Source: Pseudobdellovibrionaceae bacterium
GTDB taxonomy: Bacteria > Bdellovibrionota > Bdellovibrionia > Bdellovibrionales > Bdellovibrionaceae
Length of the DNA: 64,000 nucleotides
Assembly: GCA_030158485.1 (NCBI GenBank)
Contig: JAOASS010000003.1
Location: 1 to 64,000 of the forward strand
Reading direction: 5' to 3'
Positions within the stretch are counted from its first letter, which is position 1. Each line of letters opens with the position of its first letter. This document shows positions 1 to 64,000 of the stretch, one piece after another. Made by a program: the position numbers and the translations under genes. The notes under the pieces were generated by a model. It was not told the DNA's origin, ran no database searches, and worked only from the letters and a program-made list of their open reading frames with translations.

Positions 1-65
1 AAAAAAAATAACGAAAAAGCTTGTGTAACGTACCACATATATCTTTTCGGCATTTTTGAAAAATA

Positions 66-155
66 CTTGATCAAAGTCTACGACTCAAATTCAGACAAAG
101 TTCCATCATGATACATTTTTATTTAAAAAAAAGAAGTGAGCACACTTGATCAAAG
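66..155. repeat. Two copies of an 11-bp repeat with palindromic core TTGATCAA
   Basis: The sequence CTTGATCAAAG occurs at 66-76 and again at 145-155 in an AT-rich stretch that holds no gene. The core TTGATCAA is a perfect palindrome, so it could be a protein-binding site. It is short enough to be coincidence. The stretch 1-191 otherwise shows nothing I can name. Confidence 0.3.
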
Positions 156-191
156 CTTATTCAAGCTATCGAAATATTGAAGATTTCAACA

Positions 192-809
192 TTACTCAAA
201 TAAAACGCGGCCCTGAAGAGTGTACGTACCTGATACAGAAGTAGGAACTTGTTGAATATTCGTGATTCGACCTTTTAGCGAATAAGAGCCACTTGTTTTA
301 ATGTCGCTAAGCCCCTGTCCGTTACTAAATTGATCTTCAGCTAACTTCATTTGAGAATAAACAACTCTAAATTCTTGTTCACTACTTAAATTAAAAAGAT
401 TCTCATCTCGAAATTTGAGAGTTTTTGTTTCACCCAGCGCCATTGTGCTAAAAGGGGGTGTTGATGAAAGATCAAGAGTCATTGAAAGCGTGCTGCTGCT
501 ACTGCAAAGTTCTGAAATAGAAGTAAAAAAGCCTGTAGGACTTGCTGGCAAAGGATTCCATACTCCCGGTGCAGTATCAGTCAGTTCGTAATCAAAAGAC
601 AAATTGGTGGCATTGCAGTCAGCTGTAATCGCAATACTTGAGAGTTCTGATAAACTTTGAATACGAATTTCATTTGAAGTCAGTTTAAAGCTTGTTAAGT
701 TCGATAAAAGCGAAGTTACTTCTGGAGTCGCAACAGAACAAGCGGATAAAAAAATCGTGCTCACGAAGCAGCCGGTGATAGAAAGAAAAAATCGTAATTG
801 ATTCCTCAC
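192..809 (-). CDS. Hypothetical lipoprotein
   Basis: A 205-residue protein with an N-terminal hydrophobic segment ending in the lipobox FLSAC; Cys24 is the predicted lipidated residue, so the mature protein should be membrane-anchored on the periplasmic side. The body is rich in Ser and Thr, with no motif I recognise. The start codon is GTG and the ribosome-binding site is weak. A 17-bp palindrome at 880-896 lies about 70 nt upstream and is shared with three other genes here. The export signal is clear; the function is unknown. Confidence 0.8.
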   Translation of the reverse strand: MRNQLRFFLSITGCFVSTIFLSACSVATPEVTSLLSNLTSFKLTSNEIRIQSLSELSSIAITADCNATNLSFDYELTDTAPGVWNPLPASPTGFFTSISELCSSSSTLSMTLDLSSTPPFSTMALGETKTLKFRDENLFNLSSEQEFRVVYSQMKLAEDQFSNGQGLSDIKTSGSYSLKGRITNIQQVPTSVSGTYTLQGRVLFE

Positions 810-879
810 ACACTTCTTATCGGTTGTTTGTCTGAGATCTTGACTTCGGACCTGTACAAGGACTTTAAAAATTAAAAAT

Positions 880-896
880 TGTTTTAATTTGAGACA
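880..896 (-). promoter_or_regulatory. 17-bp palindromic operator-like site (copy 1)
   Basis: Read on the minus strand the site is TGTCTCAAATTAAAACA, about 70 nt upstream of the lipoprotein gene that starts at 809. It matches the pattern TGTCYYRAA-N5-RACA seen at three other places (4092, 11643, 19023), all upstream of minus-strand genes. This copy is the least symmetric, with AACA in place of GACA. Which regulator or sigma factor would use it is unknown. Confidence 0.4.
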
Positions 897-934
897 AAAA
901 TAATTCTTGCTGACTTCTTGAAATCATGACAACG

Positions 935-965
935 CTTCGCAGAACCAATGAGTGGTTCTGCGAAG
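935..965. repeat. Perfect hairpin with GCAGAACC arms
   Basis: Arms CTTCGCAGAACCA (935-947) and its exact complement (953-965) enclose a 5-nt loop. The hairpin lies between the divergent lipoprotein and mutS genes, so it is not a terminator for either, and no T-run follows. Its inner sequence resembles the larger hairpin at 55373-55425. Confidence 0.6.
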
Positions 966-1008
966 TGTTAAAAAATCTAGTTTGATAGGATCTAAATCAC
1001 CTAAATTC

Positions 1009-1037
1009 TCGACACACCGTCACGCCTCATGTACGTG
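1009..1037 (+). promoter_or_regulatory. mutS promoter-like element (conserved spacer, copy A)
   Basis: A -35-like TCGACA (1009-1014), a 17-nt spacer and a -10-like TACGTG (1032-1037) end 6 nt before ATG 1044. The spacer segment CGTCACGCCTCATG is identical in the element before the SDR gene (10589-10617) and similar before the acyl-CoA dehydrogenase gene (14321-14349). The geometry predicts a transcript that starts at or next to the mutS start codon, which fits the lack of a Shine-Dalgarno. Confidence 0.5.
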
Positions 1038-1043
1038 TCAGCT

Positions 1044-3515
1044 ATGACGCCGTTAATGAAACAGTATTGGGATATTAAAGCTTTGCATCCGGATAAGATT
1101 CTTTTTTTTCGGATGGGGGATTTCTATGAACTTTTTTTCGAAGATGCCCAAACGGTGGCGCCGCTTTTAGGTATTACTCTCACTTCGCGAAATAAAAAAT
1201 CATTAGATGAAACACCGATGTGCGGGATGCCCTATCATTCTGTCGCTGCACACTTAAATAAACTTTTAAGTAAAGGTTTTAAGCTTGCGATTTGTGATCA
1301 AATTGAAGATCCAAAATTAGCGAAAGGTTTAGTGAAGCGGGGGATTACTCGCGTGCTGACTCCGGGAATGGTTTTTGACGTTGAAACTTTGGAAAGCTCT
1401 CGCGCTCACTACTTAAGCAGTTTTGATGAACAAACACTTTCATTTCTCGACATGAGTACAGGGGAAGCTTTTTGGATCGAAAGGTCTGGAAGTGATTTAA
1501 CGGACATTTCATCTTTGTATTCGAAGTTGGCTGTGGCTGAAGTAGTCCTGACGGAAAAGCAGAAAAAAGAATTTCCTTTAGAACTTATTTTGAGCGTGCA
1601 TGAAGGTCTTGATTTATCTGTTTCGTGGCCCGATAGCGCCCGTCGACTTTTGTCCTACGTCAAAGAGCTAAACCCTGGAGAATCTTTAAAAGTATTGCGT
1701 CCGTTTGAAAAAAGAGAACTTCAATCTCGAATGAAAATATCTTCTACAAGCGCTAGGCATCTGGAACTTTTTGTGAATTCTCGAGGGGACCAAACAGGCA
1801 CTCTTTTTTCTTGCTTAGATAAAACAAAAACTTCTGCGGGGGCACGAAAACTTAAAAGTTGGATGCAGTTTCCTCTTTTAAATAAAAGTGAATTAACGGT
1901 CAGATGGGATCAGATCGATCAGTGGAAGTTGGATTTACCCCGACTAAAAGCCTTTCGTGATCAGCTTTCTCGACTAGGGGATCTTGAAAGAAGATTAACA
2001 AAAATGGCTCAACCAAGCGGCAATGCTCGGGATTTGTTAGCTCTTTCTCAAGGTGTTGAAGTGGGTTTACGGGCACTTGAAATGGCGGCTCTTGAATTAA
2101 AAGAAAATAAAATTCTTTTGCCTTGGGTACAAAAAACATTGAACGCCCTCACTGAAGAGCCACCTTTACTTCTGAAGCAAGGTGGGTTGATTCGAAAAGG
2201 TTATTCTCAAGAATTAGATGAGCTCATACTTTTGACAACAGAAGCGCATACGATTTTAGCGGACTTAGAAGCCCGTGAAAAATCAGCGACCGGGATTTCC
2301 TCGCTTAAAGTCAGGTACAATCATGTTTTTGGTTACTATATTGAAATTACGCACACGCACAAAGATAAAGTGCCCCCTCATTATAAACGAAAACAAACTT
2401 TGAGCACGGCTGAACGTTTTTATACGGAAGAGCTTATAGAGCTTGAAAAAAAGATTTTATCAGCTGAAACAAAACGAAATGAACTTGAGTATCAGATATT
2501 TGAAGACTTAAAGAAAAAGGCTCTTGAATTAGCCGCTCCCATTTCTTGGTTAGCAAATTTACTTTCAGAACTAGACGTGATGAGTTCGCTGGCTTGGTTG
2601 GCATTAGAAAAGAGCTTAGTCAGACCCCAGATTTCTTCAGCGGGTGAATTAAGACTACTCAGCAGTCGTCATCCAGTGGTTGAAAATTCTGTTCGAAATC
2701 CTTTTGTCCCGAATGATATTATCTTAGACCAGTACGGTTGTTTGCTACTGACGGGCCCCAACATGGCTGGAAAAAGCACCCTGATGAGACAAGTCGCGAT
2801 TGCTGCGATCATGGCTCAGATGGGATCTTTTGTTGCGGCTAAAGAAGCCACCATTCCACTTTATGATCAGATTTTTACCCGGATCGGCGCGAGTGATCAA
2901 TTATCTGAAGGTCTTTCGACGTTTATGGTGGAAATGACTGAAACAGCTGAGCTTCTTAAGAACTCGACTTCTTCTTCGCTTGTGATTTTAGACGAAATTG
3001 GGCGGGGGACTTCTACCTATGATGGTTTAAGTCTTGCTGAAAGTATTTTAGAATTTCTTTTGGAAAATAAAAAAGGTCAGGTTTTTTTCGCGACTCATTA
3101 TCACGAGATCACTCGATTAGACGAAAAGTATTCGAATTTACTCAATGCTCATATGAGTGTTGTTGAACGATCGGGGCAGATTCAGTTTTTACACAGTCTT
3201 GTGATGAAGCCCGCTGGAAAATCCTACGGCCTTCATGTAGCAAAGCTTGCTGGCGTGCCAGCTCAAGTGATCAAAGCTGCGGAAATGAAATTAAAAAACC
3301 TTGAGAAAAAAGCACTGAAAAACAATCTGGCCTTTGAACAACTCGGATTCGAAGAGACTCCAGTTGTGGGTCGAGATTCTGAAACTCAAGCGACAGTTGC
3401 CGCTTTGCAAAGTTATTTAGAAAAAATTAAAGATTATAAGCTCTTAGAAAAATCACCTTTTGAAACTCTTCAAGAAGTTCAAAACTGGCAAAAAGACCTG
3501 CAAAAATTAATTTAA
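1044..3515 (+). CDS. mutS: DNA mismatch repair protein MutS
   Basis: Cytoplasmic mismatch-recognition ATPase that starts methyl-independent or methyl-directed repair with MutL. It has 823 residues, normal for the family. The N-terminal mismatch-binding motif is visible in DFYELFFEDA, the Walker A motif in GPNMAGKST (near residue 571) and the Walker B motif in LDEIGRGTSTYDG (near residue 650); a helical clamp and a C-terminal dimerisation tail complete it. The ORF is open from an ATG at 1029, but that ATG lies inside a conserved promoter-like element. ATG 1044 gives the usual MTPLMKQYWDIK beginning and sits 6 nt after the -10, so I prefer it. The gene is monocistronic and faces a convergent small gene. 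Confidence 0.95.
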   Translation: MTPLMKQYWDIKALHPDKILFFRMGDFYELFFEDAQTVAPLLGITLTSRNKKSLDETPMCGMPYHSVAAHLNKLLSKGFKLAICDQIEDPKLAKGLVKRGITRVLTPGMVFDVETLESSRAHYLSSFDEQTLSFLDMSTGEAFWIERSGSDLTDISSLYSKLAVAEVVLTEKQKKEFPLELILSVHEGLDLSVSWPDSARRLLSYVKELNPGESLKVLRPFEKRELQSRMKISSTSARHLELFVNSRGDQTGTLFSCLDKTKTSAGARKLKSWMQFPLLNKSELTVRWDQIDQWKLDLPRLKAFRDQLSRLGDLERRLTKMAQPSGNARDLLALSQGVEVGLRALEMAALELKENKILLPWVQKTLNALTEEPPLLLKQGGLIRKGYSQELDELILLTTEAHTILADLEAREKSATGISSLKVRYNHVFGYYIEITHTHKDKVPPHYKRKQTLSTAERFYTEELIELEKKILSAETKRNELEYQIFEDLKKKALELAAPISWLANLLSELDVMSSLAWLALEKSLVRPQISSAGELRLLSSRHPVVENSVRNPFVPNDIILDQYGCLLLTGPNMAGKSTLMRQVAIAAIMAQMGSFVAAKEATIPLYDQIFTRIGASDQLSEGLSTFMVEMTETAELLKNSTSSSLVILDEIGRGTSTYDGLSLAESILEFLLENKKGQVFFATHYHEITRLDEKYSNLLNAHMSVVERSGQIQFLHSLVMKPAGKSYGLHVAKLAGVPAQVIKAAEMKLKNLEKKALKNNLAFEQLGFEETPVVGRDSETQATVAALQSYLEKIKDYKLLEKSPFETLQEVQNWQKDLQKLI

Positions 3516-3574
3516 GACGGGTTGCAATTGATCAAGTCATTTTAAGCTGAAAAAATTCAACTTCAGCCGAGACT

Positions 3575-3778
3575 TTATTTTTTATTCTGAGTCGTTTGGC
3601 GGGTTGAGCCGCTCATGCCGTTGTGGTGGCGCCAATTGTAGTTGGGATCAAGTTTGATTCTGTTGTTCCAGTTTTCCCATTTCTTTTTGGGAAGCTTGTG
3701 CATGACTCGACCTTTATCGTCGAAAATATCTGGATCTTTGCCGAAGAGAAAATCACCGATTGTCTTTAATACGCCCAT
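3575..3778 (-). CDS. Small hypothetical protein
   Basis: A 67-residue basic, polar protein rich in Asn, Lys and Trp, with no signal peptide and no family I recognise. It starts 6 nt after the stop of the small exported protein gene 3785-4045 and shares its strand, so the two are probably one transcript. A weak ribosome-binding site (AAAGAG) precedes the ATG. The coding sequence shows no frameshift, and its tight spacing supports a real gene. Confidence 0.6.
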   Translation of the reverse strand: MGVLKTIGDFLFGKDPDIFDDKGRVMHKLPKKKWENWNNRIKLDPNYNWRHHNGMSGSTRQTTQNKK

Positions 3779-3784
3779 ATCTCT

Positions 3785-4045
3785 TTATAGGCGGGGGTTA
3801 TTACACATGTCAACGATGTCCTCGCGAGCAATCTTGCGATCAAGTAAGTCACTGATACAACGTTTACCAGCTTTGACGGTGGCTTCGTTTCGATCAGAAG
3901 CTTCCACTGTGATTGTGTGAATTGTTTTTCCGCTGGTCACTTGGCTTAAATATTTCAGTTCAAACTTTTGACCCTCGGTTGCGGCCAATGTGATCATCGC
4001 CGCAAAAGTAAAAGAAACCATCAGTGTCATTCTTAAAGTTTTCAT
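3785..4045 (-). CDS. Small exported hypothetical protein
   Basis: An 86-residue protein beginning MKTLRMTLMVSFTFAAM, a typical Sec signal peptide with likely cleavage after LAA. The mature part has two Cys residues (CISDLL and DMCNN) that could form a disulfide. The longer reading frame goes up to 4117, but an AGGAGG at 4055-4060 sits just before ATG 4045 and fixes the start there. Upstream lies copy 2 of the 17-bp palindrome. Function unknown; probably periplasmic. Confidence 0.75.
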   Translation of the reverse strand: MKTLRMTLMVSFTFAAMITLAATEGQKFELKYLSQVTSGKTIHTITVEASDRNEATVKAGKRCISDLLDRKIAREDIVDMCNNPRL

Positions 4046-4091
4046 AAAAGAAAACCTCCTGTTGCTTAATAGTTTTTGCAAGTCAGCTGCC

Positions 4092-4108
4092 TGTCTCACT
4101 TTAAGACA
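4092..4108 (-). promoter_or_regulatory. 17-bp palindromic operator-like site (copy 2)
   Basis: On the minus strand the site reads TGTCTTAAAGTGAGACA. It lies 46 nt upstream of the small exported protein gene that starts at 4045. The half-sites TGTC and GACA are separated by 9 nt, as in copies 3 and 4. Confidence 0.45.
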
Positions 4109-4249
4109 CAGAGGCAAGTCTTTGATAAAAGGGAGATATTTGATCTCGAAGTGAGTCGTCTCATTCTGAACTGTTGAAGATGTAGGCTTTTGGCGGGTTC
4201 GGGTTAACAGTGTCTTTTTGCAACGAATCAGGCATACTCGGTCGCATCT

Positions 4250-5050
4250 ATGGGCTTAGCTTTTAAACACTTTTTGCCACCTCTTTATCAGCAGATTTTA
4301 CCCGATGAGCTTTTACGTCTTTCTATTCATGAAACCAAAGCAACTTGTGATAGCTGTATTAAAGTACCTCAGTACCAAGAAGACTTAAAGTGCTGCACTT
4401 TTCATCCCTTTTTGCCGAATTATTTAATCGGGCAAATTCTTTTGGACGAAAAATCCAAGCCGTCTTTTATTACTGAAACTTTGCAACATAAGATTTCAAA
4501 AAGACAATATGCATTGCCTTTAGGAATAGTGGCGCCGGTTCGCTATCAAGTGGAATTTAATGAACTTAAAAGTCAACATTTTGGTCGGCGGGAAGACTGG
4601 CTTTGCCCGTATTATGATCAAACTTTGAATCGTTGCGGGATCTGGCGAAATCGTGGATCTGTTTGTACTACTTTTTATTGTCATAGCTCGAAAGGATCAA
4701 AAGGCAAAAATTTTTGGAAAGTCGCTTTGAATTATTTGTCCTACGTTGAAATGGTTTTATGCGAAGAAGCTTTAGTGCATTTGGATTTTTCGCCTCGACA
4801 AGTGTCTGATCTATTGGGTTACATTAACCGTTTTGATGGCAAATCGAGCGAACTTAAAACTGATTCCATGAGCCTTAAAACGGCTAAGAATTTGTGGAAC
4901 GGGTATTTTGATGATCAAGAAAGCTTTTATATAAAATCCTTGGAAGTCGTTAAAAGCTTCGATAGAAAACAGATGAAAGAATCTATGGGTGATTTAGGAC
5001 TCAATTTGACAGCTCAAATGATGAAGGTCGGGGAAATATGGAAGACTTAA
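4250..5050 (+). CDS. Cysteine-rich protein, YkgJ-like metal-binding candidate
   Basis: A 266-residue soluble protein with two cysteine groups: C33-x2-C36 with the pair C48-C49, and C119, C129, C139 and C144 in the segment WLCPYYDQTLNRCGIWRNRG and what follows it. The spacing resembles the YkgJ family, named as zinc- or iron-chelating, but I cannot place it firmly. Its last 13 nt overlap the start of sufE, so translation is likely coupled and a link to iron-sulfur metabolism is a fair inference. I see no ribosome-binding site ahead of ATG 4250 and no convincing promoter at the leaderless distance. It could also be a separate family with a Cys cluster. Confidence 0.6.
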   Translation: MGLAFKHFLPPLYQQILPDELLRLSIHETKATCDSCIKVPQYQEDLKCCTFHPFLPNYLIGQILLDEKSKPSFITETLQHKISKRQYALPLGIVAPVRYQVEFNELKSQHFGRREDWLCPYYDQTLNRCGIWRNRGSVCTTFYCHSSKGSKGKNFWKVALNYLSYVEMVLCEEALVHLDFSPRQVSDLLGYINRFDGKSSELKTDSMSLKTAKNLWNGYFDDQESFYIKSLEVVKSFDRKQMKESMGDLGLNLTAQMMKVGEIWKT

Positions 5051-5463
5051 AGACTCCCGAAGAACGAAAAAAAATTCTGATTGAAAGTTGGTCTGGTATT
5101 TCGGACTGGGAACAACGTTATAAAAAACTAATTGAGCTTGGCAAAGCGATGCCTCAGTTTCCCGAAGAATTTAAAACGGAAGAAAATAAAGTCCGAGGTT
5201 GTCAGTCCCAAGTCTGGATTAAAACGAATAAAAACTCGGATGGTCTTATTTCTTTTCAGGGTGATAGCGATGCTTTGATCGTCAAGGGTCTTGTCGCTCT
5301 TGTAACTCAAATTTATTCCCAAGCAAAACCAGAAGATATCTTAAAAACTCCGCCGGACTTTGTAAAGTCCCTGGGTTTTGAAACTCATTTAAGCCCCAGT
5401 CGTACCAACGGACTTTATTCCATGATCAAACGAATCATGATGGACGCCTATAACTTGAGGTAA
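5038..5463 (+). CDS. sufE: SufE-family sulfur acceptor protein
   Basis: A 141-residue cytoplasmic protein of the SufE/CsdE family, which takes persulfide sulfur from a SufS/CsdA cysteine desulfurase for Fe-S cluster assembly. The signature is GCQSQVWI with the acceptor Cys55, and the length is typical. No sufS or sufBCD is in the window, so its desulfurase partner must be elsewhere. The gene overlaps the cysteine-rich gene 4250-5050 by 13 nt and is translated with it. Confidence 0.9.
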   Translation: MEDLKTPEERKKILIESWSGISDWEQRYKKLIELGKAMPQFPEEFKTEENKVRGCQSQVWIKTNKNSDGLISFQGDSDALIVKGLVALVTQIYSQAKPEDILKTPPDFVKSLGFETHLSPSRTNGLYSMIKRIMMDAYNLR

Positions 5464-5465
5464 AA

Positions 5466-5484
5466 GGTACATAAGGTGTGACGA
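5466..5484 (-). repeat. Orphan copy C of the conserved promoter-spacer element
   Basis: The plus-strand core GGTACATAAGGTGTGACGA matches the core at 10591-10609 with two differences. No -35-like TTGACA is present at the expected place (5487-5492), and the element points back into sufE, so it may be a decayed copy or an antisense start. Confidence 0.35.
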
Positions 5485-5567
5485 GGCTTTGAATTGATTT
5501 TGAAAAATCAAAATTAAGTGAGGTCTTGATTTCGTCCATGTCAAATTCCTGATGTGGACAAAATTTT

Positions 5568-5637
5568 TATAATTTGTTTTCCTAAATAAACGCACCAACG
5601 GTTTACAAAAAAATTGTTTTTCAAGGATGAAAAACAA
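5568..5637 (+). promoter_or_regulatory. -10 box and leader hairpin of the protease gene
   Basis: A consensus TATAAT lies at 5568-5573, about 80 nt before the start codon; no good -35 is visible at 17 nt. A hairpin with 9-bp arms (TTGTTTTTC at 5614-5622 and its complement at 5629-5637) ends just before the AAGGAA ribosome-binding site at about 5640 and might modulate translation. Confidence 0.4.
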
Positions 5638-5653
5638 AAAAGGAAATTAATAA

Positions 5654-6523
5654 ATGAAATGGATTTCATTTTTTCTACTGACTTCTTTGATGTTTTTAAA
5701 TTCAGCGTTCAGTGTTTACAAGCCAAAAGTCATTTACGGGAAAGATCATCGGGCTGATCTGTATCAGATTGAAGACCAGGTTGTCGCAAAAGTTTCAAGA
5801 AGTACGGCGGCCATGGTACCCAAATCTATTTTGACAAAAATTGGAACCATTTATCAAATGACCAGCGGACTTTTTGGTCGTGATAACAGACTGTGTTCAA
5901 CGGAGCTTTTTTACAATCAACCGAATGCGGCAGTCTGTTCCGCTTTTTTAGTGGGTCCGGATCTTTTAGCGACAGCGGGGCACTGTATTTCAACTGAAGA
6001 TTGCGACCGTCGAGCTTTCATTTTTAACTACTCAATGAAAAATGAAGTGGAGATGCCAACTCAAGCTCTAGAAGAAGATGTCTATTTTTGTAAAGCAGTG
6101 ATCAAAAGAGAACTCACAAGTCAGCAAGACTACTCACTAGTTCAGCTGGATCGTCCTGTTCGTGGCCATGATATTTTAAAACTGGCTCAAGCAGAAGTCC
6201 AAGTGAATGATCCCTTGCTGGTCGTCGGTCATCCATCAGGACTTCCGACTAAAGTTGCAGGTGGTGCTCAAGTTCGTTCGCAAAAACCAGGCTACTTTGT
6301 TGCGAATCTTGATACTTACGGGGGCAATTCAGGTTCGGCAGTTTTCAATGCAGAAACTTTAGAAGTAACAGGAATACTTGTCCGCGGAGAGCAGGACTTC
6401 GTTTATGACCGCGCCAGGAAATGTTATAAATCAAATCAGTGCTCAGATTCTGGTTGTCGCGGTGAGGATGTGACAAATATTAGTTATATTTCCCAAGCTC
6501 TGGCGACAACTTACTTAGAATAA
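5654..6523 (+). CDS. Secreted trypsin/V8-like serine protease
   Basis: A 289-residue protease with a signal peptide (MKWISFFLLTSLMFLNSAFS). The catalytic triad is visible: His in TAGHC, Asp in DYSLVQLD and Ser in GGNSGSAVF. Six or more cysteines in the mature chain suggest disulfides, as expected for an extracytoplasmic enzyme. Family knowledge (chymotrypsin clan, S1/V8-like) gives peptide hydrolysis; the substrate cannot be inferred. AAGGAA lies about 9 nt before the ATG. It stands alone as a transcription unit. A secreted protease fits a predatory or scavenging lifestyle, but that is inference. Confidence 0.9.
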   Translation: MKWISFFLLTSLMFLNSAFSVYKPKVIYGKDHRADLYQIEDQVVAKVSRSTAAMVPKSILTKIGTIYQMTSGLFGRDNRLCSTELFYNQPNAAVCSAFLVGPDLLATAGHCISTEDCDRRAFIFNYSMKNEVEMPTQALEEDVYFCKAVIKRELTSQQDYSLVQLDRPVRGHDILKLAQAEVQVNDPLLVVGHPSGLPTKVAGGAQVRSQKPGYFVANLDTYGGNSGSAVFNAETLEVTGILVRGEQDFVYDRARKCYKSNQCSDSGCRGEDVTNISYISQALATTYLE

Positions 6524-6591
6524 AGCGACTACGTAATTACAAATAAGTAAAATAGTTATCTGATTTATTTTCCACGATTTGAAGATCCAAA

Positions 6592-7299
6592 TTACAGAGT
6601 CGCATGCACTTTTGAAGTATCATCGTGGTCATCAAGTTCATTTAAAAACTCTTCCACATCTTTTTGTTGAGTCGGATCAAGAGTCGTTGGGTTGTTGGGT
6701 TTATAAGAAAGTTCTGCTGTTAGAATTTTCCAACCCCGCCCAATAAGGGCAGTTTGAATGCTTGCAAGTGCTTCTTGAGATCCATAAAAAACATAAGATT
6801 CGTTAGTTTCAGTATTTTTTTCGACTTCGTCGGCACCGGTTTCGATGGCTTCTTCGTCAGGATCAAAACTTCCAGTTTTGATTGCATCAATCATCGCAAC
6901 ATGTTTAAACATCCAAAGTGTCGAGCCAGATTCACCCATATTTCCGCTGTGGCTTTTAAAAATACTTCTGATGTCAGCTGCTGTTCGATTACGATTATCA
7001 GTTTGGCATTCGACCAAGACTCCCACGCCATGGGGCCCGTAGCCTTCATAAGTGAGTTCTTCGATAATTTTCCCGTCATCTAAAAGCCCGGCACCTTTTT
7101 TGATCGCACGATCGATTGTGTCGTTAGGGCAAGAACCCTTTTTAGCATTATCAATTGCTAAACGAAGACGAGCATTCATAATAGGATCGGCTCCACCAGC
7201 TTTTGCTGCGACTTGGATTTCGCGAGCGAGTTTTGTGAAGACCAAGCCCTTTTTTTGAGCATTGGCAACTTTAAGAGGATTTTTCCATGACTTTCCCAT
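6592..7299 (-). CDS. yebC: YebC/PmpR family protein
   Basis: A 235-residue member of the YebC/TACO1 family, cytoplasmic proteins described as transcription regulators and, more recently, as factors that help ribosomes through difficult sequences. The start MGKSWKNPLKVANAQKKG matches the family's N-terminus and is followed by the core FTKLAREI, GGADPIMNARLR and YEGYGPHGVG. The frame stays open up to 7359, but the family start is at 7299. No ribosome-binding site precedes it; a promoter-like pair ends 9 nt upstream. It diverges from the DUF455 gene only 37 nt away. Confidence 0.92.
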   Translation of the reverse strand: MGKSWKNPLKVANAQKKGLVFTKLAREIQVAAKAGGADPIMNARLRLAIDNAKKGSCPNDTIDRAIKKGAGLLDDGKIIEELTYEGYGPHGVGVLVECQTDNRNRTAADIRSIFKSHSGNMGESGSTLWMFKHVAMIDAIKTGSFDPDEEAIETGADEVEKNTETNESYVFYGSQEALASIQTALIGRGWKILTAELSYKPNNPTTLDPTQQKDVEEFLNELDDHDDTSKVHATL

Positions 7300-7308
7300 A
7301 ATGGAAGA

Positions 7309-7337
7309 AGTATTCCAAAAGTGAGGAGCTTTGTCCA
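7309..7337 (-). promoter_or_regulatory. Leaderless-type promoter of yebC
   Basis: On the minus strand TGGACA (7332-7337), a 17-nt spacer and AATACT (7309-7314) end 9 nt before the yebC ATG at 7299. The -35 reaches the first base of the start codon of the divergent DUF455 gene, so expression of the two may interfere. Confidence 0.45.
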
Positions 7338-8128
7338 TGATTGAGAATGCCCATACCAACGCTTTGTTGATCTGCGACGTTCGAAAAAAAATCGAAGCTT
7401 TGCCTGATAGTCTTCAGCGGGCTTGGAAAAATGAGCCCGAAGCTTTGCAGATCCCTGTCGTCGCGCCTGGTCGAGATCTTTTAGTTTTAGACAAAGGAAA
7501 AAGAAGCAGCACAAAAAAGGGTTTTTCTTCTGCAGAAGGCCAAGCTCGACTGCTTCATGATTTAGCGAATATCGAATTGCAAGCGATGGAACTTTGTTAT
7601 CGAAGTTATATTGAATATCCCCAAGCGCCTCAAGAATTCAGAGAACAAATGGCTGATCTTGCGCTGGCGGAATCCAAGCATTTAGAACTTTGTTTGAATC
7701 AGCTGGAGCTTTTGGGTTTTAAGTGGGGCGATTGGCCTGTGTATTTAAGTCTTTGGAAAGCCGTTTCGGTTGAAGATTCACTTCTGGATCGGTTGTTGAT
7801 TGTGCACCGCTATTTAGAAGCCAGTGGACTTGATGCGGGAGTCAGTCTTCTTAAAAAGCTGGCTCAGGCAAAAGCCCCGGGATTAGAAAAAGTAGTCAGA
7901 AAAATAACCGAAGAAGAAGTAGGACATGTGGCTTTTGGTAGTTATTGGTATCAAAAAATTTGTAAACAGCAGAAGTTAGATCCAGATCAAGACTTTAAAA
8001 ATCGGATGCTGAATCTAAGTGCTCAATTGCCGAAGCGTTTTGAAGTGATCGATTTCGAGATCCGAAAAAAAGCAGGTTTTACGGATCTCGAAATTCAAGC
8101 AGCCAGAGAAATTCAAAGTCGTTTTTAA
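7337..8128 (+). CDS. DUF455 ferritin-like protein
   Basis: A 263-residue protein of the COG2833/DUF455 type with a ferritin-like four-helix fold. Likely metal ligands are visible in HDLANIELQAMEL, AESKHLE, RYLEASGLD and EEEVGHVAF, in the order expected for a di-iron site (E, ExxH, E, ExxH). The catalytic role of the family is not established, to my knowledge. TTG 7331 also opens the frame, but GAGGAG at 7323-7328 sits 8 nt before ATG 7337, so that is the start. The stop codon overlaps the convergent lipoprotein gene by 4 nt. Confidence 0.85.
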   Translation: MIENAHTNALLICDVRKKIEALPDSLQRAWKNEPEALQIPVVAPGRDLLVLDKGKRSSTKKGFSSAEGQARLLHDLANIELQAMELCYRSYIEYPQAPQEFREQMADLALAESKHLELCLNQLELLGFKWGDWPVYLSLWKAVSVEDSLLDRLLIVHRYLEASGLDAGVSLLKKLAQAKAPGLEKVVRKITEEEVGHVAFGSYWYQKICKQQKLDPDQDFKNRMLNLSAQLPKRFEVIDFEIRKKAGFTDLEIQAAREIQSRF

Positions 8129-9375
8129 AGTTTTAAGATTTCAAACTTTACTTCGTTTAAAACTTGATTTCCATTAGCTGGCATTTCCAAAAGGACTTCG
8201 ACTGAATAAGTCGCTCCTTTTTCAAGAGCCACGATGTCAAGACTGATTTTGTCTTTTGCTTGGGCCGAGAAATCAAATGATTGAACAAGAACAGGTTGGT
8301 TCATCACGATTTTAAAGAGTTTTGCTTTAATATTGGCGGCCATTGCAAAATCAATATTCAATGTTGTTGAAAGTCCGCCCGCATGAGCTGTTAAAGGTGA
8401 GAATTCAGCTTTCGTGATAAGGTTATTGTTCTGAGTCGCACACGGATTGATTTGAGAATCTGGTAACTCAAAATTGTTAGCATCAATAACTTTCCAGCCA
8501 TCAGCAACGAGATCTCTCCAAAGAGTGCCTTCCGAACTATCAGTTGGGTTCCAGAAGCTGGTGCGGCTTGTAACCCCGCAATGTTTGTAGCCAGCGTTGG
8601 AAGCAACTGCAACTTTACGCCAAACTAAAACGTTCGCAATTTCCGTGCGCGGGCCTTGGTTGTAGTAATAGGTTAAAGGAATTTTTGAAGTTTTATTTAA
8701 ACTAACAGGTTGAGCTGCGCACTTCATTCTCGTAGAATGGGCGCCGTCATTATTGATAATTTCAGGCTGAACGCCGTTACTGTCAGGTGCTCCTAAGAAA
8801 ACTCGACTTCCATCATCTGAAATAGAGGCGATTTCGTATTCACCTTCCAGGTCAGTCGCACTTAACTTTAAAAGACTTTTCATTTTTAAAGCAAACCACT
8901 CAATCAGTTTATTTCCTTGAGTGTCTTTTAAAACAGTTCCGTCAGAAAGACCAAAACCTTGATCAAACAATCGAGTCGGAACATTGACTTGAGAAAGAAA
9001 AAGGGGAGTTGATGTTTTAATAAACTCACTTTGATCACTGAAGTAAGTCAGCACGCCGTAAGCATTTTTTTGAGTAGCTGATAAACCAAGAGTTGGGTCT
9101 ACATAACGGAGTTCCGCTTTCAGCCCTCCCTTCACGTCGCCGCCATTCATATTACCAAAAGGTTCACAAATAAATTTGCTTGAGGGAAGAAGCTTAACAG
9201 CGAAAACATCACTTGGATTATCAATTGGTGGTTCCGGAGTGGGGGGAGTTGAAGTCGGATTTTCAAGAGTCGGAATTGTGTTGGCAATAGATCCTGGTTG
9301 CCCACAGTTTTGGAACATAAAAAGAATCAGAATAGAAGCAAACGCCAAGCTGACGTAACGATAAATATATTTCAC
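8125..9375 (-). CDS. Hypothetical lipoprotein
   Basis: A 416-residue lipoprotein: N-terminal hydrophobic helix, then lipobox MFQNC (Cys24), then a Pro/Thr-rich linker (TSTPPTPEPP). The central part contains Cys residues that could pair, and the end is likely an all-beta domain. I recognise no family. The start is GTG with a strong GGGGGA ribosome-binding site. A degenerate relative of the 17-bp palindrome lies at 9444-9460. Surface or periplasmic location is inferred from the lipobox. Confidence 0.8.
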   Translation of the reverse strand: MKYIYRYVSLAFASILILFMFQNCGQPGSIANTIPTLENPTSTPPTPEPPIDNPSDVFAVKLLPSSKFICEPFGNMNGGDVKGGLKAELRYVDPTLGLSATQKNAYGVLTYFSDQSEFIKTSTPLFLSQVNVPTRLFDQGFGLSDGTVLKDTQGNKLIEWFALKMKSLLKLSATDLEGEYEIASISDDGSRVFLGAPDSNGVQPEIINNDGAHSTRMKCAAQPVSLNKTSKIPLTYYYNQGPRTEIANVLVWRKVAVASNAGYKHCGVTSRTSFWNPTDSSEGTLWRDLVADGWKVIDANNFELPDSQINPCATQNNNLITKAEFSPLTAHAGGLSTTLNIDFAMAANIKAKLFKIVMNQPVLVQSFDFSAQAKDKISLDIVALEKGATYSVEVLLEMPANGNQVLNEVKFEILKL

Positions 9376-9495
9376 TGTATTCCCCCAATGGACAGACTTT
9401 AGGATAAACAGATTTTTTTAAAATAGCGAGTGGGGCTTTGTTTTTTCTCGAAATGAGACTGGACTTCGGTAAGCTTAACTCAAATGAGCCCATTT

Positions 9496-9873
9496 TTAAA
9501 ATAACTTGGCGCCTATTTCAGGCGTTTCAAAAAGCTCTAAGTTGATCAGCTTAAATGAAACATTTTTTTTCATTTGGGTTTCAAAGTAATCGAGGATCAC
9601 TTCTGTTGTCGGGATTTTATTTTCAAACTCTGGAATCACGAAATTAAGATGTTCATGGTCGACTTTACTGACAATAGATTCAACTTGTTTTCTGAGTTCA
9701 ACAATATCGTTGAGCGAAGGGACAACCCATTCAGATTTTAGTAAGTAATTATGTCCGTGCCCGAATTCAGTGAAACAGCGGCCAAATACTTCACGATTTT
9801 TTTCTTTCGACCAAAGGGGCTGGTTATAAAAATGAGCGGCACTAAATTCAGATTCCAGAATCACAGTTTTCAA
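9496..9873 (-). CDS. 6-pyruvoyl-tetrahydropterin synthase / QueD family protein
   Basis: A 125-residue member of the PTPS/QueD family (T-fold), which acts on 7,8-dihydroneopterin triphosphate. Zinc ligands are visible as His14 (SAAH) and the pair in HGHNY (His39, His41); the catalytic Cys33 lies in GRCFTEFGHGH, a C-x5-HGH spacing that is typical of PTPS rather than the C-x3-HGH of classical QueD. DHEHLN and PTTE are also family motifs. The gene overlaps the stop of the SDR gene by 4 nt, so the two are co-translated; a pterin pathway is the natural reading, queuosine synthesis the alternative. Confidence 0.85.
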   Translation of the reverse strand: MKTVILESEFSAAHFYNQPLWSKEKNREVFGRCFTEFGHGHNYLLKSEWVVPSLNDIVELRKQVESIVSKVDHEHLNFVIPEFENKIPTTEVILDYFETQMKKNVSFKLINLELFETPEIGAKLF

Positions 9874-10580
9874 AGAAGATTAATTCCACCGTCGACATGA
9901 AGAATAGCTCCAGTGGTCCAAGCTGAATGTTCGCTCGCTAAAAAATAAATTGACTGAGCAATTTCATCGGGCCTGCCAACTCGGCCTAGGGGTTGAGCGT
10001 TTTGCATTTGCAAAATTGCGCCCGGTGGGTGAATTGGGGTGTCGACAATGCCGGCAGCTACGCAATTGACGCGAATTCCGTGGGGTGCCCCTTCCAGAGC
10101 CAGGCTTTGGGTCCAGGAAACTTGTGCCGCTTTCATGGCAGAATAAGCTCCGGTGCCAGCAGTGGGTCTGATTCCTAACGTCGAAGAAACGTTCACGATA
10201 GAGCCTTTTTTATTTTGGACAAAAGAGGGCCATAAAGCTTTTGTTAACCTAACGGCTCCTAAGATATGAATTTGGAATTGAGCCGTCCATTCTTCATCAG
10301 TTTGCTGCTCAAAAGGTTTATAAGTGAAAGTTCCAGCATTATTGATGATAATTTCCACATTTTTATTAGTAGAAAGAATTTGTCGGGCAGCATTTGCAAC
10401 TTCTTCAGCGCGAGTTAGATCGCAAACAATCGAAGTGGCATCACCACATTCCAAGTGAGTGATTCGTAATTTGCGAGAATCTCGACCTAATAAAAAGACG
10501 TGGTAGTTTTGCCGTGCAAAAGCCAAAGCCGTTGCCCGCCCAATTCCCGATCCTGCCCCCGTAATCACCACTGATTTCAT
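9870..10580 (-). CDS. Short-chain dehydrogenase/reductase
   Basis: A 236-residue classical SDR with TGAGSGIGRA (dinucleotide binding), NNAG, catalytic Ser in VNVSST and YSAMK (Tyr and Lys). The C-terminus HVDGGINLL is typical. Family knowledge gives an NAD(P)H-dependent oxidoreductase; the substrate is not fixed by sequence. Because it overlaps a PTPS-like gene, a pterin reductase (sepiapterin- or pyruvoyl-pterin-reducing) is a reasonable hypothesis. No Shine-Dalgarno is present, and a promoter-like element ends 8 nt before the ATG, which suggests leaderless translation. Confidence 0.85.
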   Translation of the reverse strand: MKSVVITGAGSGIGRATALAFARQNYHVFLLGRDSRKLRITHLECGDATSIVCDLTRAEEVANAARQILSTNKNVEIIINNAGTFTYKPFEQQTDEEWTAQFQIHILGAVRLTKALWPSFVQNKKGSIVNVSSTLGIRPTAGTGAYSAMKAAQVSWTQSLALEGAPHGIRVNCVAAGIVDTPIHPPGAILQMQNAQPLGRVGRPDEIAQSIYFLASEHSAWTTGAILHVDGGINLL

Positions 10581-10588
10581 AAAGGTGA

Positions 10589-10617
10589 CAGGTACATGAG
10601 GCGTGACGACGTGTCAA
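10589..10617 (-). promoter_or_regulatory. SDR-operon promoter-like element (conserved spacer, copy B)
   Basis: On the minus strand a perfect -35 TTGACA (10612-10617), a 17-nt spacer and TACCTG (10589-10594) end 8 nt before the ATG at 10580. The spacer shares CGTCACGCCTCATG with the mutS element at 1009-1037 and lies in the same place relative to the start codon. Confidence 0.55.
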
Positions 10618-10632
10618 AATTAAAAGTCAATA

Positions 10633-11172
10633 TCAGGTTATGACGTGGGGCTGAAGCTTGTTTTTTAGCATTTCAAGCGTATTAAAAGCGATTGGGCAAA
10701 CAAAGACATTACTCAAGACTCGGCCTATTGTTGCAATAAAATTGCCTTTATCTAAATAAGGATAGTTTCGGCAAAGCTGGGGCCTGCTTTTGTAAACAGA
10801 GCACCGATTGCTTTTTAAAAAAGGACAAGGCTTTTGTTTAAAAACAAAGTCTCCATCAGTGTCTTTTTTCATATATTTCTTTTTGAAATCCAAAGTCTGC
10901 ATTTCTAAATGGTTAGCAAGTTCGTGAACGTCCCGGTAATCAGGAGCTACAACTAAAGCTTTGCAGCAGTTTGCACATTGAGTGCAATCGATTCCAGCCG
11001 CGACTGTAGTTGAAATTTGTCTGACGATTTCATCCATTTCGATTGGATCTTGAGTTTTAAGCCACTGCGAAAATTCGAAATGTGTTCTGGATTTTTTTTG
11101 GGCAAGAGATTCAATTTTTTTTAAATCTGTTACAAAATTGAATGGTTCAAGAGGGCTGGTGAGAGCTTCCAT
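10633..11172 (-). CDS. YkgJ-type cysteine cluster protein
   Basis: A 179-residue soluble protein of the YkgJ family (zinc- or iron-chelating cysteine cluster). The motif CTQCANCCK is followed by CPFLKSNRCSVYKSRPQLC, which gives eight closely spaced cysteines as in the family. The biochemical role of YkgJ proteins is not established. The frame opens at 11238, but that codon lies in a terminator-like hairpin; ATG 11172 gives the sequence MEALTSPLEPF. A TTGACA at 11203-11208 and CATAAT at 11177-11182 lie upstream, with a long 20-nt spacer, so the promoter is uncertain. Confidence 0.85.
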   Translation of the reverse strand: MEALTSPLEPFNFVTDLKKIESLAQKKSRTHFEFSQWLKTQDPIEMDEIVRQISTTVAAGIDCTQCANCCKALVVAPDYRDVHELANHLEMQTLDFKKKYMKKDTDGDFVFKQKPCPFLKSNRCSVYKSRPQLCRNYPYLDKGNFIATIGRVLSNVFVCPIAFNTLEMLKNKLQPHVIT

Positions 11173-11219
11173 CAAGATTATGTTTGAATTGAATGAAATT
11201 CTTGTCAACTGGAAATAAT

Positions 11220-11257
11220 CCCACTTAAGTGGACCCATTCGGAATCACTTAAGTGGG
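11220..11257 (-). terminator. Double CACTTAAGTG hairpin, probable terminator
   Basis: Arms CCCACTTAAGTG (11220-11231) and CACTTAAGTGGG (11246-11257) form a 12-bp stem with a 14-nt loop just after the 85-residue gene. Each arm is also self-palindromic. On the minus strand the stem is followed by an imperfect T-tract (ATTATTT). On the plus strand TTTTTT follows, though no plus-strand gene reads into it. Confidence 0.5.
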
Positions 11258-11268
11258 GCCTTTTTTAT

Positions 11269-11526
11269 TTAAGCTGCTTTTTTCTGAGAAGCGACGAACT
11301 GGTAGTATTTTTTATCGAAATCTTGTGCTTTTGCACCTTCTTTTGTAATCAAGCCGGCTTTGAACCAAGCAAAATGTTCATCACAAAAACCCGCTTTCGA
11401 AGATTTCGATTTGCAACCTTCTGCGTGGCAACGATAATCATCCATCGAGATGACTTTGCCAGGCACTTGAGTTTGAACTTTTGGTGATGAGGAAGGGGCT
11501 TGTTTCTCGTTTTTTTTGTCTGCCAT
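11269..11526 (-). CDS. Small Cys/His protein, possible zinc-binding
   Basis: An 85-residue charged protein. After a disordered, Pro/Ser/Lys-rich N-terminus comes DDYRCHAEGCKSKSSKAGFC followed by DEHF, a C-x4-C and C-x2-H pattern that could bind one zinc. A good ribosome-binding site (AAAGGAG) precedes ATG 11526. The gene is monocistronic between a 17-bp palindrome (116 nt upstream) and a hairpin terminator. I do not recognise a named family. Confidence 0.7.
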   Translation of the reverse strand: MADKKNEKQAPSSSPKVQTQVPGKVISMDDYRCHAEGCKSKSSKAGFCDEHFAWFKAGLITKEGAKAQDFDKKYYQFVASQKKAA

Positions 11527-11642
11527 TTTGGCTCCTTTAATTTAAGCGGATCTTTGTCCAGCTAGACTAGACTTCGACATATCTGAACCAAAGCTTGAAT
11601 GATTTTTGAGATTTATTAAAAACTTCGAATTGTTTTACATCT

Positions 11643-11659
11643 TGTCTCAGTTTGGGACA
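11643..11659 (-). promoter_or_regulatory. 17-bp palindromic operator-like site (copy 3)
   Basis: On the minus strand the site reads TGTCCCAAACTGAGACA. It lies 116 nt upstream of the 85-residue gene and just beyond the stop of the oligopeptide-binding protein gene. It fits the same TGTC-N9-GACA layout as copies 2 and 4. Confidence 0.45.
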
Positions 11660-11663
11660 CTTT

Positions 11664-13124
11664 TTACGGCACAGCTTGTAGCTCACTTAAATCTAAGTGA
11701 TTCAGCTCATTCAGTCGCCAGCCTTTCCACCGAGGGCTTACCATAGCGGCAAAATGAATTTTTCCGGTGGGAATAAGGACAAATGAATCCATTAAAATTC
11801 GCAGCGCTTGAGAACATATTTTTTTTGATTTTTGAGCAGAGCTTGTCGCTAGTTTTGCAAGTGTTGCATCATAAGCTTTATTTTTAAATCCAAGATAGTT
11901 ATCGGGGTTTTGAGATATAAAATTTTGTAGGACATGATAGCAAGTTGGAACTTCTAAGTTAAGACCTTTACGAAATAAAGGTGGAGGCTTTGATTCTATC
12001 AGATTTTGAAAAATTTTATTTTCTAAAGGCTGCAGGCTGATATTGATCTGAAGGTTTTTTTTCCACTGGCTTTGAAGCCACTCAGCCAGTCTTCGGTGAT
12101 CGTCTCCTCCTCCAGTTGAATAAACAAAAGACAAATTAAGAGAAGAATTTTTTTTATTCGATTGTAGATTTGTTTTTTTTTGAGAATAACAAATCGGGGT
12201 ACTTAATTGATCCGACAAACCTGTACAGCCGATTTGCCCTGGGGACTTAAACAAATTTTGAAGTTCAGAAAAAGAAAGAGATTCAGCTAAGCTTCGGCGC
12301 AATTGAAATTGATTTTTGAGCTCAGGGCCAAAAGCGATGGAATCAAACCTTAAAACAGAGTACCAGTAAAAATCAGGTCGTTTTTCAAGGCCTGCAATTT
12401 GAGCAGTCGGGACTCGTCTTAAAAAATCAAGTTGGTTTCGTTCGTAAGCTTTGACAGCTAGGTTTTCTTCAAAAATTTGGAAGTCAATTTGGGGTCTGGA
12501 ATTTTTTTTATAATATTGTAAGTTTGGAGACAAAAGAACGTGTTGGTTATTCTGATCGGAAAGCTGATAAGGGCCGCTGAAGACGTCTTTTCTGTACTGA
12601 CCATTTGGCAGGGGAACAAAAAGGGGACTCATTAAAAAAAGATTATTATCAATAGAAATTGTTTTCCAGGTGATTTCAAAAGTTTGGGAATCAATAAGTT
12701 TAACACCCAGCTCATCGGGGGGTTTTTTTTGACTGAAAACTTCGCTGGCGTTTTCAATATTGAACAAAAGATCAGCTCGCGGGGCAGGTAAAGTTAAAAT
12801 TCGCCGAGCACTTAAAACAAAATCTAAAGCTGTGATTGCAGATCCATCGCTCCACTTAAGGCCTCGTTTGATTTTACATTTCCAAATCAGGTTTTTTTTA
12901 AGACAAGACTCGCCAAGCTCTGGAACATAAGATTTTTTATTATCATAAACATAAAAATTTCGATAAAGCTGCTGGTTTAAAAAATTACCAGAAGTCGATC
13001 TGAGTTTGTGAGGATCCAAAACTTTCGGAATTTCCGTTTGGCTCAGCTTAAAGACAGGATTTTCTTTTCCGAAACTCTTCGCTTGGAATGAAAAAATCAT
13101 CCAAGCGGCGAAGAAAAGCTTCAT
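11664..13124 (-). CDS. ABC transporter substrate-binding protein, family 5 (OppA/DppA-like)
   Basis: A 486-residue periplasmic binding protein with a signal peptide (MKLFFAAWMIFSFQAKSFG) and the family-5 layout, including VLDPHK, GLKWSDGSAITALDFVLS and the inner lobe around FSGPYQL. The family binds oligopeptides or related solutes and delivers them to a permease. No permease or ATPase gene is beside it, so the partner is elsewhere or it has another role. Its start overlaps the stop of the acyl-CoA dehydrogenase gene by 4 nt, so the two are co-translated. Confidence 0.85.
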   Translation of the reverse strand: MKLFFAAWMIFSFQAKSFGKENPVFKLSQTEIPKVLDPHKLRSTSGNFLNQQLYRNFYVYDNKKSYVPELGESCLKKNLIWKCKIKRGLKWSDGSAITALDFVLSARRILTLPAPRADLLFNIENASEVFSQKKPPDELGVKLIDSQTFEITWKTISIDNNLFLMSPLFVPLPNGQYRKDVFSGPYQLSDQNNQHVLLSPNLQYYKKNSRPQIDFQIFEENLAVKAYERNQLDFLRRVPTAQIAGLEKRPDFYWYSVLRFDSIAFGPELKNQFQLRRSLAESLSFSELQNLFKSPGQIGCTGLSDQLSTPICYSQKKTNLQSNKKNSSLNLSFVYSTGGGDDHRRLAEWLQSQWKKNLQINISLQPLENKIFQNLIESKPPPLFRKGLNLEVPTCYHVLQNFISQNPDNYLGFKNKAYDATLAKLATSSAQKSKKICSQALRILMDSFVLIPTGKIHFAAMVSPRWKGWRLNELNHLDLSELQAVP

Positions 13125-14269
13125 ATTCCCAGTTCGATTTTCGCGATAGTCTGAAGTTGCATATTGGAAGTACCTTCGTAGATTTGGCCAATTTTAGCAT
13201 CACGCCAAAATTTTTCCACTGGGTATTCTTTTGTGAATCCATTTCCTCCGAAAAGATCGACTGCCATGGAAGTAATTTTTTCTGCCGCTTTGGAAGCGTA
13301 AAGTTTAGCCATCGCGGCACTTTCAATAAAATCTTGACCCGAATCTTTTAATCGGGCGGCATTGTAAACCATCAAGCGGGCTGCTTCTAATTCAGTTCTC
13401 ATTTGAGCTAATTGAAATTGCACACCTTGAAAGCTCGCAATCGATTTACCAAATTGTTCTCGGGACTTGGTGTAATTTAAGGCCGCTTCATAAGCGCCCT
13501 GAGCAATACCTAACATCTGCGCGCCAATTCCAATTCGACCTTCATTCAGAGTTTCAATCGCAATTTTATAACCTTTTCCGACTTCACCCAAAACGTTCGA
13601 AGCAGGTACTTCGCAGTTATTAAAAAGAAGTTCAGTTGTGGAAGATGCGCGGATGCCCAACTTGTCTTCTTTTTTCCCAATCGTAAATCCTGGCATTCCT
13701 TTTTCAACAATAAAAGCTGTGATTCCTTTATAACCTTTGGTGCTATCAATATTAGCAAATACGATGAAGACATTCGCTTCTTTGCCGTTTGTGATCCAAA
13801 GTTTTGATCCATTTAATACGAATTTTTCGCCTTTTGCTTCAGCACGAGTTTTTAAAGCAAAAGCATCAGAGCCCGAGCCACTTTCAGAAAGCGCATAAGC
13901 GCCGACCCATTCAGTCGCCATTTTCGGTAAGTACTTTTCTTGTAAAGCTGGAGTTCCCCATTTTAAAAAAGCATTAGTCACTAAAGTATTCTGTACGTCC
14001 ATCAAAACACTGATTGAAGCATCGACTCGGGCGAGTTCTTCAACTGCCAAACAAGCCATCGTAAAAGTGGAACCGGCGCCACCAAATTTTTCTGGAGATT
14101 CGACTCCCATTAAACCCATTTCAAATAATTTTTTAACCAATTGAGGATTCATTTCCGCTTTATGATCCATTTCTTGGACGAGAGGTTTAATCTCGTTTTC
14201 GGCAAAGCTGCGGACGGCATCTCGGAATTGAATTTCATCTTCAGATAATTGTGTGAGTGCAGGTCTCAT
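13121..14269 (-). CDS. Acyl-CoA dehydrogenase
   Basis: A 382-residue FAD flavoprotein of the short/medium-chain acyl-CoA dehydrogenase family, which introduces the alpha-beta double bond in acyl-CoA. Visible signatures are the FAD-binding YALSESGSGSDA and WITNG, the C-terminal GGNGFTKEYPVEKFWRDAK, and the likely catalytic Glu in QIYEGTSN. Length is typical. The chain preference (butyryl, isovaleryl) is not clear. ATG 14269 follows a strong AGGAGG. The operon continues into the OppA-like gene by a 4-nt overlap, an unusual partner. Confidence 0.93.
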   Translation of the reverse strand: MRPALTQLSEDEIQFRDAVRSFAENEIKPLVQEMDHKAEMNPQLVKKLFEMGLMGVESPEKFGGAGSTFTMACLAVEELARVDASISVLMDVQNTLVTNAFLKWGTPALQEKYLPKMATEWVGAYALSESGSGSDAFALKTRAEAKGEKFVLNGSKLWITNGKEANVFIVFANIDSTKGYKGITAFIVEKGMPGFTIGKKEDKLGIRASSTTELLFNNCEVPASNVLGEVGKGYKIAIETLNEGRIGIGAQMLGIAQGAYEAALNYTKSREQFGKSIASFQGVQFQLAQMRTELEAARLMVYNAARLKDSGQDFIESAAMAKLYASKAAEKITSMAVDLFGGNGFTKEYPVEKFWRDAKIGQIYEGTSNMQLQTIAKIELGI

Positions 14270-14320
14270 TTAGGAATCCTCCTGAGGATCAAAAAAAATA
14301 TTCTCTTAAGTCAGAAGATT

Positions 14321-14349
14321 TAATTACAGGAAGCGTGACAACGCGTCAA
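14321..14349 (-). promoter_or_regulatory. Acyl-CoA dehydrogenase promoter-like element (copy D)
   Basis: On the minus strand TTGACG (14344-14349), a 17-nt spacer and TAATTA (14321-14326) lie 51 nt before the start codon. Over 26 aligned positions it matches 21 of the SDR element at 10589-10617, including GTCACGC in the spacer. Here the leader is long enough for the visible ribosome-binding site. Confidence 0.5.
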
Positions 14350-14418
14350 CTTGCTATCAAATCTCTATAGGGTCAGCGTCAAATTCGAAGCTTTCAGATG
14401 AGTGTTTTTTAAAGAAGC

Positions 14419-14448
14419 TTGGCAAATTCAGAGTCCTCTCGTTACAAT
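14419..14448 (+). promoter_or_regulatory. Leaderless-type promoter of the M50 protease gene
   Basis: TTGGCA (14419-14424), an 18-nt spacer and TACAAT (14443-14448) end 6 nt before ATG 14455. The gene has no Shine-Dalgarno, so the transcript probably begins at the start codon. Confidence 0.55.
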
Positions 14449-14454
14449 CAAAAA

Positions 14455-15099
14455 ATGGATTTAATTGAAATTGGTTCTAAACTTGCGCTCTTTTTTGTTC
14501 CTTTTTTATTTGCTCTTTGTGTTCATGAATACGCTCACGGTCTGGTGGCCAAGTGGCGTGGTGATAAAACAGCAGAAGCAATGGGACGTTTGACTTTAAA
14601 CCCTCTGGCACATGCCGATCCCATCGGCACTTTTGCTTTGCCGATTGCCTCGATTGTTTTTAGTATTCCCATTTTTTTCGGTTGGGCCAAGCCCGTACCT
14701 GTTGATATTCGGCAGCTTAAGAATCCACGGGCTGATATGTTCTGGATTGCTTTAGCAGGTCCCTTGTCAAATGTGATCATGGCTCTGATCGGGGCCGCCG
14801 TCATGGGAATTGTGCTGCATACTGTGCCGGCTTTAGGAAGCAGTGTCGCTTTTGCCAAAATGCTTAATTACTTTATTTTGATTAATTTATTTTTAGCCGT
14901 TTTCAATTTGATTCCTCTTCACCCGCTTGATGGTGGAAAAGTAATAGCGCGCTTTTTGCCGCGCCATTGGAATCACTGGTTAGAACAAAATGAGAATATG
15001 ACGGGTCTCATTTTAATGGTGTTAGTGATTTCAGGCGCCTTAGGCGTTCTCAGGGGCCCTGTTCTTTATATTCATTCAATTTTAACAAGTTGGATTTAG
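14455..15099 (+). CDS. Site-2-protease family membrane metalloprotease (M50)
   Basis: A 214-residue integral membrane protein of the short M50/YwhC type without a PDZ domain. The zinc motif HEYAH is in the first half and the third ligand lies in NLIPLHPLDGGK. Four to five hydrophobic helices are visible. The family cuts transmembrane segments of substrates; the target here is unknown. A TTG at 14419 extends the frame, but that codon is the -35 of a good promoter, and ATG 14455 is favoured. The stop overlaps the convergent trpS gene by 4 nt. Confidence 0.9.
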   Translation: MDLIEIGSKLALFFVPFLFALCVHEYAHGLVAKWRGDKTAEAMGRLTLNPLAHADPIGTFALPIASIVFSIPIFFGWAKPVPVDIRQLKNPRADMFWIALAGPLSNVIMALIGAAVMGIVLHTVPALGSSVAFAKMLNYFILINLFLAVFNLIPLHPLDGGKVIARFLPRHWNHWLEQNENMTGLILMVLVISGALGVLRGPVLYIHSILTSWI

Positions 15100-16097
15100 T
15101 TTTTTCGAGCGACTAGTCCGATTGCTTGATAAACTTGAGCCAAAGTTTTTTGGGCTCGAGCTTGAGCCCGTTCGGCACCGGATTTCATCAGTTCATCTAA
15201 GTAGTCTTGATTTTTTATCAAATCATCATATTGAGCTCGAACGGGTTTAAGCGTTTCAATGACGACTTCAGCTAAGTCCACTTTGAGATGTCCATACATT
15301 TTTCCAACATAAGCTTGTTCGAGTTCCGAAATTGTTCGGCCTGTGAGAGCAGAATAAAGAGTGAGTAAATTAGAAACACCGGGTTTGTTTTCTTCATCAA
15401 ATTGAATTTCAGTTCCAGAATCTGTTGCAGCGGATTTTATTTTTTTCTCAATTTTTTTGGGGTCTTCAATGATAGAGACAAAGTTTTTTTCGTTGTCATC
15501 GGATTTAGACATTTTTTTCAAAGGATCTTGTAAAGACATAATTCGTGCGCCCACTTTTCCAATATGAGCTTCGGGCATTTTAAAGATATCTTTTTGATAA
15601 GCTCTTTCAAAAAAACCGACAATATCCCGGCATAATTCCAAATGCTGTCTTTGATCTTCACCAACAGGAACTAAATCAGCTTGGTAAAGTAAAATATCAG
15701 CAGCCATTAAAACCGGGTAAGTAAACAGGCCCGCGTTGATATTTTTAATATTTTTTTCAGCTTTTTCTTTAAACTGCGTCATACGGTTCAAATAACCCAT
15801 GGGAGTTAAGCAAGTCAGAATCCAATTCAGTTCGGTGTGTTCGTGAACATGAGATTGCACAAAAATCACATTTTTTTTGGGATCTAGCCCCAATGCTAAG
15901 TACTGGGCAAAAAAACTATAAATTCGATTTTTAAGAACAGAAGGATCTTGTGTTGTTGTCAGGGCATGGAGGTCTGCAAGGAAATACAAACAATCATACT
16001 GATCTTGTAGTTGTTTCCAGTTGTGAATAGCACCAATGTAATTTCCTAAAGTCAAATCGCCAGTGACAGTGCTTCCGCTCAAAATTGTTTTTTTCAT
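15096..16097 (-). CDS. trpS: Tryptophan--tRNA ligase
   Basis: A 333-residue class I aminoacyl-tRNA synthetase that charges tRNA-Trp in the cytoplasm. The HIGH-like motif is in LTLGNYIGAIHNW, the KMSKS motif is intact (PLKKMSKSDDNEKN), and GEDQRQHLEL is the TrpRS specificity segment. A GTG one codon earlier (16100) is also possible. No Shine-Dalgarno is seen; a promoter-like pair ends 8 nt upstream of ATG 16097. Confidence 0.96.
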   Translation of the reverse strand: MKKTILSGSTVTGDLTLGNYIGAIHNWKQLQDQYDCLYFLADLHALTTTQDPSVLKNRIYSFFAQYLALGLDPKKNVIFVQSHVHEHTELNWILTCLTPMGYLNRMTQFKEKAEKNIKNINAGLFTYPVLMAADILLYQADLVPVGEDQRQHLELCRDIVGFFERAYQKDIFKMPEAHIGKVGARIMSLQDPLKKMSKSDDNEKNFVSIIEDPKKIEKKIKSAATDSGTEIQFDEENKPGVSNLLTLYSALTGRTISELEQAYVGKMYGHLKVDLAEVVIETLKPVRAQYDDLIKNQDYLDELMKSGAERAQARAQKTLAQVYQAIGLVARKN

Positions 16098-16105
16098 CAC
16101 TTCTG

Positions 16106-16135
16106 AATATAATCACTTCAAGTTGTTTTTCGCAA
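16106..16135 (-). promoter_or_regulatory. Leaderless-type promoter of trpS
   Basis: On the minus strand TTGCGA (16130-16135), an 18-nt spacer and TATATT (16106-16111) end 8 nt before ATG 16097. This again leaves no room for a ribosome-binding site. Confidence 0.5.
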
Positions 16136-16253
16136 GTGAGCAGGTAAACTGCTGAAGTCTTAGTCAGAAGTTTGAAATTCGGTTGACTGCCCGTGACATA
16201 AGCTGCGCGAAAAACCTTGTAACTTTCAAGGCGTTCATGAAATTGTTAAAGCT

Positions 16254-17249
16254 ATGAGTTATCATATTCAACTTCCGCGATTTGAAGGTCCACTTGATTT
16301 GCTTCTTTATCTGATCAGAAAAGAAGAAATGAATATTATGGAAATTGAAATCCATAAAATCACAGCTCAGTATTTAGAATTTATTCAACTCATGAAAGAA
16401 CTCGATTTGGAAGTCGCAGGCGAATTTGTCGCGATGGCAGCGACTTTATTGCAAATTAAATCAAAGCTTTTATTGCCGACTTATAACGAACAAGGCGAAG
16501 TCATTGAAACAGAAGATCCTAGGAAAGAATTAGTTCAAAGACTTTTAGAGTACGAAAAGTACAAAGAAGCGGCGAAAGCTTTGTTAGACCGACCCTGGTT
16601 AGGCCGGGATATTTGGACCCGTGGAGTTCGTGAAAAACTAGGGGACGTGGAAGAAGAAATTGTTCTTGAAGACAATGCTCTGTTTTCATTAATCTCGATG
16701 TATCGTGGTGTTTTAAGACTGGCTAAGAAAAAAATCCATCAAGTCGCGGCGAAAACGCAAAGTATTTCCAGCCGAATTATGGAATTAAAAAAGTATCTAG
16801 TTGTCGGTCAGAAAATCAGCTTCTTTTCAATTATCGAAGGGGCTGAAGACATGCTCCGCCAAAAACTCATCACTTTTTTATCTTTATTAGAATTAGGAAA
16901 ATTAGGTTTTGCGACGCTTTATCAAACCGATGTTTATCAAGATATTTGGGTTGAAACAACTCGTCCGATTGAAAACGATGTGCTTTCCAGCGTTGAAGAA
17001 TACGATAAAATTCATTCGGATCAAGCGGCTGATGATTTGTTTATGAAAGCAGAAGCGGCTCAGAATAATAATCAAGTTATTGAAGATGAAGAATTTATTA
17101 TGAAGGAATCTTACCAGGAAGTATCTGAAGAAGAAGAATCTTTGTTTGTGACTGAAGAAGTGGCCAGTGATGAAGAAATTCTTCAAGCAGAAAACGAATT
17201 AAAAGAAAATAAAATTGATTTTGATCATTCAGGGGAAACAAATGTCTGA
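16254..17249 (+). CDS. scpA: Segregation and condensation protein A
   Basis: A 331-residue kleisin subunit of the bacterial SMC-ScpAB complex, which organises and segregates chromosomes. The beginning FEGPLDLLLYLIRKEEMNI and the segment VAMAATLLQIKSKLLLP are family hallmarks. The C-terminus is longer and more acidic than usual (repeated Glu runs after about residue 255). No clear ribosome-binding site is present; TTGTAA about 40 nt upstream with GAAATT at the leaderless distance is a weak promoter candidate. The 3' end overlaps scpB by 8 nt. Confidence 0.95.
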   Translation: MSYHIQLPRFEGPLDLLLYLIRKEEMNIMEIEIHKITAQYLEFIQLMKELDLEVAGEFVAMAATLLQIKSKLLLPTYNEQGEVIETEDPRKELVQRLLEYEKYKEAAKALLDRPWLGRDIWTRGVREKLGDVEEEIVLEDNALFSLISMYRGVLRLAKKKIHQVAAKTQSISSRIMELKKYLVVGQKISFFSIIEGAEDMLRQKLITFLSLLELGKLGFATLYQTDVYQDIWVETTRPIENDVLSSVEEYDKIHSDQAADDLFMKAEAAQNNNQVIEDEEFIMKESYQEVSEEEESLFVTEEVASDEEILQAENELKENKIDFDHSGETNV

Positions 17250-18378
17250 AGAAAAAGAATTTGAAGAAGTGGACGCAGAAGAAATCATATTAGAAGAAGA
17301 ATTGGAAGCGTCGCCGTTTTCAGATGACCAACCCGAAGAAGAATCAGAAGAAGATTTACTGGCGGTTGTTGAAGAATTAGAAGCAGCTGAAATTTCAATT
17401 GAAGGATCAGAACTGGATAGTTTTGAGTCCGCTGCGATTGAAGAAGTCGAATTTATTGAAGACGAACATGCTGAAAGTATTATTGAAAGCCTTCTATTTG
17501 CTTCTGATAAATCAGTTAGCATTCCCACACTAAGGGAACTTTTTAAAGGAACTAATATTTCTCGTGATCATATTAAACGTATTATTGAACGTTTAAGTGT
17601 TGAATATGCGGGTGCAAAACGGGGCGTGGTTTTAGAAGAAGTATCTGGTGGATTTCAGTTGCGCACAAAAGTTGATAATATGAAATTCTTAAGACGACTT
17701 CTTCGGGGCCGATCCTTTAAGCTCTCGGGGCCAGCTTTAGAAGTTCTTTCAATTGTGGCTTATAAACAGCCTGTGATTAAAGCTGAAATTGATGATATTC
17801 GCGGCGTTGAATCCGGTCATTTGCTTCGAGCTTTAATGGAAAAAGGGCTGGTGAATTTTGAAGGGAAAAGCGAACTTCCAGGTCGTCCGATGCAATATGC
17901 AACGACTCGAAAATTTTTAGAAATCTTTGGCCTTCGTAATTTAAAAGAACTTCCCACTCTTTCTCAAATTGACGAACTCTTGCCAGAAGGAATTGGGGCA
18001 GAAGAAGAAAAGAAAGAAACGCTTTCTCAGGTAACTGATTCGATGGCTCAAGCGATCCATTCATCTTACTCTGATGGTGAAGAAGAATTGGAAAAAATCC
18101 AAGCCGAGCTTTTAACTGTGGATACGACAACTTCCTTTTTTGAAGAAGAAAAGAAACGGATTAAAGAAGAAGAAAAGCGTCAAAAAGCCCAAGATATCCG
18201 GGAAGCTGTTGCTGTTGGTGAAGCGGTTGAAACCAAAGATCTGCGTTGGCTTGCAAAGTATGAAGCTGAACAAGCGGCTTTAGTAGCAACTCCCGTTCCT
18301 GTGGAAGTTTCATTTGAAACAACAGACGCTCAAGTCACTTCAGAATCGCTTGTTGAAGTCAGTGACCAAGAAAGTTGA
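17242..18378 (+). CDS. scpB: Segregation and condensation protein B
   Basis: Partner of ScpA in the SMC complex. The conserved tandem winged-helix core runs from about ESLLFASDKSVS to RKFLEIFGLRNLKELP, with AYKQPVIKAEIDDIRGV as the best signature. At 378 residues it is nearly twice the usual size: an acidic N-terminal extension of about 70 residues and a long charged C-terminal tail flank the core. ATG 17242 follows CAGGGGA; the longer frame would begin with TTG 17215 and is less likely. The stop lies 3 nt from the convergent lipoprotein gene. Confidence 0.94.
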   Translation: MSEEKEFEEVDAEEIILEEELEASPFSDDQPEEESEEDLLAVVEELEAAEISIEGSELDSFESAAIEEVEFIEDEHAESIIESLLFASDKSVSIPTLRELFKGTNISRDHIKRIIERLSVEYAGAKRGVVLEEVSGGFQLRTKVDNMKFLRRLLRGRSFKLSGPALEVLSIVAYKQPVIKAEIDDIRGVESGHLLRALMEKGLVNFEGKSELPGRPMQYATTRKFLEIFGLRNLKELPTLSQIDELLPEGIGAEEEKKETLSQVTDSMAQAIHSSYSDGEEELEKIQAELLTVDTTTSFFEEEKKRIKEEEKRQKAQDIREAVAVGEAVETKDLRWLAKYEAEQAALVATPVPVEVSFETTDAQVTSESLVEVSDQES

Positions 18379-18381
18379 TTT

Positions 18382-18870
18382 TTACTGTTTGATTAAGTTG
18401 GTTGAAATCACTTTAAAAGGTGGTCGTATTTGTAAGCCTTGTGAATCGATGACAACCAACTGGGCCGTTAAATTGTAAGATCCGTTTGGTGCGCCCTGAA
18501 GACTGACAGGAAAATAAAATTTACCCTGATTGCATCTTGCAGTAAATCCTGATGGAAAAAAATTTGTTACTTGTGAACCGTTATAAGTGACTCGAACATC
18601 AAAATAATTTTGAGGGTAGACAGAGGCATAGCAGTCGCCTGAAACTTCAGCAAAACTGTTTCCAGCTGCCATCATGTTATTAACTGGCGTGCTCAGTAAA
18701 ATTTTAGTTTCTGATTCGTCGGGGATTCCCTGGGCACAGCTTTTTTGCGGGCAATCAGTCAAGGCGACGGCATCTGTGATCAGGTCGCCTTCCAGTGAGC
18801 TCGTGCAAGACATTTGGAAGCTGGATAAAATAATAAGTAGAATAGAATATTTAAAAAAGAATTGGTTCAT
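18382..18870 (-). CDS. Hypothetical lipoprotein
   Basis: A 162-residue lipoprotein with a hydrophobic helix and lipobox FQMSC (Cys22). The rest is predicted to be beta-rich, with four further Cys residues (DCPQKSC, GDCYAS, ARCNQG) that may form disulfides. The frame extends to 18891, but the ATG at 18870 follows a G-rich ribosome-binding site (GGGGGG) and begins the signal sequence. No family recognised. Copy 4 of the 17-bp palindrome lies 152 nt upstream. Confidence 0.75.
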   Translation of the reverse strand: MNQFFFKYSILLIILSSFQMSCTSSLEGDLITDAVALTDCPQKSCAQGIPDESETKILLSTPVNNMMAAGNSFAEVSGDCYASVYPQNYFDVRVTYNGSQVTNFFPSGFTARCNQGKFYFPVSLQGAPNGSYNLTAQLVVIDSQGLQIRPPFKVISTNLIKQ

Positions 18871-19022
18871 TATTTCTACCCCCCGGCACACACAAATCTA
18901 TAAAAAGAAATAGTTTCACAATTGAAACTTTAAACTTCTTCTAGTTCTAGTACTATCTTATCGGTGAAGTCGCCCTTTTGATAAGGGTGTGAATCAAAAT
19001 AGGACAATTTTTTTAAATTAAG

Positions 19023-19039
19023 TGTCCTGATTCGGGACA
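19023..19039 (-). promoter_or_regulatory. 17-bp palindromic operator-like site (copy 4)
   Basis: On the minus strand the site reads TGTCCCGAATCAGGACA; with one flanking base on each side the palindrome grows to AGTGTCC...GGACACT. It is the most symmetric copy, placed between the nrd operon's last gene and the lipoprotein gene 18382-18870. Confidence 0.5.
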
Positions 19040-19062
19040 CTCCGGTGTTGCGTTGCAGAACC

Positions 19063-19764
19063 TCAGTGAGCGCGTTTTTGTCTGACAAAACTAGGTTTGC
19101 GGTCAGCGGGAATCGGGGACTCTTCAAACTCGTTCAGTGTCAGGCCTAAACCGGACTGAACGAGTCGGGCTTTAAATGCAGGGTGCCCAACGATTTCATA
19201 AAAAGCTTTCCAAGATAATTTTCGGTCCGGTGAATTTGTAGGAACGGAAAGTCCCCAAACATCCAAATCAGAAAGTGACGAGCTCAGGCTTTTCCAAAAA
19301 AGTGCTAAATAAACTTTTTCCCAATCCTGCTTTCTAAAATCCGCAGCCAAAAAAGAAAAAAGTGGAACCCTGATTCGGGCTTTTTCCAAAAGCGAAACTT
19401 GATTGAGCTGTTGCATTCTTTTATGTTCGATCAGAAGTAAATGAGCCCCATGGCCCGTAACTGTTTTAATTTCCCAATCTGTAGGCTCATCGATCACGAT
19501 AATATTAAGATTCCAATCTTGGAATTTGAGGTCTTTAAAAATTTTGGCTAAATCATCTGACTCTGTATACAGAATCACATTTTGAGCATCACTTTCCCAA
19601 ATACGGAAGGATCCAGAGGGTGAAGTCGAGCCTAGATAAAATCCCCAAGTTCCTAAAATCAAGAGGAACAGAGTCCAACTTAAAAACTCCAAAGGAATTT
19701 TTTTAAATCCTTCGGAGTTTAAAGTTTTTAAAGAAAATAAAAGCTTTTTAAAAAGCCTCGTCAA
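19063..19764 (-). CDS. Hypothetical membrane-anchored protein at the end of the nrd operon
   Basis: About 233 residues with one N-terminal transmembrane helix (LEFLSWTLFLLILGTWGFYL) and a soluble domain likely outside the cytoplasm. The sequence WGLSVPTNSPDRKLSWKAF faintly recalls periplasmic solute-binding proteins, but I cannot assign it. The frame goes up to 19815, deep inside nrdB; a TTG at 19764 with AGG upstream leaves a 17-nt overlap and is more natural. Co-transcription with nrdAB is likely, which makes its function worth a look. Confidence 0.6.
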   Translation of the reverse strand: MTRLFKKLLFSLKTLNSEGFKKIPLEFLSWTLFLLILGTWGFYLGSTSPSGSFRIWESDAQNVILYTESDDLAKIFKDLKFQDWNLNIIVIDEPTDWEIKTVTGHGAHLLLIEHKRMQQLNQVSLLEKARIRVPLFSFLAADFRKQDWEKVYLALFWKSLSSSLSDLDVWGLSVPTNSPDRKLSWKAFYEIVGHPAFKARLVQSGLGLTLNEFEESPIPADRKPSFVRQKRAH

Positions 19765-20746
19765 AACTAACCTGGCCCGTGACTCCGACTTGATAAGCTG
19801 AAACTCTTCTTTCAAAGAAATTGGTCAGCTCTTGCGCGTCTTGTAGTTCCATAAAGCCGAAGGGATTTTTAACATTGTAGCGGGGAGTGATGCTCAAGCT
19901 TTCAAGTCTCATGTCGGCCACGTATTCTAAGTACTGTCGCATATCTTTAATTGAAAGTCCTGCGACTCCCATTTGCAAAATATCTTCAGCAAAAGCCATT
20001 TCGCATTCAATCGCTTCTTCGATCATTTGTGTGATCATTTCATTCATTTGTTCATTAAAAAGTTCGGGTTCTTCTGTTCGAGCAACACGGATCACTTCAG
20101 ATGCAAAAGCAATGTGCATGCTTTCGTCTCTGAAAACCCAATTGGTTCCTGCTGCTAATCCCGCAAGAAGTCCTTTGGATCTTAAAAAGTAAACGTAAGC
20201 AAAAGCCGCAAAGAAAAACAGTCCTTCAATACAAGTGGCAAAACAAGCCATGTTCATAATGAATCGACGGCGATCTTCTAAAGTATTTAATTCGTTCAGT
20301 TCGTTAATTGAATCCATCCACTTAAAGCAAAACTGGGCCTTTTTTTGGATCGAAGGAATATTTTCAATAGCCGAAAAAGCTTTTGCCCTTTCATCTGGAT
20401 GCGGGATGTAATTGTCTAATAGTGTAAGATAAAATTGAACGTGCAAAGCTTCTTCGTAAAGTTGGCGACTTAAATAAAGTCGAGCTTCAGGTGAATTAAC
20501 GTGTTTATAAAGATTAAGAACAAGATTGTTCCCAACAATTGAATCACCAGTTGCAAAAAAAGCCACCAAGCGCGCGATTAAATGTTTTTCACTTGGGGAC
20601 AGTTTTTGATTTAAGTCGACAAGGTCTGTTGAGAAATCAACTTCATCAACAGTCCAAGTATTTTTAATCCCGTTTTTATACATTTCGAAAAAAATAGGAT
20701 ATTTCATAGGTCTTAAAGTGAGATTAAATCCAGGGCTGAGTATCAT
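19748..20746 (-). CDS. nrdB: Ribonucleoside-diphosphate reductase, beta subunit (class Ia)
   Basis: A 332-residue radical-generating subunit of aerobic ribonucleotide reductase. Iron ligands are seen in ATGDSIVGNN (Asp), EEALH (Glu, His) and, later, ECEMAF and FRDESMH. The radical Tyr is present four residues after the first ligand His (HVQFY), so the classical tyrosyl-radical chemistry is expected. An AAAGGA precedes the ATG. It follows nrdA by 21 nt in the same operon. Confidence 0.95.
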   Translation of the reverse strand: MILSPGFNLTLRPMKYPIFFEMYKNGIKNTWTVDEVDFSTDLVDLNQKLSPSEKHLIARLVAFFATGDSIVGNNLVLNLYKHVNSPEARLYLSRQLYEEALHVQFYLTLLDNYIPHPDERAKAFSAIENIPSIQKKAQFCFKWMDSINELNELNTLEDRRRFIMNMACFATCIEGLFFFAAFAYVYFLRSKGLLAGLAAGTNWVFRDESMHIAFASEVIRVARTEEPELFNEQMNEMITQMIEEAIECEMAFAEDILQMGVAGLSIKDMRQYLEYVADMRLESLSITPRYNVKNPFGFMELQDAQELTNFFERRVSAYQVGVTGQVSFDEAF

Positions 20747-20767
20747 AATATTTTTTAATCCTTTCTT

Positions 20768-23266
20768 TTATTGGCAAGCTTCGCAAGCTTCAGGGTTATC
20801 AAGACTGCAAGCAATGACTTCGCTTTCAGAATATTGTTTTTGAGGCGAAGCGGGATCAATCGATGAGTTCATCAAAGCTTGGGCTGAAATTGTAGGAGCA
20901 CTAGTTGTTTCTTTAGTTGAAGCTTTAACTGTTGTTTTTGCGATGGAAGTCGCAGGTCGACCACGTAGGTAATAAGTAGTTTTAATTCCATTTTTCCAAG
21001 CATACATGTACATGCTTGAAAGTTTTCCGATTGTGGGCGATTCGATGAAAAGATTTAAACTTTGGGATTGATCAATAAAGGCCCCGCGCCCAGCAGCCAT
21101 ATCAATCAAAGCTTTCATCGGAACTTCCCAAACTGTTCGGAATAAGTTTCTGATATCAGCAGGAATTGTTGCGATATCTTGAATTGAACCTTCAGCGAGC
21201 TTGATATCCGTTCGTAATTCTTCAGTCCACATACCAAGAGCTTTGAGTTCTGTGACTAAATATTTATTAATCTGCAAAAATTCACCAGAAAGGGTTTCTC
21301 TTTTAAACAAGTTGCTAATTTGAGGCTCTGTTGCTTCATAACAGCCGACGATGCTCGCAATAGTCGCGGTAGGAGCAATCGCAAGCAGTAAAGAATTACG
21401 TAAACCTGTTTTTAAAATCTTTTCACGCAAAGCTGTCCAGCGTTTTTCGTCGGCGGGTTTAACTCCCCACAGGTCAAACTGCAAAAGCCCTTTTGCTGCT
21501 TTTGTTTCTTTAAAATTTAAATGAGGCCCCTGTTTTTCTGCTAATTCAGCACTTGTGACAAGGGCGTTGTAGTAGATTTCTTCTTGGATTTGAGAAGAAA
21601 GCATTTTGGCTTTTTCTGAATCAAAAGGAAGTCTGAGCTGAAAAAAAGCATCTTGTAGACCCATAATTCCAAGGCCTACGGGTCTCCACTTTTTATTGGA
21701 AGTTTCAGCTGAACCGATCGGGTAGAAGTTAATATCAACAACACGGTCTAAGTATTTAACAGCCGTTCGGACAGTGCGCGCCAGTTTTTCAAAATCAAAT
21801 GCGCCGTTCGTAATATGTCTTCCTAAGTTCACAGAACCGAGATTGCAAACAGCTGTTTCTTTGTCGTTTGTGACTTCAAGAATTTCAGTGCACAAGTTTG
21901 ATAAGTGAATGACATTTTGTGGTTCGCCTGTTTGGTTTGATTTGATATTGGAAGCATCTTTAAAAGTCATCCAACCATTTCCAGTTTGAGCCAATGTTTT
22001 CATCATTCGCTGGTAAAGATCTCGGGCTGGAATCTGTTTGATATAAATTTTTTGTGCTTCGGCTTCTGTGTAAGCTTTTTCGAAAGCTTCTCCGTATAAG
22101 TCAACCAATTCAGGGACTCGGCGTGGGTCGAATAAGGACCACATTTGATCAGATTCAACACGCTTCATAAATAAGTCAGGTACCCAGTTTGCTAAATTGA
22201 TATTGTGAGTGCGCTTGGCTTCGTCGCCTGTGTTATCCCGAAGTTCTAAAAACTCTTCAACATCAGCGTGCCAAGTTTCAAGATAAATACAAGCTGCCCC
22301 TTTACGTTTTCCACCTTGATTAACGGCGGCCACGGAAGAGTCTAAAGTTTTAAGCCAAGGAATAATTCCATTTGAATGGCCGTTGGTTCCTTTAATTAAA
22401 GATCCACGGGATCTGACTCGAGAATACGCTACCCCGATCCCGCCCGCAAATTTAGAAAGCAAAGCAATATCCGTGTACTTGTCATAAATAGATTTAAGGT
22501 CATCAAGAGGGGAATCAAGTAGGTAACAAGAACTCATTTGCGGTCTTAAAGTTCCTGAATTAAAAAGAGTCGGAGTTGAGGGCATGTAGTCATGAGAAGA
22601 AATTAAACGATAAAACTCAATGGCTTCTTCAACTTGAGTCGAAAGACCACAAGCCACCCGCATAAAGAAATACTGAGGAGTTTCAAAAACCTGACGCGAA
22701 GTGGGGTTTTTTAAAAGATAACGATCATAGATTGTTCGTAAACCAAAGTATTCAAAACGATCCGTGCGATAAGGTTCGATAGCCGCGCACAAAGCCGCTT
22801 TATGGGTTTGCACAAACTGATAGAGCGATTCGCTTAAAAGCCCATTTTTAAAACCATAAGTAACACTGTCAGCAAAAGACCCCAATTTTTGGCTTCGAAC
22901 TTCTTCATCAATGTAAGTTGCCAGCAAGCGAGCCGCAAGCTTCGAGTATTCCGGTTCTTCGCCAATCAAAAGCGAAGCTGTTTGGATACAAAGATTATCA
23001 AGCTCTTTCGTTGTCGCACCATCATACAAGCCCGAAATAGCTTTAGTGGCCACCCGCAAAGGGTCGACCATGCGCAAACCCTGACAAAGATGAGTCACGC
23101 GTTCTACAATTTTAGTTACGTCAACGGGCTCAAGAGAGCCGTCTCTTTTTCGAACGCGCATCGTGTGTGCTTGGTTATTCATATCGGGCGATAAGTTTGT
23201 CCCGTAGACAGTTCCGTTGCTTGTTGTGTTATTCGAAGTTGAAAATCCGTTTTCGATGTGGCTCAT
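20768..23266 (-). CDS. nrdA: Ribonucleoside-diphosphate reductase, alpha subunit
   Basis: An 832-residue catalytic subunit that reduces ribonucleoside diphosphates. An N-terminal ATP-cone (RVRKRDGSLEPVDVTKIVERV, about residues 37-130) gives allosteric control. Catalytic cysteines lie in SSCYLLDSP, NLCTEI and AVCNLGS, and the C-terminal pair Cys828/Cys831 (EACEACQ) passes electrons from thioredoxin or glutaredoxin. A GAGGGG ribosome-binding site precedes the start. Upstream are a long leader, a short ORF and an NrdR-like box. Confidence 0.96.
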   Translation of the reverse strand: MSHIENGFSTSNNTTSNGTVYGTNLSPDMNNQAHTMRVRKRDGSLEPVDVTKIVERVTHLCQGLRMVDPLRVATKAISGLYDGATTKELDNLCIQTASLLIGEEPEYSKLAARLLATYIDEEVRSQKLGSFADSVTYGFKNGLLSESLYQFVQTHKAALCAAIEPYRTDRFEYFGLRTIYDRYLLKNPTSRQVFETPQYFFMRVACGLSTQVEEAIEFYRLISSHDYMPSTPTLFNSGTLRPQMSSCYLLDSPLDDLKSIYDKYTDIALLSKFAGGIGVAYSRVRSRGSLIKGTNGHSNGIIPWLKTLDSSVAAVNQGGKRKGAACIYLETWHADVEEFLELRDNTGDEAKRTHNINLANWVPDLFMKRVESDQMWSLFDPRRVPELVDLYGEAFEKAYTEAEAQKIYIKQIPARDLYQRMMKTLAQTGNGWMTFKDASNIKSNQTGEPQNVIHLSNLCTEILEVTNDKETAVCNLGSVNLGRHITNGAFDFEKLARTVRTAVKYLDRVVDINFYPIGSAETSNKKWRPVGLGIMGLQDAFFQLRLPFDSEKAKMLSSQIQEEIYYNALVTSAELAEKQGPHLNFKETKAAKGLLQFDLWGVKPADEKRWTALREKILKTGLRNSLLLAIAPTATIASIVGCYEATEPQISNLFKRETLSGEFLQINKYLVTELKALGMWTEELRTDIKLAEGSIQDIATIPADIRNLFRTVWEVPMKALIDMAAGRGAFIDQSQSLNLFIESPTIGKLSSMYMYAWKNGIKTTYYLRGRPATSIAKTTVKASTKETTSAPTISAQALMNSSIDPASPQKQYSESEVIACSLDNPEACEACQ

Positions 23267-23279
23267 CGACTAACCCCTC

Positions 23280-23432
23280 TTAAATCATCTTGAAGTCCCG
23301 CTCTTCCCCACGAAGAACGGGAACAAATTTGTTCCACGACTTGTTCATCCTGTCGAGCTTAAAAATTTCAGAAACAATTTCTGACTTTTTATTTTCGAGC
23401 AGCTGCACAAATCTTAAAAATTCTAAACTCAT
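23280..23432 (-). CDS. 50-residue ORF in the nrdA leader
   Basis: An ATG at 23432 opens 50 codons ending with TAA at 23280, 13 nt before the nrdA start codon. The product begins MSLEFLRFVQLLENKKSEIV and ends with GEERDFKMI; its mix of hydrophobic and charged residues looks like a real, helical protein. Its own ribosome-binding site is weak, but a 25-codon ORF ends 4 nt before its ATG, so coupled translation is possible. It may be a small regulator of the reductase or a leader peptide. I know of no matching family. Confidence 0.4.
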   Translation of the reverse strand: MSLEFLRFVQLLENKKSEIVSEIFKLDRMNKSWNKFVPVLRGEERDFKMI

Positions 23433-23928
23433 TTTACTTGGATCTTGAGAAGCGGCACTCCGCCGACGAAAGTCCAGCTTTAGCTGGATATTCTGCTCTT
23501 GAAAAACTCATGATAAGTTTTCAAGAAACCCTTTTTGTTCCTCCCTGATCCAGGCTTTCGCTCTATATCTAGTGGTCCGATTCGGGGGCCTTGTCCATAA
23601 GGCCTATTCATCTCTTGAATCAAGATTGACCATAAATTTTCTCTAAATCAACACTGAATCTTCAAACTGGACTCATTTTTCTTATTTTTTTTGGATGCTG
23701 CTTATCATTTGAGCAAGTCATTTCGGTCGCTTGACAAAACTTAAATGGAATTTTTTTAAGCAACAAAGCCTTCAAACTAAGCATTAATTAACAGTGAAAG
23801 TATGAGAGTCATCACTCATTCATGTATCTTAAGACTTTGTGCAAGGTAGAACTGATTCTAAGAAGAGCATATCAGATTGTTTCACTTTCTTAAATTGATG
23901 AAAGAGTGACTTCTTAAATTGAAGTTGA
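23433..23928. other. nrd leader and non-coding stretch
   Basis: About 500 nt without a convincing gene. It holds hairpins at 23473-23488 (TCCAGCT arms) and 23498-23525 (CTTGAAAA arms with a bulge), a GGCCTT/AAGGCC stem around 23600, and the NrdR-like box. A second, weaker match to the box (CTCTAAATCAACAC, 23641-23654) is 79 nt away, further than the usual spacing of paired boxes. The far end, 23700-23928, shows nothing I can name. Confidence 0.4.
23562..23576 (-). promoter_or_regulatory. NrdR-box-like site upstream of nrdAB
   Basis: The minus strand reads CCACTAGATATAGAG, close to the NrdR box consensus ACACTATATATAGTG. NrdR is the ATP/dATP-sensing repressor of ribonucleotide reductase genes. 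Sites usually come in pairs about 31 bp apart; a second clear copy is missing here. Confidence 0.5.
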
Positions 23929-24867
23929 TCAGACTGACAGAAATTGTTTCCCTTGAAAAGCTTGATGCTGATTGAGCCAGTCAATTAAAAACTGATGAGT
24001 GCCCATTTTATGGCCTGTCCAAGCGGGTGCGATCAGTTCATTTTTTCTTGAAGCATGAGCCGCTAATCGATGAATGTAAATTCGAGGCGATAAGTGTTCT
24101 AAGAATATTTGTAAGCGCTGAGCATACTGATCTTTTTCGATAGGCGTAAATTTTCCCTGGGCGTATAAATGTTCAAGCCCTGTGTCTTTGAGAACATGCA
24201 CATGATGAAGTTTAATATTTGTAATCGGTAGATCATTACAAATGCGGGCTGTTTCAATCATTTGTTGGTCGGTTTCCCCAGGCCAGCCAAACATTAAGTG
24301 AATTCCTAAATCCACAGCTGTTTTTTTTGAGATTTGCTCAATTGCTTTAAAAGATTGAAGACGATCGTGGCCCCGTTTCATGTAGATAAGTTGATCATCA
24401 AAAAAACTTTGGACTCCAAGTTCAACTGCAACAAAAGATTTTTGATGGTATTCATTCCAAAGCTCAAGAACAGCTTTGGATAAACAATCGGGTCTGGTGC
24501 CAACAACAAGGCCGCGGATTCCGTCAAAAGAAAGGGCGATATCAAAATGCGTTCGTAGGCTTTGAAGTTTCGTAAAAGTATTGGTGTAAGCTTGAAAATA
24601 AACTAAAAAATCCTGAGCTTTAAATTTATTTTGGATATGGGTTTTGTATTTCTCGATCTGTGCGTGAAGCGGCAAATCAAAAGCTTCAGAGCGGGCGGCG
24701 GAGCCCCAAACATCGCAGAATAAACAAGTTTCCATGCCCCGTAAACCTTCACGGTTCGGGCAAGTTTCGACAACGGCCACAGGAACTTTGTAGACTTTGC
24801 GTCCAAAAAGCTTCTTGTAATGGGCTGAAATCGGGTTAAAAGGAAGGCCTAACCAATCAGTTTTCAT
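23929..24867 (-). CDS. Radical SAM protein, YhcC-like (TIGR01212 type)
   Basis: A 312-residue radical SAM protein. The first cluster Cys lies in VVETCPNREG and the CxxC pair in ETCLFCD, giving the unusual long first gap typical of the YhcC family. Later motifs include FQAYTNT, GVQS and HLMFGWPGE. The family's reaction is not established. The frame opens at 24939 within the divergent gene; the family start MKTDWLG is at 24867. TTGACA at suitable distance (17-nt spacer, -10-like GCAAAT, 9 nt to ATG) makes this another possible leaderless gene. Confidence 0.88.
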   Translation of the reverse strand: MKTDWLGLPFNPISAHYKKLFGRKVYKVPVAVVETCPNREGLRGMETCLFCDVWGSAARSEAFDLPLHAQIEKYKTHIQNKFKAQDFLVYFQAYTNTFTKLQSLRTHFDIALSFDGIRGLVVGTRPDCLSKAVLELWNEYHQKSFVAVELGVQSFFDDQLIYMKRGHDRLQSFKAIEQISKKTAVDLGIHLMFGWPGETDQQMIETARICNDLPITNIKLHHVHVLKDTGLEHLYAQGKFTPIEKDQYAQRLQIFLEHLSPRIYIHRLAAHASRKNELIAPAWTGHKMGTHQFLIDWLNQHQAFQGKQFLSV

Positions 24868-24912
24868 CAAGAACTGATTTGCATAAGAAACAATTAGGAT
24901 GTCAATCAAAGC

Positions 24913-25665
24913 ATGAATGAAAATCCAAATGAAACCCAAGTTTTTCAGGAAATGGGTTTTGAAATTGAAAAGACAAAAGATAATTCTCCGACTTTAAGAA
25001 TGCTGAACGGCACGGATCGGGGCGGGGAAAGTATGCATCACACGGGTGGGGCTTTTTCAGAAACTTGTTTGATTTATGGGCAAGCTTTTCAAAAAGGTTT
25101 TCAAGTAAACCCCGATCCTCAAATTGTATCTTTGGGCTTAGGCTTGGGTTACGTGGAAGTTTTAGCTGTAGTTTACTCAATGCGATATCCAGGTTCGCGG
25201 CCCGTAATTTATTCCTATGAAACAGTGGATGGTTTGAAAACACATTTTAAAGAATTTTATGAAGAAGGAAAAGCTTCAACTCAGTTTGCAAAGACTTACC
25301 AGTGGATTTTAAAGCAAATGGCTGAAACTTATGGTTTCAAAACGCAAGATATTCAGTTGCAAGTTCAAAAAGCTTTCAAAGAAAATCGGTTGCAGTTGTT
25401 GGGGAATTTTACAGCGGAAATGAACAGTCTTAAGTCCTTCGATATTTTTTGTTACGATGCTTACAGTAAAAAAACCAGCCCCGAATTATGGAATGAAGCT
25501 TTAATGACAGAACTGTTTTCTAAAGGTTCGAAAACCAGCTGTGTCAGTTCCTACGCCAGCAACGGGGTTTTAAAAAGATCTTTAGTTGCGGCTGGATACC
25601 AAGTCGAAGTTTTAGAAGGTTTTCAAGGAAAAAGAAACCGTACTTGGGCTTACCGTCCCCATTAA
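24913..25665 (+). CDS. MnmC-like methyltransferase domain protein
   Basis: A 250-residue SAM-dependent methyltransferase resembling the MnmC(m) domain, which finishes the 5-methylaminomethyl modification of wobble uridine in tRNA. Visible motifs are ESMHHTGGAFSET, IVSLGLGLGYVE (SAM site), YDAYSKKTSPELW and SYASNGVLKRSLVAAGYQV. The FAD oxidase half of the bifunctional enzyme is absent, so it is a stand-alone form. It diverges from the radical SAM gene with 45 nt between starts. TTGCAT-16 nt-GTCAAT-6 nt-ATG is a possible leaderless promoter. The stop overlaps the next, convergent gene by 4 nt. Confidence 0.85.
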   Translation: MNENPNETQVFQEMGFEIEKTKDNSPTLRMLNGTDRGGESMHHTGGAFSETCLIYGQAFQKGFQVNPDPQIVSLGLGLGYVEVLAVVYSMRYPGSRPVIYSYETVDGLKTHFKEFYEEGKASTQFAKTYQWILKQMAETYGFKTQDIQLQVQKAFKENRLQLLGNFTAEMNSLKSFDIFCYDAYSKKTSPELWNEALMTELFSKGSKTSCVSSYASNGVLKRSLVAAGYQVEVLEGFQGKRNRTWAYRPH

Positions 25666-26360
25666 ATTTTCGCCTGACTGAATTTTTGAGTGTAAGAAAT
25701 AACAAGTGAATTAAATTCTATTGGTAAATTGACGAAGCGAAGTCCCCAAGAGCTTTCATTTTGCACATAAAGAGCTTCGCAAGTGCAGTTGAAGGGCAGG
25801 GGCAGTTGCGGACTTTCGATATAGCCTTTTACTTTATCTCCCACGGATAAATTCTGAGCCTCTAATACTCCGATTCCGCCTTCACTAATGCTAGTCAGTA
25901 AAGATTCGTATTTGGCGCCCTCTTTTTCATAAACAAAAACACCTGAAATGGGGACTCGCAAATGATCACGTCGAGTAATGCCCACTTCTTCAACAAGAGT
26001 CGGGTAAGTGTAAATACTTTTCCAATCAGAGCTTTCGTTTTCTTGCAGAAGTAAAACGTCTCCCGGATGAGGGTGAGCTTTCAGAAGTTGAATGAGTTGA
26101 TCATAAATGAAAGGCCCGGCTTCAAAATCTCCTTGCTTGACTCGCCATTGAGGAATCATATCAGCTTGAAGGCTTGTCAGGACTCCTTGAAGTTCATTCA
26201 AAGTTTTTTTCCATTCTTCGACAGTCACCCATTCGGCTAAACCTTGCCCCCAAACTAGACCTGAAGAGTTCAGTTCGGAAAGCTTTTGAACTTCAGAATC
26301 CACAAAAGGACCTTGAACTTCATTATTAATCATAAAAAACCATTTTTTTGCGACAACCAT
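25662..26360 (-). CDS. GYF-like/PilZ domain protein
   Basis: A 232-residue soluble protein with two GYF_2-like (DUF4339) segments at about residues 5-50 and 73-115 (WFFMINNEVQGPF and WRVKQGDFEAGPF), then a PilZ domain. PilZ hallmarks are RRDHLR and, about 27 residues later, SISEGGIG, so binding of cyclic di-GMP is likely. The GYF segments suggest protein contacts. Together they make a plausible c-di-GMP effector. The gene is convergent with the MnmC-like gene and divergent from kup. Confidence 0.8.
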   Translation of the reverse strand: MVVAKKWFFMINNEVQGPFVDSEVQKLSELNSSGLVWGQGLAEWVTVEEWKKTLNELQGVLTSLQADMIPQWRVKQGDFEAGPFIYDQLIQLLKAHPHPGDVLLLQENESSDWKSIYTYPTLVEEVGITRRDHLRVPISGVFVYEKEGAKYESLLTSISEGGIGVLEAQNLSVGDKVKGYIESPQLPLPFNCTCEALYVQNESSWGLRFVNLPIEFNSLVISYTQKFSQAKI

Positions 26361-26494
26361 TGAAACCTATTTTGAGAGCAAGTGGGCTTTGAGGACAAGT
26401 CATCTTAAAAACAGGACGTTGCGTTAGGTCGAGACTGAGCTCCTGAGGTAAATCCATGACTCGAGCGTCGGATATCTTTAGTATCTAAAACAGC

Positions 26495-28432
26495 ATGGCA
26501 GTGACTTCATCATCCACATCTCATCCTGGTTTTTCTGATTCCGAAAAATCGCGACAAACCACTAACCAATTTTTAGCTTTATCTTTGGGGGCTTTAGGTG
26601 TGGTTTTTGGTGATATTGGAACAAGCCCTCTTTACGCTTTCAGAGAGTGTTTTATCAACGAAGCGGGAATTATTTTAAGTCCCGAAAATGTCTTAGGTGT
26701 TTTGTCGCTTATTTTTTGGACCATTACTTTAGTTGTTTCAATTAAGTATATGATTTTTGTGATGCGAGCCGATAATCGTGGTGAAGGGGGAATTCTTTCC
26801 CTGATGGCTCTGGCTTTGCGAGCTTCGAAAGTCGAAGTTGAAAGAAAGTCAAAAAGAAAACTGGCTTTACTTGTGATCGGTGTTTTCGGAGCAGCCCTGC
26901 TTTATGGAGACGGAATTATCACCCCGGCAATTTCAGTTTTATCTGCAGTCGAAGGGCTGAAATTCGTCACGCCAGTTTTTGAGTCTTATGTGATTCCGAT
27001 CACAATCTTTATCATGAACGCACTTTTTTTAGTGCAGCGTTTTGGAACGGGAAAAATTGGAAAAGTGTTTGGTCCGCTGATTTTATTTTGGTTTGTGGTC
27101 TTAGGAATTTTAGGAATCCGCGGGATTTTAATGGCTCCGGAAGTCTGGCATGCCATTGACCCACGTTTTGCTTTTCGCTTTATCGTTGAAAATGGTTTTC
27201 ATTCTTTGGTTGTAATTGGCGCTGTCTTTCTAGTGGTCACGGGTGGTGAAGCTCTTTACGCCGACATGGGTCACTTTGGTCGAAAGCCCATTCGTTTTGC
27301 TTGGTACACTGTCGCCATGCCGGGCTTGATACTTAATTACTTCGGTCAAGGTGCGCTGGTGATGACGGACCCCGAAGCAATTTCAAATCCTTTTTATCTT
27401 CTGGCTCCGAAGTGGGCTTTGATTCCACTTGTGATCTTAAGCACGTTAGCCACAATTACAGCAGCTCAAGCTTTGATTTCAGGGGCCTTTTCGATTACTC
27501 GGCAAGCAATCCAGTTGGGTCTTTGCCCTAGGCTTACAATTGTTCACACTTCGAGTCGCGAAGAAGGACAGATTTATGTGCCCTTCGTGAATTGGAGTTT
27601 ATTTGTGGGTGTGATTTGGCTGGTGTTGACTTTTAAAAGTTCAAGCCAAATTGCTTCAGCTTACGGGATCGCAGTGACGGGAACCATGGTGATCACGACT
27701 TTACTTGCGATCGTTGTCGCCCGTCAAAAATGGCAGTGGTCAGCTCTAAAAGTCGGTTTAATTTTCATTCCCTTTCTATTTATTGATCTCGGATTTCTAG
27801 GAGCAAATTTGATGAAAATTCATCACGGCGGTTGGGTGCCGCTCGTGATTGGCGGAGTCATTTTTACGCTCATGACAACTTGGCAAAAAGGGCGAAAAAT
27901 TCTTTACAAGAAATTGAAAGAAAGATCCGTGAGCATCGAAGATTTTTGTCAGCTTTTACTGCGTCAGCCGCCCATTCGCATTTCAGGCACAGCGGTTTAC
28001 ATGGCCGGGGACCCGTGGGGCGTTCCCGTTCCCATGCTTCATAATTTGAAGCACAATAAAGTTTTACACGAAAGAATTGCGATTTTAACGATTCAAACAA
28101 AAGGCGTTCCGTCTGTGCCCAAAGAAAATCGAGTCGAAGTGCAAGAAATTATTCCCAATTTTTACCGCATTATTGTTTCCTACGGCTTTATGGAAACTCC
28201 GAAAATGAAGCATATTTTAGATGCTTGCCGCGAACGTGATTTGCATTTCAAAGTATTTGAAACCACTTTTGTTTTAGGTCGTGAAACCATTCTTCCGAGT
28301 TCAAAACCCAGTATGCCATTGTGGCAAGAAAAGATTTTTGCACTGATGTCCCGAAACGCACAACGGCCGACAGCATTCTTTCGGATTCCACCGAATCAAG
28401 TGATCGAAGTAGGAATTCAAGTCGAGATTTAA
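26495..28432 (+). CDS. kup: Kup-type potassium transporter
   Basis: A 645-residue inner-membrane K+ uptake protein of the KUP/HAK/KT family, probably proton-coupled. The signature GVVFGDIGTSPLYAFRE is near residue 40, followed by about 12 hydrophobic helices and a cytoplasmic C-terminal domain from about residue 470. GGEALYADMGHFG is also typical. The start lacks a Shine-Dalgarno; a -10-like TATCTA ends 7 nt upstream, but no good -35 is seen. Confidence 0.95.
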   Translation: MAVTSSSTSHPGFSDSEKSRQTTNQFLALSLGALGVVFGDIGTSPLYAFRECFINEAGIILSPENVLGVLSLIFWTITLVVSIKYMIFVMRADNRGEGGILSLMALALRASKVEVERKSKRKLALLVIGVFGAALLYGDGIITPAISVLSAVEGLKFVTPVFESYVIPITIFIMNALFLVQRFGTGKIGKVFGPLILFWFVVLGILGIRGILMAPEVWHAIDPRFAFRFIVENGFHSLVVIGAVFLVVTGGEALYADMGHFGRKPIRFAWYTVAMPGLILNYFGQGALVMTDPEAISNPFYLLAPKWALIPLVILSTLATITAAQALISGAFSITRQAIQLGLCPRLTIVHTSSREEGQIYVPFVNWSLFVGVIWLVLTFKSSSQIASAYGIAVTGTMVITTLLAIVVARQKWQWSALKVGLIFIPFLFIDLGFLGANLMKIHHGGWVPLVIGGVIFTLMTTWQKGRKILYKKLKERSVSIEDFCQLLLRQPPIRISGTAVYMAGDPWGVPVPMLHNLKHNKVLHERIAILTIQTKGVPSVPKENRVEVQEIIPNFYRIIVSYGFMETPKMKHILDACRERDLHFKVFETTFVLGRETILPSSKPSMPLWQEKIFALMSRNAQRPTAFFRIPPNQVIEVGIQVEI

Positions 28433-28574
28433 GCTTCTGATGAGGTTTGGGATATCTGTAGTTCCCTTTATTTAATTTGCGCTAATTGTCACACTGTTAG
28501 AATAATAACAGGCGAAATTATATTCATGATCGACTATCTTAAGCCCGTACTTTTAATGCCGAAGGAGTTTTTAA

Positions 28575-28982
28575 ATGAAATCAATTTTAGTTTTTTTAGT
28601 TTTAATTTTGGGTTCAAGTTTCGCTTCAGCCAAAACCGCTTCAAGCCAAAGCATAACACTTGTGTGCACAGGAACCAAGGTTTGGGTTCGAGTATGGGAG
28701 CAGCAGAATTCATTAAGAACAGAACAGTACTTGATGGCGACAGCAAATTATTTAGGCGAAGCTTCAAGCAGTATGGGTAATCTCTTCGGCCCTGAAGTGC
28801 TAAATGATAAAAATAATCAAAATATTAAAAGCTTACCAGAGTTTAAAAAAATCAAAGTCGGTGTTGGATTTGAACCCTGGTACAAGAAATTTACTTTAGA
28901 TTTAAAAAATATGACTTTCACCTATGAAAAAGGCGGGCAAACTGTGCTCATGGATAAACTGGTGAAATGTCAAATAATGTAA
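28575..28982 (+). CDS. Small exported hypothetical protein
   Basis: A 135-residue protein with a signal peptide (MKSILVFLVLILGSSFASA). The mature chain has two Cys (LVCTG and VKCQIM) that may pair and no known motif. AAGGAG precedes the ATG. The leader and first codons are nearly identical to those at 29041, which suggests tandem duplication. Function unknown. Confidence 0.75.
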   Translation: MKSILVFLVLILGSSFASAKTASSQSITLVCTGTKVWVRVWEQQNSLRTEQYLMATANYLGEASSSMGNLFGPEVLNDKNNQNIKSLPEFKKIKVGVGFEPWYKKFTLDLKNMTFTYEKGGQTVLMDKLVKCQIM

Positions 28983-29040
28983 AAATAACATCCAGTCTTT
29001 TTTCAAAAAAAGAGCTTTCATTTTTTCGAGGAGTTTTTAA

Positions 29041-29390
29041 ATGAAATCAATATTGATGCTCGCACTTAACAACCATCGATGGCATTTGAGATCTCAAAAC
29101 TTCTTCATCCCGCGACTGATCCACTTTACAAACAAGTGCCTGAAAATTTTAAAGACAACCAGTACGAAGGTTTTTCTCAAGTTGTTTTACCAAATGGTCA
29201 AATTGAAGAACTTGAGTTGCATTTAATAAAAGCGTTATCGAGTCAGTATCAGGTCAAGTTTTACGCAGTTAGAACTTATGAACAATCGAAAGCGGGCATA
29301 AGTTCTTATAATACACTTCGCATGATGAATGGAAAACTTTACGGTCAAGTCAAAATTAAAACCTGTGAAATAAAGTCCCAACTGAATTAA
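29041..29390 (+). pseudogene. Frameshifted small exported protein gene
   Basis: A GAGGAG site and the beginning ATGAAATCAAT match the start of the intact gene at 28575. The frame then shifts within about 25 nt: the signal-peptide frame gives a short nonsense tail (to 29226), while a good-looking coding frame starts only at 29079 and runs to 29390 (ending KLYGQVKIKTCEIKSQLN). The downstream frame has its own ATG at 29079 but no ribosome-binding site and no signal. A decayed exported protein is the simplest reading; a sequencing error is the alternative. Confidence 0.55.
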
Positions 29391-29491
29391 GAAATGAAGT
29401 TCTAGGCTATCCGATGAGTGGTATGAATCAAGACTCATTTTGAAGCTTTGTTTGACCTGTGACAAGGACTTTAAGTAATCTAGAGGTTCTT

Positions 29492-31096
29492 ATGGTTGAA
29501 TCAGTTGCTTTAGTCCTTCAGGAAATTTTCGATTCAGAGCATCTGGTTTTAGATGCTCTGAAAATTTCACTGATCACAAATAATTGCGTTCCTGTCAGTC
29601 ATATTCCCGCCTGTGTTGTTTACCCTGTCAATAAAGAGCAAATCCAAAAAACATTGATTTTAGCAAATCAGTCTGGAATAGGTGTTTGGGTTGTGAGTCG
29701 GGGAAAAAATTGGGGTTATGGCTCAAAATCTCCTCATTATCAGGGCGGAATCCTGATGGTTCTTGAAAAAATGAATCGGATTTTAGAAGTAAATGAAACT
29801 TTAGGTTATGCTGTCATCGAAGCAGGGGTGAGTTACGCCGAACTAAATGATTATTTAAAAAAGATAAAAAGTCGTCTTTGGATAGATCCAACGGGTTCGA
29901 CTGAAAGTGGAAGTGTCATCGGGAATGCGCTAGATAAGGGGCGAGGGATAACTCCGTACGCTGATCATTTTGGTCACTTGTGTGGTTTGGAAGTAATTTT
30001 GCCAACAGGTGAAATTTTAAAACCTGATGGGGGTGCTGATCATTATCAAGCACGTTACAGTTACCGTTGGGGATTGGGTCCGGTTTTAAGTGGTCTTTTC
30101 GTTCAATCTAACTTAGGCGTGGTCATTTCAAGTGGAATTTGGCTAATGCCCAAGCCTGAAAAATACGAATTTATGACTTTTGAATACACTTCTGATAGTA
30201 ATAAATTTCCCGCATTTTTGGACACATTCAGAGAACTTATGTTTAAGGGGCAGATGACCGCCTTTCCCCATATTGCGAATGACTATGCCATGCTTTGTAT
30301 TGTGGATCAGCACCCCAAAAAAGGTCTGGCGCTGTCAGATCTCGAAATTCAAGATTGGCGAAAACGTCACGGAGTTTCAAATTGGACTTTTGGGTGCGGT
30401 CTATACGGCGATCGTTCACAAGTGAAAAACCAAAAAAATAAAATTAAAAAAGCTCTCAAGCCTTTTGGAGTTGTTCACTATATTAATTTTTTTTACAGCC
30501 AAGGACTTTTCGATATTTATAGAAAGAAAATCTTTTCAAAATTTGCACAATTTTTTTTAAGGAAGTCTGAAGCGGTTGTGGAAACTCTTGATTGGGCTCA
30601 TCAACTTTATCAAGGAAACCCCACTGATTTTTTTGTGAAGCAAGCTTATTGTTTGCAAGCTCAAAAACCAGCGGGTGTGGCTTTAGCGGATGAAGATGAA
30701 TGTGGTGTGATTTGGGTTGGTCCCATTCTTCCGTTTGAAGGCAAAAGAATTCAAGATTTTTTAATAGAAGCAAAAGATATTTTTAAACAACATCAGTTTG
30801 ATTTTTTTGCAGAAGTAATGCCGACAAGTCCTCGGTCCGTAATTATTTTAATGGGAATTTTTTATGATAAAAAAAATCCTCAAAGAACCGAACAAGCTTT
30901 AAATTGGTTTAAAGAATTTCATTTATTTTGCGACCAAAAAGGTTACCCACCTTACCGTGAAACATTAATGGGGCTTGATCAGTTGTTTCAAGAAAATCCT
31001 CAGTATTTAAAAACGATTCAAAAAATCAAAACTGCGTTGGATCCAAAAGGAATTTTTTCAAAAGGACGGACCGGTAAAACAGATCCGAACCCGTGA
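29492..31096 (+). CDS. FAD-linked oxidase of the vanillyl-alcohol oxidase / p-cresol methylhydroxylase type
   Basis: A 534-residue flavoprotein. The FAD-binding region shows SRGKNWGYGS, ILMVLEKMNRI, AVIEAGVSYAELNDYL and GNALDKGRGITPYADHFG, as in 4-cresol dehydrogenase and vanillyl-alcohol oxidase; the substrate domain follows. These enzymes oxidise para-substituted phenols, but the family is broad and the substrate here is unknown. No cytochrome subunit lies beside it. GTG 29459 opens the frame, but GAGG before ATG 29492 favours the later start. Confidence 0.87.
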   Translation: MVESVALVLQEIFDSEHLVLDALKISLITNNCVPVSHIPACVVYPVNKEQIQKTLILANQSGIGVWVVSRGKNWGYGSKSPHYQGGILMVLEKMNRILEVNETLGYAVIEAGVSYAELNDYLKKIKSRLWIDPTGSTESGSVIGNALDKGRGITPYADHFGHLCGLEVILPTGEILKPDGGADHYQARYSYRWGLGPVLSGLFVQSNLGVVISSGIWLMPKPEKYEFMTFEYTSDSNKFPAFLDTFRELMFKGQMTAFPHIANDYAMLCIVDQHPKKGLALSDLEIQDWRKRHGVSNWTFGCGLYGDRSQVKNQKNKIKKALKPFGVVHYINFFYSQGLFDIYRKKIFSKFAQFFLRKSEAVVETLDWAHQLYQGNPTDFFVKQAYCLQAQKPAGVALADEDECGVIWVGPILPFEGKRIQDFLIEAKDIFKQHQFDFFAEVMPTSPRSVIILMGIFYDKKNPQRTEQALNWFKEFHLFCDQKGYPPYRETLMGLDQLFQENPQYLKTIQKIKTALDPKGIFSKGRTGKTDPNP

Positions 31097-31107
31097 GCTT
31101 AGAAATT

Positions 31108-32097
31108 TTATCTTTTAATTCTTTTTGTCGCCAGCATCCACTGATAACAATCTTTTAGCATTTCATCTAAGCTCGAAGGTTCATAGCCTAATTCATGAAT
31201 GGCTTTGGACGAATCTGAAAAAACATTGTAACAAAGAATTTGAGCTGAATGTGGATCAAGAGTTGAATTTCGACCCAAAAGCTTTGAAATCCAATATTCT
31301 GAATTGCCATAGAATTTAAAAATTGGAGTTGGAAGTTTCCACTTCGGTGCGGGACGATTTAAAATCTGAGCAATTTTTATTGCAACATTCAGCCAATATT
31401 CATCTGGACCGCCTAAAATATAATGTTGACCTAAGCCTCCTTTGTGAAAAGCGGATAAGTGGGCTTCGGCTACTTTTTTTGCATGACAAACACTGCCGCC
31501 GCCCGGAGGTGCAAATGGCAAAGGAAGGCCCCGTTCGATTTCCAAAAACATTTTAGACCAAGTAACTTTATCAAAAGCTCCAAAAATAGCAGACGGGTGC
31601 AAAAAGACAGCATCAAGACCCTGAGCAATTCCACGTTCAACTTCAAGATCTGCTAATCTTTTTGAATGAAGATAAGTGTCATCAGTAGAATGATTAGGTG
31701 GAGTTTGTTCATTAAACTTCGGAGTCGATAGAAAATCAAATGTCAAAACTGTGGAAGTATGAATGAAGCGCTTGATGTTTTTTTCTAAGCAAACATTGAC
31801 CACATTTCGAGTTCCGATTTGGTTGATATCATACCGTGAATTTTCTTGCCCATGTGACACTGGCCCCACAGAGCCTGCAACGTGAAAGACAGCATCAATT
31901 TCTTGTGGGATGTTTTTGCGAAGTGAATCGACGTCCATTATATCGCCAATAGCTAAAGTCATTTTCTGACATTTTTTGAGCTCTGTTAAATCAGAAGCGG
32001 GCCTGTGAAGCGCTATAATTTCCCAACCAGCACGGTCCAGGACTTGAATTAAATGGGTGCCAACAAAACCTGTCGAGCCGGTGATAAAAGCTTTCAT
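31108..32097 (-). CDS. NAD-dependent epimerase/dehydratase
   Basis: A 329-residue extended SDR: TGSTGFVGTHL binds NAD(P), and YLHSK contains the catalytic Tyr and Lys. Family members act on nucleotide sugars, dihydroflavonols or steroid-like alcohols; the substrate is not clear. The start overlaps the stop of the PP-loop gene by 4 nt, so it is in a three-gene operon with that gene and the patatin. Confidence 0.85.
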   Translation of the reverse strand: MKAFITGSTGFVGTHLIQVLDRAGWEIIALHRPASDLTELKKCQKMTLAIGDIMDVDSLRKNIPQEIDAVFHVAGSVGPVSHGQENSRYDINQIGTRNVVNVCLEKNIKRFIHTSTVLTFDFLSTPKFNEQTPPNHSTDDTYLHSKRLADLEVERGIAQGLDAVFLHPSAIFGAFDKVTWSKMFLEIERGLPLPFAPPGGGSVCHAKKVAEAHLSAFHKGGLGQHYILGGPDEYWLNVAIKIAQILNRPAPKWKLPTPIFKFYGNSEYWISKLLGRNSTLDPHSAQILCYNVFSDSSKAIHELGYEPSSLDEMLKDCYQWMLATKRIKR

Positions 32098-33272
32098 ATT
32101 TCAGGATTCTTTCGGTTAAATTCAATTCCAACATCCGTTAATTGAAGGTTTAATTCTTGAAGACTTTGTAAAACCGTAGGTTTTACAAATAAACCAGTTT
32201 GAGCGGTGTATTCTAAAAATTCAAAAATTGGTTGCCAATCTGATTTTTGCGCTTTGCCTTCTCGAATCATGCGACAAAATTCGAACTCAAAACTACCAAA
32301 TCCTAGTTTGTGAATATCGACGACTCCTAACAAAGGAATCAATTGATGATTTGTCACAATCGGGCTTTGTTTTTGAGGGTTCATCAAGCCCCACTGAACC
32401 ACTTCATTTTTGATTTGGTCTTCTTCTAAATCCCAAGCATAAAGTGGAAACAGAAGTCGAGCCACTGATAGGCTGTCTAAGTGACTTCCATGCCACCACA
32501 TTTTGATTTCTTCCTGAGAGAAAATATCTTTTAATAAAATCCCAGCCGTTTCGGTTCGGTCAGAAAGTTCACGAGCTCGAGGTGATTCGAAGCTTTCCAG
32601 ATGAAGTCCGTTTTGCACCTGGTACTTTGAATAGCCACAAAGTATCAAAGGTATTTTTTTTTCAAAAGCCAGTTTTCGGGCACTATCAAGCATGAATTCG
32701 CCGTCACTAAAATCGACTGTTCCGTAGCTACCTTGTGAATTCAAATGCGTAATCGCGTAACGAAAAAGTTTGATGTAAAAACTTTTTTTAGGAGTTACAA
32801 AAACATGATCGATTCCCAGTCGGGGAATTAATCCAGCGATATTTTCTTTTGCAACCACGCTCATGAAGCCATTATCTATTGTAAATGAAAGAAGCCGCAG
32901 TCCTGGATATTCATTTTGTATTCTACGAATCATATAAGTGCTGTCTTTTCCTCCGCTAAAAAGAACCAGGGCATCATAATCATTTTTTCCAACTCCCTGG
33001 TAAGACTGCAAAATTTCATTTAATTCAGATGTTTCTTTCGTTTTTCGTGGGTTTGATTCTTGAAGACGAGAAAATGAGACGGGAGTCAGATTTTTTTCGC
33101 ACAACTGACAGATTTTTTTCGAATTCAAGGAAATCATTTCTTCGGAGCCAGCACAATTGAGGCACCGGCGTGAGATTTTATTTTTTGCAAATAACCGGTG
33201 CCAAGGCCAAATTGTTCGGACGTAGAATTCAAAAAGTTTTGCAGCTCTTAAGGCTTCTGACTTTCGGGTCAT
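32094..33272 (-). CDS. PP-loop ATPase, N-acetyl sugar amidotransferase-like
   Basis: A 392-residue protein with a zinc-ribbon-like pair RRCLNCAG and KICQLC near the N-terminus, then the PP-loop LFSGGKDSTYM (about residue 110). This arrangement is like WbpG/PseA-type enzymes, which amidate or modify N-acetyl sugars with ammonia from a HisH/HisF-like partner. No such partner is in the window. A nucleophile other than ammonia is possible. It is co-translated with an epimerase, supporting a sugar-modifying role, by inference only. Confidence 0.7.
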   Translation of the reverse strand: MTRKSEALRAAKLFEFYVRTIWPWHRLFAKNKISRRCLNCAGSEEMISLNSKKICQLCEKNLTPVSFSRLQESNPRKTKETSELNEILQSYQGVGKNDYDALVLFSGGKDSTYMIRRIQNEYPGLRLLSFTIDNGFMSVVAKENIAGLIPRLGIDHVFVTPKKSFYIKLFRYAITHLNSQGSYGTVDFSDGEFMLDSARKLAFEKKIPLILCGYSKYQVQNGLHLESFESPRARELSDRTETAGILLKDIFSQEEIKMWWHGSHLDSLSVARLLFPLYAWDLEEDQIKNEVVQWGLMNPQKQSPIVTNHQLIPLLGVVDIHKLGFGSFEFEFCRMIREGKAQKSDWQPIFEFLEYTAQTGLFVKPTVLQSLQELNLQLTDVGIEFNRKNPEI

Positions 33273-33296
33273 TTTTTTAATCCTGAGTTGTGAGTC

Positions 33297-34463
33297 TTAT
33301 GCTTCAAACAGTTCTTTAATTTGTTGTTTTGTATTCATGCCGTCTTCAAAACCCATTTCAATCAGTTCTGTTGTGAATTCTTTTTCAAAAAGTAAGTAAG
33401 AAACGATTTCGCTCGCTTCTTCGATTGTGCCCAGATTTTTTAATAAAAATCGAATCAGCTTGGGTAAATATTTACTTTTTCGAGCCGCGACTAGGCCGAT
33501 ATCTTGAGAAGGACAAATCCAAACGAAATCAACGCTTTTATAGGGAACTGTGGATTTCTTTTCTTTTGGAATCCAGTTGACCATTTCGTTTACTTTTTTC
33601 ATGCGTTCTACATCGAGATCAACGCCATCAAGTAAAATAGAATTCAATAAAACGTTCAGTACTCGACCAGTGCTAGGCGGTCTTTTATTTTGCATCACGT
33701 GGTGATCATACGCAGTTAAGTTTTGTGACCGGACCCCGATAATCACTAATTTCCTGGCGCCTAAATAAATGCTGGGGCTGCACGGATGTGTATTTCTAAC
33801 GCAGCCATCGCCAAAATATCGACCGTCCACTTGAACTGGCGGAAACAGAAGCGGGATCGCAGAGGAAGCCATAATATGTTCAGAACGAATCGGGGTTTTT
33901 TCGCTGACTTTACGGGACTTTTGCCAATCAGGTGTATCGGCTTGAGTTTGAACGAAAGTGACAGCTGTGGAATCTTTGTAATCAAGAGCTGTTACTGCTA
34001 AAGCTTTTAAGTGTCGGTGTTCAAAGTTTCGAGCCAATTTTGAAAAATCCATATGATCTTCAATCAGTTTTTTTAAAGGAGTGGTGTCAAGCAAAGCTCG
34101 AGTTGTTCCAGGGTTAGCGCTTAAGCTTCCAAAGGAAAGCTCACCCATCCACTGAAGTCCTATTTTTCCAAGGCTTAAAGCATCTGTGCGAAAAATTTGA
34201 TCTGAAGTGAGCCCACTCCAAAGATCAACTAGACCTTTAGAGGCACGAGTAAAGTCATCACACTGAGCCGCTAAATAAGAAGAACTAATGGCCCCCGCAC
34301 TGACTCCAGAATAAATTGAAAAAGGGTGATCAATTTTCCACTCTTCTAAAAGAGTAGCCAAAGCGCGAATCACGCCGACTTGATAAGCTCCACGAGCACC
34401 ACCGCCTGAAAGTACTAAACCGTAATCAAATCCCATCTCTAAATCTTGGATGTGTTGGGGCAT
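33297..34463 (-). CDS. Patatin-like phospholipase
   Basis: A 388-residue acyl hydrolase of the patatin/RssA type. The oxyanion motif GGGARGAYQ, the nucleophile motif GVSAGA and the catalytic Asp in FGDGC are intact, so lipase or phospholipase A activity is expected. No signal peptide is seen. TTG 34472 opens the frame; ATG 34463 is more likely, and ATG 34436 is an alternative. A small CCGTCA/TGACGG hairpin covers the start region. It heads the operon that continues into the PP-loop and epimerase genes. Confidence 0.85.
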   Translation of the reverse strand: MPQHIQDLEMGFDYGLVLSGGGARGAYQVGVIRALATLLEEWKIDHPFSIYSGVSAGAISSSYLAAQCDDFTRASKGLVDLWSGLTSDQIFRTDALSLGKIGLQWMGELSFGSLSANPGTTRALLDTTPLKKLIEDHMDFSKLARNFEHRHLKALAVTALDYKDSTAVTFVQTQADTPDWQKSRKVSEKTPIRSEHIMASSAIPLLFPPVQVDGRYFGDGCVRNTHPCSPSIYLGARKLVIIGVRSQNLTAYDHHVMQNKRPPSTGRVLNVLLNSILLDGVDLDVERMKKVNEMVNWIPKEKKSTVPYKSVDFVWICPSQDIGLVAARKSKYLPKLIRFLLKNLGTIEEASEIVSYLLFEKEFTTELIEMGFEDGMNTKQQIKELFEA

Positions 34464-34606
34464 GGCCGTCAATTTGTTTGACGGTGAAGTCCCTTAAAAG
34501 TCACAATCAACCTAAGCAAAAGCCTAGTCATTTGCCAGTTGGTCTTGGGCTTGCAAATACACAGTTGTTGCTGAAAGTTTTTTTGAATGGAGAGGAACTT
34601 ATTTTT

Positions 34607-35227
34607 ATGAAAAGTCGTTTAAAATACTCAGGATTAACTTGTTTACTTCTGATGTTTTTAGTCACTTTTTCAAGTGGTTGTCAGGAAGCGAAAAAGCCTG
34701 AAAAAATAAAATCAGAGTACATCACAGAACAAGAAAAAAATGAAGCTGCAAAAAAAGCGGAAGAAGAAAAGCAAAAAAACAATGCTCGATATAGAAAAAT
34801 GAGCATTGAACTTCGCAAATTTGACATTGCTGTGTTAAATGAAATGAAAGTTGTGACTCGGTCTTTTCTTAATTTGAATGGAACAGTTCAAAATTTTATT
34901 TTCTCCCTGAATTTAGATGACTCTTTAAAAGAGCAATCTGATCTTCAAGATAAAACTTCTGAAATTCGTAACCAGTTTCCGTTACATTATTTAGAAATTG
35001 AAGCTTACAAATTTAAAAAGGGCTCTGTTTCTTTAATGGCCTTAGAATATCGTTTTATGCGATTTGAAAAAAACACTTCAGAAAGCAGCAGCCAGTTTGT
35101 TGTTCTGATTCTGGACAAATCGTTAGGTTCAAAAGCTTTGTTGAAGTCCCAGTTCGAATTTCCCTCTCAGTCTGACCTAAAATCTTGGGCTCAAGAAGCG
35201 AGCTCTTCGGTTCTGGAGGCACCATGA
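34607..35227 (+). CDS. Hypothetical lipoprotein (first of a pair)
   Basis: A 206-residue lipoprotein with lipobox FSSGC, then a Lys/Glu-rich linker and a soluble domain. The end VVLILDKSLGSKALLKSQF resembles the end of the next gene's product, which suggests the two are distant paralogues. The long frame begins with TTG 34478; the signal sequence and GAGAGGAA support ATG 34607. The stop overlaps the next start by 4 nt. Function unknown. Confidence 0.78.
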   Translation: MKSRLKYSGLTCLLLMFLVTFSSGCQEAKKPEKIKSEYITEQEKNEAAKKAEEEKQKNNARYRKMSIELRKFDIAVLNEMKVVTRSFLNLNGTVQNFIFSLNLDDSLKEQSDLQDKTSEIRNQFPLHYLEIEAYKFKKGSVSLMALEYRFMRFEKNTSESSSQFVVLILDKSLGSKALLKSQFEFPSQSDLKSWAQEASSSVLEAP

Positions 35228-35847
35228 GTATTTCTGTGAGTCGCTTACTCAGTCTTATTTTTGTTTTAGTATTTAGCTTTTTTCATTTGGCCTGCTCGGG
35301 CTTAGAAGAAGAGCAAGTGATACCAATCAAAAAATATGGTGGCGGCGCGGGTGGTGGGGCCCAGAAGCCGGATCAAAAAGCAAGTGATCAAGCTTTAAAA
35401 GACGAAGTCCTGCTCACTTTTCAGACATTAGACTCTAAAGTTATTTCTTTGAATGAAAAAGTCGTTGTTCTTAAGTCAGAACTCAAAGTGAATAAAAAGC
35501 TCGAACTTCCTTGGCGCAGTGTCTTCAAAATTAAAATCGGTGATTCCCAAGATCTTGAGTTGCCTGAAGACTTTGGTTTAATCGATTTTAAATTAGGTCT
35601 CAAAGTCCGTGCTGATCGAATTAAAAAAGATCAGAACAAAAACGATGCAGGTTACTTAGTTTTGTCATACCAGCTGGGTCGTGTCACAGATTCTGAAGAT
35701 CAAACTAAAAAATCTTTGACGATGGTGCTTATAGATCTCAACAAGTGGAAAACTTCGAAAGCTGTTTTGATAACTGAAGTCATTTACCCGATTCCTGAAG
35801 ATTTTAATTTTCAAAAGTGGGTTGATAAGCAGCTTAAAGAGCTTTAA
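35224..35847 (+). CDS. Hypothetical lipoprotein (second of a pair)
   Basis: A 207-residue lipoprotein with lipobox FHLAC followed by a Gly-rich linker (GGGAGGGAQK). The C-terminal part LTMVLIDLNKWKTSKAVLI aligns loosely with the upstream lipoprotein, so the pair may form a complex. GGAGG precedes ATG 35224; the frame extends to 35185 without a better start. The promoter-like pair for dedA lies across its last codons. Confidence 0.78.
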   Translation: MSISVSRLLSLIFVLVFSFFHLACSGLEEEQVIPIKKYGGGAGGGAQKPDQKASDQALKDEVLLTFQTLDSKVISLNEKVVVLKSELKVNKKLELPWRSVFKIKIGDSQDLELPEDFGLIDFKLGLKVRADRIKKDQNKNDAGYLVLSYQLGRVTDSEDQTKKSLTMVLIDLNKWKTSKAVLITEVIYPIPEDFNFQKWVDKQLKEL

Positions 35848-35850
35848 TGT
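35822..35850 (+). promoter_or_regulatory. Leaderless-type promoter of dedA
   Basis: TTGATA (35822-35827), a 17-nt spacer and TAATGT (35845-35850) end 9 nt before ATG 35860. The -35 lies within the preceding lipoprotein gene. The -10 is weak. Confidence 0.4.
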
Positions 35851-35859
35851 CTTTCTCAT

Positions 35860-36498
35860 ATGTTTTTAATTGATATACTTCTCAATCTCGATCAGCACTT
35901 ACTCAACTTAGCTCAAACTTTAGGTCCTTGGCTGTACTGGGCCCTTTTTTTCGTGATTTTTGCGGAAACAGGGCTTGTGGTCATGCCTTTTTTGCCTGGC
36001 GATTCTTTGCTTTTTGCAGTGGGTGCGATTTGCGCATTACCTGATTCTCCGATTCATCCTTTCACAACAAGTTTACTTTTGATTGCGGCGGCTTTTTTAG
36101 GTGACAACGTTAACTACCGCGTCGGCATGTGGGTTGGTCCCCGGGCTTTCGCCAATGAAAAGTCTTTGTGGTTGAATCCTAAAAACTTGGCAAAAACCCA
36201 TGCTTTCTTTGATCGCTACGGGTCTTTTGCCATCTTCTTAGGTCGCTTTGCTCCGATCATTCGAACATTCGCACCTTTTGTGGCGGGTATGGGTAAAATG
36301 AATTACCAAAAGTTTTTGTTTAATAGCTTTTTTGGCTCTGTGGTTTGGATCAATCTTTTTCTCTATGCGGGCTACTTTTTTGGAAACTTGGCCTTTGTAA
36401 AAAAGAATTTCCACTATGTAATCCTTGCAGTGATTGGACTCAGTCTGCTGCCTATGGTGATCGGTGTTCTTAAACGAAACGCCGCAGCACAAAAGTAA
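35860..36498 (+). CDS. DedA-family membrane protein
   Basis: A 212-residue inner-membrane protein of the DedA/SNARE-associated family, several members of which translocate undecaprenyl phosphate or other phospholipids and support envelope stability. Motifs FAETGLVVMPFLPGDSLLF, FLGDNVNYRVG and FLGRFAPIIRTFAPFVAG are all intact, including the conserved Arg residues. No ribosome-binding site precedes the ATG. Confidence 0.92.
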   Translation: MFLIDILLNLDQHLLNLAQTLGPWLYWALFFVIFAETGLVVMPFLPGDSLLFAVGAICALPDSPIHPFTTSLLLIAAAFLGDNVNYRVGMWVGPRAFANEKSLWLNPKNLAKTHAFFDRYGSFAIFLGRFAPIIRTFAPFVAGMGKMNYQKFLFNSFFGSVVWINLFLYAGYFFGNLAFVKKNFHYVILAVIGLSLLPMVIGVLKRNAAAQK

Positions 36499-36588
36499 AT
36501 CAAGCCGAATTGCCACTGGACAACATGGTCTAGTACTTGCTCTATTACTCAATCAGGGATTATTTGACACCATTTTAAGGGGGGTTTT

Positions 36589-37590
36589 TTGAAAACTTTG
36601 ATCATAGCAGTTCTTGCTTTAAGCTTTTTAGCCCAGGCACAAACGACGACAACAACAACAACCACAACCACGTCACAACAAACTGGAGAGTCCGCTGCGA
36701 AGATCCAAGATCTTCAAAAGAAAGACGAACAGATGAAGGACACGGATCAGGAAATCACGAATAATAGAATGCGTGCTGATATGGGTTCAAAATCTCGTTT
36801 TTCTTTAAGAAGCTCAGTGAACTACTACGGTGGTACTGTTCAAAAAGCTTTTTCTGAAGCTCGCCCTAATATCACAGAAGGGCCGAATGCTGACAGCCGA
36901 TCTTACTTATCGGGTGATTTGGCTTTGAAATACAGAACAACGGATCGCACCAGTTTAAACGTGGGCACCGGCGTTCGCGTGATTACTCCGTTTCACAGAA
37001 CTTTGGATGAGGCTTCAAATTCAAACACAGCAAGTGCTCCAAGAAGCCGACGCGCGAAGCTTTCAAGTGTGTCTAATCCTTATATTGAATTCAACTATGC
37101 CGGGAAAGTGGCGGGAATTCAAAACTTCGCACAACTCACAGCGACTTATGCAAGTGAAGATTTCGACCGTAACGTTGTGGGTTTAACGGGTAGTATTGCA
37201 CTTTCTGACCAGCTTATTTACGAATATGGCAGTTCTTCATTCGGTTTGGCTGCAACTTATGCTCAAAATACTTATAAAAACTCAAGCAGCAGTTACCTTG
37301 ATTTAAGTGGTGAATCACAAACTCGTGAAGATATCGGTGTTTATGCTGTTCCATTTTATGAATATGCATTCAACGATAAGTACAACTTCCGAACAGTTTT
37401 TAACTGGGTTAATTTCACAAAAGAAGTGGGCTCAAATGCATTCCGTCACTTAATTCCACAGCAATCTATGGGTCTTGGAATTTCAATGACTCGGGATGTG
37501 TTTTTGTACCCGAACATTCAGTTTATTCCACAGGACATTCGTGCGGACCGCACAAATGTAGCGCTTTCTGCTAATATCAATTTATTCTAA
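36589..37590 (+). CDS. Outer-membrane beta-barrel protein with poly-Thr start
   Basis: A 333-residue protein with a signal peptide (MKTLIIAVLALSFLAQAQ) followed directly by a run of ten Thr encoded by ACA/ACC/ACG repeats. The rest alternates polar and hydrophobic residues with aromatic ends, as in outer-membrane barrels, and ends in Phe (LSANINLF), the barrel-insertion signal. The start is TTG with a strong AAGGGGGG site. A clear terminator follows. No specific family recognised. Confidence 0.75.
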   Translation: MKTLIIAVLALSFLAQAQTTTTTTTTTTSQQTGESAAKIQDLQKKDEQMKDTDQEITNNRMRADMGSKSRFSLRSSVNYYGGTVQKAFSEARPNITEGPNADSRSYLSGDLALKYRTTDRTSLNVGTGVRVITPFHRTLDEASNSNTASAPRSRRAKLSSVSNPYIEFNYAGKVAGIQNFAQLTATYASEDFDRNVVGLTGSIALSDQLIYEYGSSSFGLAATYAQNTYKNSSSSYLDLSGESQTREDIGVYAVPFYEYAFNDKYNFRTVFNWVNFTKEVGSNAFRHLIPQQSMGLGISMTRDVFLYPNIQFIPQDIRADRTNVALSANINLF

Positions 37591-37619
37591 TTTTTTTGAA
37601 ATTTAAAAAAATTGTTTAA

Positions 37620-37652
37620 AAGTAAAAGCCCTCCAAAAGAGGGCTTTTACTT
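37620..37652 (+). terminator. Rho-independent terminator of the barrel protein gene
   Basis: Arms AAGTAAAAGCCCTC (37620-37633) and their complement (37639-37652) make a 14-bp stem with a 5-nt loop, followed by TTTT. It lies about 30 nt after the stop codon. The A/T-rich ends make it usable in both directions. Confidence 0.85.
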
Positions 37653-37723
37653 TTTTAAAACTTAAGTCAGACTTAAAACAAATCAATCAGCTTTGTCCTG
37701 AGAGGATGTTTTAAATCGGAACT

Positions 37724-38602
37724 TTGTTTTGTCGGCTAGGGCTCACTTTTATTTTTTTAGTTTACTTTCATCAAGCATCAGCGCAAGCGTTGGAAGCTCA
37801 ATCTGATCAAGAATCAGAATCGTCTTTAAATTCAAATCCAATTTGGGAATATGGTATCGGATTGGGTTTTGCTTATTTTGAAGATTACCCAGCAGCAGGT
37901 CAGTATTCGCAGTTTATGATTCCCATTCCCACATTTCAGTACCGCGGTCGCATTTTAAGGGCCGATGACCGAGAAGGGGCTAAAGCTTATCTTTGGAAGC
38001 GGGGGCCTTGGACTTTAGAAATTGCGGGATCAGGAACGCCGCCCTTGGATTCGGATGATAATCAGAATCGCCAAGGAATGAAAGACTTGCCTTTGATTTT
38101 AGCTTTGGGACCCGAGCTTGTTTATCAAATGAATCCTAACTTACAAGTTAGCACCGGTATTTTTCAAGCAATCGAAGTTGATTTTAATGATCCCAACCTT
38201 TCAGGAATTTTAACAGAATTGAAATTAACTTATTTAAATGAAAAAAAGTTCAGTCAAAAAATGAAAGCGCTGACAAAATACTCGGTTTCTTTAAATGGAG
38301 CTTCGCAAGAGTATCAACAAAAATATTATGGAGTTCTTTTAAGTGAAACGACTTTACTGAGGCCTGAATACCGCGCACGGGCGGGATATTTCAGCACTGA
38401 TTTTTCTTTATTTCAGTCTTTTAAAAAAGATCTGATGGCATTTTATTTGGGTGGTCGATACAGTCATTACGGTTTTTCTGAAAATAAAAAAAGCCCACTT
38501 CACTTGGCAAGTGAAAGTTTCACATTTTTTATTGGTTTAACCTATGTGCTCGGTGAATCCAGTCGGGCAGAGGTTCCGCCGCTGCAAAAAAAAGCTAATT
38601 AA
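37724..38602 (+). CDS. MipA/OmpV-family outer-membrane protein
   Basis: A 292-residue predicted barrel with signal peptide MFCRLGLTFIFLVYFHQASA. The start of the mature chain WEYGIGLGFAYFEDYPAAGQ and YQYRGR-like segment FQYRGRI are the MipA/OmpV pattern, and ELVYQMNPNLQV continues it. The family forms outer-membrane barrels, one of which scaffolds murein enzymes. The start codon would be TTG with a poor ribosome-binding site, so the exact start is uncertain. The stop overlaps the convergent M23 gene by 4 nt. Confidence 0.8.
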   Translation: MFCRLGLTFIFLVYFHQASAQALEAQSDQESESSLNSNPIWEYGIGLGFAYFEDYPAAGQYSQFMIPIPTFQYRGRILRADDREGAKAYLWKRGPWTLEIAGSGTPPLDSDDNQNRQGMKDLPLILALGPELVYQMNPNLQVSTGIFQAIEVDFNDPNLSGILTELKLTYLNEKKFSQKMKALTKYSVSLNGASQEYQQKYYGVLLSETTLLRPEYRARAGYFSTDFSLFQSFKKDLMAFYLGGRYSHYGFSENKKSPLHLASESFTFFIGLTYVLGESSRAEVPPLQKKAN

Positions 38603-39189
38603 AACTGGGCCAGTTTTCTGGAAGCTTCCATTCCCCCAGGTAAATAAAGCAAGGGATCAACGGGGCCTTTATTTTTTCTGATTTCAAAGTGCAAGTGGGG
38701 CCCTGTTGAGCGTCCGGTACTTCCCATCAAAGCAATCGATTCGCCTCGACCGACTTTTTGACCTTCGGTGACAAGAATTTTATCCAGATGGGCATAAAGA
38801 GTAGCCCAACCGTAACCGCTTTCAATCAGAATCATATTACCAAAGCCTCGGAAGTCTCGGCCTGCGTAGATAACCATTCCTTGATGAGATGAAAAAACCG
38901 GAGTTTTTCGTGGAGCTGCTAAATCAATTCCCATGTGGGGTCTGCGTTTTTTGGGCATAAAACCCCGACTTAATTTTGCGCGGTCCACGGGCCAATCAAA
39001 AATGTATTCATTTTGATATTTGAGGGGCTCTGGATTGCGAAACGTTGAGTGGAATGATTCAGAACTTATTTTTCGATGGTTTGAAGTCGAATAAGAAGTG
39101 CATGATAAAATACTCAATGAGCTTAAAAATATTAAAAAGAGTTTAATAAATTTAAAAAAAAATAAAAAATTAGAATTTAAAAACATCAT
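38599..39189 (-). CDS. M23 (LytM-like) peptidase lipoprotein
   Basis: A 196-residue protein with an N-terminal hydrophobic helix and lipobox LSILSC, then an M23 domain. Zinc ligands are seen in RRPHMGIDLAAP (His, Asp) and PHLHFE (His), and YAHLDKIL holds the catalytic His. An intact site suggests active cleavage of peptidoglycan cross-links in the periplasm, not a degenerate activator. It faces the MipA-like gene and may act on the same cell-wall process. Confidence 0.9.
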   Translation of the reverse strand: MMFLNSNFLFFFKFIKLFLIFLSSLSILSCTSYSTSNHRKISSESFHSTFRNPEPLKYQNEYIFDWPVDRAKLSRGFMPKKRRPHMGIDLAAPRKTPVFSSHQGMVIYAGRDFRGFGNMILIESGYGWATLYAHLDKILVTEGQKVGRGESIALMGSTGRSTGPHLHFEIRKNKGPVDPLLYLPGGMEASRKLAQF

Positions 39190-39217
39190 CTATGTCTTTA
39201 GAGAAGATCATAAAACG

Positions 39218-39241
39218 AGCCTTTCGTCTTCGAAAAAGGCT
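39218..39241 (-). terminator. Weak terminator after glyA
   Basis: Arms AGCCTTT (39218-39224) and AAAGGCT (39235-39241) form a 7-bp stem. On the minus strand CGTTTTATG follows, a short T-run. It lies about 34 nt past the glyA stop. Confidence 0.45.
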
Positions 39242-39274
39242 TTTAATCGTTAAAATTTAGACCTTAAACTGACA

Positions 39275-40525
39275 TTAATAAAGCGGAAATTGAAGACAAA
39301 GGGACTCGACTTCAGACTTCAACTTTTTCTTTAACTGAGTATTCTCGGGGTCCTTTAAAACTTGAGAAATCCATTTCGAAATCGTTTTCATTTCCGACTC
39401 TTTCATCCCACGTGTTGTTAAGGCCGGAGTTCCAATGCGAATTCCGCTGGTCACAAATGGAGATCTTTTTTCATTCGGCACTGTGTTTTTATTGACAGTG
39501 ATGCCAGCTTCGTCGAGCGAAATTTCAGCTAATTTTCCTGTGACTTCGCTTTTTGACAGATCCAATAAGAGAAGATGATTGTCTGTTCCCCCAGTGACCA
39601 ACTCAAAACCTTCGGACAGTAAACATTCAGCTAAAGTTTTGGCATTTTTAATAACTTGCTCTATATAAACTTTGAAATCAGGTTTTAAAGCTTCCCCGAA
39701 AGCGACGGCTTTAGCTGCGATCACGTGTTCTAAAGGACCGCCTTGGATACCTGGAAAAATTCTTGAATTAATCAACTTCGCTTTTTCTTCACTGTTCGTT
39801 AAAATAATTCCGCCTCTGGGGCCGCGTAAAGTTTTATGAGTTGTTGATGTTACATAATCTGCGTATGGAAAAGGCGAAGGGTGGGCACCCGTGGCCACAA
39901 GGCCTGCGAAGTGGGCCATATCAACAAGTAAAGTCGCACCGACTTCATCTGCAATTTCTTTAAATTTCGCAAAATCTAGAAACCTGGGGTAGGCGCTATA
40001 GCCTGCTATCAGAAGTCGGGGTTTGACTTCCAAAGCTGTTTTTCGAATCAGATCATAATTAAGTCGGCCCGTTTCCGCATCCAGTTTGTAGCCGTGAGCT
40101 TTAAAAAGAAGGCCTGAAAAATTCACAGGACTGCCATGAGTTAAGTGTCCACCGTGGGACAAATCCATTCCTAATATCGAATCACCAGGTTTTAGAGCCG
40201 CTAAGTAAACAGCCATATTTGCTTGTGATCCACTGTGCGGCTGAACATTTGCAAACTGGCAATTAAAAAGTTTTTGTGCTCGTGTGATGCTCAAGCTTTC
40301 AACTTGATCCACAAAGTGACAGCCTCCGTAATAGCGTTTACCAGGATATCCTTCGGCGTACTTATTTGTTAAAATACTTCCCTGGGCTTCCATAACGGCT
40401 GGGGATGCATAATTTTCGCTAGCGATCATTTCAAGGCCTGATTTTTGACGTTCTGATTCTTGTTCGATCATTTTAAATAGTTCAGAATCAGTTTCTTGAA
40501 GTGTTTGAGACAAATTCCAAGTCAT
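39275..40525 (-). CDS. glyA: Serine hydroxymethyltransferase
   Basis: A 416-residue PLP enzyme that converts serine and tetrahydrofolate to glycine and methylene-tetrahydrofolate. The PLP Lys is in [26 protein letters not shown] and [10 protein letters not shown] are family hallmarks, and the length is typical. GGAG precedes the ATG. It follows rpiB by 24 nt, a pairing seen in many bacteria. Confidence 0.97.
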
Positions 40526-40549
40526 TTTTTATTTCTCCAGATTTTTTTA

Positions 40550-40987
40550 TTATCGCAGAGGAGCTTTGAGCTTGTCTACTCGTTGCTGGTGGCGTCCTTC
40601 CAGAAAAGGTGTTTCAAAAAAAATCTTAATTATTTTTTGAGCTTGTTCAAAATCAGTTAAACGAGATCCTAAACAAAGAATATTAGCATCATTGTGCTCA
40701 CGGGCGAGTTGGGCCACTTCAGGATTGTAAACTAAAGCCGCTCTGACTTCTGGGTACTTATTGGCTCGCATGCACATGCCTTGGCCCGATCCGCAAATAA
40801 GAACGGCTTTTTCGTTTGGATTTTTTTGAATAAAAGCTCCAATAAGATCTGCGTAATCAGGATAATCGACAGATTCAGTTGAGTAGGGACCTTGATCTTT
40901 CCATTTTATTTCAGTCATAGAATGGATTAATTTATTTTTGAGTTCGAAGCCTGCATGATCAGAAGCGATCAGAATTTCATTTTTCAT
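40550..40987 (-). CDS. rpiB: Ribose-5-phosphate isomerase B
   Basis: A 145-residue sugar-phosphate isomerase that interconverts ribose 5-phosphate and ribulose 5-phosphate. IASDHAGFELK, YPDYAD, CGSGQGMCMRANK and NDANILCLGSR are the RpiB/LacAB pattern; the active-site Cys lies in LICGSGQG. The ORF reaches 41014, but AAAGGA about 10 nt before ATG 40987 sets the start. First gene of the rpiB-glyA operon. Confidence 0.95.
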   Translation of the reverse strand: MKNEILIASDHAGFELKNKLIHSMTEIKWKDQGPYSTESVDYPDYADLIGAFIQKNPNEKAVLICGSGQGMCMRANKYPEVRAALVYNPEVAQLAREHNDANILCLGSRLTDFEQAQKIIKIFFETPFLEGRHQQRVDKLKAPLR

Positions 40988-41014
40988 TTTCTCAAGTCCT
41001 TTTTGTAACGACAA

Positions 41015-41335
41015 ATTTACTTGATGAAACCATGAGAAGCAAAAATATTACATTTTTAAAATAGATATAAAAAAAGCCTTACCGCAGCGGTTCTGCATCG
41101 AGTTATCGGGGGTTTTTATGGGTTTAAGTAAAAACATCTGATCAAAAATTGAACTCGGAATAAATTCTAGTAATCAAAAAAGAATAGGAGCATTTGAATT
41201 CAGAATAATTTCTATTAAAAGAATACAGATTTTTAAATTATGTTAATTAAAAAAATTGAGAATAGACTTATATAGACTTATATAGAGTTTCTTTAATTGT
41301 TAAATTAAAGAAGAGGAACTAATCCAAATCCCAAC
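41015..41335. other. AT-rich intergenic stretch with short repeats
   Basis: About 320 nt without a gene, between fabF and rpiB. It contains a tandem repeat of ATAGACTTAT (41262-41287), an AT-rich hairpin (CTTTAATT arms, 41290-41309) after fabF, and a sequence at 41081-41097 matching part of the large hairpin at 55373. A T-run (on the minus strand) after the latter might serve as a distal terminator. The rpiB promoter should be here, but I cannot place it. Confidence 0.45.
41262..41287. repeat. Tandem ATAGACTTAT repeat
   Basis: Two full 10-bp units and a partial third, in phase with one helical turn, about 55 nt before the fabF stop. It could be a repeated binding site or a slippage product. 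Confidence 0.5.
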
Positions 41336-42598
41336 TTATTTGTATTTTGAAAAAATAAGACTGCCGTTTGTGCCGCCAAAGCCAAAGCTGTTGTTGAGCA
41401 CATTTTCTAAACGTCCTGGACGAGCTTCGTGAGGAACATAATCCAAATCGCAGTCGGCACTTGGTTTGACTAAGTTAATTGTCGGCGGAACAATTTGATC
41501 GACTAAAGCTTGAACGCAAAAAGCACTTTCAACTGCACCAGCGGCCCCTAGTAAATGTCCAGTCATTGATTTTGTAGCTGAAATCCAAAGATTTTTTGCA
41601 TGATCACCAAAAACTTTTTTCATCCCTTGAGTTTCAAGACCATCACCCATCGGAGTTGATGTGGCATGAGCATTCACATGTTGAATGTCGCTTGGCTTTA
41701 TTCGAGCTTCCTGAATTGCAAGGGCCATAGCGCGAGCTCCGCCTTCGCCTTCAGGTCCCGGTGAAGTCATATGATAAGCATCTGCAGAAGCTCCGTAGCC
41801 AGTGACTTCCGCTAAAATCCGAGCACCACGTTTTGTCGCGTGTTCCAAGCTTTCTAAAATCAAAACAGCTGAGCCTTCGCCTAAAACAAAACCATCCCGA
41901 CCTTCATCAAAAGGGCGACTCGCTTGAGTCGGGTTATCATTTCGGGTTGAAAGCGCTCGCATATTTGAAAACCCTGAAATAGCCATTGGGCAAACTGTGC
42001 TTTCTGTTCCCCCAGCAATCATCGCATCCGCGTGTCCGTACATGATATAGCGAAAAGCTTCGCCAATTGAATGAACACCTGTTGCACAAGCGCTCGTAAT
42101 AGAATAATTCACGTTTTTAGCTCCGAAAGCGATGCTGATTTGACCAGAAGCCAAATTCGAAATCACAGAAGGAATAAAAAAAGGACTAACCCGGCTAGGG
42201 CCTTTTTCCATCAGCTTCGTATGCTGTTCTTCAATAAAAGGAAGTCCACCAAGGCCTGCGCTGACGATAACCCCTGTGCGAGGAGCCAAGCTTTCATCAA
42301 TTTTGAGCCCTGAATGATCCAAAGCCATTTTGGTTGCGGCCAAAGCGTACTGGATAAAGAGATCCATTTTTTTGATTTCTTTTTTTTCAATATAAGTTTC
42401 AGGGCTGAAGTTTTTTACTTCACCTGCAAACCGAGTATCGTAACCATCAGTGGAGAATTTTGTAATCCCAGCGATTCCTGATTTTCCAACAAGAGCCTGC
42501 GACCAAGTTTCATTCCATGTATTTCCTAGAGGAGTCACGGCACCAAGGCCAGTTACAACCACTCTTCTTAACGGAATTTGGCCGCGGCTGAAATCCAT
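41336..42598 (-). CDS. fabF: 3-oxoacyl-[ACP] synthase II
   Basis: A 420-residue condensing enzyme that elongates acyl-ACP with malonyl-ACP. The nucleophile Cys is in TSACATGVH; the two catalytic His lie in VNAHATSTPMGD and SMTGHLLGAAG; NSFGFGGTN ends the motif set. A short N-terminal extension precedes RRVVVTGLG. Last gene of the fab operon, 5 nt after acpP. Confidence 0.97.
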   Translation of the reverse strand: MDFSRGQIPLRRVVVTGLGAVTPLGNTWNETWSQALVGKSGIAGITKFSTDGYDTRFAGEVKNFSPETYIEKKEIKKMDLFIQYALAATKMALDHSGLKIDESLAPRTGVIVSAGLGGLPFIEEQHTKLMEKGPSRVSPFFIPSVISNLASGQISIAFGAKNVNYSITSACATGVHSIGEAFRYIMYGHADAMIAGGTESTVCPMAISGFSNMRALSTRNDNPTQASRPFDEGRDGFVLGEGSAVLILESLEHATKRGARILAEVTGYGASADAYHMTSPGPEGEGGARAMALAIQEARIKPSDIQHVNAHATSTPMGDGLETQGMKKVFGDHAKNLWISATKSMTGHLLGAAGAVESAFCVQALVDQIVPPTINLVKPSADCDLDYVPHEARPGRLENVLNNSFGFGGTNGSLIFSKYK

Positions 42599-42603
42599 AA
42601 TGA

Positions 42604-42840
42604 TTAAGCTTTACCTTTTTTAGAAAGATAAGAAGCCACGTCATTTACAGTTTTAAGTTTTTCTGCATCTTCGTCTGGAATTTCAAGATCAAATTCTTCT
42701 TCCATCGCCATGACAAGTTCAACGATATCAAGGCTGTCTGCACCTAAGTCATCAATGAAAGAAGCTTCTGGCTTAACTTTCTCTGGATCTACACCTAATT
42801 GTTCAACGATAATTTCTTTCACTTTTGGACTGATTGACAC
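42604..42840 (-). CDS. acpP: Acyl carrier protein
   Basis: A 78-residue ACP that carries acyl chains on a phosphopantetheine attached to the Ser in [10 protein letters not shown]. The frame can be read from ATG 42870 or 42912, but a strong GGGAGG lies 5 nt before GTG 42840 and that start gives the normal ACP length (beginning [14 protein letters not shown]). The upstream residues look like translated leader. It lies between fabG and fabF, as usual. Confidence 0.93.
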
Positions 42841-42935
42841 TGAGGCCTCCCTTAAAATTTCTGTACTCATTTTTAACTCTTTTCTTGTTTCGTTTACAAT
42901 TTTTAAATGCAAAAAACTTAAATAAAATTGAACTA

Positions 42936-43679
42936 TCAGTTCATGTACATGCCACCGTTGACATCCAAAGTTTGCCCCGTGATGTAACGAGAGCCTGGTT
43001 GCAGAAGAAATTTCACGGTTTGAGCAATATCATCTGCTTCCCCTAAATAACCCAAAGGAATCTGATTTAAAATGGAAGCTTGAATTTCAGGATTCAAATC
43101 CTTCGTCATATCGGTCTTGATAAAGCCCGGTGCCACGCAATTGACACGAATTCCCCGCGAACCCACTTCTTTGGCCAATGACTTTGTAAAGCCAATTAAA
43201 CCCGCTTTGCTGGCTGAGTAATTAGCTTGACCCGCGTTTCCAGTCCGGCCAATCACAGAAGCTATATTGACAATAGACCCTTTGCGGGCTTTCACAAAAC
43301 TTCTTAAAAACCCTTGAGTAACTAAAAAGCTGCCACGTAAGTTGGCATTCATCACATCATCCCAATCTTGAATTTTCATCCGCATCAACAAGCCATCACG
43401 AGTTAAGCCGGCATTATTCACGAGTCCATCTAAATCACCCATTTGCTTAATCACTAATTCGACAGCTTGGGAAATACTCTCTGGATCTTCAAGTTTAAGT
43501 TGAACTGCAAAGTGTCCTTCGCCTGGCAAAGACTTAATCAAGTCTTGAGCCGAAGCTTCGCTTTGGGCATAGGAAAAAGCAACACGGGCTCCGGACTTCG
43601 CTAAAAGCTGGACAATGGCTTTGCCGATTCCTCGGCTGCCACCGGTTACAAAATAAGAAAAACCATTCAGATCAGACAT
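42936..43679 (-). CDS. fabG: 3-oxoacyl-[ACP] reductase
   Basis: A 247-residue SDR that reduces 3-oxoacyl-ACP with [20 protein letters not shown], Ser in NIASVIG, YSASK and the C-terminus [11 protein letters not shown] match FabG. An AGGA site about 12 nt before the ATG is acceptable. Operon position between fabD and acpP is canonical. Confidence 0.95.
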
Positions 43680-43724
43680 GCGATCGATATCCTATTCAAA
43701 GAGAAGTGTTAAGAACAAGTGTTT

Positions 43725-44708
43725 TCAATGACCCGATGCTTTCAAATGGTCTTCGATTTTGGTCAAATCATCTGCACTTTGAAGACTGAAAGTCTGAGCC
43801 CCTTCATCTATCTTCTTGATTAAGCCTTTTAAAACTTGGCCGTGCCCACATTCAACATAGTTTTGAACACCCAATTTTGAAAGATTTTGAATAGACTGAG
43901 TCCATTTGACAGATCCTGAAACTTGAGCCACGAGATTTTGTTTAATTCGGAGTGGGTCCGTTTCCGGAGTCGCAGTTAAGTTTTGAACAATGGGAAAGCG
44001 AGGCGTTTTAAATTCAATATTTTTAAAAAAATCAGCCATGGCCTGTTCGGCTGGCTTCATCATCGAACAGTGAAAAGGGGCCGAAACGTTGAGTGGAATA
44101 AATTTAATTCGTTTTGTATTTTGAAAGGCTACGGGATCCACATTTTCAGGTTTAAAATTTTCTTTTAAATAGTTGAGTGCTTTTAAATGACCGCTGATCA
44201 CAATTTGACCAGGACAGTTGAAGTTGGCCGCTTGAACGGGTTTTTCTCCGGATTCTTTTTCGGCCCAGTGACATAATATTTCAATTTGATTTTCTTCTAA
44301 GCCTAAGCAAGCCAACATTCCACCTTCACCTTGAGGTACCGCTTTTTGCATGGATTCGCCCCGAAGGCGAACAGCTTTCATAGCTGTTGAAAATGGAATA
44401 ACCCCAGACAAAACAAGAGATGCGTATTCACCGATCGAATGTCCAGCCGTGAAGCTGGGATTTAAATTGAACTTTTCATTTAAAACTATTTGAGTCGCTG
44501 TTGAAACACAAAGAAGAGCTGGCTGCGTCTGAGCAGTCAAGGCCAGTTCAGCATCCGTTGACTCAAAACAGAGCTTTTGCATATCAAGATTAAGCGCATC
44601 GGAAGCTTCTTGGAAAACTTTTCGAGCCGAAGGAAATTGATCATAAAGCCACTTGCCCATGCCAGGACTTTGAGAACCTTGACCTGGAAATACAAAAGCC
44701 CACTTCAT
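43725..44708 (-). CDS. fabD: Malonyl-CoA:ACP transacylase
   Basis: A 327-residue acyltransferase that loads malonyl groups on ACP. The start FVFPGQGSQSPGMG, the nucleophile motif GHSIGEYASL and the catalytic His in NVSAPFHCSMM are intact. It starts 3 nt after the fabH stop and is co-translated with it. Confidence 0.96.
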   Translation of the reverse strand: MKWAFVFPGQGSQSPGMGKWLYDQFPSARKVFQEASDALNLDMQKLCFESTDAELALTAQTQPALLCVSTATQIVLNEKFNLNPSFTAGHSIGEYASLVLSGVIPFSTAMKAVRLRGESMQKAVPQGEGGMLACLGLEENQIEILCHWAEKESGEKPVQAANFNCPGQIVISGHLKALNYLKENFKPENVDPVAFQNTKRIKFIPLNVSAPFHCSMMKPAEQAMADFFKNIEFKTPRFPIVQNLTATPETDPLRIKQNLVAQVSGSVKWTQSIQNLSKLGVQNYVECGHGQVLKGLIKKIDEGAQTFSLQSADDLTKIEDHLKASGH

Positions 44709-44711
44709 ATT

Positions 44712-45707
44712 TTAATACCTCAGAATCATCGAGCCAGAGGTCAAACCCGCACCAAATGCTGTTAACAAAAGAAGCTGACCTCGTTTGATTTTATTCTCAG
44801 ATTTGCCCATTTCAAATGCGCATGGAATGCTAGCAGCAGAAGTGTTTCCCGTTTCGTGAACAGAGAGAATCACTTTATCTTTAGGAAAATCAAATTGATC
44901 GGCAACAGCTTCAATAATTCTTAAATTAGCTTGATGGGGAATCATCCAATCAATTTGACCCATCGGAGTATTTGTTGCGCTGAGAGCTTCTTTGCAAGTC
45001 GTTGCCATTGTTCTCACGGCATTTTTGAAAATTTCTCGGCCTTTCATTTTCATAAACTGTTCACCGCGGTCTAAAACTTCCTGAGTCAATGGTTTGCGAG
45101 CGGCCCCGGCTTCCATTTGCAGAAGATCAGCTAAAGATCCTTCGGCGTGTAAGTGAGAAGTCATAATCACGTTGGGGTCACTTTCAGAGGTCCGTGAGCA
45201 AATCCAAGCGCCGGCAGCGTCACCGAAAAGAATACAAGTTTCGCGGTCTTTGTAGTTAATGTAGCGACTGATACATTCAGCGCCGACAACTAAAATGTTT
45301 TTATAAAACCCAGTTCGAATCATTTGATCCGCAATCGTCAGTCCGTATAAAAAACCAGTGCAAGCTGCGTTTAAATCGACGGCCATAATATTCCGGCAAC
45401 CCAATTTTGTTTGTAAAAAACAAGCACTAGCGGGCATGGGTTGGTCAGGTGTAACAGTGCAAAATAAAATGCAATCAAGATCTTGGGGAGTCATTTTAGC
45501 ATCAGCCAAAGCACTTTGGGCTGCGTGCAGAGCCAAGTCAGATGTCGCTTGGCCTTCGGCTACAATGTGGCGGCGATGAATACCCGTTCGTTCCACAATC
45601 CAGTCGTGATTTGTTTCCACGAGTTTTTCAAGGTCGTGGTTAGACAGAATTTTTTCAGGAAGATAGGACCCTGTGCCTGCTATGCGTGTTCGATATCGTT
45701 CAGTCAT
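44712..45707 (-). CDS. fabH: 3-oxoacyl-[ACP] synthase III
   Basis: A 331-residue enzyme that starts fatty-acid synthesis by condensing acetyl-CoA (or another acyl-CoA) with malonyl-ACP. The Cys-His-Asn triad lies in NAACTGFLYG, PHQANLRI and ETGNTSAAS. The gene follows rpmF directly; plsX, often found between the two, is absent. Confidence 0.96.
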   Translation of the reverse strand: MTERYRTRIAGTGSYLPEKILSNHDLEKLVETNHDWIVERTGIHRRHIVAEGQATSDLALHAAQSALADAKMTPQDLDCILFCTVTPDQPMPASACFLQTKLGCRNIMAVDLNAACTGFLYGLTIADQMIRTGFYKNILVVGAECISRYINYKDRETCILFGDAAGAWICSRTSESDPNVIMTSHLHAEGSLADLLQMEAGAARKPLTQEVLDRGEQFMKMKGREIFKNAVRTMATTCKEALSATNTPMGQIDWMIPHQANLRIIEAVADQFDFPKDKVILSVHETGNTSAASIPCAFEMGKSENKIKRGQLLLLTAFGAGLTSGSMILRY

Positions 45708-45732
45708 TTGAACTCAATTCAACGCTTAAAAA

Positions 45733-45921
45733 TTAAGTTTTGCTAGCAGAAATTTGTTTACCTTTATAATAAAGTGCACCATCAGCACCTTTGTGAGCAC
45801 GGTGAGGGCGGACTAATTCGCCAGATTTCTTATCAAGAGCCGTTGCTGGAGCGGTAATAGAATCGTGTGATCGTCTCATGCCGCGTTTTGAGCGCGACGT
45901 TTTTTTCTTAGGAGTAGGCAT
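45733..45921 (-). CDS. rpmF: 50S ribosomal protein L32
   Basis: A 62-residue basic protein starting [20 protein letters not shown], the L32 signature. GAGGTC precedes the ATG. The four-Cys zinc motif of many L32 proteins is absent, so this is a zinc-independent form. It sits between the yceD-like gene and fabH, the usual place. Confidence 0.95.
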
Positions 45922-46043
45922 TTTGACCTCGGTGTTAATGATTAATTTAAAGAAGGTAAACTGCCTTTAAATCCTATTAAAATCAACTTCTTATTGCAGA
46001 ATTTCCGAAATTTTAAAGCTCTGGGAACTTTTAAAAGATTCGT

Positions 46044-46613
46044 CTACGACAGTTTAATGTTCTTTAAGACAGCAAAAGGGTTGGGTTTTTCATCGACCAT
46101 CGCTTCATCGTAGCCAAAATTGTGAGTCTTCTGGTTTAGCCCGCAGGTTCGGCAGTCGCCTTTTTCGTTGGTATCGGGCATGGGATTAAATGGAATTGTA
46201 ATGCCGATAGCTTCGTGAACGTAAGCCCCCATGTCGAATTGATGATTTTCAGGGTATTCCAAAGCTTGGGGTCCCGTATTGCTTTCTGCGTCAGATAAAT
46301 GGTTTACTTTTGCGTAATGACCTTTACGTTCAGAAGATTGCTGGGGAATCAAAATTTCATTCATTTTAATATGAACAGGCATTTTAAAATCAAGCCCACA
46401 AAGTGAGCAATCTGTCGGAAGCTGGGCCGTGATGGTACCAGTCATCATGTAGTCGCGGTTGTTAATCGGTTTAATATAAAATTGGGCTTCGTATTTTTGA
46501 TCTTGAACAAAGTCTTCAAGGGCTTTGTTGAGTTCTGAAGTTTCGCGGGTCCAAACGTAATTTTTACCTTCTTCAGGAATTTCCGAGAGGCGAATAACGG
46601 GAGTGATTTTCAT
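46044..46613 (-). CDS. yceD: DUF177 (YceD-like) protein
   Basis: A 189-residue member of the DUF177 family, genetically linked to L32 and implicated in 23S rRNA maturation in other organisms. The cysteine pairs CSLCGLDF and CRTCGLNQ are typical; some members bind zinc there. AAGGA precedes the ATG. First gene of the rpmF-fab operon; the promoter should lie in 46614-46731. Confidence 0.88.
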   Translation of the reverse strand: MKITPVIRLSEIPEEGKNYVWTRETSELNKALEDFVQDQKYEAQFYIKPINNRDYMMTGTITAQLPTDCSLCGLDFKMPVHIKMNEILIPQQSSERKGHYAKVNHLSDAESNTGPQALEYPENHQFDMGAYVHEAIGITIPFNPMPDTNEKGDCRTCGLNQKTHNFGYDEAMVDEKPNPFAVLKNIKLS

Positions 46614-46731
46614 ATAGCAGTCCTTTTGAGATAGGAGTTGTCTCTTAAAAGAGGAAAAATCTCAACTGTTGAAGTTTGAGTGAGCTGAGAAAAACCTTCG
46701 TATTGGTAATTTTACAAGCTGAGAGCTGGTC

Positions 46732-47661
46732 TTATTCGAATATAAAGTATTGGTCTTTTGCGACTAAGGGGTTTTTAAGAATTTTCAAGTCGACTAAAGT
46801 TTGGATCAGGTTTTGCCACCGGGTTTCCGACATGCTGCCGATGTTTTGAAAGTCTAAATTCTGGGGTTGAATTAAGGGCATTTGAATCGTGGCACTTTTA
46901 TTAAAAGTCGCCAAATCCAGAGTTTTATTTAAAGTGGCCATTTTCTGATTCGTCAGCTCGGGATTTTTTAAATAATCCTGCCAACCTTTTTTAAAAACTT
47001 GTACAAGTTTTTTGATTTCGGATTTCTTCAGTGGATTATCAAGATCGGACTTTCTAACGGCAACCACGGTCGTATAGGGGTTAAATCCTTCATCTGCTAT
47101 TAGAAAAGTGGAAACGGGTATTCCTTGTTTTTCCGCAAGTAAAGGTTCAGAAGTGATGAAGCCTTGCTGGGTGTAATTCTTTTCATGAATCAAGCTTGAA
47201 ATTCCCCCAACGTAGGGAACCCATTTAACTTTTGAATGGGGATATTTTTTCTTTAAAAATTGAACATAAGTCAAACCGGATTGGGCAGCGATGGTTCCGG
47301 GGTTATTCATAATTTCAGAAATTGAATTTAATCTTCGATCTTTTTTGGTGATCCAGACTTGCGGATTTGTTTGAAAAACAGCGAAAACTCCGACCACAGG
47401 ATTTTTTGGATTTTTTTCGTTTGAAATCAGAATCTCTTCGGCGCTGACAATGGCAAAATCCACTTTTTTAAAGCTGAGCATTTGAATCGTTGGCGTGCCT
47501 GATCCCCCTTCCATGATTTCAAACGAAACTTCACGGCTCAGAAGAGCTTGGTAGAACCCCCCGAATTGAGGTTCAGCTTTCCAATTCAGTGCCATTCGGG
47601 TTTGAGCTGAAGCTGTGCTAAAAAAAAAGAAACTTAATAAAGAAAGAAAAAGTTTTTTCAT
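46732..47661 (-). CDS. ABC transporter substrate-binding protein (NMT1/ThiY-like)
   Basis: A 309-residue periplasmic protein with signal peptide (MKKLFLSLLSFFFFSTASAQ). The N-terminus LNWKAEPQFGGFYQAL is typical of the NMT1/THI5-like family, whose members bind pyrimidine precursors of thiamine, sulfonates or nitrate. VDFAIVSAEEIL and VWITKKD continue the pattern. It ends an operon and overlaps the permease gene by 4 nt. Ligand unknown. Confidence 0.87.
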   Translation of the reverse strand: MKKLFLSLLSFFFFSTASAQTRMALNWKAEPQFGGFYQALLSREVSFEIMEGGSGTPTIQMLSFKKVDFAIVSAEEILISNEKNPKNPVVGVFAVFQTNPQVWITKKDRRLNSISEIMNNPGTIAAQSGLTYVQFLKKKYPHSKVKWVPYVGGISSLIHEKNYTQQGFITSEPLLAEKQGIPVSTFLIADEGFNPYTTVVAVRKSDLDNPLKKSEIKKLVQVFKKGWQDYLKNPELTNQKMATLNKTLDLATFNKSATIQMPLIQPQNLDFQNIGSMSETRWQNLIQTLVDLKILKNPLVAKDQYFIFE

Positions 47662-48416
47662 CGGAATTCCTCTGAGTAAGAACCATAAGGTCTTATTTTA
47701 TGAATTAATAAAAAAATCATTTTAAGAAGATAAAGTCCCACAAGGCCTAATAGGGCTAGCAACAGGAGGCTTGCGAAAACGCGGTCGACTCGTTGTTGAG
47801 TTCGAGCGGAATCAATAATTGATCCGAGTCCGCCTCCGGCCACAAATTCGCCAGCAACAGTGCCAATAATCGAAAGACCGATCGCGACTTTAAGCCCTGA
47901 ATAAAGTGATAAAAAAGCAGAAGGGAGTCGCAGTTTAATTAAAATTTGCCATTTTGAAGCCCCGTAAAGTTGAAATAGTTCAAGTTTTTCTTTTTCAATA
48001 TTTTCTAAGCCTAAAAGAAAACTGGCTAAGACGGGAAAAAATGAAACAATCGCTGAAGCGGCGATAACAGTGGGAAGACCAAAACCAAAATAAATTACAA
48101 GCAGCGGAGCAATCGCAATAATCGGTACGGTTTGAAAAAAAATAGCAAGCGGAAGAAACGCGTTTTTAAGCGGGGTTGATAAAATTAAAATAAAAGCGGC
48201 CAGAATTCCAAAGCTCAAGCTGATGAGATGTCCCGCCAGAGTTGCTTTTGCAGTTTGTAGAAAAGCGTCTTGCCATTCAAGAGGAGTTTCAAGGAAAGAA
48301 TTAAAAACTTCGTGCGGGGGTGGAAATAAGCTGGTGGGTAAAAAACCCAAAGCAGAAAAAAATTCCCAAGAAATAATAATCAAGACACACAAAATTAAAA
48401 AAGGTCGATTCGTCAT
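47658..48416 (-). CDS. ABC transporter permease (SsuC/TauC/ThiX type)
   Basis: A 252-residue inner-membrane permease with about six helices. The coupling loop ELFQLYGASKWQILIKLRLP, with conserved EAA-type Gly, matches the BPD_transp family used by sulfonate, taurine, nitrate and HMP importers. Overlaps at both ends (4 nt each) place it between the ATPase and the binding protein. Confidence 0.9.
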   Translation of the reverse strand: MTNRPFLILCVLIIISWEFFSALGFLPTSLFPPPHEVFNSFLETPLEWQDAFLQTAKATLAGHLISLSFGILAAFILILSTPLKNAFLPLAIFFQTVPIIAIAPLLVIYFGFGLPTVIAASAIVSFFPVLASFLLGLENIEKEKLELFQLYGASKWQILIKLRLPSAFLSLYSGLKVAIGLSIIGTVAGEFVAGGGLGSIIDSARTQQRVDRVFASLLLLALLGLVGLYLLKMIFLLIHKIRPYGSYSEEFR

Positions 48417-49102
48417 AAAAAGCTGCCTCGAACTTTTGTTTTTAAAGAAGCAAGTTGGGTTGCCGAATCTTGATTTCGATCAACTTGAAAGATTTCAGGG
48501 TCAAGCTCACCCCGTTTTTTGAAACAATAGATTTCATCCGCGACACTCAGGGCTTCGCTTAAGTGATGGGTCACAAAAAAACAGGTTCTAGAGCTTTTTA
48601 AAATATAATCTCGTAAGTATTTTTGTAAGTTTTCACGGGTGACTTCATCTAAAGCGGCGAAAGGTTCATCACAGAAAAGCACTTCGGGGTTTAAAACAAA
48701 AGCCCGCGCTAGGCTAGCCCGCATTTTCATCCCGCCAGAGAGTTCTTGCGGAAAAAGAGAACTTGAATCTTCAAGGCCTACGTCTTTTAAAGCTTTTTGA
48801 ACAGCTTCGGGGTTGAAAAGATTTTTAAGTTCTAAGCTTAAATTCACGTTTTCAAAAGTGTTTCTCCAGTTCAGAAGATGACTTTCTTGAAAAATAAAAC
48901 CTTGTTTTAATCCAATCGGCCTTTGAACTAAACCTGAATCGGGTGGTTGTAAGCCTGCAAGTAATCGAATCAACGTAGACTTACCGCAACCACTGGGCCC
49001 TAGTAACGCAATCACACCAGGACCTTTAAATTGGAAATTCAGGTTTTCAAAAAGAATTTTATTTTTGAATCGAAGGTGAACTTCTTGGAATGAAAAAATC
49101 AC
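48413..49102 (-). CDS. ABC transporter ATP-binding protein
   Basis: A 229-residue ATPase with Walker A GPSGCGKST, signature LSGGMKMRASLARA, Walker B VLFCDEPFAALDE and the switch His in FFVTHHLSEA. It is closest in style to SsuB/TauB/ThiZ ATPases. It overlaps the oxygenase gene upstream and the permease downstream by 4 nt, so all four genes are translated together. Confidence 0.93.
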   Translation of the reverse strand: MIFSFQEVHLRFKNKILFENLNFQFKGPGVIALLGPSGCGKSTLIRLLAGLQPPDSGLVQRPIGLKQGFIFQESHLLNWRNTFENVNLSLELKNLFNPEAVQKALKDVGLEDSSSLFPQELSGGMKMRASLARAFVLNPEVLFCDEPFAALDEVTRENLQKYLRDYILKSSRTCFFVTHHLSEALSVADEIYCFKKRGELDPEIFQVDRNQDSATQLASLKTKVRGSFL

Positions 49103-49746
49103 GAACGGATCCAGTCGTAATTAAAGCTGACGCTGATACGTTCTTCAGCTGCAGGATTCGGAGCCACTTGGTGCTTCATCCAGCTTTCAAATAAAACGAT
49201 ATCGCCGACTTTGGGTTTGATTTCGAGGTGCATTTGGTGGTTTGATTTTTTTGTTTTTCTGGGAGGACACGCCATCATCAAAACAGCCCGGGGGTCTTCA
49301 AATTGGATACCTGAAGAACTTAAGGGCACTTGTAAATAAAAAGTTCCACTGATGACAGACAGTGGATGGTGATGAAAACTGTGACTGGTGCCTTGGGGCA
49401 TAATGTTGATCCATAAAGTCGAGACTTTTAAATCGGGCGGTGAAAAATCCCATTGCAAAGATCGAGCATATTTTAAAACGTGGGGCCTGATCATTTTTTC
49501 TAATTTTTCAAAAGAAGAAGAAAAGCGGTGCAATTGATCGAAAGACTGCGAAGTGGAACTGTAAGAAGTGTAGCCACCCCAGTAGTTTTTTTGGCTCCAT
49601 TTTTGGCCTTCTAAATCCACTTTTCGAATTTGCGCTACTTCTTTTAAAAGTTCTTGGTAAAAGAAAGGAAGGCGTTGGGGCGTCTTTTTTGAAGCCGTGA
49701 TGAGTTGCTTAATGTAAAGGGAACTTTCAAAAACTTTTTTAATCAT
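49099..49746 (-). CDS. Putative 2-oxoglutarate/Fe(II) oxygenase (TIGR02466 type)
   Basis: A 215-residue protein with the jelly-roll pattern of the 2OG-Fe(II) oxygenase superfamily: SHSFHHHPLSVISGTFYL holds the first His, VLFESWMKHQV the distal His, and ERISVSFNYDW the Arg for 2-oxoglutarate. It heads an ABC importer operon, which hints that it acts on the imported compound, as TauD does for taurine; but it is not of the TauD family. GTG 49767 is possible, but ATG 49746 follows a leaderless-type promoter by 7 nt. Confidence 0.78.
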   Translation of the reverse strand: MIKKVFESSLYIKQLITASKKTPQRLPFFYQELLKEVAQIRKVDLEGQKWSQKNYWGGYTSYSSTSQSFDQLHRFSSSFEKLEKMIRPHVLKYARSLQWDFSPPDLKVSTLWINIMPQGTSHSFHHHPLSVISGTFYLQVPLSSSGIQFEDPRAVLMMACPPRKTKKSNHQMHLEIKPKVGDIVLFESWMKHQVAPNPAAEERISVSFNYDWIRS

Positions 49747-49753
49747 AGACGCA

Positions 49754-49783
49754 AGTTTAGCTGGCACTGGACTGAGAACACAA
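49754..49783 (-). promoter_or_regulatory. Leaderless-type promoter of the oxygenase-ABC operon
   Basis: On the minus strand TTGTGT (49778-49783), an 18-nt spacer and TAAACT (49754-49759) end 7 nt before ATG 49746. The in-frame GTG 49767 would lie inside the spacer. Confidence 0.4.
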
Positions 49784-49945
49784 TCTCATTTTGGTACGTA
49801 AAATCCACCTCATCCCAACTGTCATCAAAATCTCACACAAATGCCTAAAGTATCGTCAATTCCTTAAGCTTTAATCCAATCTATTGAGGCCTGAATCTGC
49901 CTTGCTTGGCCTTTGTTTTGCTTTGTATAGAGGGTAGGAGACTTT

Positions 49946-50311
49946 ATGAAAAATGCATTCGAATCAATTTTAAGTTCTGTAACAAATTGGGTTGCGAGTC
50001 TTTTATTGATCCTCACGGCTTCTGTTTCATTTGCTAAAGTTTCGGATTTCCATTCTTTGATCACGGATAATATATCGGCTCAGAATGAGCTTCATGGACA
50101 AGTTCAAAAACAAATGAAAGTGACTCGCGAGAGTTTGAACCCTGGTCCTGCCTCTTCTTTAGTTGTCGAGTCCGATCAAACTCAAATTAATTCACCGACT
50201 TCTCAAAAAATGCTTCGTTACCGCAAAGAAGCTGGAACTAAATCAGTGCCTCAGAAGAAACAGTTGGACCGCTTGTCTCAAGAGTTTAATGACGCAAGCT
50301 TCGCCAATTAA
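49946..50311 (+). CDS. Small exported hypothetical protein
   Basis: A 121-residue protein with a signal peptide whose core is VASLLLILTASVSFA. The mature part is polar, Gln/Ser-rich and has no Cys or known motif. AGGAG precedes ATG 49946. It stands alone between the oxygenase operon and the dehydrogenase. Function unknown; probably periplasmic. Confidence 0.7.
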   Translation: MKNAFESILSSVTNWVASLLLILTASVSFAKVSDFHSLITDNISAQNELHGQVQKQMKVTRESLNPGPASSLVVESDQTQINSPTSQKMLRYRKEAGTKSVPQKKQLDRLSQEFNDASFAN

Positions 50312-50446
50312 AACAAACAGTTTCAAATTAGACCTCTTTCTAAGCTTTCTGTCTTCAAGCGTCTATCGCCCCGCATAACGACTCGCTAACATTTTAAAAA
50401 CCCGCCATGATCTGTCCTCGAACCTTAAATAAAAGGAAGTACAGGC

Positions 50447-51565
50447 GTGGGAACATTTGAGCTGATTTCAAAACACGGTGATCATGAAGAAATTATTTTT
50501 TGCCATGATAAGACCGTCGGATTGAAAGCGATTATCGCGATTCATAATACGGCATTGGGACCTGCTTTAGGCGGGACTCGAATGTGGAATTATAAAACTG
50601 AAGATGAAGCGCTAGTTGATGTTTTAAGACTTTCAAAAGGCATGACTTATAAAGCTTCTGCTGCGGGCCTTAACTTAGGCGGCGGTAAAGCGGTGATCAT
50701 TGGCGACCCGAAAACTCAAAAATCGGAAGGTTTATTCAGAGCTTTCGGACAGTTCGTGAATTCTTTGAATGGTAAATATATTACAGCGGAAGATGTCGGC
50801 ACGGGCGAAATGGATATGGAATATATTTTTATGGAAACTCCTTGGGTCACGGGAATTCCTAAAGATTTCGGTGGGTCTGGTGATCCTTCACCTTACACGG
50901 CTCACGGTGTCCTGATGGGGATTAAAGCTTCTGTGAAGGAAAAACTTAAAACTGATTCTTTAAAAGGAGTTCGAATTGCCGTACAGGGCTTAGGCAATGT
51001 GGGATCCAATGTTGTTAAATATCTTGTTCAAGAAGGGGCTGATATTATTGTCACCGACATTGATCCAGACCGAGTTAAAAAATACGTAAATGAATTTAAA
51101 GTCAGAGCGACTCACCCGGAAGAGATTTTGTTTACAGAGTGTGATGTTTTGTCGCCAAACGCGATGGGAGCTGTGATTAACGATCAGACGATTAACAAAT
51201 TAAAATGTCAAATTGTGGCCGGTGGAGCGAATAATCAACTCTTAGAGCCTCGTCATGGTGATGAGCTCAAAGCAAAAGGTATTTTGTATGCTCCTGATTA
51301 CGTGGTTAATGCTGGCGGCCTAATGAATGTGTTTGTTGAACTCGAAGGCTACAGCCCTGACCGTGCATTTGATAAAACGAAAAAAGTTTATGACAACGTG
51401 ATGAAAGTTTTTGAAATTTCAAAACGCGATCATATCGGCACGCACACGGCTGCGGATCGGTTGGCGGAAGAAAGAATTAAAACAATTGGGCATCTCAAAC
51501 AACGTCATCCTGGAAAATCTGCAAGCCGAGTTTTTTCAACTTTAAAAGAAGTTAACAACAGATAA
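50447..51565 (+). CDS. Leucine dehydrogenase-like Glu/Leu/Phe/Val dehydrogenase
   Basis: A 372-residue NAD-dependent amino-acid dehydrogenase that deaminates branched-chain amino acids or related substrates. GPALGGTRMW, the catalytic Lys in NLGGGKAVI, EDVGTGEMDM and the NAD site VQGLGNVG are intact. The length suits leucine dehydrogenase rather than hexameric glutamate dehydrogenase. The start is GTG with AAGGAAG. Followed at 10 nt by the yfgM-like gene. Confidence 0.92.
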   Translation: MGTFELISKHGDHEEIIFCHDKTVGLKAIIAIHNTALGPALGGTRMWNYKTEDEALVDVLRLSKGMTYKASAAGLNLGGGKAVIIGDPKTQKSEGLFRAFGQFVNSLNGKYITAEDVGTGEMDMEYIFMETPWVTGIPKDFGGSGDPSPYTAHGVLMGIKASVKEKLKTDSLKGVRIAVQGLGNVGSNVVKYLVQEGADIIVTDIDPDRVKKYVNEFKVRATHPEEILFTECDVLSPNAMGAVINDQTINKLKCQIVAGGANNQLLEPRHGDELKAKGILYAPDYVVNAGGLMNVFVELEGYSPDRAFDKTKKVYDNVMKVFEISKRDHIGTHTAADRLAEERIKTIGHLKQRHPGKSASRVFSTLKEVNNR

Positions 51566-51575
51566 GGAAGTCATT

Positions 51576-52361
51576 ATGGTTCAATGGATCGATTCACTGA
51601 ATGAATCACTTTTAAAAGCAGCCGAATGGTCGGGAAAAAATTTGAAAGCGATCGCAAGTATTCTGGCATTAGTTATTGTGATTGGGGCGGCATGGGCTGG
51701 GCTCAATCACAAACAGGAAAGTAAAGCCAGCAAAGCCTTGGTTACTTATGCTCCAATTGAAAGAGATTTTAATTCTTGGAAAAATCCTGAAGTGACCAAA
51801 ACTGATGATAAATCTCAAAATCAAAAGAAGGAAACTAAACCAGAAGTTAAAGTCGATCCGGTCGCTTTATTTGCACGTATGATCGATTACATTAAGAATC
51901 AAGGTGATGTTCCAGCAAGCGAACTGATGGTTCTGATGGCTTCTGAAGTCACAGCCAAGTTAGGACCGCAGCAGGAATCTGAACTACTTGAATTAGCGCA
52001 AAAAACTTTTAAACCAGGTTCTCGGTTAATGGATGGGTTACTTTTAATTAAAAAGGGAGATTTACTAGCAAACCAAGACCAATGCGATCAAGCTTTGATC
52101 CAGTGGAAAAATGTTTTGTCTGATCAGAAAATGAACTACTTGCACGATCTGGCTCGGTTGAAATCAGGTCTTTGTTTTGAAAAACTGGCGCAGTTTAAAG
52201 AAGCTGAAATACAATATGATCAAGTGATCACCGGAAGCTTGGCAAAAAATGAAGCGCAGAAAAAAGAAATCCAAAACGCTAGAAGAACGGATTGGGCTAT
52301 TAAAGAAGCGCAAAAATTGAAAAGAGCATTGAAATGGTCACAGCAACAACCCAGTACTTAA
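51576..52361 (+). CDS. YfgM-like membrane protein with TPR region
   Basis: A 261-residue protein with one N-terminal transmembrane helix (IASILALVIVIGAAWAGL) and a soluble domain with TPR-like helices (CDQALIQWKNVL, EKLAQFKEAEIQYDQVI). In E. coli yfgM lies directly before bamB and its product helps at the Sec translocon; here too the next gene is BamB-like and overlaps by 28 nt. The assignment rests on topology plus context. AAGGAAG precedes the ATG. Confidence 0.68.
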   Translation: MVQWIDSLNESLLKAAEWSGKNLKAIASILALVIVIGAAWAGLNHKQESKASKALVTYAPIERDFNSWKNPEVTKTDDKSQNQKKETKPEVKVDPVALFARMIDYIKNQGDVPASELMVLMASEVTAKLGPQQESELLELAQKTFKPGSRLMDGLLLIKKGDLLANQDQCDQALIQWKNVLSDQKMNYLHDLARLKSGLCFEKLAQFKEAEIQYDQVITGSLAKNEAQKKEIQNARRTDWAIKEAQKLKRALKWSQQQPST

Positions 52362-53497
52362 TTCTGATCGGATTTTTATTCATTGGCGGAGCTTGCTCAA
52401 GTTTTCAGGTTTCAAGCTTGCCTCGAAGCTCAACGCCCGAATTTCAAGTCAAGTGGGTCAAACCAACTTACGATGAGTCTTTCGTGGTTCATCGTAAAAT
52501 GAATCGGATGACCCCTGTGGTCAACGAGAGCCTTGTGATCCAGGGAAATAATCTTGAAGATTTAGTCGCTTATAACCGCGAAACGGGTCGGGAAGTTTGG
52601 AGAAAAAACTTTAAAGGTGGAGTCGAAGCGGGGGCCCTTCAGTTTAAAGATCGTCTTTATGTGACCACTAACGACGGAACTGTTGTGGCATTAGATATTT
52701 GGACGGGAAAAGATATTTGGAGTTTTGCGACTTCGAGCGAAAACATTTCGGCTCCGGTCATGGATACTAATTCAGGCTTGTTGTATTTTCAAAATGCGCA
52801 AAATATTGTTTTTTGCTTGGACGCAGAAAGTGGAAAACAAAATTGGATTTACACTAAAAATGATATCGCTTTGCTTACGATTCGGGGCGCAGCCACGCCG
52901 ACTTTAAGTCAGGGTTTCGTTTTTGTGGGCTTAAGCGATGGAAGCTTTGTCGCGCTTAAAGCTTCAAATGGCCAAGTAGTCTGGGATCAGGGATTAAATC
53001 GAAATAAAAAATTTCGAGACATCGATGCTCAAGCCGTTGTGTATCAAGATCTTGTTATCGTTTCTGGCTATGACGATAAAATCTATGCCTTAGATTTTGC
53101 AAAAGGCACAGTGGTTTGGTCTTACCCGGCCGGTTCTGCAGTGGCAGTGACTGTTGTAAATGATCAAGTTTATGCAGGCTTACAAAACGGATCTATTGTT
53201 AAACTTCAAGCTAAAACTGGTGAAAAAATTTGGTCTTATGAGGGCGTCAAAGGTGTGCCGACTCAAGCTATTGTATCTGATCAGTTTGTTTTTTTTGGAG
53301 AATCTCAAGGGCAGCTTAAAATTTTAAAAGCCGATTCTGGAAAGCTTTTAAGTTCATTTGAACCGGGCCGCGGTTTGTTTTCAAAGCCGTATTTTGATGA
53401 GTCGAAGTCAGAACTTTATTTTATTTCAGGCGAAGCTTATCTTTACAATTTAAAAGTCGTTAAAAACCCGATTAAAAGTTTTTCTTTTATTCACTAA
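52334..53497 (+). CDS. bamB: BamB-like PQQ-propeller lipoprotein
   Basis: A 387-residue lipoprotein (lipobox FIGGAC) with repeated beta-propeller blades of the form A-x-D-x2-TG-x2-W, as in LDIWTGKDIWSF, LDAESGKQNW, LDFAKGTVVWSY and LQAKTGEKIWSY. BamB is an accessory part of the outer-membrane barrel assembly complex. The match in length, lipobox, repeats and yfgM neighbour is good. The der gene that follows in E. coli is absent. Confidence 0.85.
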   Translation: MVTATTQYLILIGFLFIGGACSSFQVSSLPRSSTPEFQVKWVKPTYDESFVVHRKMNRMTPVVNESLVIQGNNLEDLVAYNRETGREVWRKNFKGGVEAGALQFKDRLYVTTNDGTVVALDIWTGKDIWSFATSSENISAPVMDTNSGLLYFQNAQNIVFCLDAESGKQNWIYTKNDIALLTIRGAATPTLSQGFVFVGLSDGSFVALKASNGQVVWDQGLNRNKKFRDIDAQAVVYQDLVIVSGYDDKIYALDFAKGTVVWSYPAGSAVAVTVVNDQVYAGLQNGSIVKLQAKTGEKIWSYEGVKGVPTQAIVSDQFVFFGESQGQLKILKADSGKLLSSFEPGRGLFSKPYFDESKSELYFISGEAYLYNLKVVKNPIKSFSFIH

Positions 53498-53510
53498 GGA
53501 AAGTGTTTTT

Positions 53511-53996
53511 ATGTTTCGAATTGTTACAACTTTAGTTTTTTTGTTTTCCATCACGATTTTGAATTTAAGCTGTCAAAACAAACCTTGTCGTGAAATACAG
53601 GCTGAAAGTATGAAAGAAAATAAGAATTCAAAGACCCCAGTCGAATTAAAATTGCAGCCGTCGTCGGAAACCCAACTCGGCTCGAACTCACCTGCAGTAG
53701 GAGTCTTACCTCAAGATTCTGTGCCCAGTCCGACAACTCATGCTGGCCAGTTAAAAATCAAAGTTTTTAAGCCAGATGGAAGTTTACAGTGCGGAATGGG
53801 TGCTAAAATCCCCATTGAAACCACGGAAAAAGAACTTAAAAATATAAAAGTTTACAGTCGGTCCAATAAAAACGATGGACTCATGAGAATCCAAGTGTGC
53901 GGAGCTCCTACAGGACAAAGTCATGTTTTCGAGATCGATAAAAGTAATCTTGAGAGAGCTTTAAAAGCGGGCTTTAAAGAATGGACCCAGGATTAA
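53511..53996 (+). CDS. Hypothetical lipoprotein
   Basis: A 161-residue lipoprotein with lipobox LNLSC, followed by a second Cys (KPCRE), a Pro/Ser-rich linker and a compact domain with Cys in SLQCGMG and QVCGAPTG. AAGGAAAG precedes the ATG, 13 nt after the bamB-like stop, so it belongs to that operon and might be an assembly or envelope factor. No family recognised. Confidence 0.75.
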   Translation: MFRIVTTLVFLFSITILNLSCQNKPCREIQAESMKENKNSKTPVELKLQPSSETQLGSNSPAVGVLPQDSVPSPTTHAGQLKIKVFKPDGSLQCGMGAKIPIETTEKELKNIKVYSRSNKNDGLMRIQVCGAPTGQSHVFEIDKSNLERALKAGFKEWTQD

Positions 53997-54077
53997 GTGG
54001 AGCTAGATCATATCTTAAGACTAATTTATAAATTCAGCTTTGGCCACATTGTAACATAATATAACTTATCAGAAGAA

Positions 54078-54479
54078 TTAAAGTGCCAAGTCAAAATCCT
54101 GTAGGATCTTTTCTTTGGCGACTAAACGTTTTTCGCCCGTCTCGAGATGCTGCAGATAATAGTACCGATGTCCTTCTTGAAAAATTTGGTACTTCTCAGT
54201 GCCCGCTTTATTAAACCGACCAACAAGCTGTACTCCGGGACCTAATTGGTGGCAGGCTCTGTCAATCATGTTTTTATATTTCAGCTGCACTCGTTGAAGA
54301 ATTAAAACACAACTCGCTAAAGTGGCCACACAAAGAGTGATTTGCCAGGGTCTATACTGCATCGAATTTAGATAATTAATTGTCAGTGGAATTAAAATAA
54401 GGCAACCAATGCTGATCGTTTTTAAAATAGAAATTGATTTTTGTTTTTTTTTAATAAGTTGGGGGCCAGGTCGTAACAT
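54078..54479 (-). CDS. Hypothetical protein with two transmembrane helices
   Basis: A 133-residue protein with two hydrophobic helices (about residues 21-40 and 45-61) joined by a short loop, then a soluble C-terminal domain of about 70 residues (KYQIFQEGHRYYYLQHLETG). GGAGGGAG precedes ATG 54479. No family recognised. Monocistronic. Confidence 0.7.
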   Translation of the reverse strand: MLRPGPQLIKKKQKSISILKTISIGCLILIPLTINYLNSMQYRPWQITLCVATLASCVLILQRVQLKYKNMIDRACHQLGPGVQLVGRFNKAGTEKYQIFQEGHRYYYLQHLETGEKRLVAKEKILQDFDLAL

Positions 54480-54643
54480 AGTGAAATCTCCCTCCGTGGA
54501 GATAAAGCTTCAAATGAAATTTTTGAGAAAAGCTTCAAATCCATTATGTCGATTTAATTTTTGAATGTTCAAGTCCATGTCGAGTGTGTCACGGGATTTA
54601 ATATTTGATTGATTTTAGAACTTCACTTTGAAAGTCTAGTTCT

Positions 54644-55366
54644 ATGAATTCTTATTATTTTAATTTTGTAAGAACACTTACTTTAGCAAATGTTTTATTC
54701 ATTGTTTCGTTAGCGCAGAGTGCTGTTCCTTCCTGCCCTGACCGTTTAGTTGGATTTGAAAATATTCAAATTCAGCAGCTGCTCAGTCAAGATGGAAAAA
54801 ATTGTTACTTGAGTATTCATCCTCGTGACGCTTATGAAACATTTGTCTACCGAGATTATTTAATCAGTCACACAGGTTACATGATGATTTTTAATTCCTA
54901 TTCAGCCGGGAAATCTTTATCGGCTTCAGATGGTGCTCGAGAATATTTTTTTCTGCCAGCTCCCAGTCCAGGCTTTAGTTGGAGCCTTGATCAAAATGGA
55001 AATTTGGTGATCGAAGGCTTTGCAGGAAGGACTCTTCATTTTTCGCTTCAAACAGCCCAATTGGTTTCGATTTCGGGAGCTCAGATCAAATTGGCTGATC
55101 AAGTTTTACCAGGTAATAGAGGGGGCCTTGAAATTATAGAAAATGACTTTCTATATCTTGATGCCGGTTTTAAATTTGGAGACTCCCCGTCATCCAATCA
55201 AAAGGCAATTTCTCGAGTTATAAATTCAAAAAGACAAGTGTGTTCGTTAAGGAATAACCAAGTTTATCAATACTTGAACGATTCTGTTTTTTTAAAGCCT
55301 ATCAAGGATTTAGAAAAAAAAATCAAAGCCAGTTGTGCAAATTTCGATACTTCAGGAATACCCTAG
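54644..55366 (+). CDS. Exported hypothetical protein
   Basis: A 240-residue protein with a probable signal peptide (core LTLANVLFIVSLAQSAV). The mature part contains Cys in PSCPD, KNCYLS, QVCSL and KASCAN, likely two disulfides. No motif is known to me. No Shine-Dalgarno is seen. The large hairpin at 55373-55425 begins just after its stop codon. Confidence 0.7.
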   Translation: MNSYYFNFVRTLTLANVLFIVSLAQSAVPSCPDRLVGFENIQIQQLLSQDGKNCYLSIHPRDAYETFVYRDYLISHTGYMMIFNSYSAGKSLSASDGAREYFFLPAPSPGFSWSLDQNGNLVIEGFAGRTLHFSLQTAQLVSISGAQIKLADQVLPGNRGGLEIIENDFLYLDAGFKFGDSPSSNQKAISRVINSKRQVCSLRNNQVYQYLNDSVFLKPIKDLEKKIKASCANFDTSGIP

Positions 55367-55372
55367 AATCAT

Positions 55373-55425
55373 GCTCCGGTGGCACGCTGCAGAACCGTTG
55401 TGGTTTTGCAGCGTGCCACCGGAGC
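55373..55425. repeat. Large near-perfect hairpin (24-bp stem)
   Basis: Arms 55373-55396 and 55402-55425 are complementary at 23 of 24 positions, and the remaining pair would be G-U in RNA; the loop is GTTGT. The arm begins GCTCCGGTGGCACGCTGC and continues into AGAACC. It lies between two convergent genes but has no T-run on either side, so it does not look like a normal terminator. Its inner part is similar to 41081-41097 and to the hairpin at 935-965. Confidence 0.8.
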
Positions 55426-55473
55426 GTCGAATTGACTCATAGATAAATGATATTCAGGAGGTGTTATAAAGCG

Positions 55474-58458
55474 TTATTCTTTCAAAGCTGGAGTAATTTT
55501 TAAATCTTGCGATTTCCCAAGCCGTAAAATCTTAACAGGGATCTCAGAACCTGGTTTCAAACTTTGCAGTACAAATGTGAAATCATAAAGATTTTCAATT
55601 TTTTGTCCAGCCATTTCCACGATAACATCCTGAGATTGAAGTCCGCCTTTTTCCGCAGGACTGTCTTTTGAAACTCCACCCAAACGAACTCCTTTTACTT
55701 GGTCTTGAGAGTAGTCTGGGATGGTCCCTAAAAATATTCTAAAAGTTCTTTGAGTCATGGTTTTTCGACCTTGAGGTACTTGGCGAAAAGAAATTTTGTC
55801 TTTCACGACCGCAAGGCTTTGAATCCAAGCAAGAGAAACATCCGCTACTTTAAGAAGACCAGGATAATTCAGCTGCTGAGCTTGGTCCCTTGGGCTGTGA
55901 TATTCAGCGTGAGCGCCAGTAAAAAATGTCACGGAAGGAATTTTTTCTAAGTAGAAAGTCGTTGAATCTGTTGGTAAAAACGGATCATCTTGTAAACTTA
56001 AAGAAGTTCCGGTTCGCACGCTGAGTTCTTCAAAAAGTGGTGGCCAAACGGGGCTTGAACCAGCACTTTGTACAATCAACTTGTCTTTGAGGCGCCCCAC
56101 CATATCCAAGTTAAGTGTTGCTGCAAAAGTTTGATTTAAATTTCCATTTTGTAAAGCCCAGTCTTTGGCCCAAGCTTTCGAACCTAAAAGACCGATTTCT
56201 TCCCCCGACCAAACAGCGAAGTAAAGGTCTTTTTTGAAGTTATTTTTATTCGACTTCGAAGTCGAAATCGCAGATCCGCCACTTAATGAGTGAGCTAATT
56301 CCATCACGACCGAAACTCCGGAAGCATTATCGTCAGCACCGTAGTGAATTAAATCTTGTTCATTTGCTCGAGCCAAAGAATTGCCGGAATTTCCCCGCCC
56401 TAAATGATCCCCGTGAGCTCCTATTAAAAGTGCTGGATTTTTTTGACCAGGCGCTTTTAATACGCCCACAACATTCCGTCCCCGCGAACGATCTAAGATT
56501 AAATCCACTTCAGCTTCAGCGGTTAAGTTTTTTAATTCAATGCCGTTTTTAGTTTTTCCTAAATCCAAATCTTTTTGCACTTGAGAGGAACTTGTTCCAT
56601 CCCGATCTAAAAGTTTTTGTAATGTAGCTTGGCTGATTTTAATCACAGGGATTCCGCTATCTTGAGGATTTCCTTCCAACCGAGGCTTTCCCCACTTTTC
56701 AATCATGGGGGTTAAAGGTCCTGTTGCCACAATTAAACCTAAAGCCCCTTCATTTCGAGCCACAGTCGATTTAAATTCGACACGACTGAATTGATTATAG
56801 TGAAAGCGCACTTCGGGTTTTACGTCTTGCGGAACGTCTTGTAAAACAAGAACCCATTTTCCTTTCACATCTAAATTTTCATAGGAGTCATAAGCCGGAA
56901 TTGATTCTGTAGCAGGCGTGCGCAGACCGTAGCCTGCAAAGACCACAGGGGCCGCAGGAAACTTTCCTGATTTTGATAAAGAGAGCGGTTCGAAACTTTG
57001 ACTTAATACTAAGTTTTTTAAATCCACTTCTTTTTTTGTTAAATTTTCGCCATTAAAAGAAAATGAGTTTTTTGTACCAAAACGAATTCCACTGATAAAT
57101 TCAAATTCATGAAAAAAATCTGAAAAACCAGGAGCGGGACTTAATCCCCACGTTTTAAAAAGACGAGCGATTTCGCCTGTGTATATTTTTTCCTGAGCCG
57201 ATCCCGTGGCTCGGCCTTCCATGTCCGAAGAAGCCAAGTATTGAATCATAGTTTTCATATCAGAAGTTTTAATTTCATTGGAAAGAGCCAGCAACGCAGG
57301 CCGAGCCGGAGATAAACCCAAAGCTTTTCGAGCCGCTTCATCATTCCATTCCCCAACGTAAATCTGACTTTCACCTTTTTCATTTCGATGGGTCCAAGTG
57401 ATTTGTGATCCGTCTGGTGAAAAAGTTGCCAGTCCATCAAAGCCCGCTTCAAAAGTGACCCGGACCGGTTCTTGAGTCCCTTCTGCATCTACTAGATACA
57501 GTTCGAAATTGGCGTGTCCTTCGATATTGGATGCAAAAACAATATAGTCACCGGAGTTATGAAAAAAGGGAGCCCAAGAAAGCTTATTCAGCCGAGTGAG
57601 TTGTTTTTGTTCACTCCCGTCCACATTCATCGTCCAAATTTCAGCAGTGGCCCCGTCTGGACTAAAGCGTCTCCAGGTAATTTTTTGCCCATCGTGGCTA
57701 AAAAAAGGACCTCCGTCGTACCCCAATGTTCGAGTCAAACGTCTGACGTTTGAGCCTTCAGCATTCATGATATAAATTTCCATTTGCGAACTGGGGTCTT
57801 TTTCGAAAAGTGTTTGTTCGTCAGGAGAAAGTTTGATTTCATAGCCAGTTCTATTTGAAGCAAAAGCAATCCACTTTCCATCCGGGCTGTAACTGCTTTC
57901 TGCGTCGTACCCTTGAGCTTTCGTGAGTTGTTTTAAAGCTTTTCCTTGAAGATCTGATTCAAAAATTTCATAAGCGGGATCGTAAGACCAAGAATAACGT
58001 TTTTGAACGGGATTTTTTCTTTGGGCTAATTCGGTCTTTTCTGTGTCTTTCCATTTTGGATCTAAGTGTGTGCTGGACCAGATTGCTTTTTTTGAGTTCG
58101 GGTGAATCCAGCCACAAGTCGTTTGGCCGTAGCCGGGACTGAGTCTTGTTGTCGAACCTGTTTTAAGATTCATCACAAACATTTGATAAAAGGGGTTTTC
58201 TGCAGTTCGTTCACTTTGAAAAATCATGAGCTGACCATCAGCTGAAAAATATCCTTCACCTGCTCTGGGGCCCGCAAATGTGAGCTGTTTAGTTTGTGAA
58301 ATATAAGGATTTTTAAAATCAGAGGCCAACGATGCGGCTTTCGAATCTGGGACAATGGGTTTGTTTTTTTCTGGTGAATAGAACTGAAAAGCGCTTGCAA
58401 CCCAAGAGGACAACAATAAAAAGCTTATAATAATCAGGATTTGATATTTTTGTTTCAT
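55474..58458 (-). CDS. Secreted WD40-like propeller / PA / M28 peptidase / PDZ protein
   Basis: A 994-residue exported protein. A signal peptide comes first; residues about 50-380 hold TolB/PD40 propeller repeats (GYDAESSYSPDGKWIAFASN, GYDGGPFFSHDGQKITW and others). Residues about 490-640 look like a PA domain. The M28 zinc-peptidase domain has GAHGDHLG, GADDNASG, SGEEIGLLG, NLDMVGR and AEYHSPRD, so both zinc sites appear intact. A PDZ domain fills about 905-990. An aminopeptidase-like activity on secreted or periplasmic peptides is expected. The fusion is long compared with ordinary M28 enzymes. Confidence 0.87.
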   Translation of the reverse strand: MKQKYQILIIISFLLLSSWVASAFQFYSPEKNKPIVPDSKAASLASDFKNPYISQTKQLTFAGPRAGEGYFSADGQLMIFQSERTAENPFYQMFVMNLKTGSTTRLSPGYGQTTCGWIHPNSKKAIWSSTHLDPKWKDTEKTELAQRKNPVQKRYSWSYDPAYEIFESDLQGKALKQLTKAQGYDAESSYSPDGKWIAFASNRTGYEIKLSPDEQTLFEKDPSSQMEIYIMNAEGSNVRRLTRTLGYDGGPFFSHDGQKITWRRFSPDGATAEIWTMNVDGSEQKQLTRLNKLSWAPFFHNSGDYIVFASNIEGHANFELYLVDAEGTQEPVRVTFEAGFDGLATFSPDGSQITWTHRNEKGESQIYVGEWNDEAARKALGLSPARPALLALSNEIKTSDMKTMIQYLASSDMEGRATGSAQEKIYTGEIARLFKTWGLSPAPGFSDFFHEFEFISGIRFGTKNSFSFNGENLTKKEVDLKNLVLSQSFEPLSLSKSGKFPAAPVVFAGYGLRTPATESIPAYDSYENLDVKGKWVLVLQDVPQDVKPEVRFHYNQFSRVEFKSTVARNEGALGLIVATGPLTPMIEKWGKPRLEGNPQDSGIPVIKISQATLQKLLDRDGTSSSQVQKDLDLGKTKNGIELKNLTAEAEVDLILDRSRGRNVVGVLKAPGQKNPALLIGAHGDHLGRGNSGNSLARANEQDLIHYGADDNASGVSVVMELAHSLSGGSAISTSKSNKNNFKKDLYFAVWSGEEIGLLGSKAWAKDWALQNGNLNQTFAATLNLDMVGRLKDKLIVQSAGSSPVWPPLFEELSVRTGTSLSLQDDPFLPTDSTTFYLEKIPSVTFFTGAHAEYHSPRDQAQQLNYPGLLKVADVSLAWIQSLAVVKDKISFRQVPQGRKTMTQRTFRIFLGTIPDYSQDQVKGVRLGGVSKDSPAEKGGLQSQDVIVEMAGQKIENLYDFTFVLQSLKPGSEIPVKILRLGKSQDLKITPALKE

Positions 58459-58508
58459 ATGGGAAAAGATTTAAATCGTTTGCAACCGAAGGGTCAATCT
58501 CTTACACA

Positions 58509-58940
58509 CTACAGCCCAGCTGAATAGTGAACCACAAGAGCCGCAAAGCTATTTTCGACTTCTTGGTGCAAAGCCACATCCGTTACGGCCCCTTTTGTCA
58601 AAGTGATCCAAGTTGTTGAACCTTCATCCCAACGGTCAGGTTTGTTCCGGTCCGTAACCCAAAAAACGATTTCATACAAAGGCTTAGGCTCGCTTCTTAA
58701 AGCCCGAACTCTAAACCGGGCATCGAAAGTTTTAAAAAACGCTGTGCCTTTGCCGCAACTGATTCGGTAGTATTCAGGCTCGGTGGCAAGTTGTTCATGA
58801 TGGCAATCCAAGTAAATGGAACCATCATTTGAAATATAATTAAAATAAAACTGTGCGGGTCCGTTGGCTTTTAATGTTTCTGAACTGATAAGCATCGATA
58901 AAAAAATAATCAAAAGAGATTTCATAGAAAGTGATTTCAT
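58509..58940 (-). CDS. Small exported hypothetical protein
   Basis: A 143-residue protein with a signal peptide (MKSLLIIFLSMLISSETLKA from the second Met). The mature part is beta-rich with Cys in YLDCHHE and RISCGKG. ATG 58925 is an alternative start. No Shine-Dalgarno is visible for either. Function unknown. Confidence 0.7.
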   Translation of the reverse strand: MKSLSMKSLLIIFLSMLISSETLKANGPAQFYFNYISNDGSIYLDCHHEQLATEPEYYRISCGKGTAFFKTFDARFRVRALRSEPKPLYEIVFWVTDRNKPDRWDEGSTTWITLTKGAVTDVALHQEVENSFAALVVHYSAGL

Positions 58941-59014
58941 AGTTTTGCTATCGGCGGCCCGGCCCCATTTCTCGAGATCAGCAAAATGTTTTAAGCCTAA
59001 CGTCGAGAATTTTT

Positions 59015-59105
59015 TTTTGAAGTTCTCAAGTTCAGCTCAGGATTTAAACTGGAGCCCCTTCTTTCGACTGAAACCCTCGACTTTTGGAACTTGAGAACTT
59101 CAAAA
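59015..59105. repeat. 19-bp inverted repeat around a 53-bp segment
   Basis: Arms TTTTGAAGTTCTCAAGTTC (59015-59033) and the exact reverse complement (59087-59105) flank 53 bp between the divergent small exported protein and PLD genes. It could fold as a long-loop hairpin in RNA or be a pair of binding sites. No recombinase gene is near. Confidence 0.7.
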
Positions 59106-59171
59106 TTTTTACCGAAACTTCAAAGAAGAATTAAGGGTTAAGACTTTAAAACTAGAAAGACTTTTTAAAAG

Positions 59172-61340
59172 ATGACATTAGCAGCTACTTTGAGACTCAA
59201 TTTTAAATTTATCATAAGTTTAATGACAGCAGCGTTTTTGACAGCTTGCCAGTCTTCGTCTCGAGATCCTGCGGCTGTTTTAAACAAAGAATCTTTGGTT
59301 GAGTACTATAATCTGAAAGCCGATTTGGGGCATGTTTCCGATCAAATCAGTGAGAATAAAAAAGACTCTTCTGAAAAAAATAATTTGATATTAAAAAAAG
59401 ATAAAATCACCGAAGACGTCAATCAAAAGTACCCGGCTTTGGCAGCAGAAATGACCACTGATGTTCCCGTTATGGTGAGCATTCCTTTTAATAAGTCCTG
59501 GAGACGTCATCATGACGAATTAATTATCCACGAACTAGATTCTTATGTTTTAAGTGCGGGTTCAATAAAAAAGAAAATGTTTTTATCGACCGATACCACC
59601 CAAAATTTGTATTTGCAGCTGACGCATTTTATTTACAGTTGGAAATCATTAAAAGAAAATCCTCAGTGGATTCCGTCTGTTGAAAATGATCAAGCTTTTC
59701 TCAATGCAGAACTGATTTGCAGTCATGATGCCATTATTCATGATTCACCTCGAAAAATTAAAGCTCCGGCCGGAAAGCAAACTTCTTTTAAGTGGTTTGA
59801 TAAAAAACTCAATGGGCAAAGAGCTTTTATCGAAATCAAGGATCACAACACAACTTGTGATTTGAAATTTTCAATCGAAGGCCAGCCTGAAAAGTATGGA
59901 ATTCAACTGATTCCCGAATCTCAAGAATTAGCCCGTATCGGCAGCCCTCACTTACAAAGTGAAATTTGCTATTTACCAAGTACTCAGAATTTAGGAAAAA
60001 TTCAGCAGTTTTTTCTTGATGCCGATTTGAAATACACGACTTGTCCGGTCAGAGTCGAAAAGTATCAAACATTAGAAGAATCCGAAGAAGGTATTAATGC
60101 TAAAATAAGAATCTTAACGGGGAAAAGTTTGACTCGTGAATTTTTACGGTCATCTGATCCTTTTGCGCCTTTAGACTTAAGCCAAGCTCCCAAACTTGAT
60201 GCGATTCTGATTAGTTATTTGGTTTTCAGAGCGGATTTCGGTGGTAGCGTGATCATGCAAGCTTTAAGACATCACGCGAAGCAAGGGACTTTGATTCGAA
60301 TTGCACTATCAGATGTGATCACGTTAGGAAAAGATCGACAAATGCTTCTTGATTTTCAGTCTGAATTTCCAAATGTGAAACTTCTTTTTTATAAATACAG
60401 ACCTCAAGGTAAAGGCTTTAAAGATTGGCTCTCGTCTTTTCATCGAACAAATCATATTAAATTATTTCTGACTTATTCAAAATCTGAGCCTTTAGCCAAT
60501 CAAGTCATTTTGGGTGGACGCAATATTCATGACGGTTTTGTGTTTGATCAACCTTCGGCAAATTATATTTATCCGACACTGATTGATTACAGCGCCGACG
60601 GTGATGAAACTTGGGCCCGCTGGGAAGATTTTGAAACACTCTTCACCAGCTCCAGTCTTGTGAAAGCGATCATGGGACAATTCTTTTCAGTGTTACATGC
60701 TGATTATGCAACAATTCATTTCCGAAATTTCACAGAAAATATTCAAGTGGATCAACCCCTTTCTGAAGAGTATTTAAAACTTAAAGATCAAGAAGTTTTG
60801 ATTCGCTCTATGGTTTCAGTGCCTTTTAAAGATGATCACCGACTTGAAAAACTGTTTATTCAAATGATTGATTCAGCTGAGCAAGTCATTAAAGTGTCGA
60901 CTCCTTATTTTAATTTAACAGCAGGGTTGCTCAAAGCTTTCCAGCGAGCCGCCGAGCGCGGCGTCGAAGTTCAATTGATCACCCGACTGGACCTTGAAGG
61001 AGATACAGCAGACCTTGTTTTAAGTGATGTGAACAAGAAATCGATTAATAAGATTTATAAAAAAATCAAAGTTTACGAATACACGACAAAAGGCAAAATT
61101 CTTCATTCAAAACTTTTTTTGATCGATCACAAGTTTGTGATGATGGGTTCAGTTAACTTGAACTTACGAAGTTTTATTCATGATATTGAAAATGCGACTC
61201 TTGTCTACGGTCCAGAGTTTAACAAAAAAATCGATCAACTTTATGAAACGTATAAATCAGAATCAAAACTTTTAACAGAAAAACAAAAAACAAGCTTCTG
61301 GAAAGGGATTTTGATTAAAATCATTGGCACCGCACTTTGA
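59172..61340 (+). CDS. Phospholipase D-family (ClsC-like) lipoprotein
   Basis: A 722-residue lipoprotein (lipobox FLTAC) with two PLD halves. The second HKD motif HSKLFLID (near residue 644) and GSVNLNLRS are intact. The first is HIKLFLTY with GGRNIHDGF downstream; the Asp of HxKxxxxD is missing because of a small insertion. The pattern resembles ClsC/YmdC cardiolipin synthases. The N-terminal 300 residues have no motif I know. A role in envelope lipid metabolism, or lipid cleavage, is inferred. The trmA-type gene follows after 31 nt. Confidence 0.83.
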   Translation: MTLAATLRLNFKFIISLMTAAFLTACQSSSRDPAAVLNKESLVEYYNLKADLGHVSDQISENKKDSSEKNNLILKKDKITEDVNQKYPALAAEMTTDVPVMVSIPFNKSWRRHHDELIIHELDSYVLSAGSIKKKMFLSTDTTQNLYLQLTHFIYSWKSLKENPQWIPSVENDQAFLNAELICSHDAIIHDSPRKIKAPAGKQTSFKWFDKKLNGQRAFIEIKDHNTTCDLKFSIEGQPEKYGIQLIPESQELARIGSPHLQSEICYLPSTQNLGKIQQFFLDADLKYTTCPVRVEKYQTLEESEEGINAKIRILTGKSLTREFLRSSDPFAPLDLSQAPKLDAILISYLVFRADFGGSVIMQALRHHAKQGTLIRIALSDVITLGKDRQMLLDFQSEFPNVKLLFYKYRPQGKGFKDWLSSFHRTNHIKLFLTYSKSEPLANQVILGGRNIHDGFVFDQPSANYIYPTLIDYSADGDETWARWEDFETLFTSSSLVKAIMGQFFSVLHADYATIHFRNFTENIQVDQPLSEEYLKLKDQEVLIRSMVSVPFKDDHRLEKLFIQMIDSAEQVIKVSTPYFNLTAGLLKAFQRAAERGVEVQLITRLDLEGDTADLVLSDVNKKSINKIYKKIKVYEYTTKGKILHSKLFLIDHKFVMMGSVNLNLRSFIHDIENATLVYGPEFNKKIDQLYETYKSESKLLTEKQKTSFWKGILIKIIGTAL

Positions 61341-61371
61341 TTTTGATGATTCAGATTTTAAAAGTAATGCT

Positions 61372-62481
61372 ATGAAGACTTCCATTTTACGTTGTCCTTA
61401 TCAAAATCAGTGCTCGGGATGTGAGTACTTGCATTTAGATTTGGAGCAGCAGAAACAAGCTAAAATTGAAAGCCTGAAGTCGCTTGCTAAAGGGCCTGTG
61501 AATTACAGATCTTTTGGTTTACAAGAGCTTCGCTCGCGTCTTGATTTTGTTATTCTAAACGGGAAAATCGGCCTTTATCAAAAAAACTCTTCTGAAGTTG
61601 TTGATATCGAAAAGTGTTTGCAACTCAGCCCTGCTTTACAAAGTTTTTTATCTGATTTTAGAAAAATTAGGTGGCCCGTAAAAAAAGCTTCAGTTAGACT
61701 TCGCGTCAGTCCTCAAGGCAAAAGGGGCGCATGGCTTGATTTCGCAAATGCAGACATTAAGCGCCTTTTAGAAGAAGAAACAATCTTCACTCAACTGCAG
61801 CAAATTTGTTTTGTTGAGATCGGCCAAAGGCACAAAGCTTTAATCCGTAAACCCCAGACAGGAAATTGGGGGCTGGGTGATCCTCAGTATCACCACTGGT
61901 CCAATTCTTGGTGCGTCGATCAAGAAGTTCCACTCTTTTCAACAGTGGGAAGCTTTACTCAGCCGAGTCATGTGTCCAATCAATTGATTACTCAAACTCT
62001 TTCCAAATGGTTTTCAGAAATTAAACCTGAACATGTTCTTGAATTTGGATCTGGAATTGGGAACCTCACTTTCCCCGCTTTAACTCACTCTAAAACCCAA
62101 GTGACGGCCACAGATTGGGACGAGAGAGCTTTAAAAGGGCTGGAACAAAGCTTGATTCACCAAGACTTACAAGTGAACATGAAATCTCAAACTTTGAGAT
62201 CAAGAGTGGATATTCAGCGCGGGGATTTTCGTTTAAATCTTCCCCGTATTGAACGGGTCGATGTGCTCTTATTAAATCCAGCTCGAAGTGGTGTGGGAAA
62301 TTTTTTAAAATCTCTGCTGCCGCTCAAGCCTCAACATATTATTTACATGTCTTGTTTCCCAGAAAGCTTTTTTTTGGATACTCAATGTTTAAATGAATAC
62401 TCAATGCAAAAAATCGAGCTGATGGATCAGTTCCCGAATACAAAACACATCGAGATTTTAAGTCACTGGGTAAGGCTTTGA
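61372..62481 (+). CDS. TrmA/RumA-type RNA (uracil-5-)methyltransferase
   Basis: A 369-residue SAM-dependent RNA methyltransferase. The Fe-S cysteines CPYQNQCSGC near the start, the SAM site LEFGSGIGNLTFPAL and the catalytic Cys in YMSCFP match the TrmA/RumA family, which makes m5U in tRNA or rRNA. The usual DPPR motif is replaced by LNPARSG. No TRAM domain is present. The frame is open from 61324, inside the upstream gene; ATG 61372 starts the Fe-S region. Exact RNA target unknown. Confidence 0.85.
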   Translation: MKTSILRCPYQNQCSGCEYLHLDLEQQKQAKIESLKSLAKGPVNYRSFGLQELRSRLDFVILNGKIGLYQKNSSEVVDIEKCLQLSPALQSFLSDFRKIRWPVKKASVRLRVSPQGKRGAWLDFANADIKRLLEEETIFTQLQQICFVEIGQRHKALIRKPQTGNWGLGDPQYHHWSNSWCVDQEVPLFSTVGSFTQPSHVSNQLITQTLSKWFSEIKPEHVLEFGSGIGNLTFPALTHSKTQVTATDWDERALKGLEQSLIHQDLQVNMKSQTLRSRVDIQRGDFRLNLPRIERVDVLLLNPARSGVGNFLKSLLPLKPQHIIYMSCFPESFFLDTQCLNEYSMQKIELMDQFPNTKHIEILSHWVRL

Positions 62482-62492
62482 TTTTGGGCTTC

Positions 62493-63062
62493 TTATTGAG
62501 GGCCATTGTGAAGCTTTAAGCCCGTTAGAGTTTCTTCCAAATCAACTCCTGAAGCCCAGGAAAAAAGTGGAATGATCACTAACCCTGTAATCAAAAGAAG
62601 TGTTAGCCGCAAAGTGGCTTTTAAAATCCATTTAAAAGTAAGTTCTTTCGGCGCGCGAGTGATTTGACAAGCCCACTGTCCGATTGTGTAAGAAAACACA
62701 GCGGGGCTTGCGACGTGATAAATCCAAAGAAAACTATAAAGCAAAGCAACTGTCCCGACGGGGGTTAGTTTCCATAAGCCTAAAAAAGCACTGCGCACAG
62801 AAGTATCGAAAGTACGACTGATCAGCCAAAAAATCAAAAAACAAGCTAAAGAAATAAATAAAAAATCCATGATCGAAGAAACTAAATTCCACATCATCGT
62901 CTGATTGGTATTTCTTTTTTTTCCTGGGCCACTGGGGCGCCCTTGTTTTTTAGGTTTCTCAGTTTCAAAATCCCAAAGCCAACGATTCGGATTAAACACT
63001 GGAATGTGTTCACGACCCGAAGGCTGATTCTGACCCTGAGGCTGCTGATCTATTTCTGCCAC
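62493..63062 (-). CDS. Putative RDD-like membrane protein
   Basis: A 189-residue protein with a charged, Gln/Pro-rich cytoplasmic N-terminus (about 55 residues) and three to four transmembrane helices. The layout, with an Asp in the first helix (SSIMDFLFI) and polar residues in the loop before the last helix, is like the RDD family, but the match is loose. It overlaps the next gene by one base and is probably co-transcribed with it. Confidence 0.55.
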   Translation of the reverse strand: MAEIDQQPQGQNQPSGREHIPVFNPNRWLWDFETEKPKKQGRPSGPGKKRNTNQTMMWNLVSSIMDFLFISLACFLIFWLISRTFDTSVRSAFLGLWKLTPVGTVALLYSFLWIYHVASPAVFSYTIGQWACQITRAPKELTFKWILKATLRLTLLLITGLVIIPLFSWASGVDLEETLTGLKLHNGPQ

Positions 63063-64000
63063 TATCTGACGCCTCCATTAGCAGGCTGACCGGGCGTCGC
63101 AGTAGAAGGAGTTTCAGAAGCGATCGGCGTCGGCTCAGGTAATGAAGGAATCACAGCAATTGGTGGCGGCGGAGTATAAGGAGTCGGTTGCGGCGGTGGA
63201 ACTGGTAATGGTCCAGGAGCTGGAGGAACATATTTTCCCGGTTTATTTTTTTGTCCCGACTTCGTTAAAGCATAAGCTCCGTAAAGAAAGAGGGCTCCCA
63301 CTGCAAGGGGGCAAATAATACTACAATCAAAGCCAGAGTCTTTTTTCCTTTTTTCAACTGCAACTTCACGACTTGCGGCAATTGGGTAACATTTTATTTG
63401 TCCGTCTTTATCAGGGGCTGGAGCCATCTGAGGGCCACATTTACTTGTGTCAGCCGTTGCAACCGGGAGTGGCACAGGAGTTATAGCAATACATTTTCCA
63501 TTTTCGACTTTTGGCTTTCCAGGGATTCCGGCTTCTCCAGTACCAGGCTCTAAGCAAGCGCACTTGTGGTCGTAGAAACCTGGTTTTCCGCTAGCCGTTT
63601 TACATTGTCCTTCTTCTGCGATCGGTGGTTGTTGGACGATGGGAGCTGGAGTGGGAATGGGGTTTTCATATTGTCCTTTGAGTGATTCAAAACCCTTTGC
63701 AAAGGCCAACTTTCTTTCTTTTAAAATAGCACAAGCATCACCTTGGTATTTTTCACCAAAGTTTGTAGTACCATCTAAATTTTTAGAATCACGGCATGTT
63801 CCAATTGCATCATTGATAAAAAGATTAAAATCTTGAACGACTGTGTTCATGAGTTCATCATATTTTTCTTGGCTGATAACTTTGCCGTCTTTGAAATATG
63901 ACGCACCCTCTTTTTCTTCTACTTTCAAGCGCTGTTTTATAAAAGCTTCAGTGTCCTTGGCCAAAGAATCTGCACGGAGTGGAGAGGCTCCGTCACAAGA
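63062..64000 (-). CDS. Proline- and cysteine-rich membrane protein, 5' part cut by the window
   Basis: The frame stays open to the window edge and a TTG at 63964 is only one possible start, so the gene probably begins beyond 64000. The visible 312 codons show a helical N-terminal part, a Cys-rich middle (EGQCKTASGKPGFYDHKCAC and CGPQ), one transmembrane helix (CSIICPLAVGALFLYGAYAL) and a Pro-rich C-terminal tail of about 70 residues. It may span the periplasm or contact peptidoglycan, but no family is recognised. Confidence 0.65.
   Translation of the reverse strand, partial: SCDGASPLRADSLAKDTEAFIKQRLKVEEKEGASYFKDGKVISQEKYDELMNTVVQDFNLFINDAIGTCRDSKNLDGTTNFGEKYQGDACAILKERKLAFAKGFESLKGQYENPIPTPAPIVQQPPIAEEGQCKTASGKPGFYDHKCACLEPGTGEAGIPGKPKVENGKCIAITPVPLPVATADTSKCGPQMAPAPDKDGQIKCYPIAASREVAVEKRKKDSGFDCSIICPLAVGALFLYGAYALTKSGQKNKPGKYVPPAPGPLPVPPPQPTPYTPPPPIAVIPSLPEPTPIASETPSTATPGQPANGGVR

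Follow-up and report, generated by a model that had tools for sequence, protein, structure and literature searches.

A TIGR02466 oxygenase and an NMT1/ThiY-fold importer in one overlapping operon of the Bdellovibrio family: one pathway or two modules?

In the stretch of DNA analysed here (64,000 nucleotides, hereafter the window), a gene for an oxygenase runs directly into the genes of an ABC importer, which raises the question of whether the oxygenase acts on what the importer brings in, or whether the two functions only share an operon. Our analysis leans, with somewhat better than even confidence, towards an operon in which the Bdellovibrio family co-expresses two modules of separate inheritance, the importer serving a nutrient and the oxygenase probably acting on something else.

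Layout and conservation of the operon

The four genes lie on the minus strand in the order oxygenase (215 aa, 49746-49099, ATG start), ATPase (229 aa, 49102-48413, GTG start), permease (252 aa, 48416-47658, ATG start) and substrate-binding protein (309 aa, 47661-46732, ATG start). ORF coordinates confirm the order and the 4-nt overlap at each of the three junctions, including that of the oxygenase stop with the ATPase GTG, that had been given in a preliminary description; an upstream GTG at 49767 is a possible alternative oxygenase start. The identities proposed there are also right by family scores. The oxygenase, the single match to its family in this genome, scores 198 bits against TIGR02466 (cut-off 62.5) and 105.6 bits against PF13759 (cut-off 27), and the importer gene set is complete, with ABC_tran (PF00005), BPD_transp_1 (PF00528) and NMT1 (PF09084; 58.3 bits, cut-off 20.5) each above cut-off. 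The best NCBIfam matches of the permease (SaoP, SsuC and TauC) are weak and all far below their cut-offs; the binding protein has no NCBIfam match of note, and 14 of 17 of its homologues match SsuA_fam weakly. The four genes are presumably co-transcribed. Consensus promoters are uninformative in this respect (4 seen, 9.1 expected in shuffles). Downstream on the same strand follow yceD (PF02620, 46044..46613) and, in the yceD-fabH interval, rpmF (ribosomal protein L32, 45733..45921, recognized by eye from its translation). On the plus strand, a divergent gene (49946..50311) encodes a small protein (121 aa) that starts with a signal-like stretch; in the family its cluster (c5) is kept next to the oxygenase (20 of 40 loci).

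Nineteen of the 37 family genomes, this one included, share the four genes and their order, with three ORFs setting the binding protein apart from the rest in L039. All 19 scored loci (linked loci L044 and L046 were left out and L070 was dropped as a false pair) offer a possible ATPase start between -4 and +5 nt relative to the oxygenase stop, with second start options at -10 in L049 and at -53 in L042; by comparison, the junction of permease and binding protein is looser and varies more. The shared order and the near-constant ATPase start thus indicate that the operon recurs beyond chance.

Each half is also found without the other at the same site. In eight of the 37 family genomes the oxygenase is present but the importer is not (one of them, G026, only 54% complete), a 22-bit oxygenase match in G018 being counted as absent. 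The oxygenase lies directly upstream of yceD, with no importer between, in L035, L045, L054, L061, L062, L066 and L070; it stands alone in G001, from the window's own genus, and in G234 it is alone at the family-type site while the importer is on a different contig. Conversely, the importer occupies the family-type site without the oxygenase in L229 (G024) and L230 (G128). On the oxygenase tree, the linked and solo states have to interchange three times (3-5 in bootstraps), of which well-supported branches force one change only.

The importer and its candidate cargo

The binding protein begins with a signal-like stretch and, judged from its N-terminal sequence alone, is probably secreted. Its model (pLDDT 95) is closest to thiamin-bound 4nmy (Z 29.2, 3.5 A over 282) and to formylaminopyrimidine-bound 3ix1 (Z 29.0, 3.6 A over 284), both above SsuA (Z 22.6) and TauA (Z 19.2), so that in structure ThiY is a closer match than TauA. 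W27, E172 and Y196 are invariant in 57 sequences, as are G52, G53, G55 and P57 of a Gly-rich loop, GGSGTPT; in the printed alignment, conserved positions of 3ix1 coincide with W27, E172 and Y196. The importer shares with ThiXYZ and 4nmy the binding-protein fold (Z 29), the NMT1 family and the three-gene ABC layout, at 15-19% identity for the binding protein, and differs from ThiXYZ in having an oxygenase in front, no ThiE or ThiC found in the genome and no TPP riboswitch. The secreted protein would capture a small, probably aromatic or heteroaromatic nutrient, which one permease and one ATPase would carry inward; the leading guess for this cargo is thiamin or phosphorylated thiamin from prey.

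A simpler proposal is that the operon does nothing other than supply thiamin, its phosphate or its diphosphate to a thiamin-auxotrophic predator, the oxygenase being a passenger. We regard this as possible but doubtful. It is consistent with thiamin-bound 4nmy being the closest solved structure, and with the thiamin pathway genes: ThiC, ThiE (no PF02581 match) and TPK were not found in this genome, and among 59 relatives they exceed the cut-off in only 2, 3 and 3, respectively. It also agrees with a metabolic model of B. bacteriovorus, where thiamine synthesis is given as incomplete (PMC7529429). However, the binding protein is only 18-19% identical to 4nmy, and at least seven f1 genomes of high completeness are without both importer and ThiC, so that another route would be needed anyway. 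Two further observations were counted against thiamin as cargo. The window has no Rfam match at all, and so no TPP riboswitch, nor was any of the five Rfam matches in 11 homologous importer loci a riboswitch; such riboswitches are common, though not universal, upstream of ThiXYZ and thiamin transporters. In addition, ThiC is present in 19 of the 29 importer genomes from other phyla, and the importer is therefore not tied to ThiC loss. The earlier label of the binding protein as NMT1/ThiY-like holds by fold. With no ThiC, ThiE or TPK found in the genome, however, the bacterium is unlikely to salvage thiamin precursors in the manner of ThiY.

The oxygenase: fold, predicted metal site and neighbourhoods

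The oxygenase has no match to PF02668, the TauD family, at E values up to 0.1; this leaves homology to tauABCD unsupported and bears out the preliminary description in placing the enzyme in a different family. No assigned function for TIGR02466 or PF13759 was found in the portions of the literature searched. The family occurs in Bdellovibrionota, Pseudomonadota, Streptomyces plasmids and 238 phage records, mostly of cyanophages.

The predicted fold is a double-stranded beta-helix carrying H125-x-H127...H192...R203 (model pLDDT 87.5). Nearest to it (Z 23) are 2rg4 and 3bvc, structural-genomics entries of the same family with about 40% identity over 186 residues and a common HxHP...DPR...H...R pattern. 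Those two proteins belong to Roseobacter-type bacteria; the gene described here, by contrast, heads an importer operon. The HIF prolyl hydroxylase PHD2 follows with a whole-length match (Z 16.6, 3.1 A over 175, 14% identity), as does P4H, a prolyl 4-hydroxylase of P. putida (Z 15.6); both share the position of the C-terminal H...R but have the Asp of HxD where the oxygenase has His. In an alignment of 103 rows plus the window, with some genomes present twice, the usual iron-binding Asp position is His (HxH) in 104/104 rows and both other His are kept, while R203, the predicted 2-oxoglutarate Arg 11 residues past H192, is present in 102/102 rows with a letter. The HxD/E...H triad of canonical 2-oxoglutarate Fe(II) oxygenases is thus not found. 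Mapping HxH onto HxD rests on strand positions in the model and on a weak profile alignment with an HxD enzyme, in which the probability is only 0.4% yet the motif columns line up. Missing iron ligands, which the preliminary description had named as a refuting result, are thus seen in part: two His and the Arg are kept, the carboxylate is not. The enzyme may use iron and 2-oxoglutarate.

Outside the Bdellovibrio family, relatives of the oxygenase lie in the rplP-rpmC gap of the S10 ribosomal operon in 12 of 25 Pseudomonadota loci, and pth adjoins them in three of the 25 and on one Sphingomonas plasmid; the gene begins 9 nt after rsgA in L216 and overlaps a class II aminoacyl-tRNA-synthetase-like gene in L204. 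Since gene calls in GC-rich loci held long antisense ORFs without Pfam match (4/10 proteins), the ribosomal genes were re-mapped by tblastn with E. coli proteins. The sites in the S10 operon and beside pth hint at a translation-linked protein hydroxylase. Such neighbours in unrelated clades, along with the place of the oxygenase just ahead of yceD-rpmF in loci that lack the importer, suggest that the target of the oxygenase may belong to the translation machinery. Several observations were counted against this: the link involves few clades and was spotted after the oxygenase loci had been chosen, the oxygenase is opposite-facing in five of the 12 S10 loci, ten further neighbour families that were tested have no translation theme, and genes of the JmjC ribosomal-oxygenase type (PF08007) are not complementary to the oxygenase. 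As 11 of 13 PF08007 genomes also have the oxygenase, replacement of RoxA/YcfD was rejected.

A common neighbour was also sought for solo oxygenases inside Bdellovibrionota, which lie beside Ppx-GppA, TldD/PmbA, SMC-like, DUF4421, another 2OG oxygenase, radical SAM, RsgA and MsrA, with no theme except RsgA.

Linkage, co-occurrence and the case for two modules

In tauABCD, an ABC importer and an oxygenase likewise share one operon, and the preliminary description had drawn this parallel. An import-and-oxidise pathway of this kind, in which an oxygenase of an unrelated family cleaves or hydroxylates the imported compound, would account for the near-invariant oxygenase-ATPase junction and for the order kept in 19/37 genomes. 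Oxygenase and importer also co-occur across the phylum even where unlinked (genus-level p = 0.003). Among phylum genomes outside the family, 17 have both, 6 the importer only, 20 the oxygenase only and 119 neither (p = 1.6e-8); by genus the counts are 6, 5, 13 and 86 (p = 0.0033). These p values ignore phylogeny, and weak matches (importer 30-65 bits, oxygenase 27-36 bits) were excluded from the counts. Looser linkage is seen in L107/L213, where both are on one strand and 3.4 kb separates the importer from the oxygenase downstream of it. The tight junction, the co-occurrence beyond linkage and the proximity in L107/L213 were all counted against the two-module reading.

Nevertheless, we consider a single pathway rather unlikely. 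That either half can be missing from this site while the other stays weakens it, and unlike in tauABCD the two modules also occur apart. Among the 29 importer genomes with record titles outside Bdellovibrionota, none matches the oxygenase strongly and one does so weakly, at 33.9 bits. None of 48 oxygenase loci beyond the family-type site adjoins this importer, L213 among them having it 3.4 kb away, although in L191 the oxygenase adjoins ABC ATPases of a different transporter. The oxygenase is next door in 19 of the best 80 of 273 importer loci; several others of the 80 end at contig edges. The parallel with tauABCD therefore stands for tight linkage inside the family, and is weaker for a joint pathway. 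An oxygenase mainly away from transporters, the other refuting result named beforehand, is likewise seen in part: the importer is missing beside it in some family genomes and, outside the family-type site, in all 48 loci.

Importer neighbours vary by clade (glutathione peroxidase, PTPS proteins, patatin, amidase and others), and Pfam searches with three sets of 10 proteins encoded nearby revealed no recurrent partner from which the substrate could be named. An importer for a pterin or another pteridine, the larger aminopyrimidine being taken by a ThiY-type pocket, is very improbable: in one Bdellovibrionota clade PTPS-domain genes lie ahead of the importer (two in L138, one in L137) and two lie on the opposite strand in L118, but neighbours differ in every other clade examined and there are none beside the window operon in the ORF list or Pfam matches.

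In the two-module reading that we prefer, the importer forms one module, and the other is a cytoplasmic oxygenase whose fold resembles that of prolyl hydroxylases and whose substrate is probably not the imported compound; it would instead hydroxylate a protein of the translation machinery. A wider proposal, which we hold to be speculative and to have only a small chance of being correct, is that TIGR02466 comprises prolyl-hydroxylase-fold oxygenases with a three-His metal site whose targets for hydroxylation lie in the translation machinery, the first candidate being uL16 or a ribosomal protein next to it. Ribosomes would then be modified in an oxygen-dependent way by enzymes that have no sequence relationship to the known JmjC ribosomal oxygenases, and in predatory Bdellovibrio co-expression of the oxygenase with a vitamin importer would let ribosome tuning and prey-nutrient uptake rise together.

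The perfectly overlapping, family-conserved operon described here need not equal one pathway. The HxH pattern means that the automatic label '2OG-Fe(II) oxygenase' is to be tested, not assumed, and the recurrent ribosomal neighbourhood provides a first concrete target list for the widespread TIGR02466 family. Should thiamin or its phosphates prove to be the cargo, the importer would account for a prey-derived supply of the cofactor in predators in which ThiC, ThiE and TPK are not found.

Operon organization and distribution in the family

The operon lies on contig 3 of a genome of 2.48 Mb, and the closest relatives with a name belong to the Bdellovibrionales. All four genes are on the minus strand, the oxygenase (TIGR02466/PF13759) at 49746–49099 being followed by the ABC ATPase at 49102–48413, the permease at 48416–47658 and the NMT1-type binding protein at 47661–46732. 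The four overlapping genes of the preliminary description are real, conserved and correctly annotated, with 4 nt shared at each of the three junctions. On the 3′ side are yceD, rpmF and the fatty-acid genes fabH, fabD and fabG, and on the 5′ side a small divergent gene and leucine dehydrogenase (names other than yceD were assigned by eye from translations). The locus of 'Bdellovibrionales bacterium isolate clean509' has an identical gene order, with proteins 64–68% identical, and the operon is also present in Bdellovibrio bacteriovorus strain kdesi (L085).

The oxygenase is found in 42 of 59 relatives and the binding protein in 31. Nineteen of 37 family genomes, including the window's own, carry all four genes in order, counting one locus (L039) where three ORFs intervene ahead of the binding protein; the oxygenase–ATPase spacing is within about 5 nt in 19/19 scored loci. 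In five further genomes with both genes (G005, G010, G017, G022 and G027) linkage is partial or left open by contig ends or separate contigs, the oxygenase adjoining the ATPase in the first two. Eight genomes have the oxygenase only (G001, G004, G012, G023, G026, G028, G031 and G034), two the importer only (G019 and G024) and three neither gene (G009, G016 and G018, the last with a 22-bit oxygenase match left out of the presence count).

A record titled Streptomyces griseus (L089, CALQIT020000085.1) has leucine dehydrogenase, the small divergent gene, oxygenase and importer in Bdellovibrio-family order, probably through a mistaken title or contamination of the bin. A gene for a tyrosine-recombinase-like protein of ~178 aa, identified by eye and ending near RHTFA...LGH...Y, lies near the oxygenase in many relatives (cluster c1, 24 ORFs at 22 of 40 loci, L035–L071) and is absent from the window.

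Putative metal site and genomic neighbourhoods of the oxygenase

Among solved structures, the closest to the oxygenase model (21 sequences, mean pLDDT 87.5) are the structural-genomics entries 2rg4 and 3bvc (Z 23.1 and 23.0; 40% identity), with PHD2 next (Z 16.6, 3.1 Å over 175 residues). H125, H127 and D151 are invariant in an alignment of 104 partly overlapping rows, and H192 and R203 are kept in 103/103 and 102/102 rows with a letter; the pattern HxHP...DPR...H...R is common to 2rg4, 3bvc and, by eye, a cyanophage homologue. In the model, H125 and H127 follow a predicted strand at 122–125, H192 lies within one at 191–194 and R203 starts one at 203–212, the strand places at which other 2-oxoglutarate oxygenases have HxD, H and R. 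A weak profile alignment likewise sets H127 on the Asp position of HxD. Judged from these strand places and this alignment, a histidine appears to stand in for the usual carboxylate ligand, and the use of iron and 2-oxoglutarate is putative. Of the presumed iron ligands, which the preliminary description proposed to look for in an alignment, the two His (H125 and H192) are kept, and the usual carboxylate position is apparently occupied by H127 in the 104-row alignment. At one locus (L068:4999-6572) two unrelated 2OG-type oxygenases adjoin, the gene for an HxD-type PF13640 protein immediately preceding that for the TIGR02466 protein, which is of HxH type.

In a sample of 249 Pseudomonadota genomes the oxygenase profile matched 31, 25 of them strongly, and all 25 neighbourhoods were examined. 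At 12 loci the oxygenase is located in the S10 operon between rplP and rpmC, seven along the operon's direction and five opposed, and at three it comes after pth, with ychF beyond; these 15 translation-linked loci probably represent few clades, in a tally made without a background control. A Sphingomonas plasmid has a layout like the three pth loci, with pth and oxygenase overlapping by 4 nt. Elsewhere the oxygenase overlaps a class II aminoacyl-tRNA-synthetase-domain gene by 4 nt (L204), begins 9 nt after rsgA (L216, Bdellovibrionota) and, in the window's family, lies upstream of yceD-rpmF. Other neighbours have no translation link: a Liv-type or other ABC ATPase pair with a chromate transporter (L191), aldehyde dehydrogenase (L209), DSP phosphatase (L189), MsrA (L222), Ppx-GppA, TldD/PmbA, SMC-like and DUF4421 proteins; those at L202 and L205 match no family.

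A further caution on the translation link is the variable extra sequence that several S10 loci have between rplP and rpmC. At L190–L201 and L203 this gap also contains genes other than the oxygenase, some along the operon and some opposed, and resembles a hot spot for insertions within the ribosomal operon. The idea that PF08007 (YcfD/NO66-type) proteins are complementary to the oxygenase was rejected, as 11 of 13 PF08007 genomes also carry the oxygenase. Hydroxylation of ribosomal proteins by unrelated oxygenases is established in the sources consulted. The portions of the literature searched assign no function to TIGR02466 or PF13759, the former appearing in cyanophage gene lists and the latter in a viral phylogeny (PMC10598087).

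The importer and its possible ligand

The binding-protein model (57 sequences, mean pLDDT 95.0) is nearest to the thiamin-bound binding protein 4nmy (Z 29.2, 3.5 Å over 282 residues), which is also top in the profile search (E 2.2e-20). The formylaminopyrimidine-binding protein 3ix1 is next (Z 29.0, 3.6 Å over 284), ahead of Thi5 (Z about 25), SsuA (22.6) and PqqT (20.0). The predicted fold is closer to 4nmy and 3ix1 (Z ~29) than to TauA (19.2), and the model agrees with the NMT1/ThiY-like assignment made earlier. W27, E172 and Y196 are invariant across the 57 sequences and correspond in the profile alignment to W, E and Y of 3ix1; the Glu equivalent to E172 is presumably the pyrimidine-recognising Glu192 of ThiY.

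A search of the window's own genome did not find ThiC, ThiE or TPK, and matches above the cut-off are rare among the 59 genomes (ThiC in 2, ThiE and TPK in 3 each), so a pyrimidine precursor would be of little use. The useful substrate could instead be intact or phosphorylated thiamin; however, no TPP riboswitch was found in the window or in 11 homologous loci, and ThiC is present in 19 of 29 importer genomes of other phyla. Thiamine synthesis is reported to be incomplete in the metabolic model of B. bacteriovorus (PMC7529429). Importer neighbours in other clades include glutathione peroxidase, PTPS-domain proteins, patatin and amidase, among others, and vary by clade, so context names no substrate. 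PTPS-domain genes stand beside a homologous importer at L118, L137 and L138, as a pair at the first and last; two divergent copies adjacent are unusual.

Coupling and separation of the two modules

The preliminary description proposed a tauABCD-like operon importing and oxidising one compound. Consistent with such a pathway are the conservation of the operon in the family and the co-occurrence of the modules across the phylum (191 genomes minus 29 of the window's family, phylogeny ignored). Both are found in 17 genomes (including G102, whose oxygenase match carries stop codons), the importer only in 6, the oxygenase only in 20 and neither in 119 (one-sided Fisher p = 1.6e-8, kinship ignored); by genus the counts are 6, 5, 13 and 86 (p = 0.0033, kinship likewise ignored). 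This co-occurrence could be explained by shared lifestyle. In G088 (the place of L107) oxygenase and importer share a strand and are 3.4 kb apart. Another loose transporter association is seen on a Limimaricola variabilis plasmid (L184), where genes for an ABC importer and an Ldh-family oxidoreductase are followed, after about 1.4 kb, by one for a remote TIGR02466 relative with 29% identity.

Against a joint pathway, both single-module states occur at the same site: the oxygenase is directly 5′ of yceD with the importer absent at seven loci (L035, L045, L054, L061, L062, L066 and L070), and the importer is 5′ of yceD with the oxygenase absent at two (L229 in G024 and L230 in G128). A further genome (G234) has a solo oxygenase at the family-type site and the importer on a separate contig. 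Linked and solo genomes are intermixed in the oxygenase tree; the best tree has three changes, of which well-supported branches force only one. In the best 80 of 273 importer loci the oxygenase is adjacent in only 19. The importer on its own is widely distributed; record titles, which are fallible, place it in Halieaceae, Acidobacteriota, Planctomycetota, Myxococcota and Bdellovibrionota. The linkage that the preliminary description proposed to survey holds in order for about half of the family but does not extend to the 29 importer genomes titled outside Bdellovibrionota, which gave no strong oxygenase match and one weak one. In G102/G223 the importer is kept and stop codons break the oxygenase match (contig 196, 19648-20227), which may be a decaying gene.

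Import and oxidation of a single compound is rather unlikely, and the reading as two modules is better supported. It is somewhat more likely than not that the operon joins two separable modules: an importer with a thiamin-binding fold, and an oxygenase of PHD fold and HxH type whose gene neighbourhoods suggest translation more than transport.
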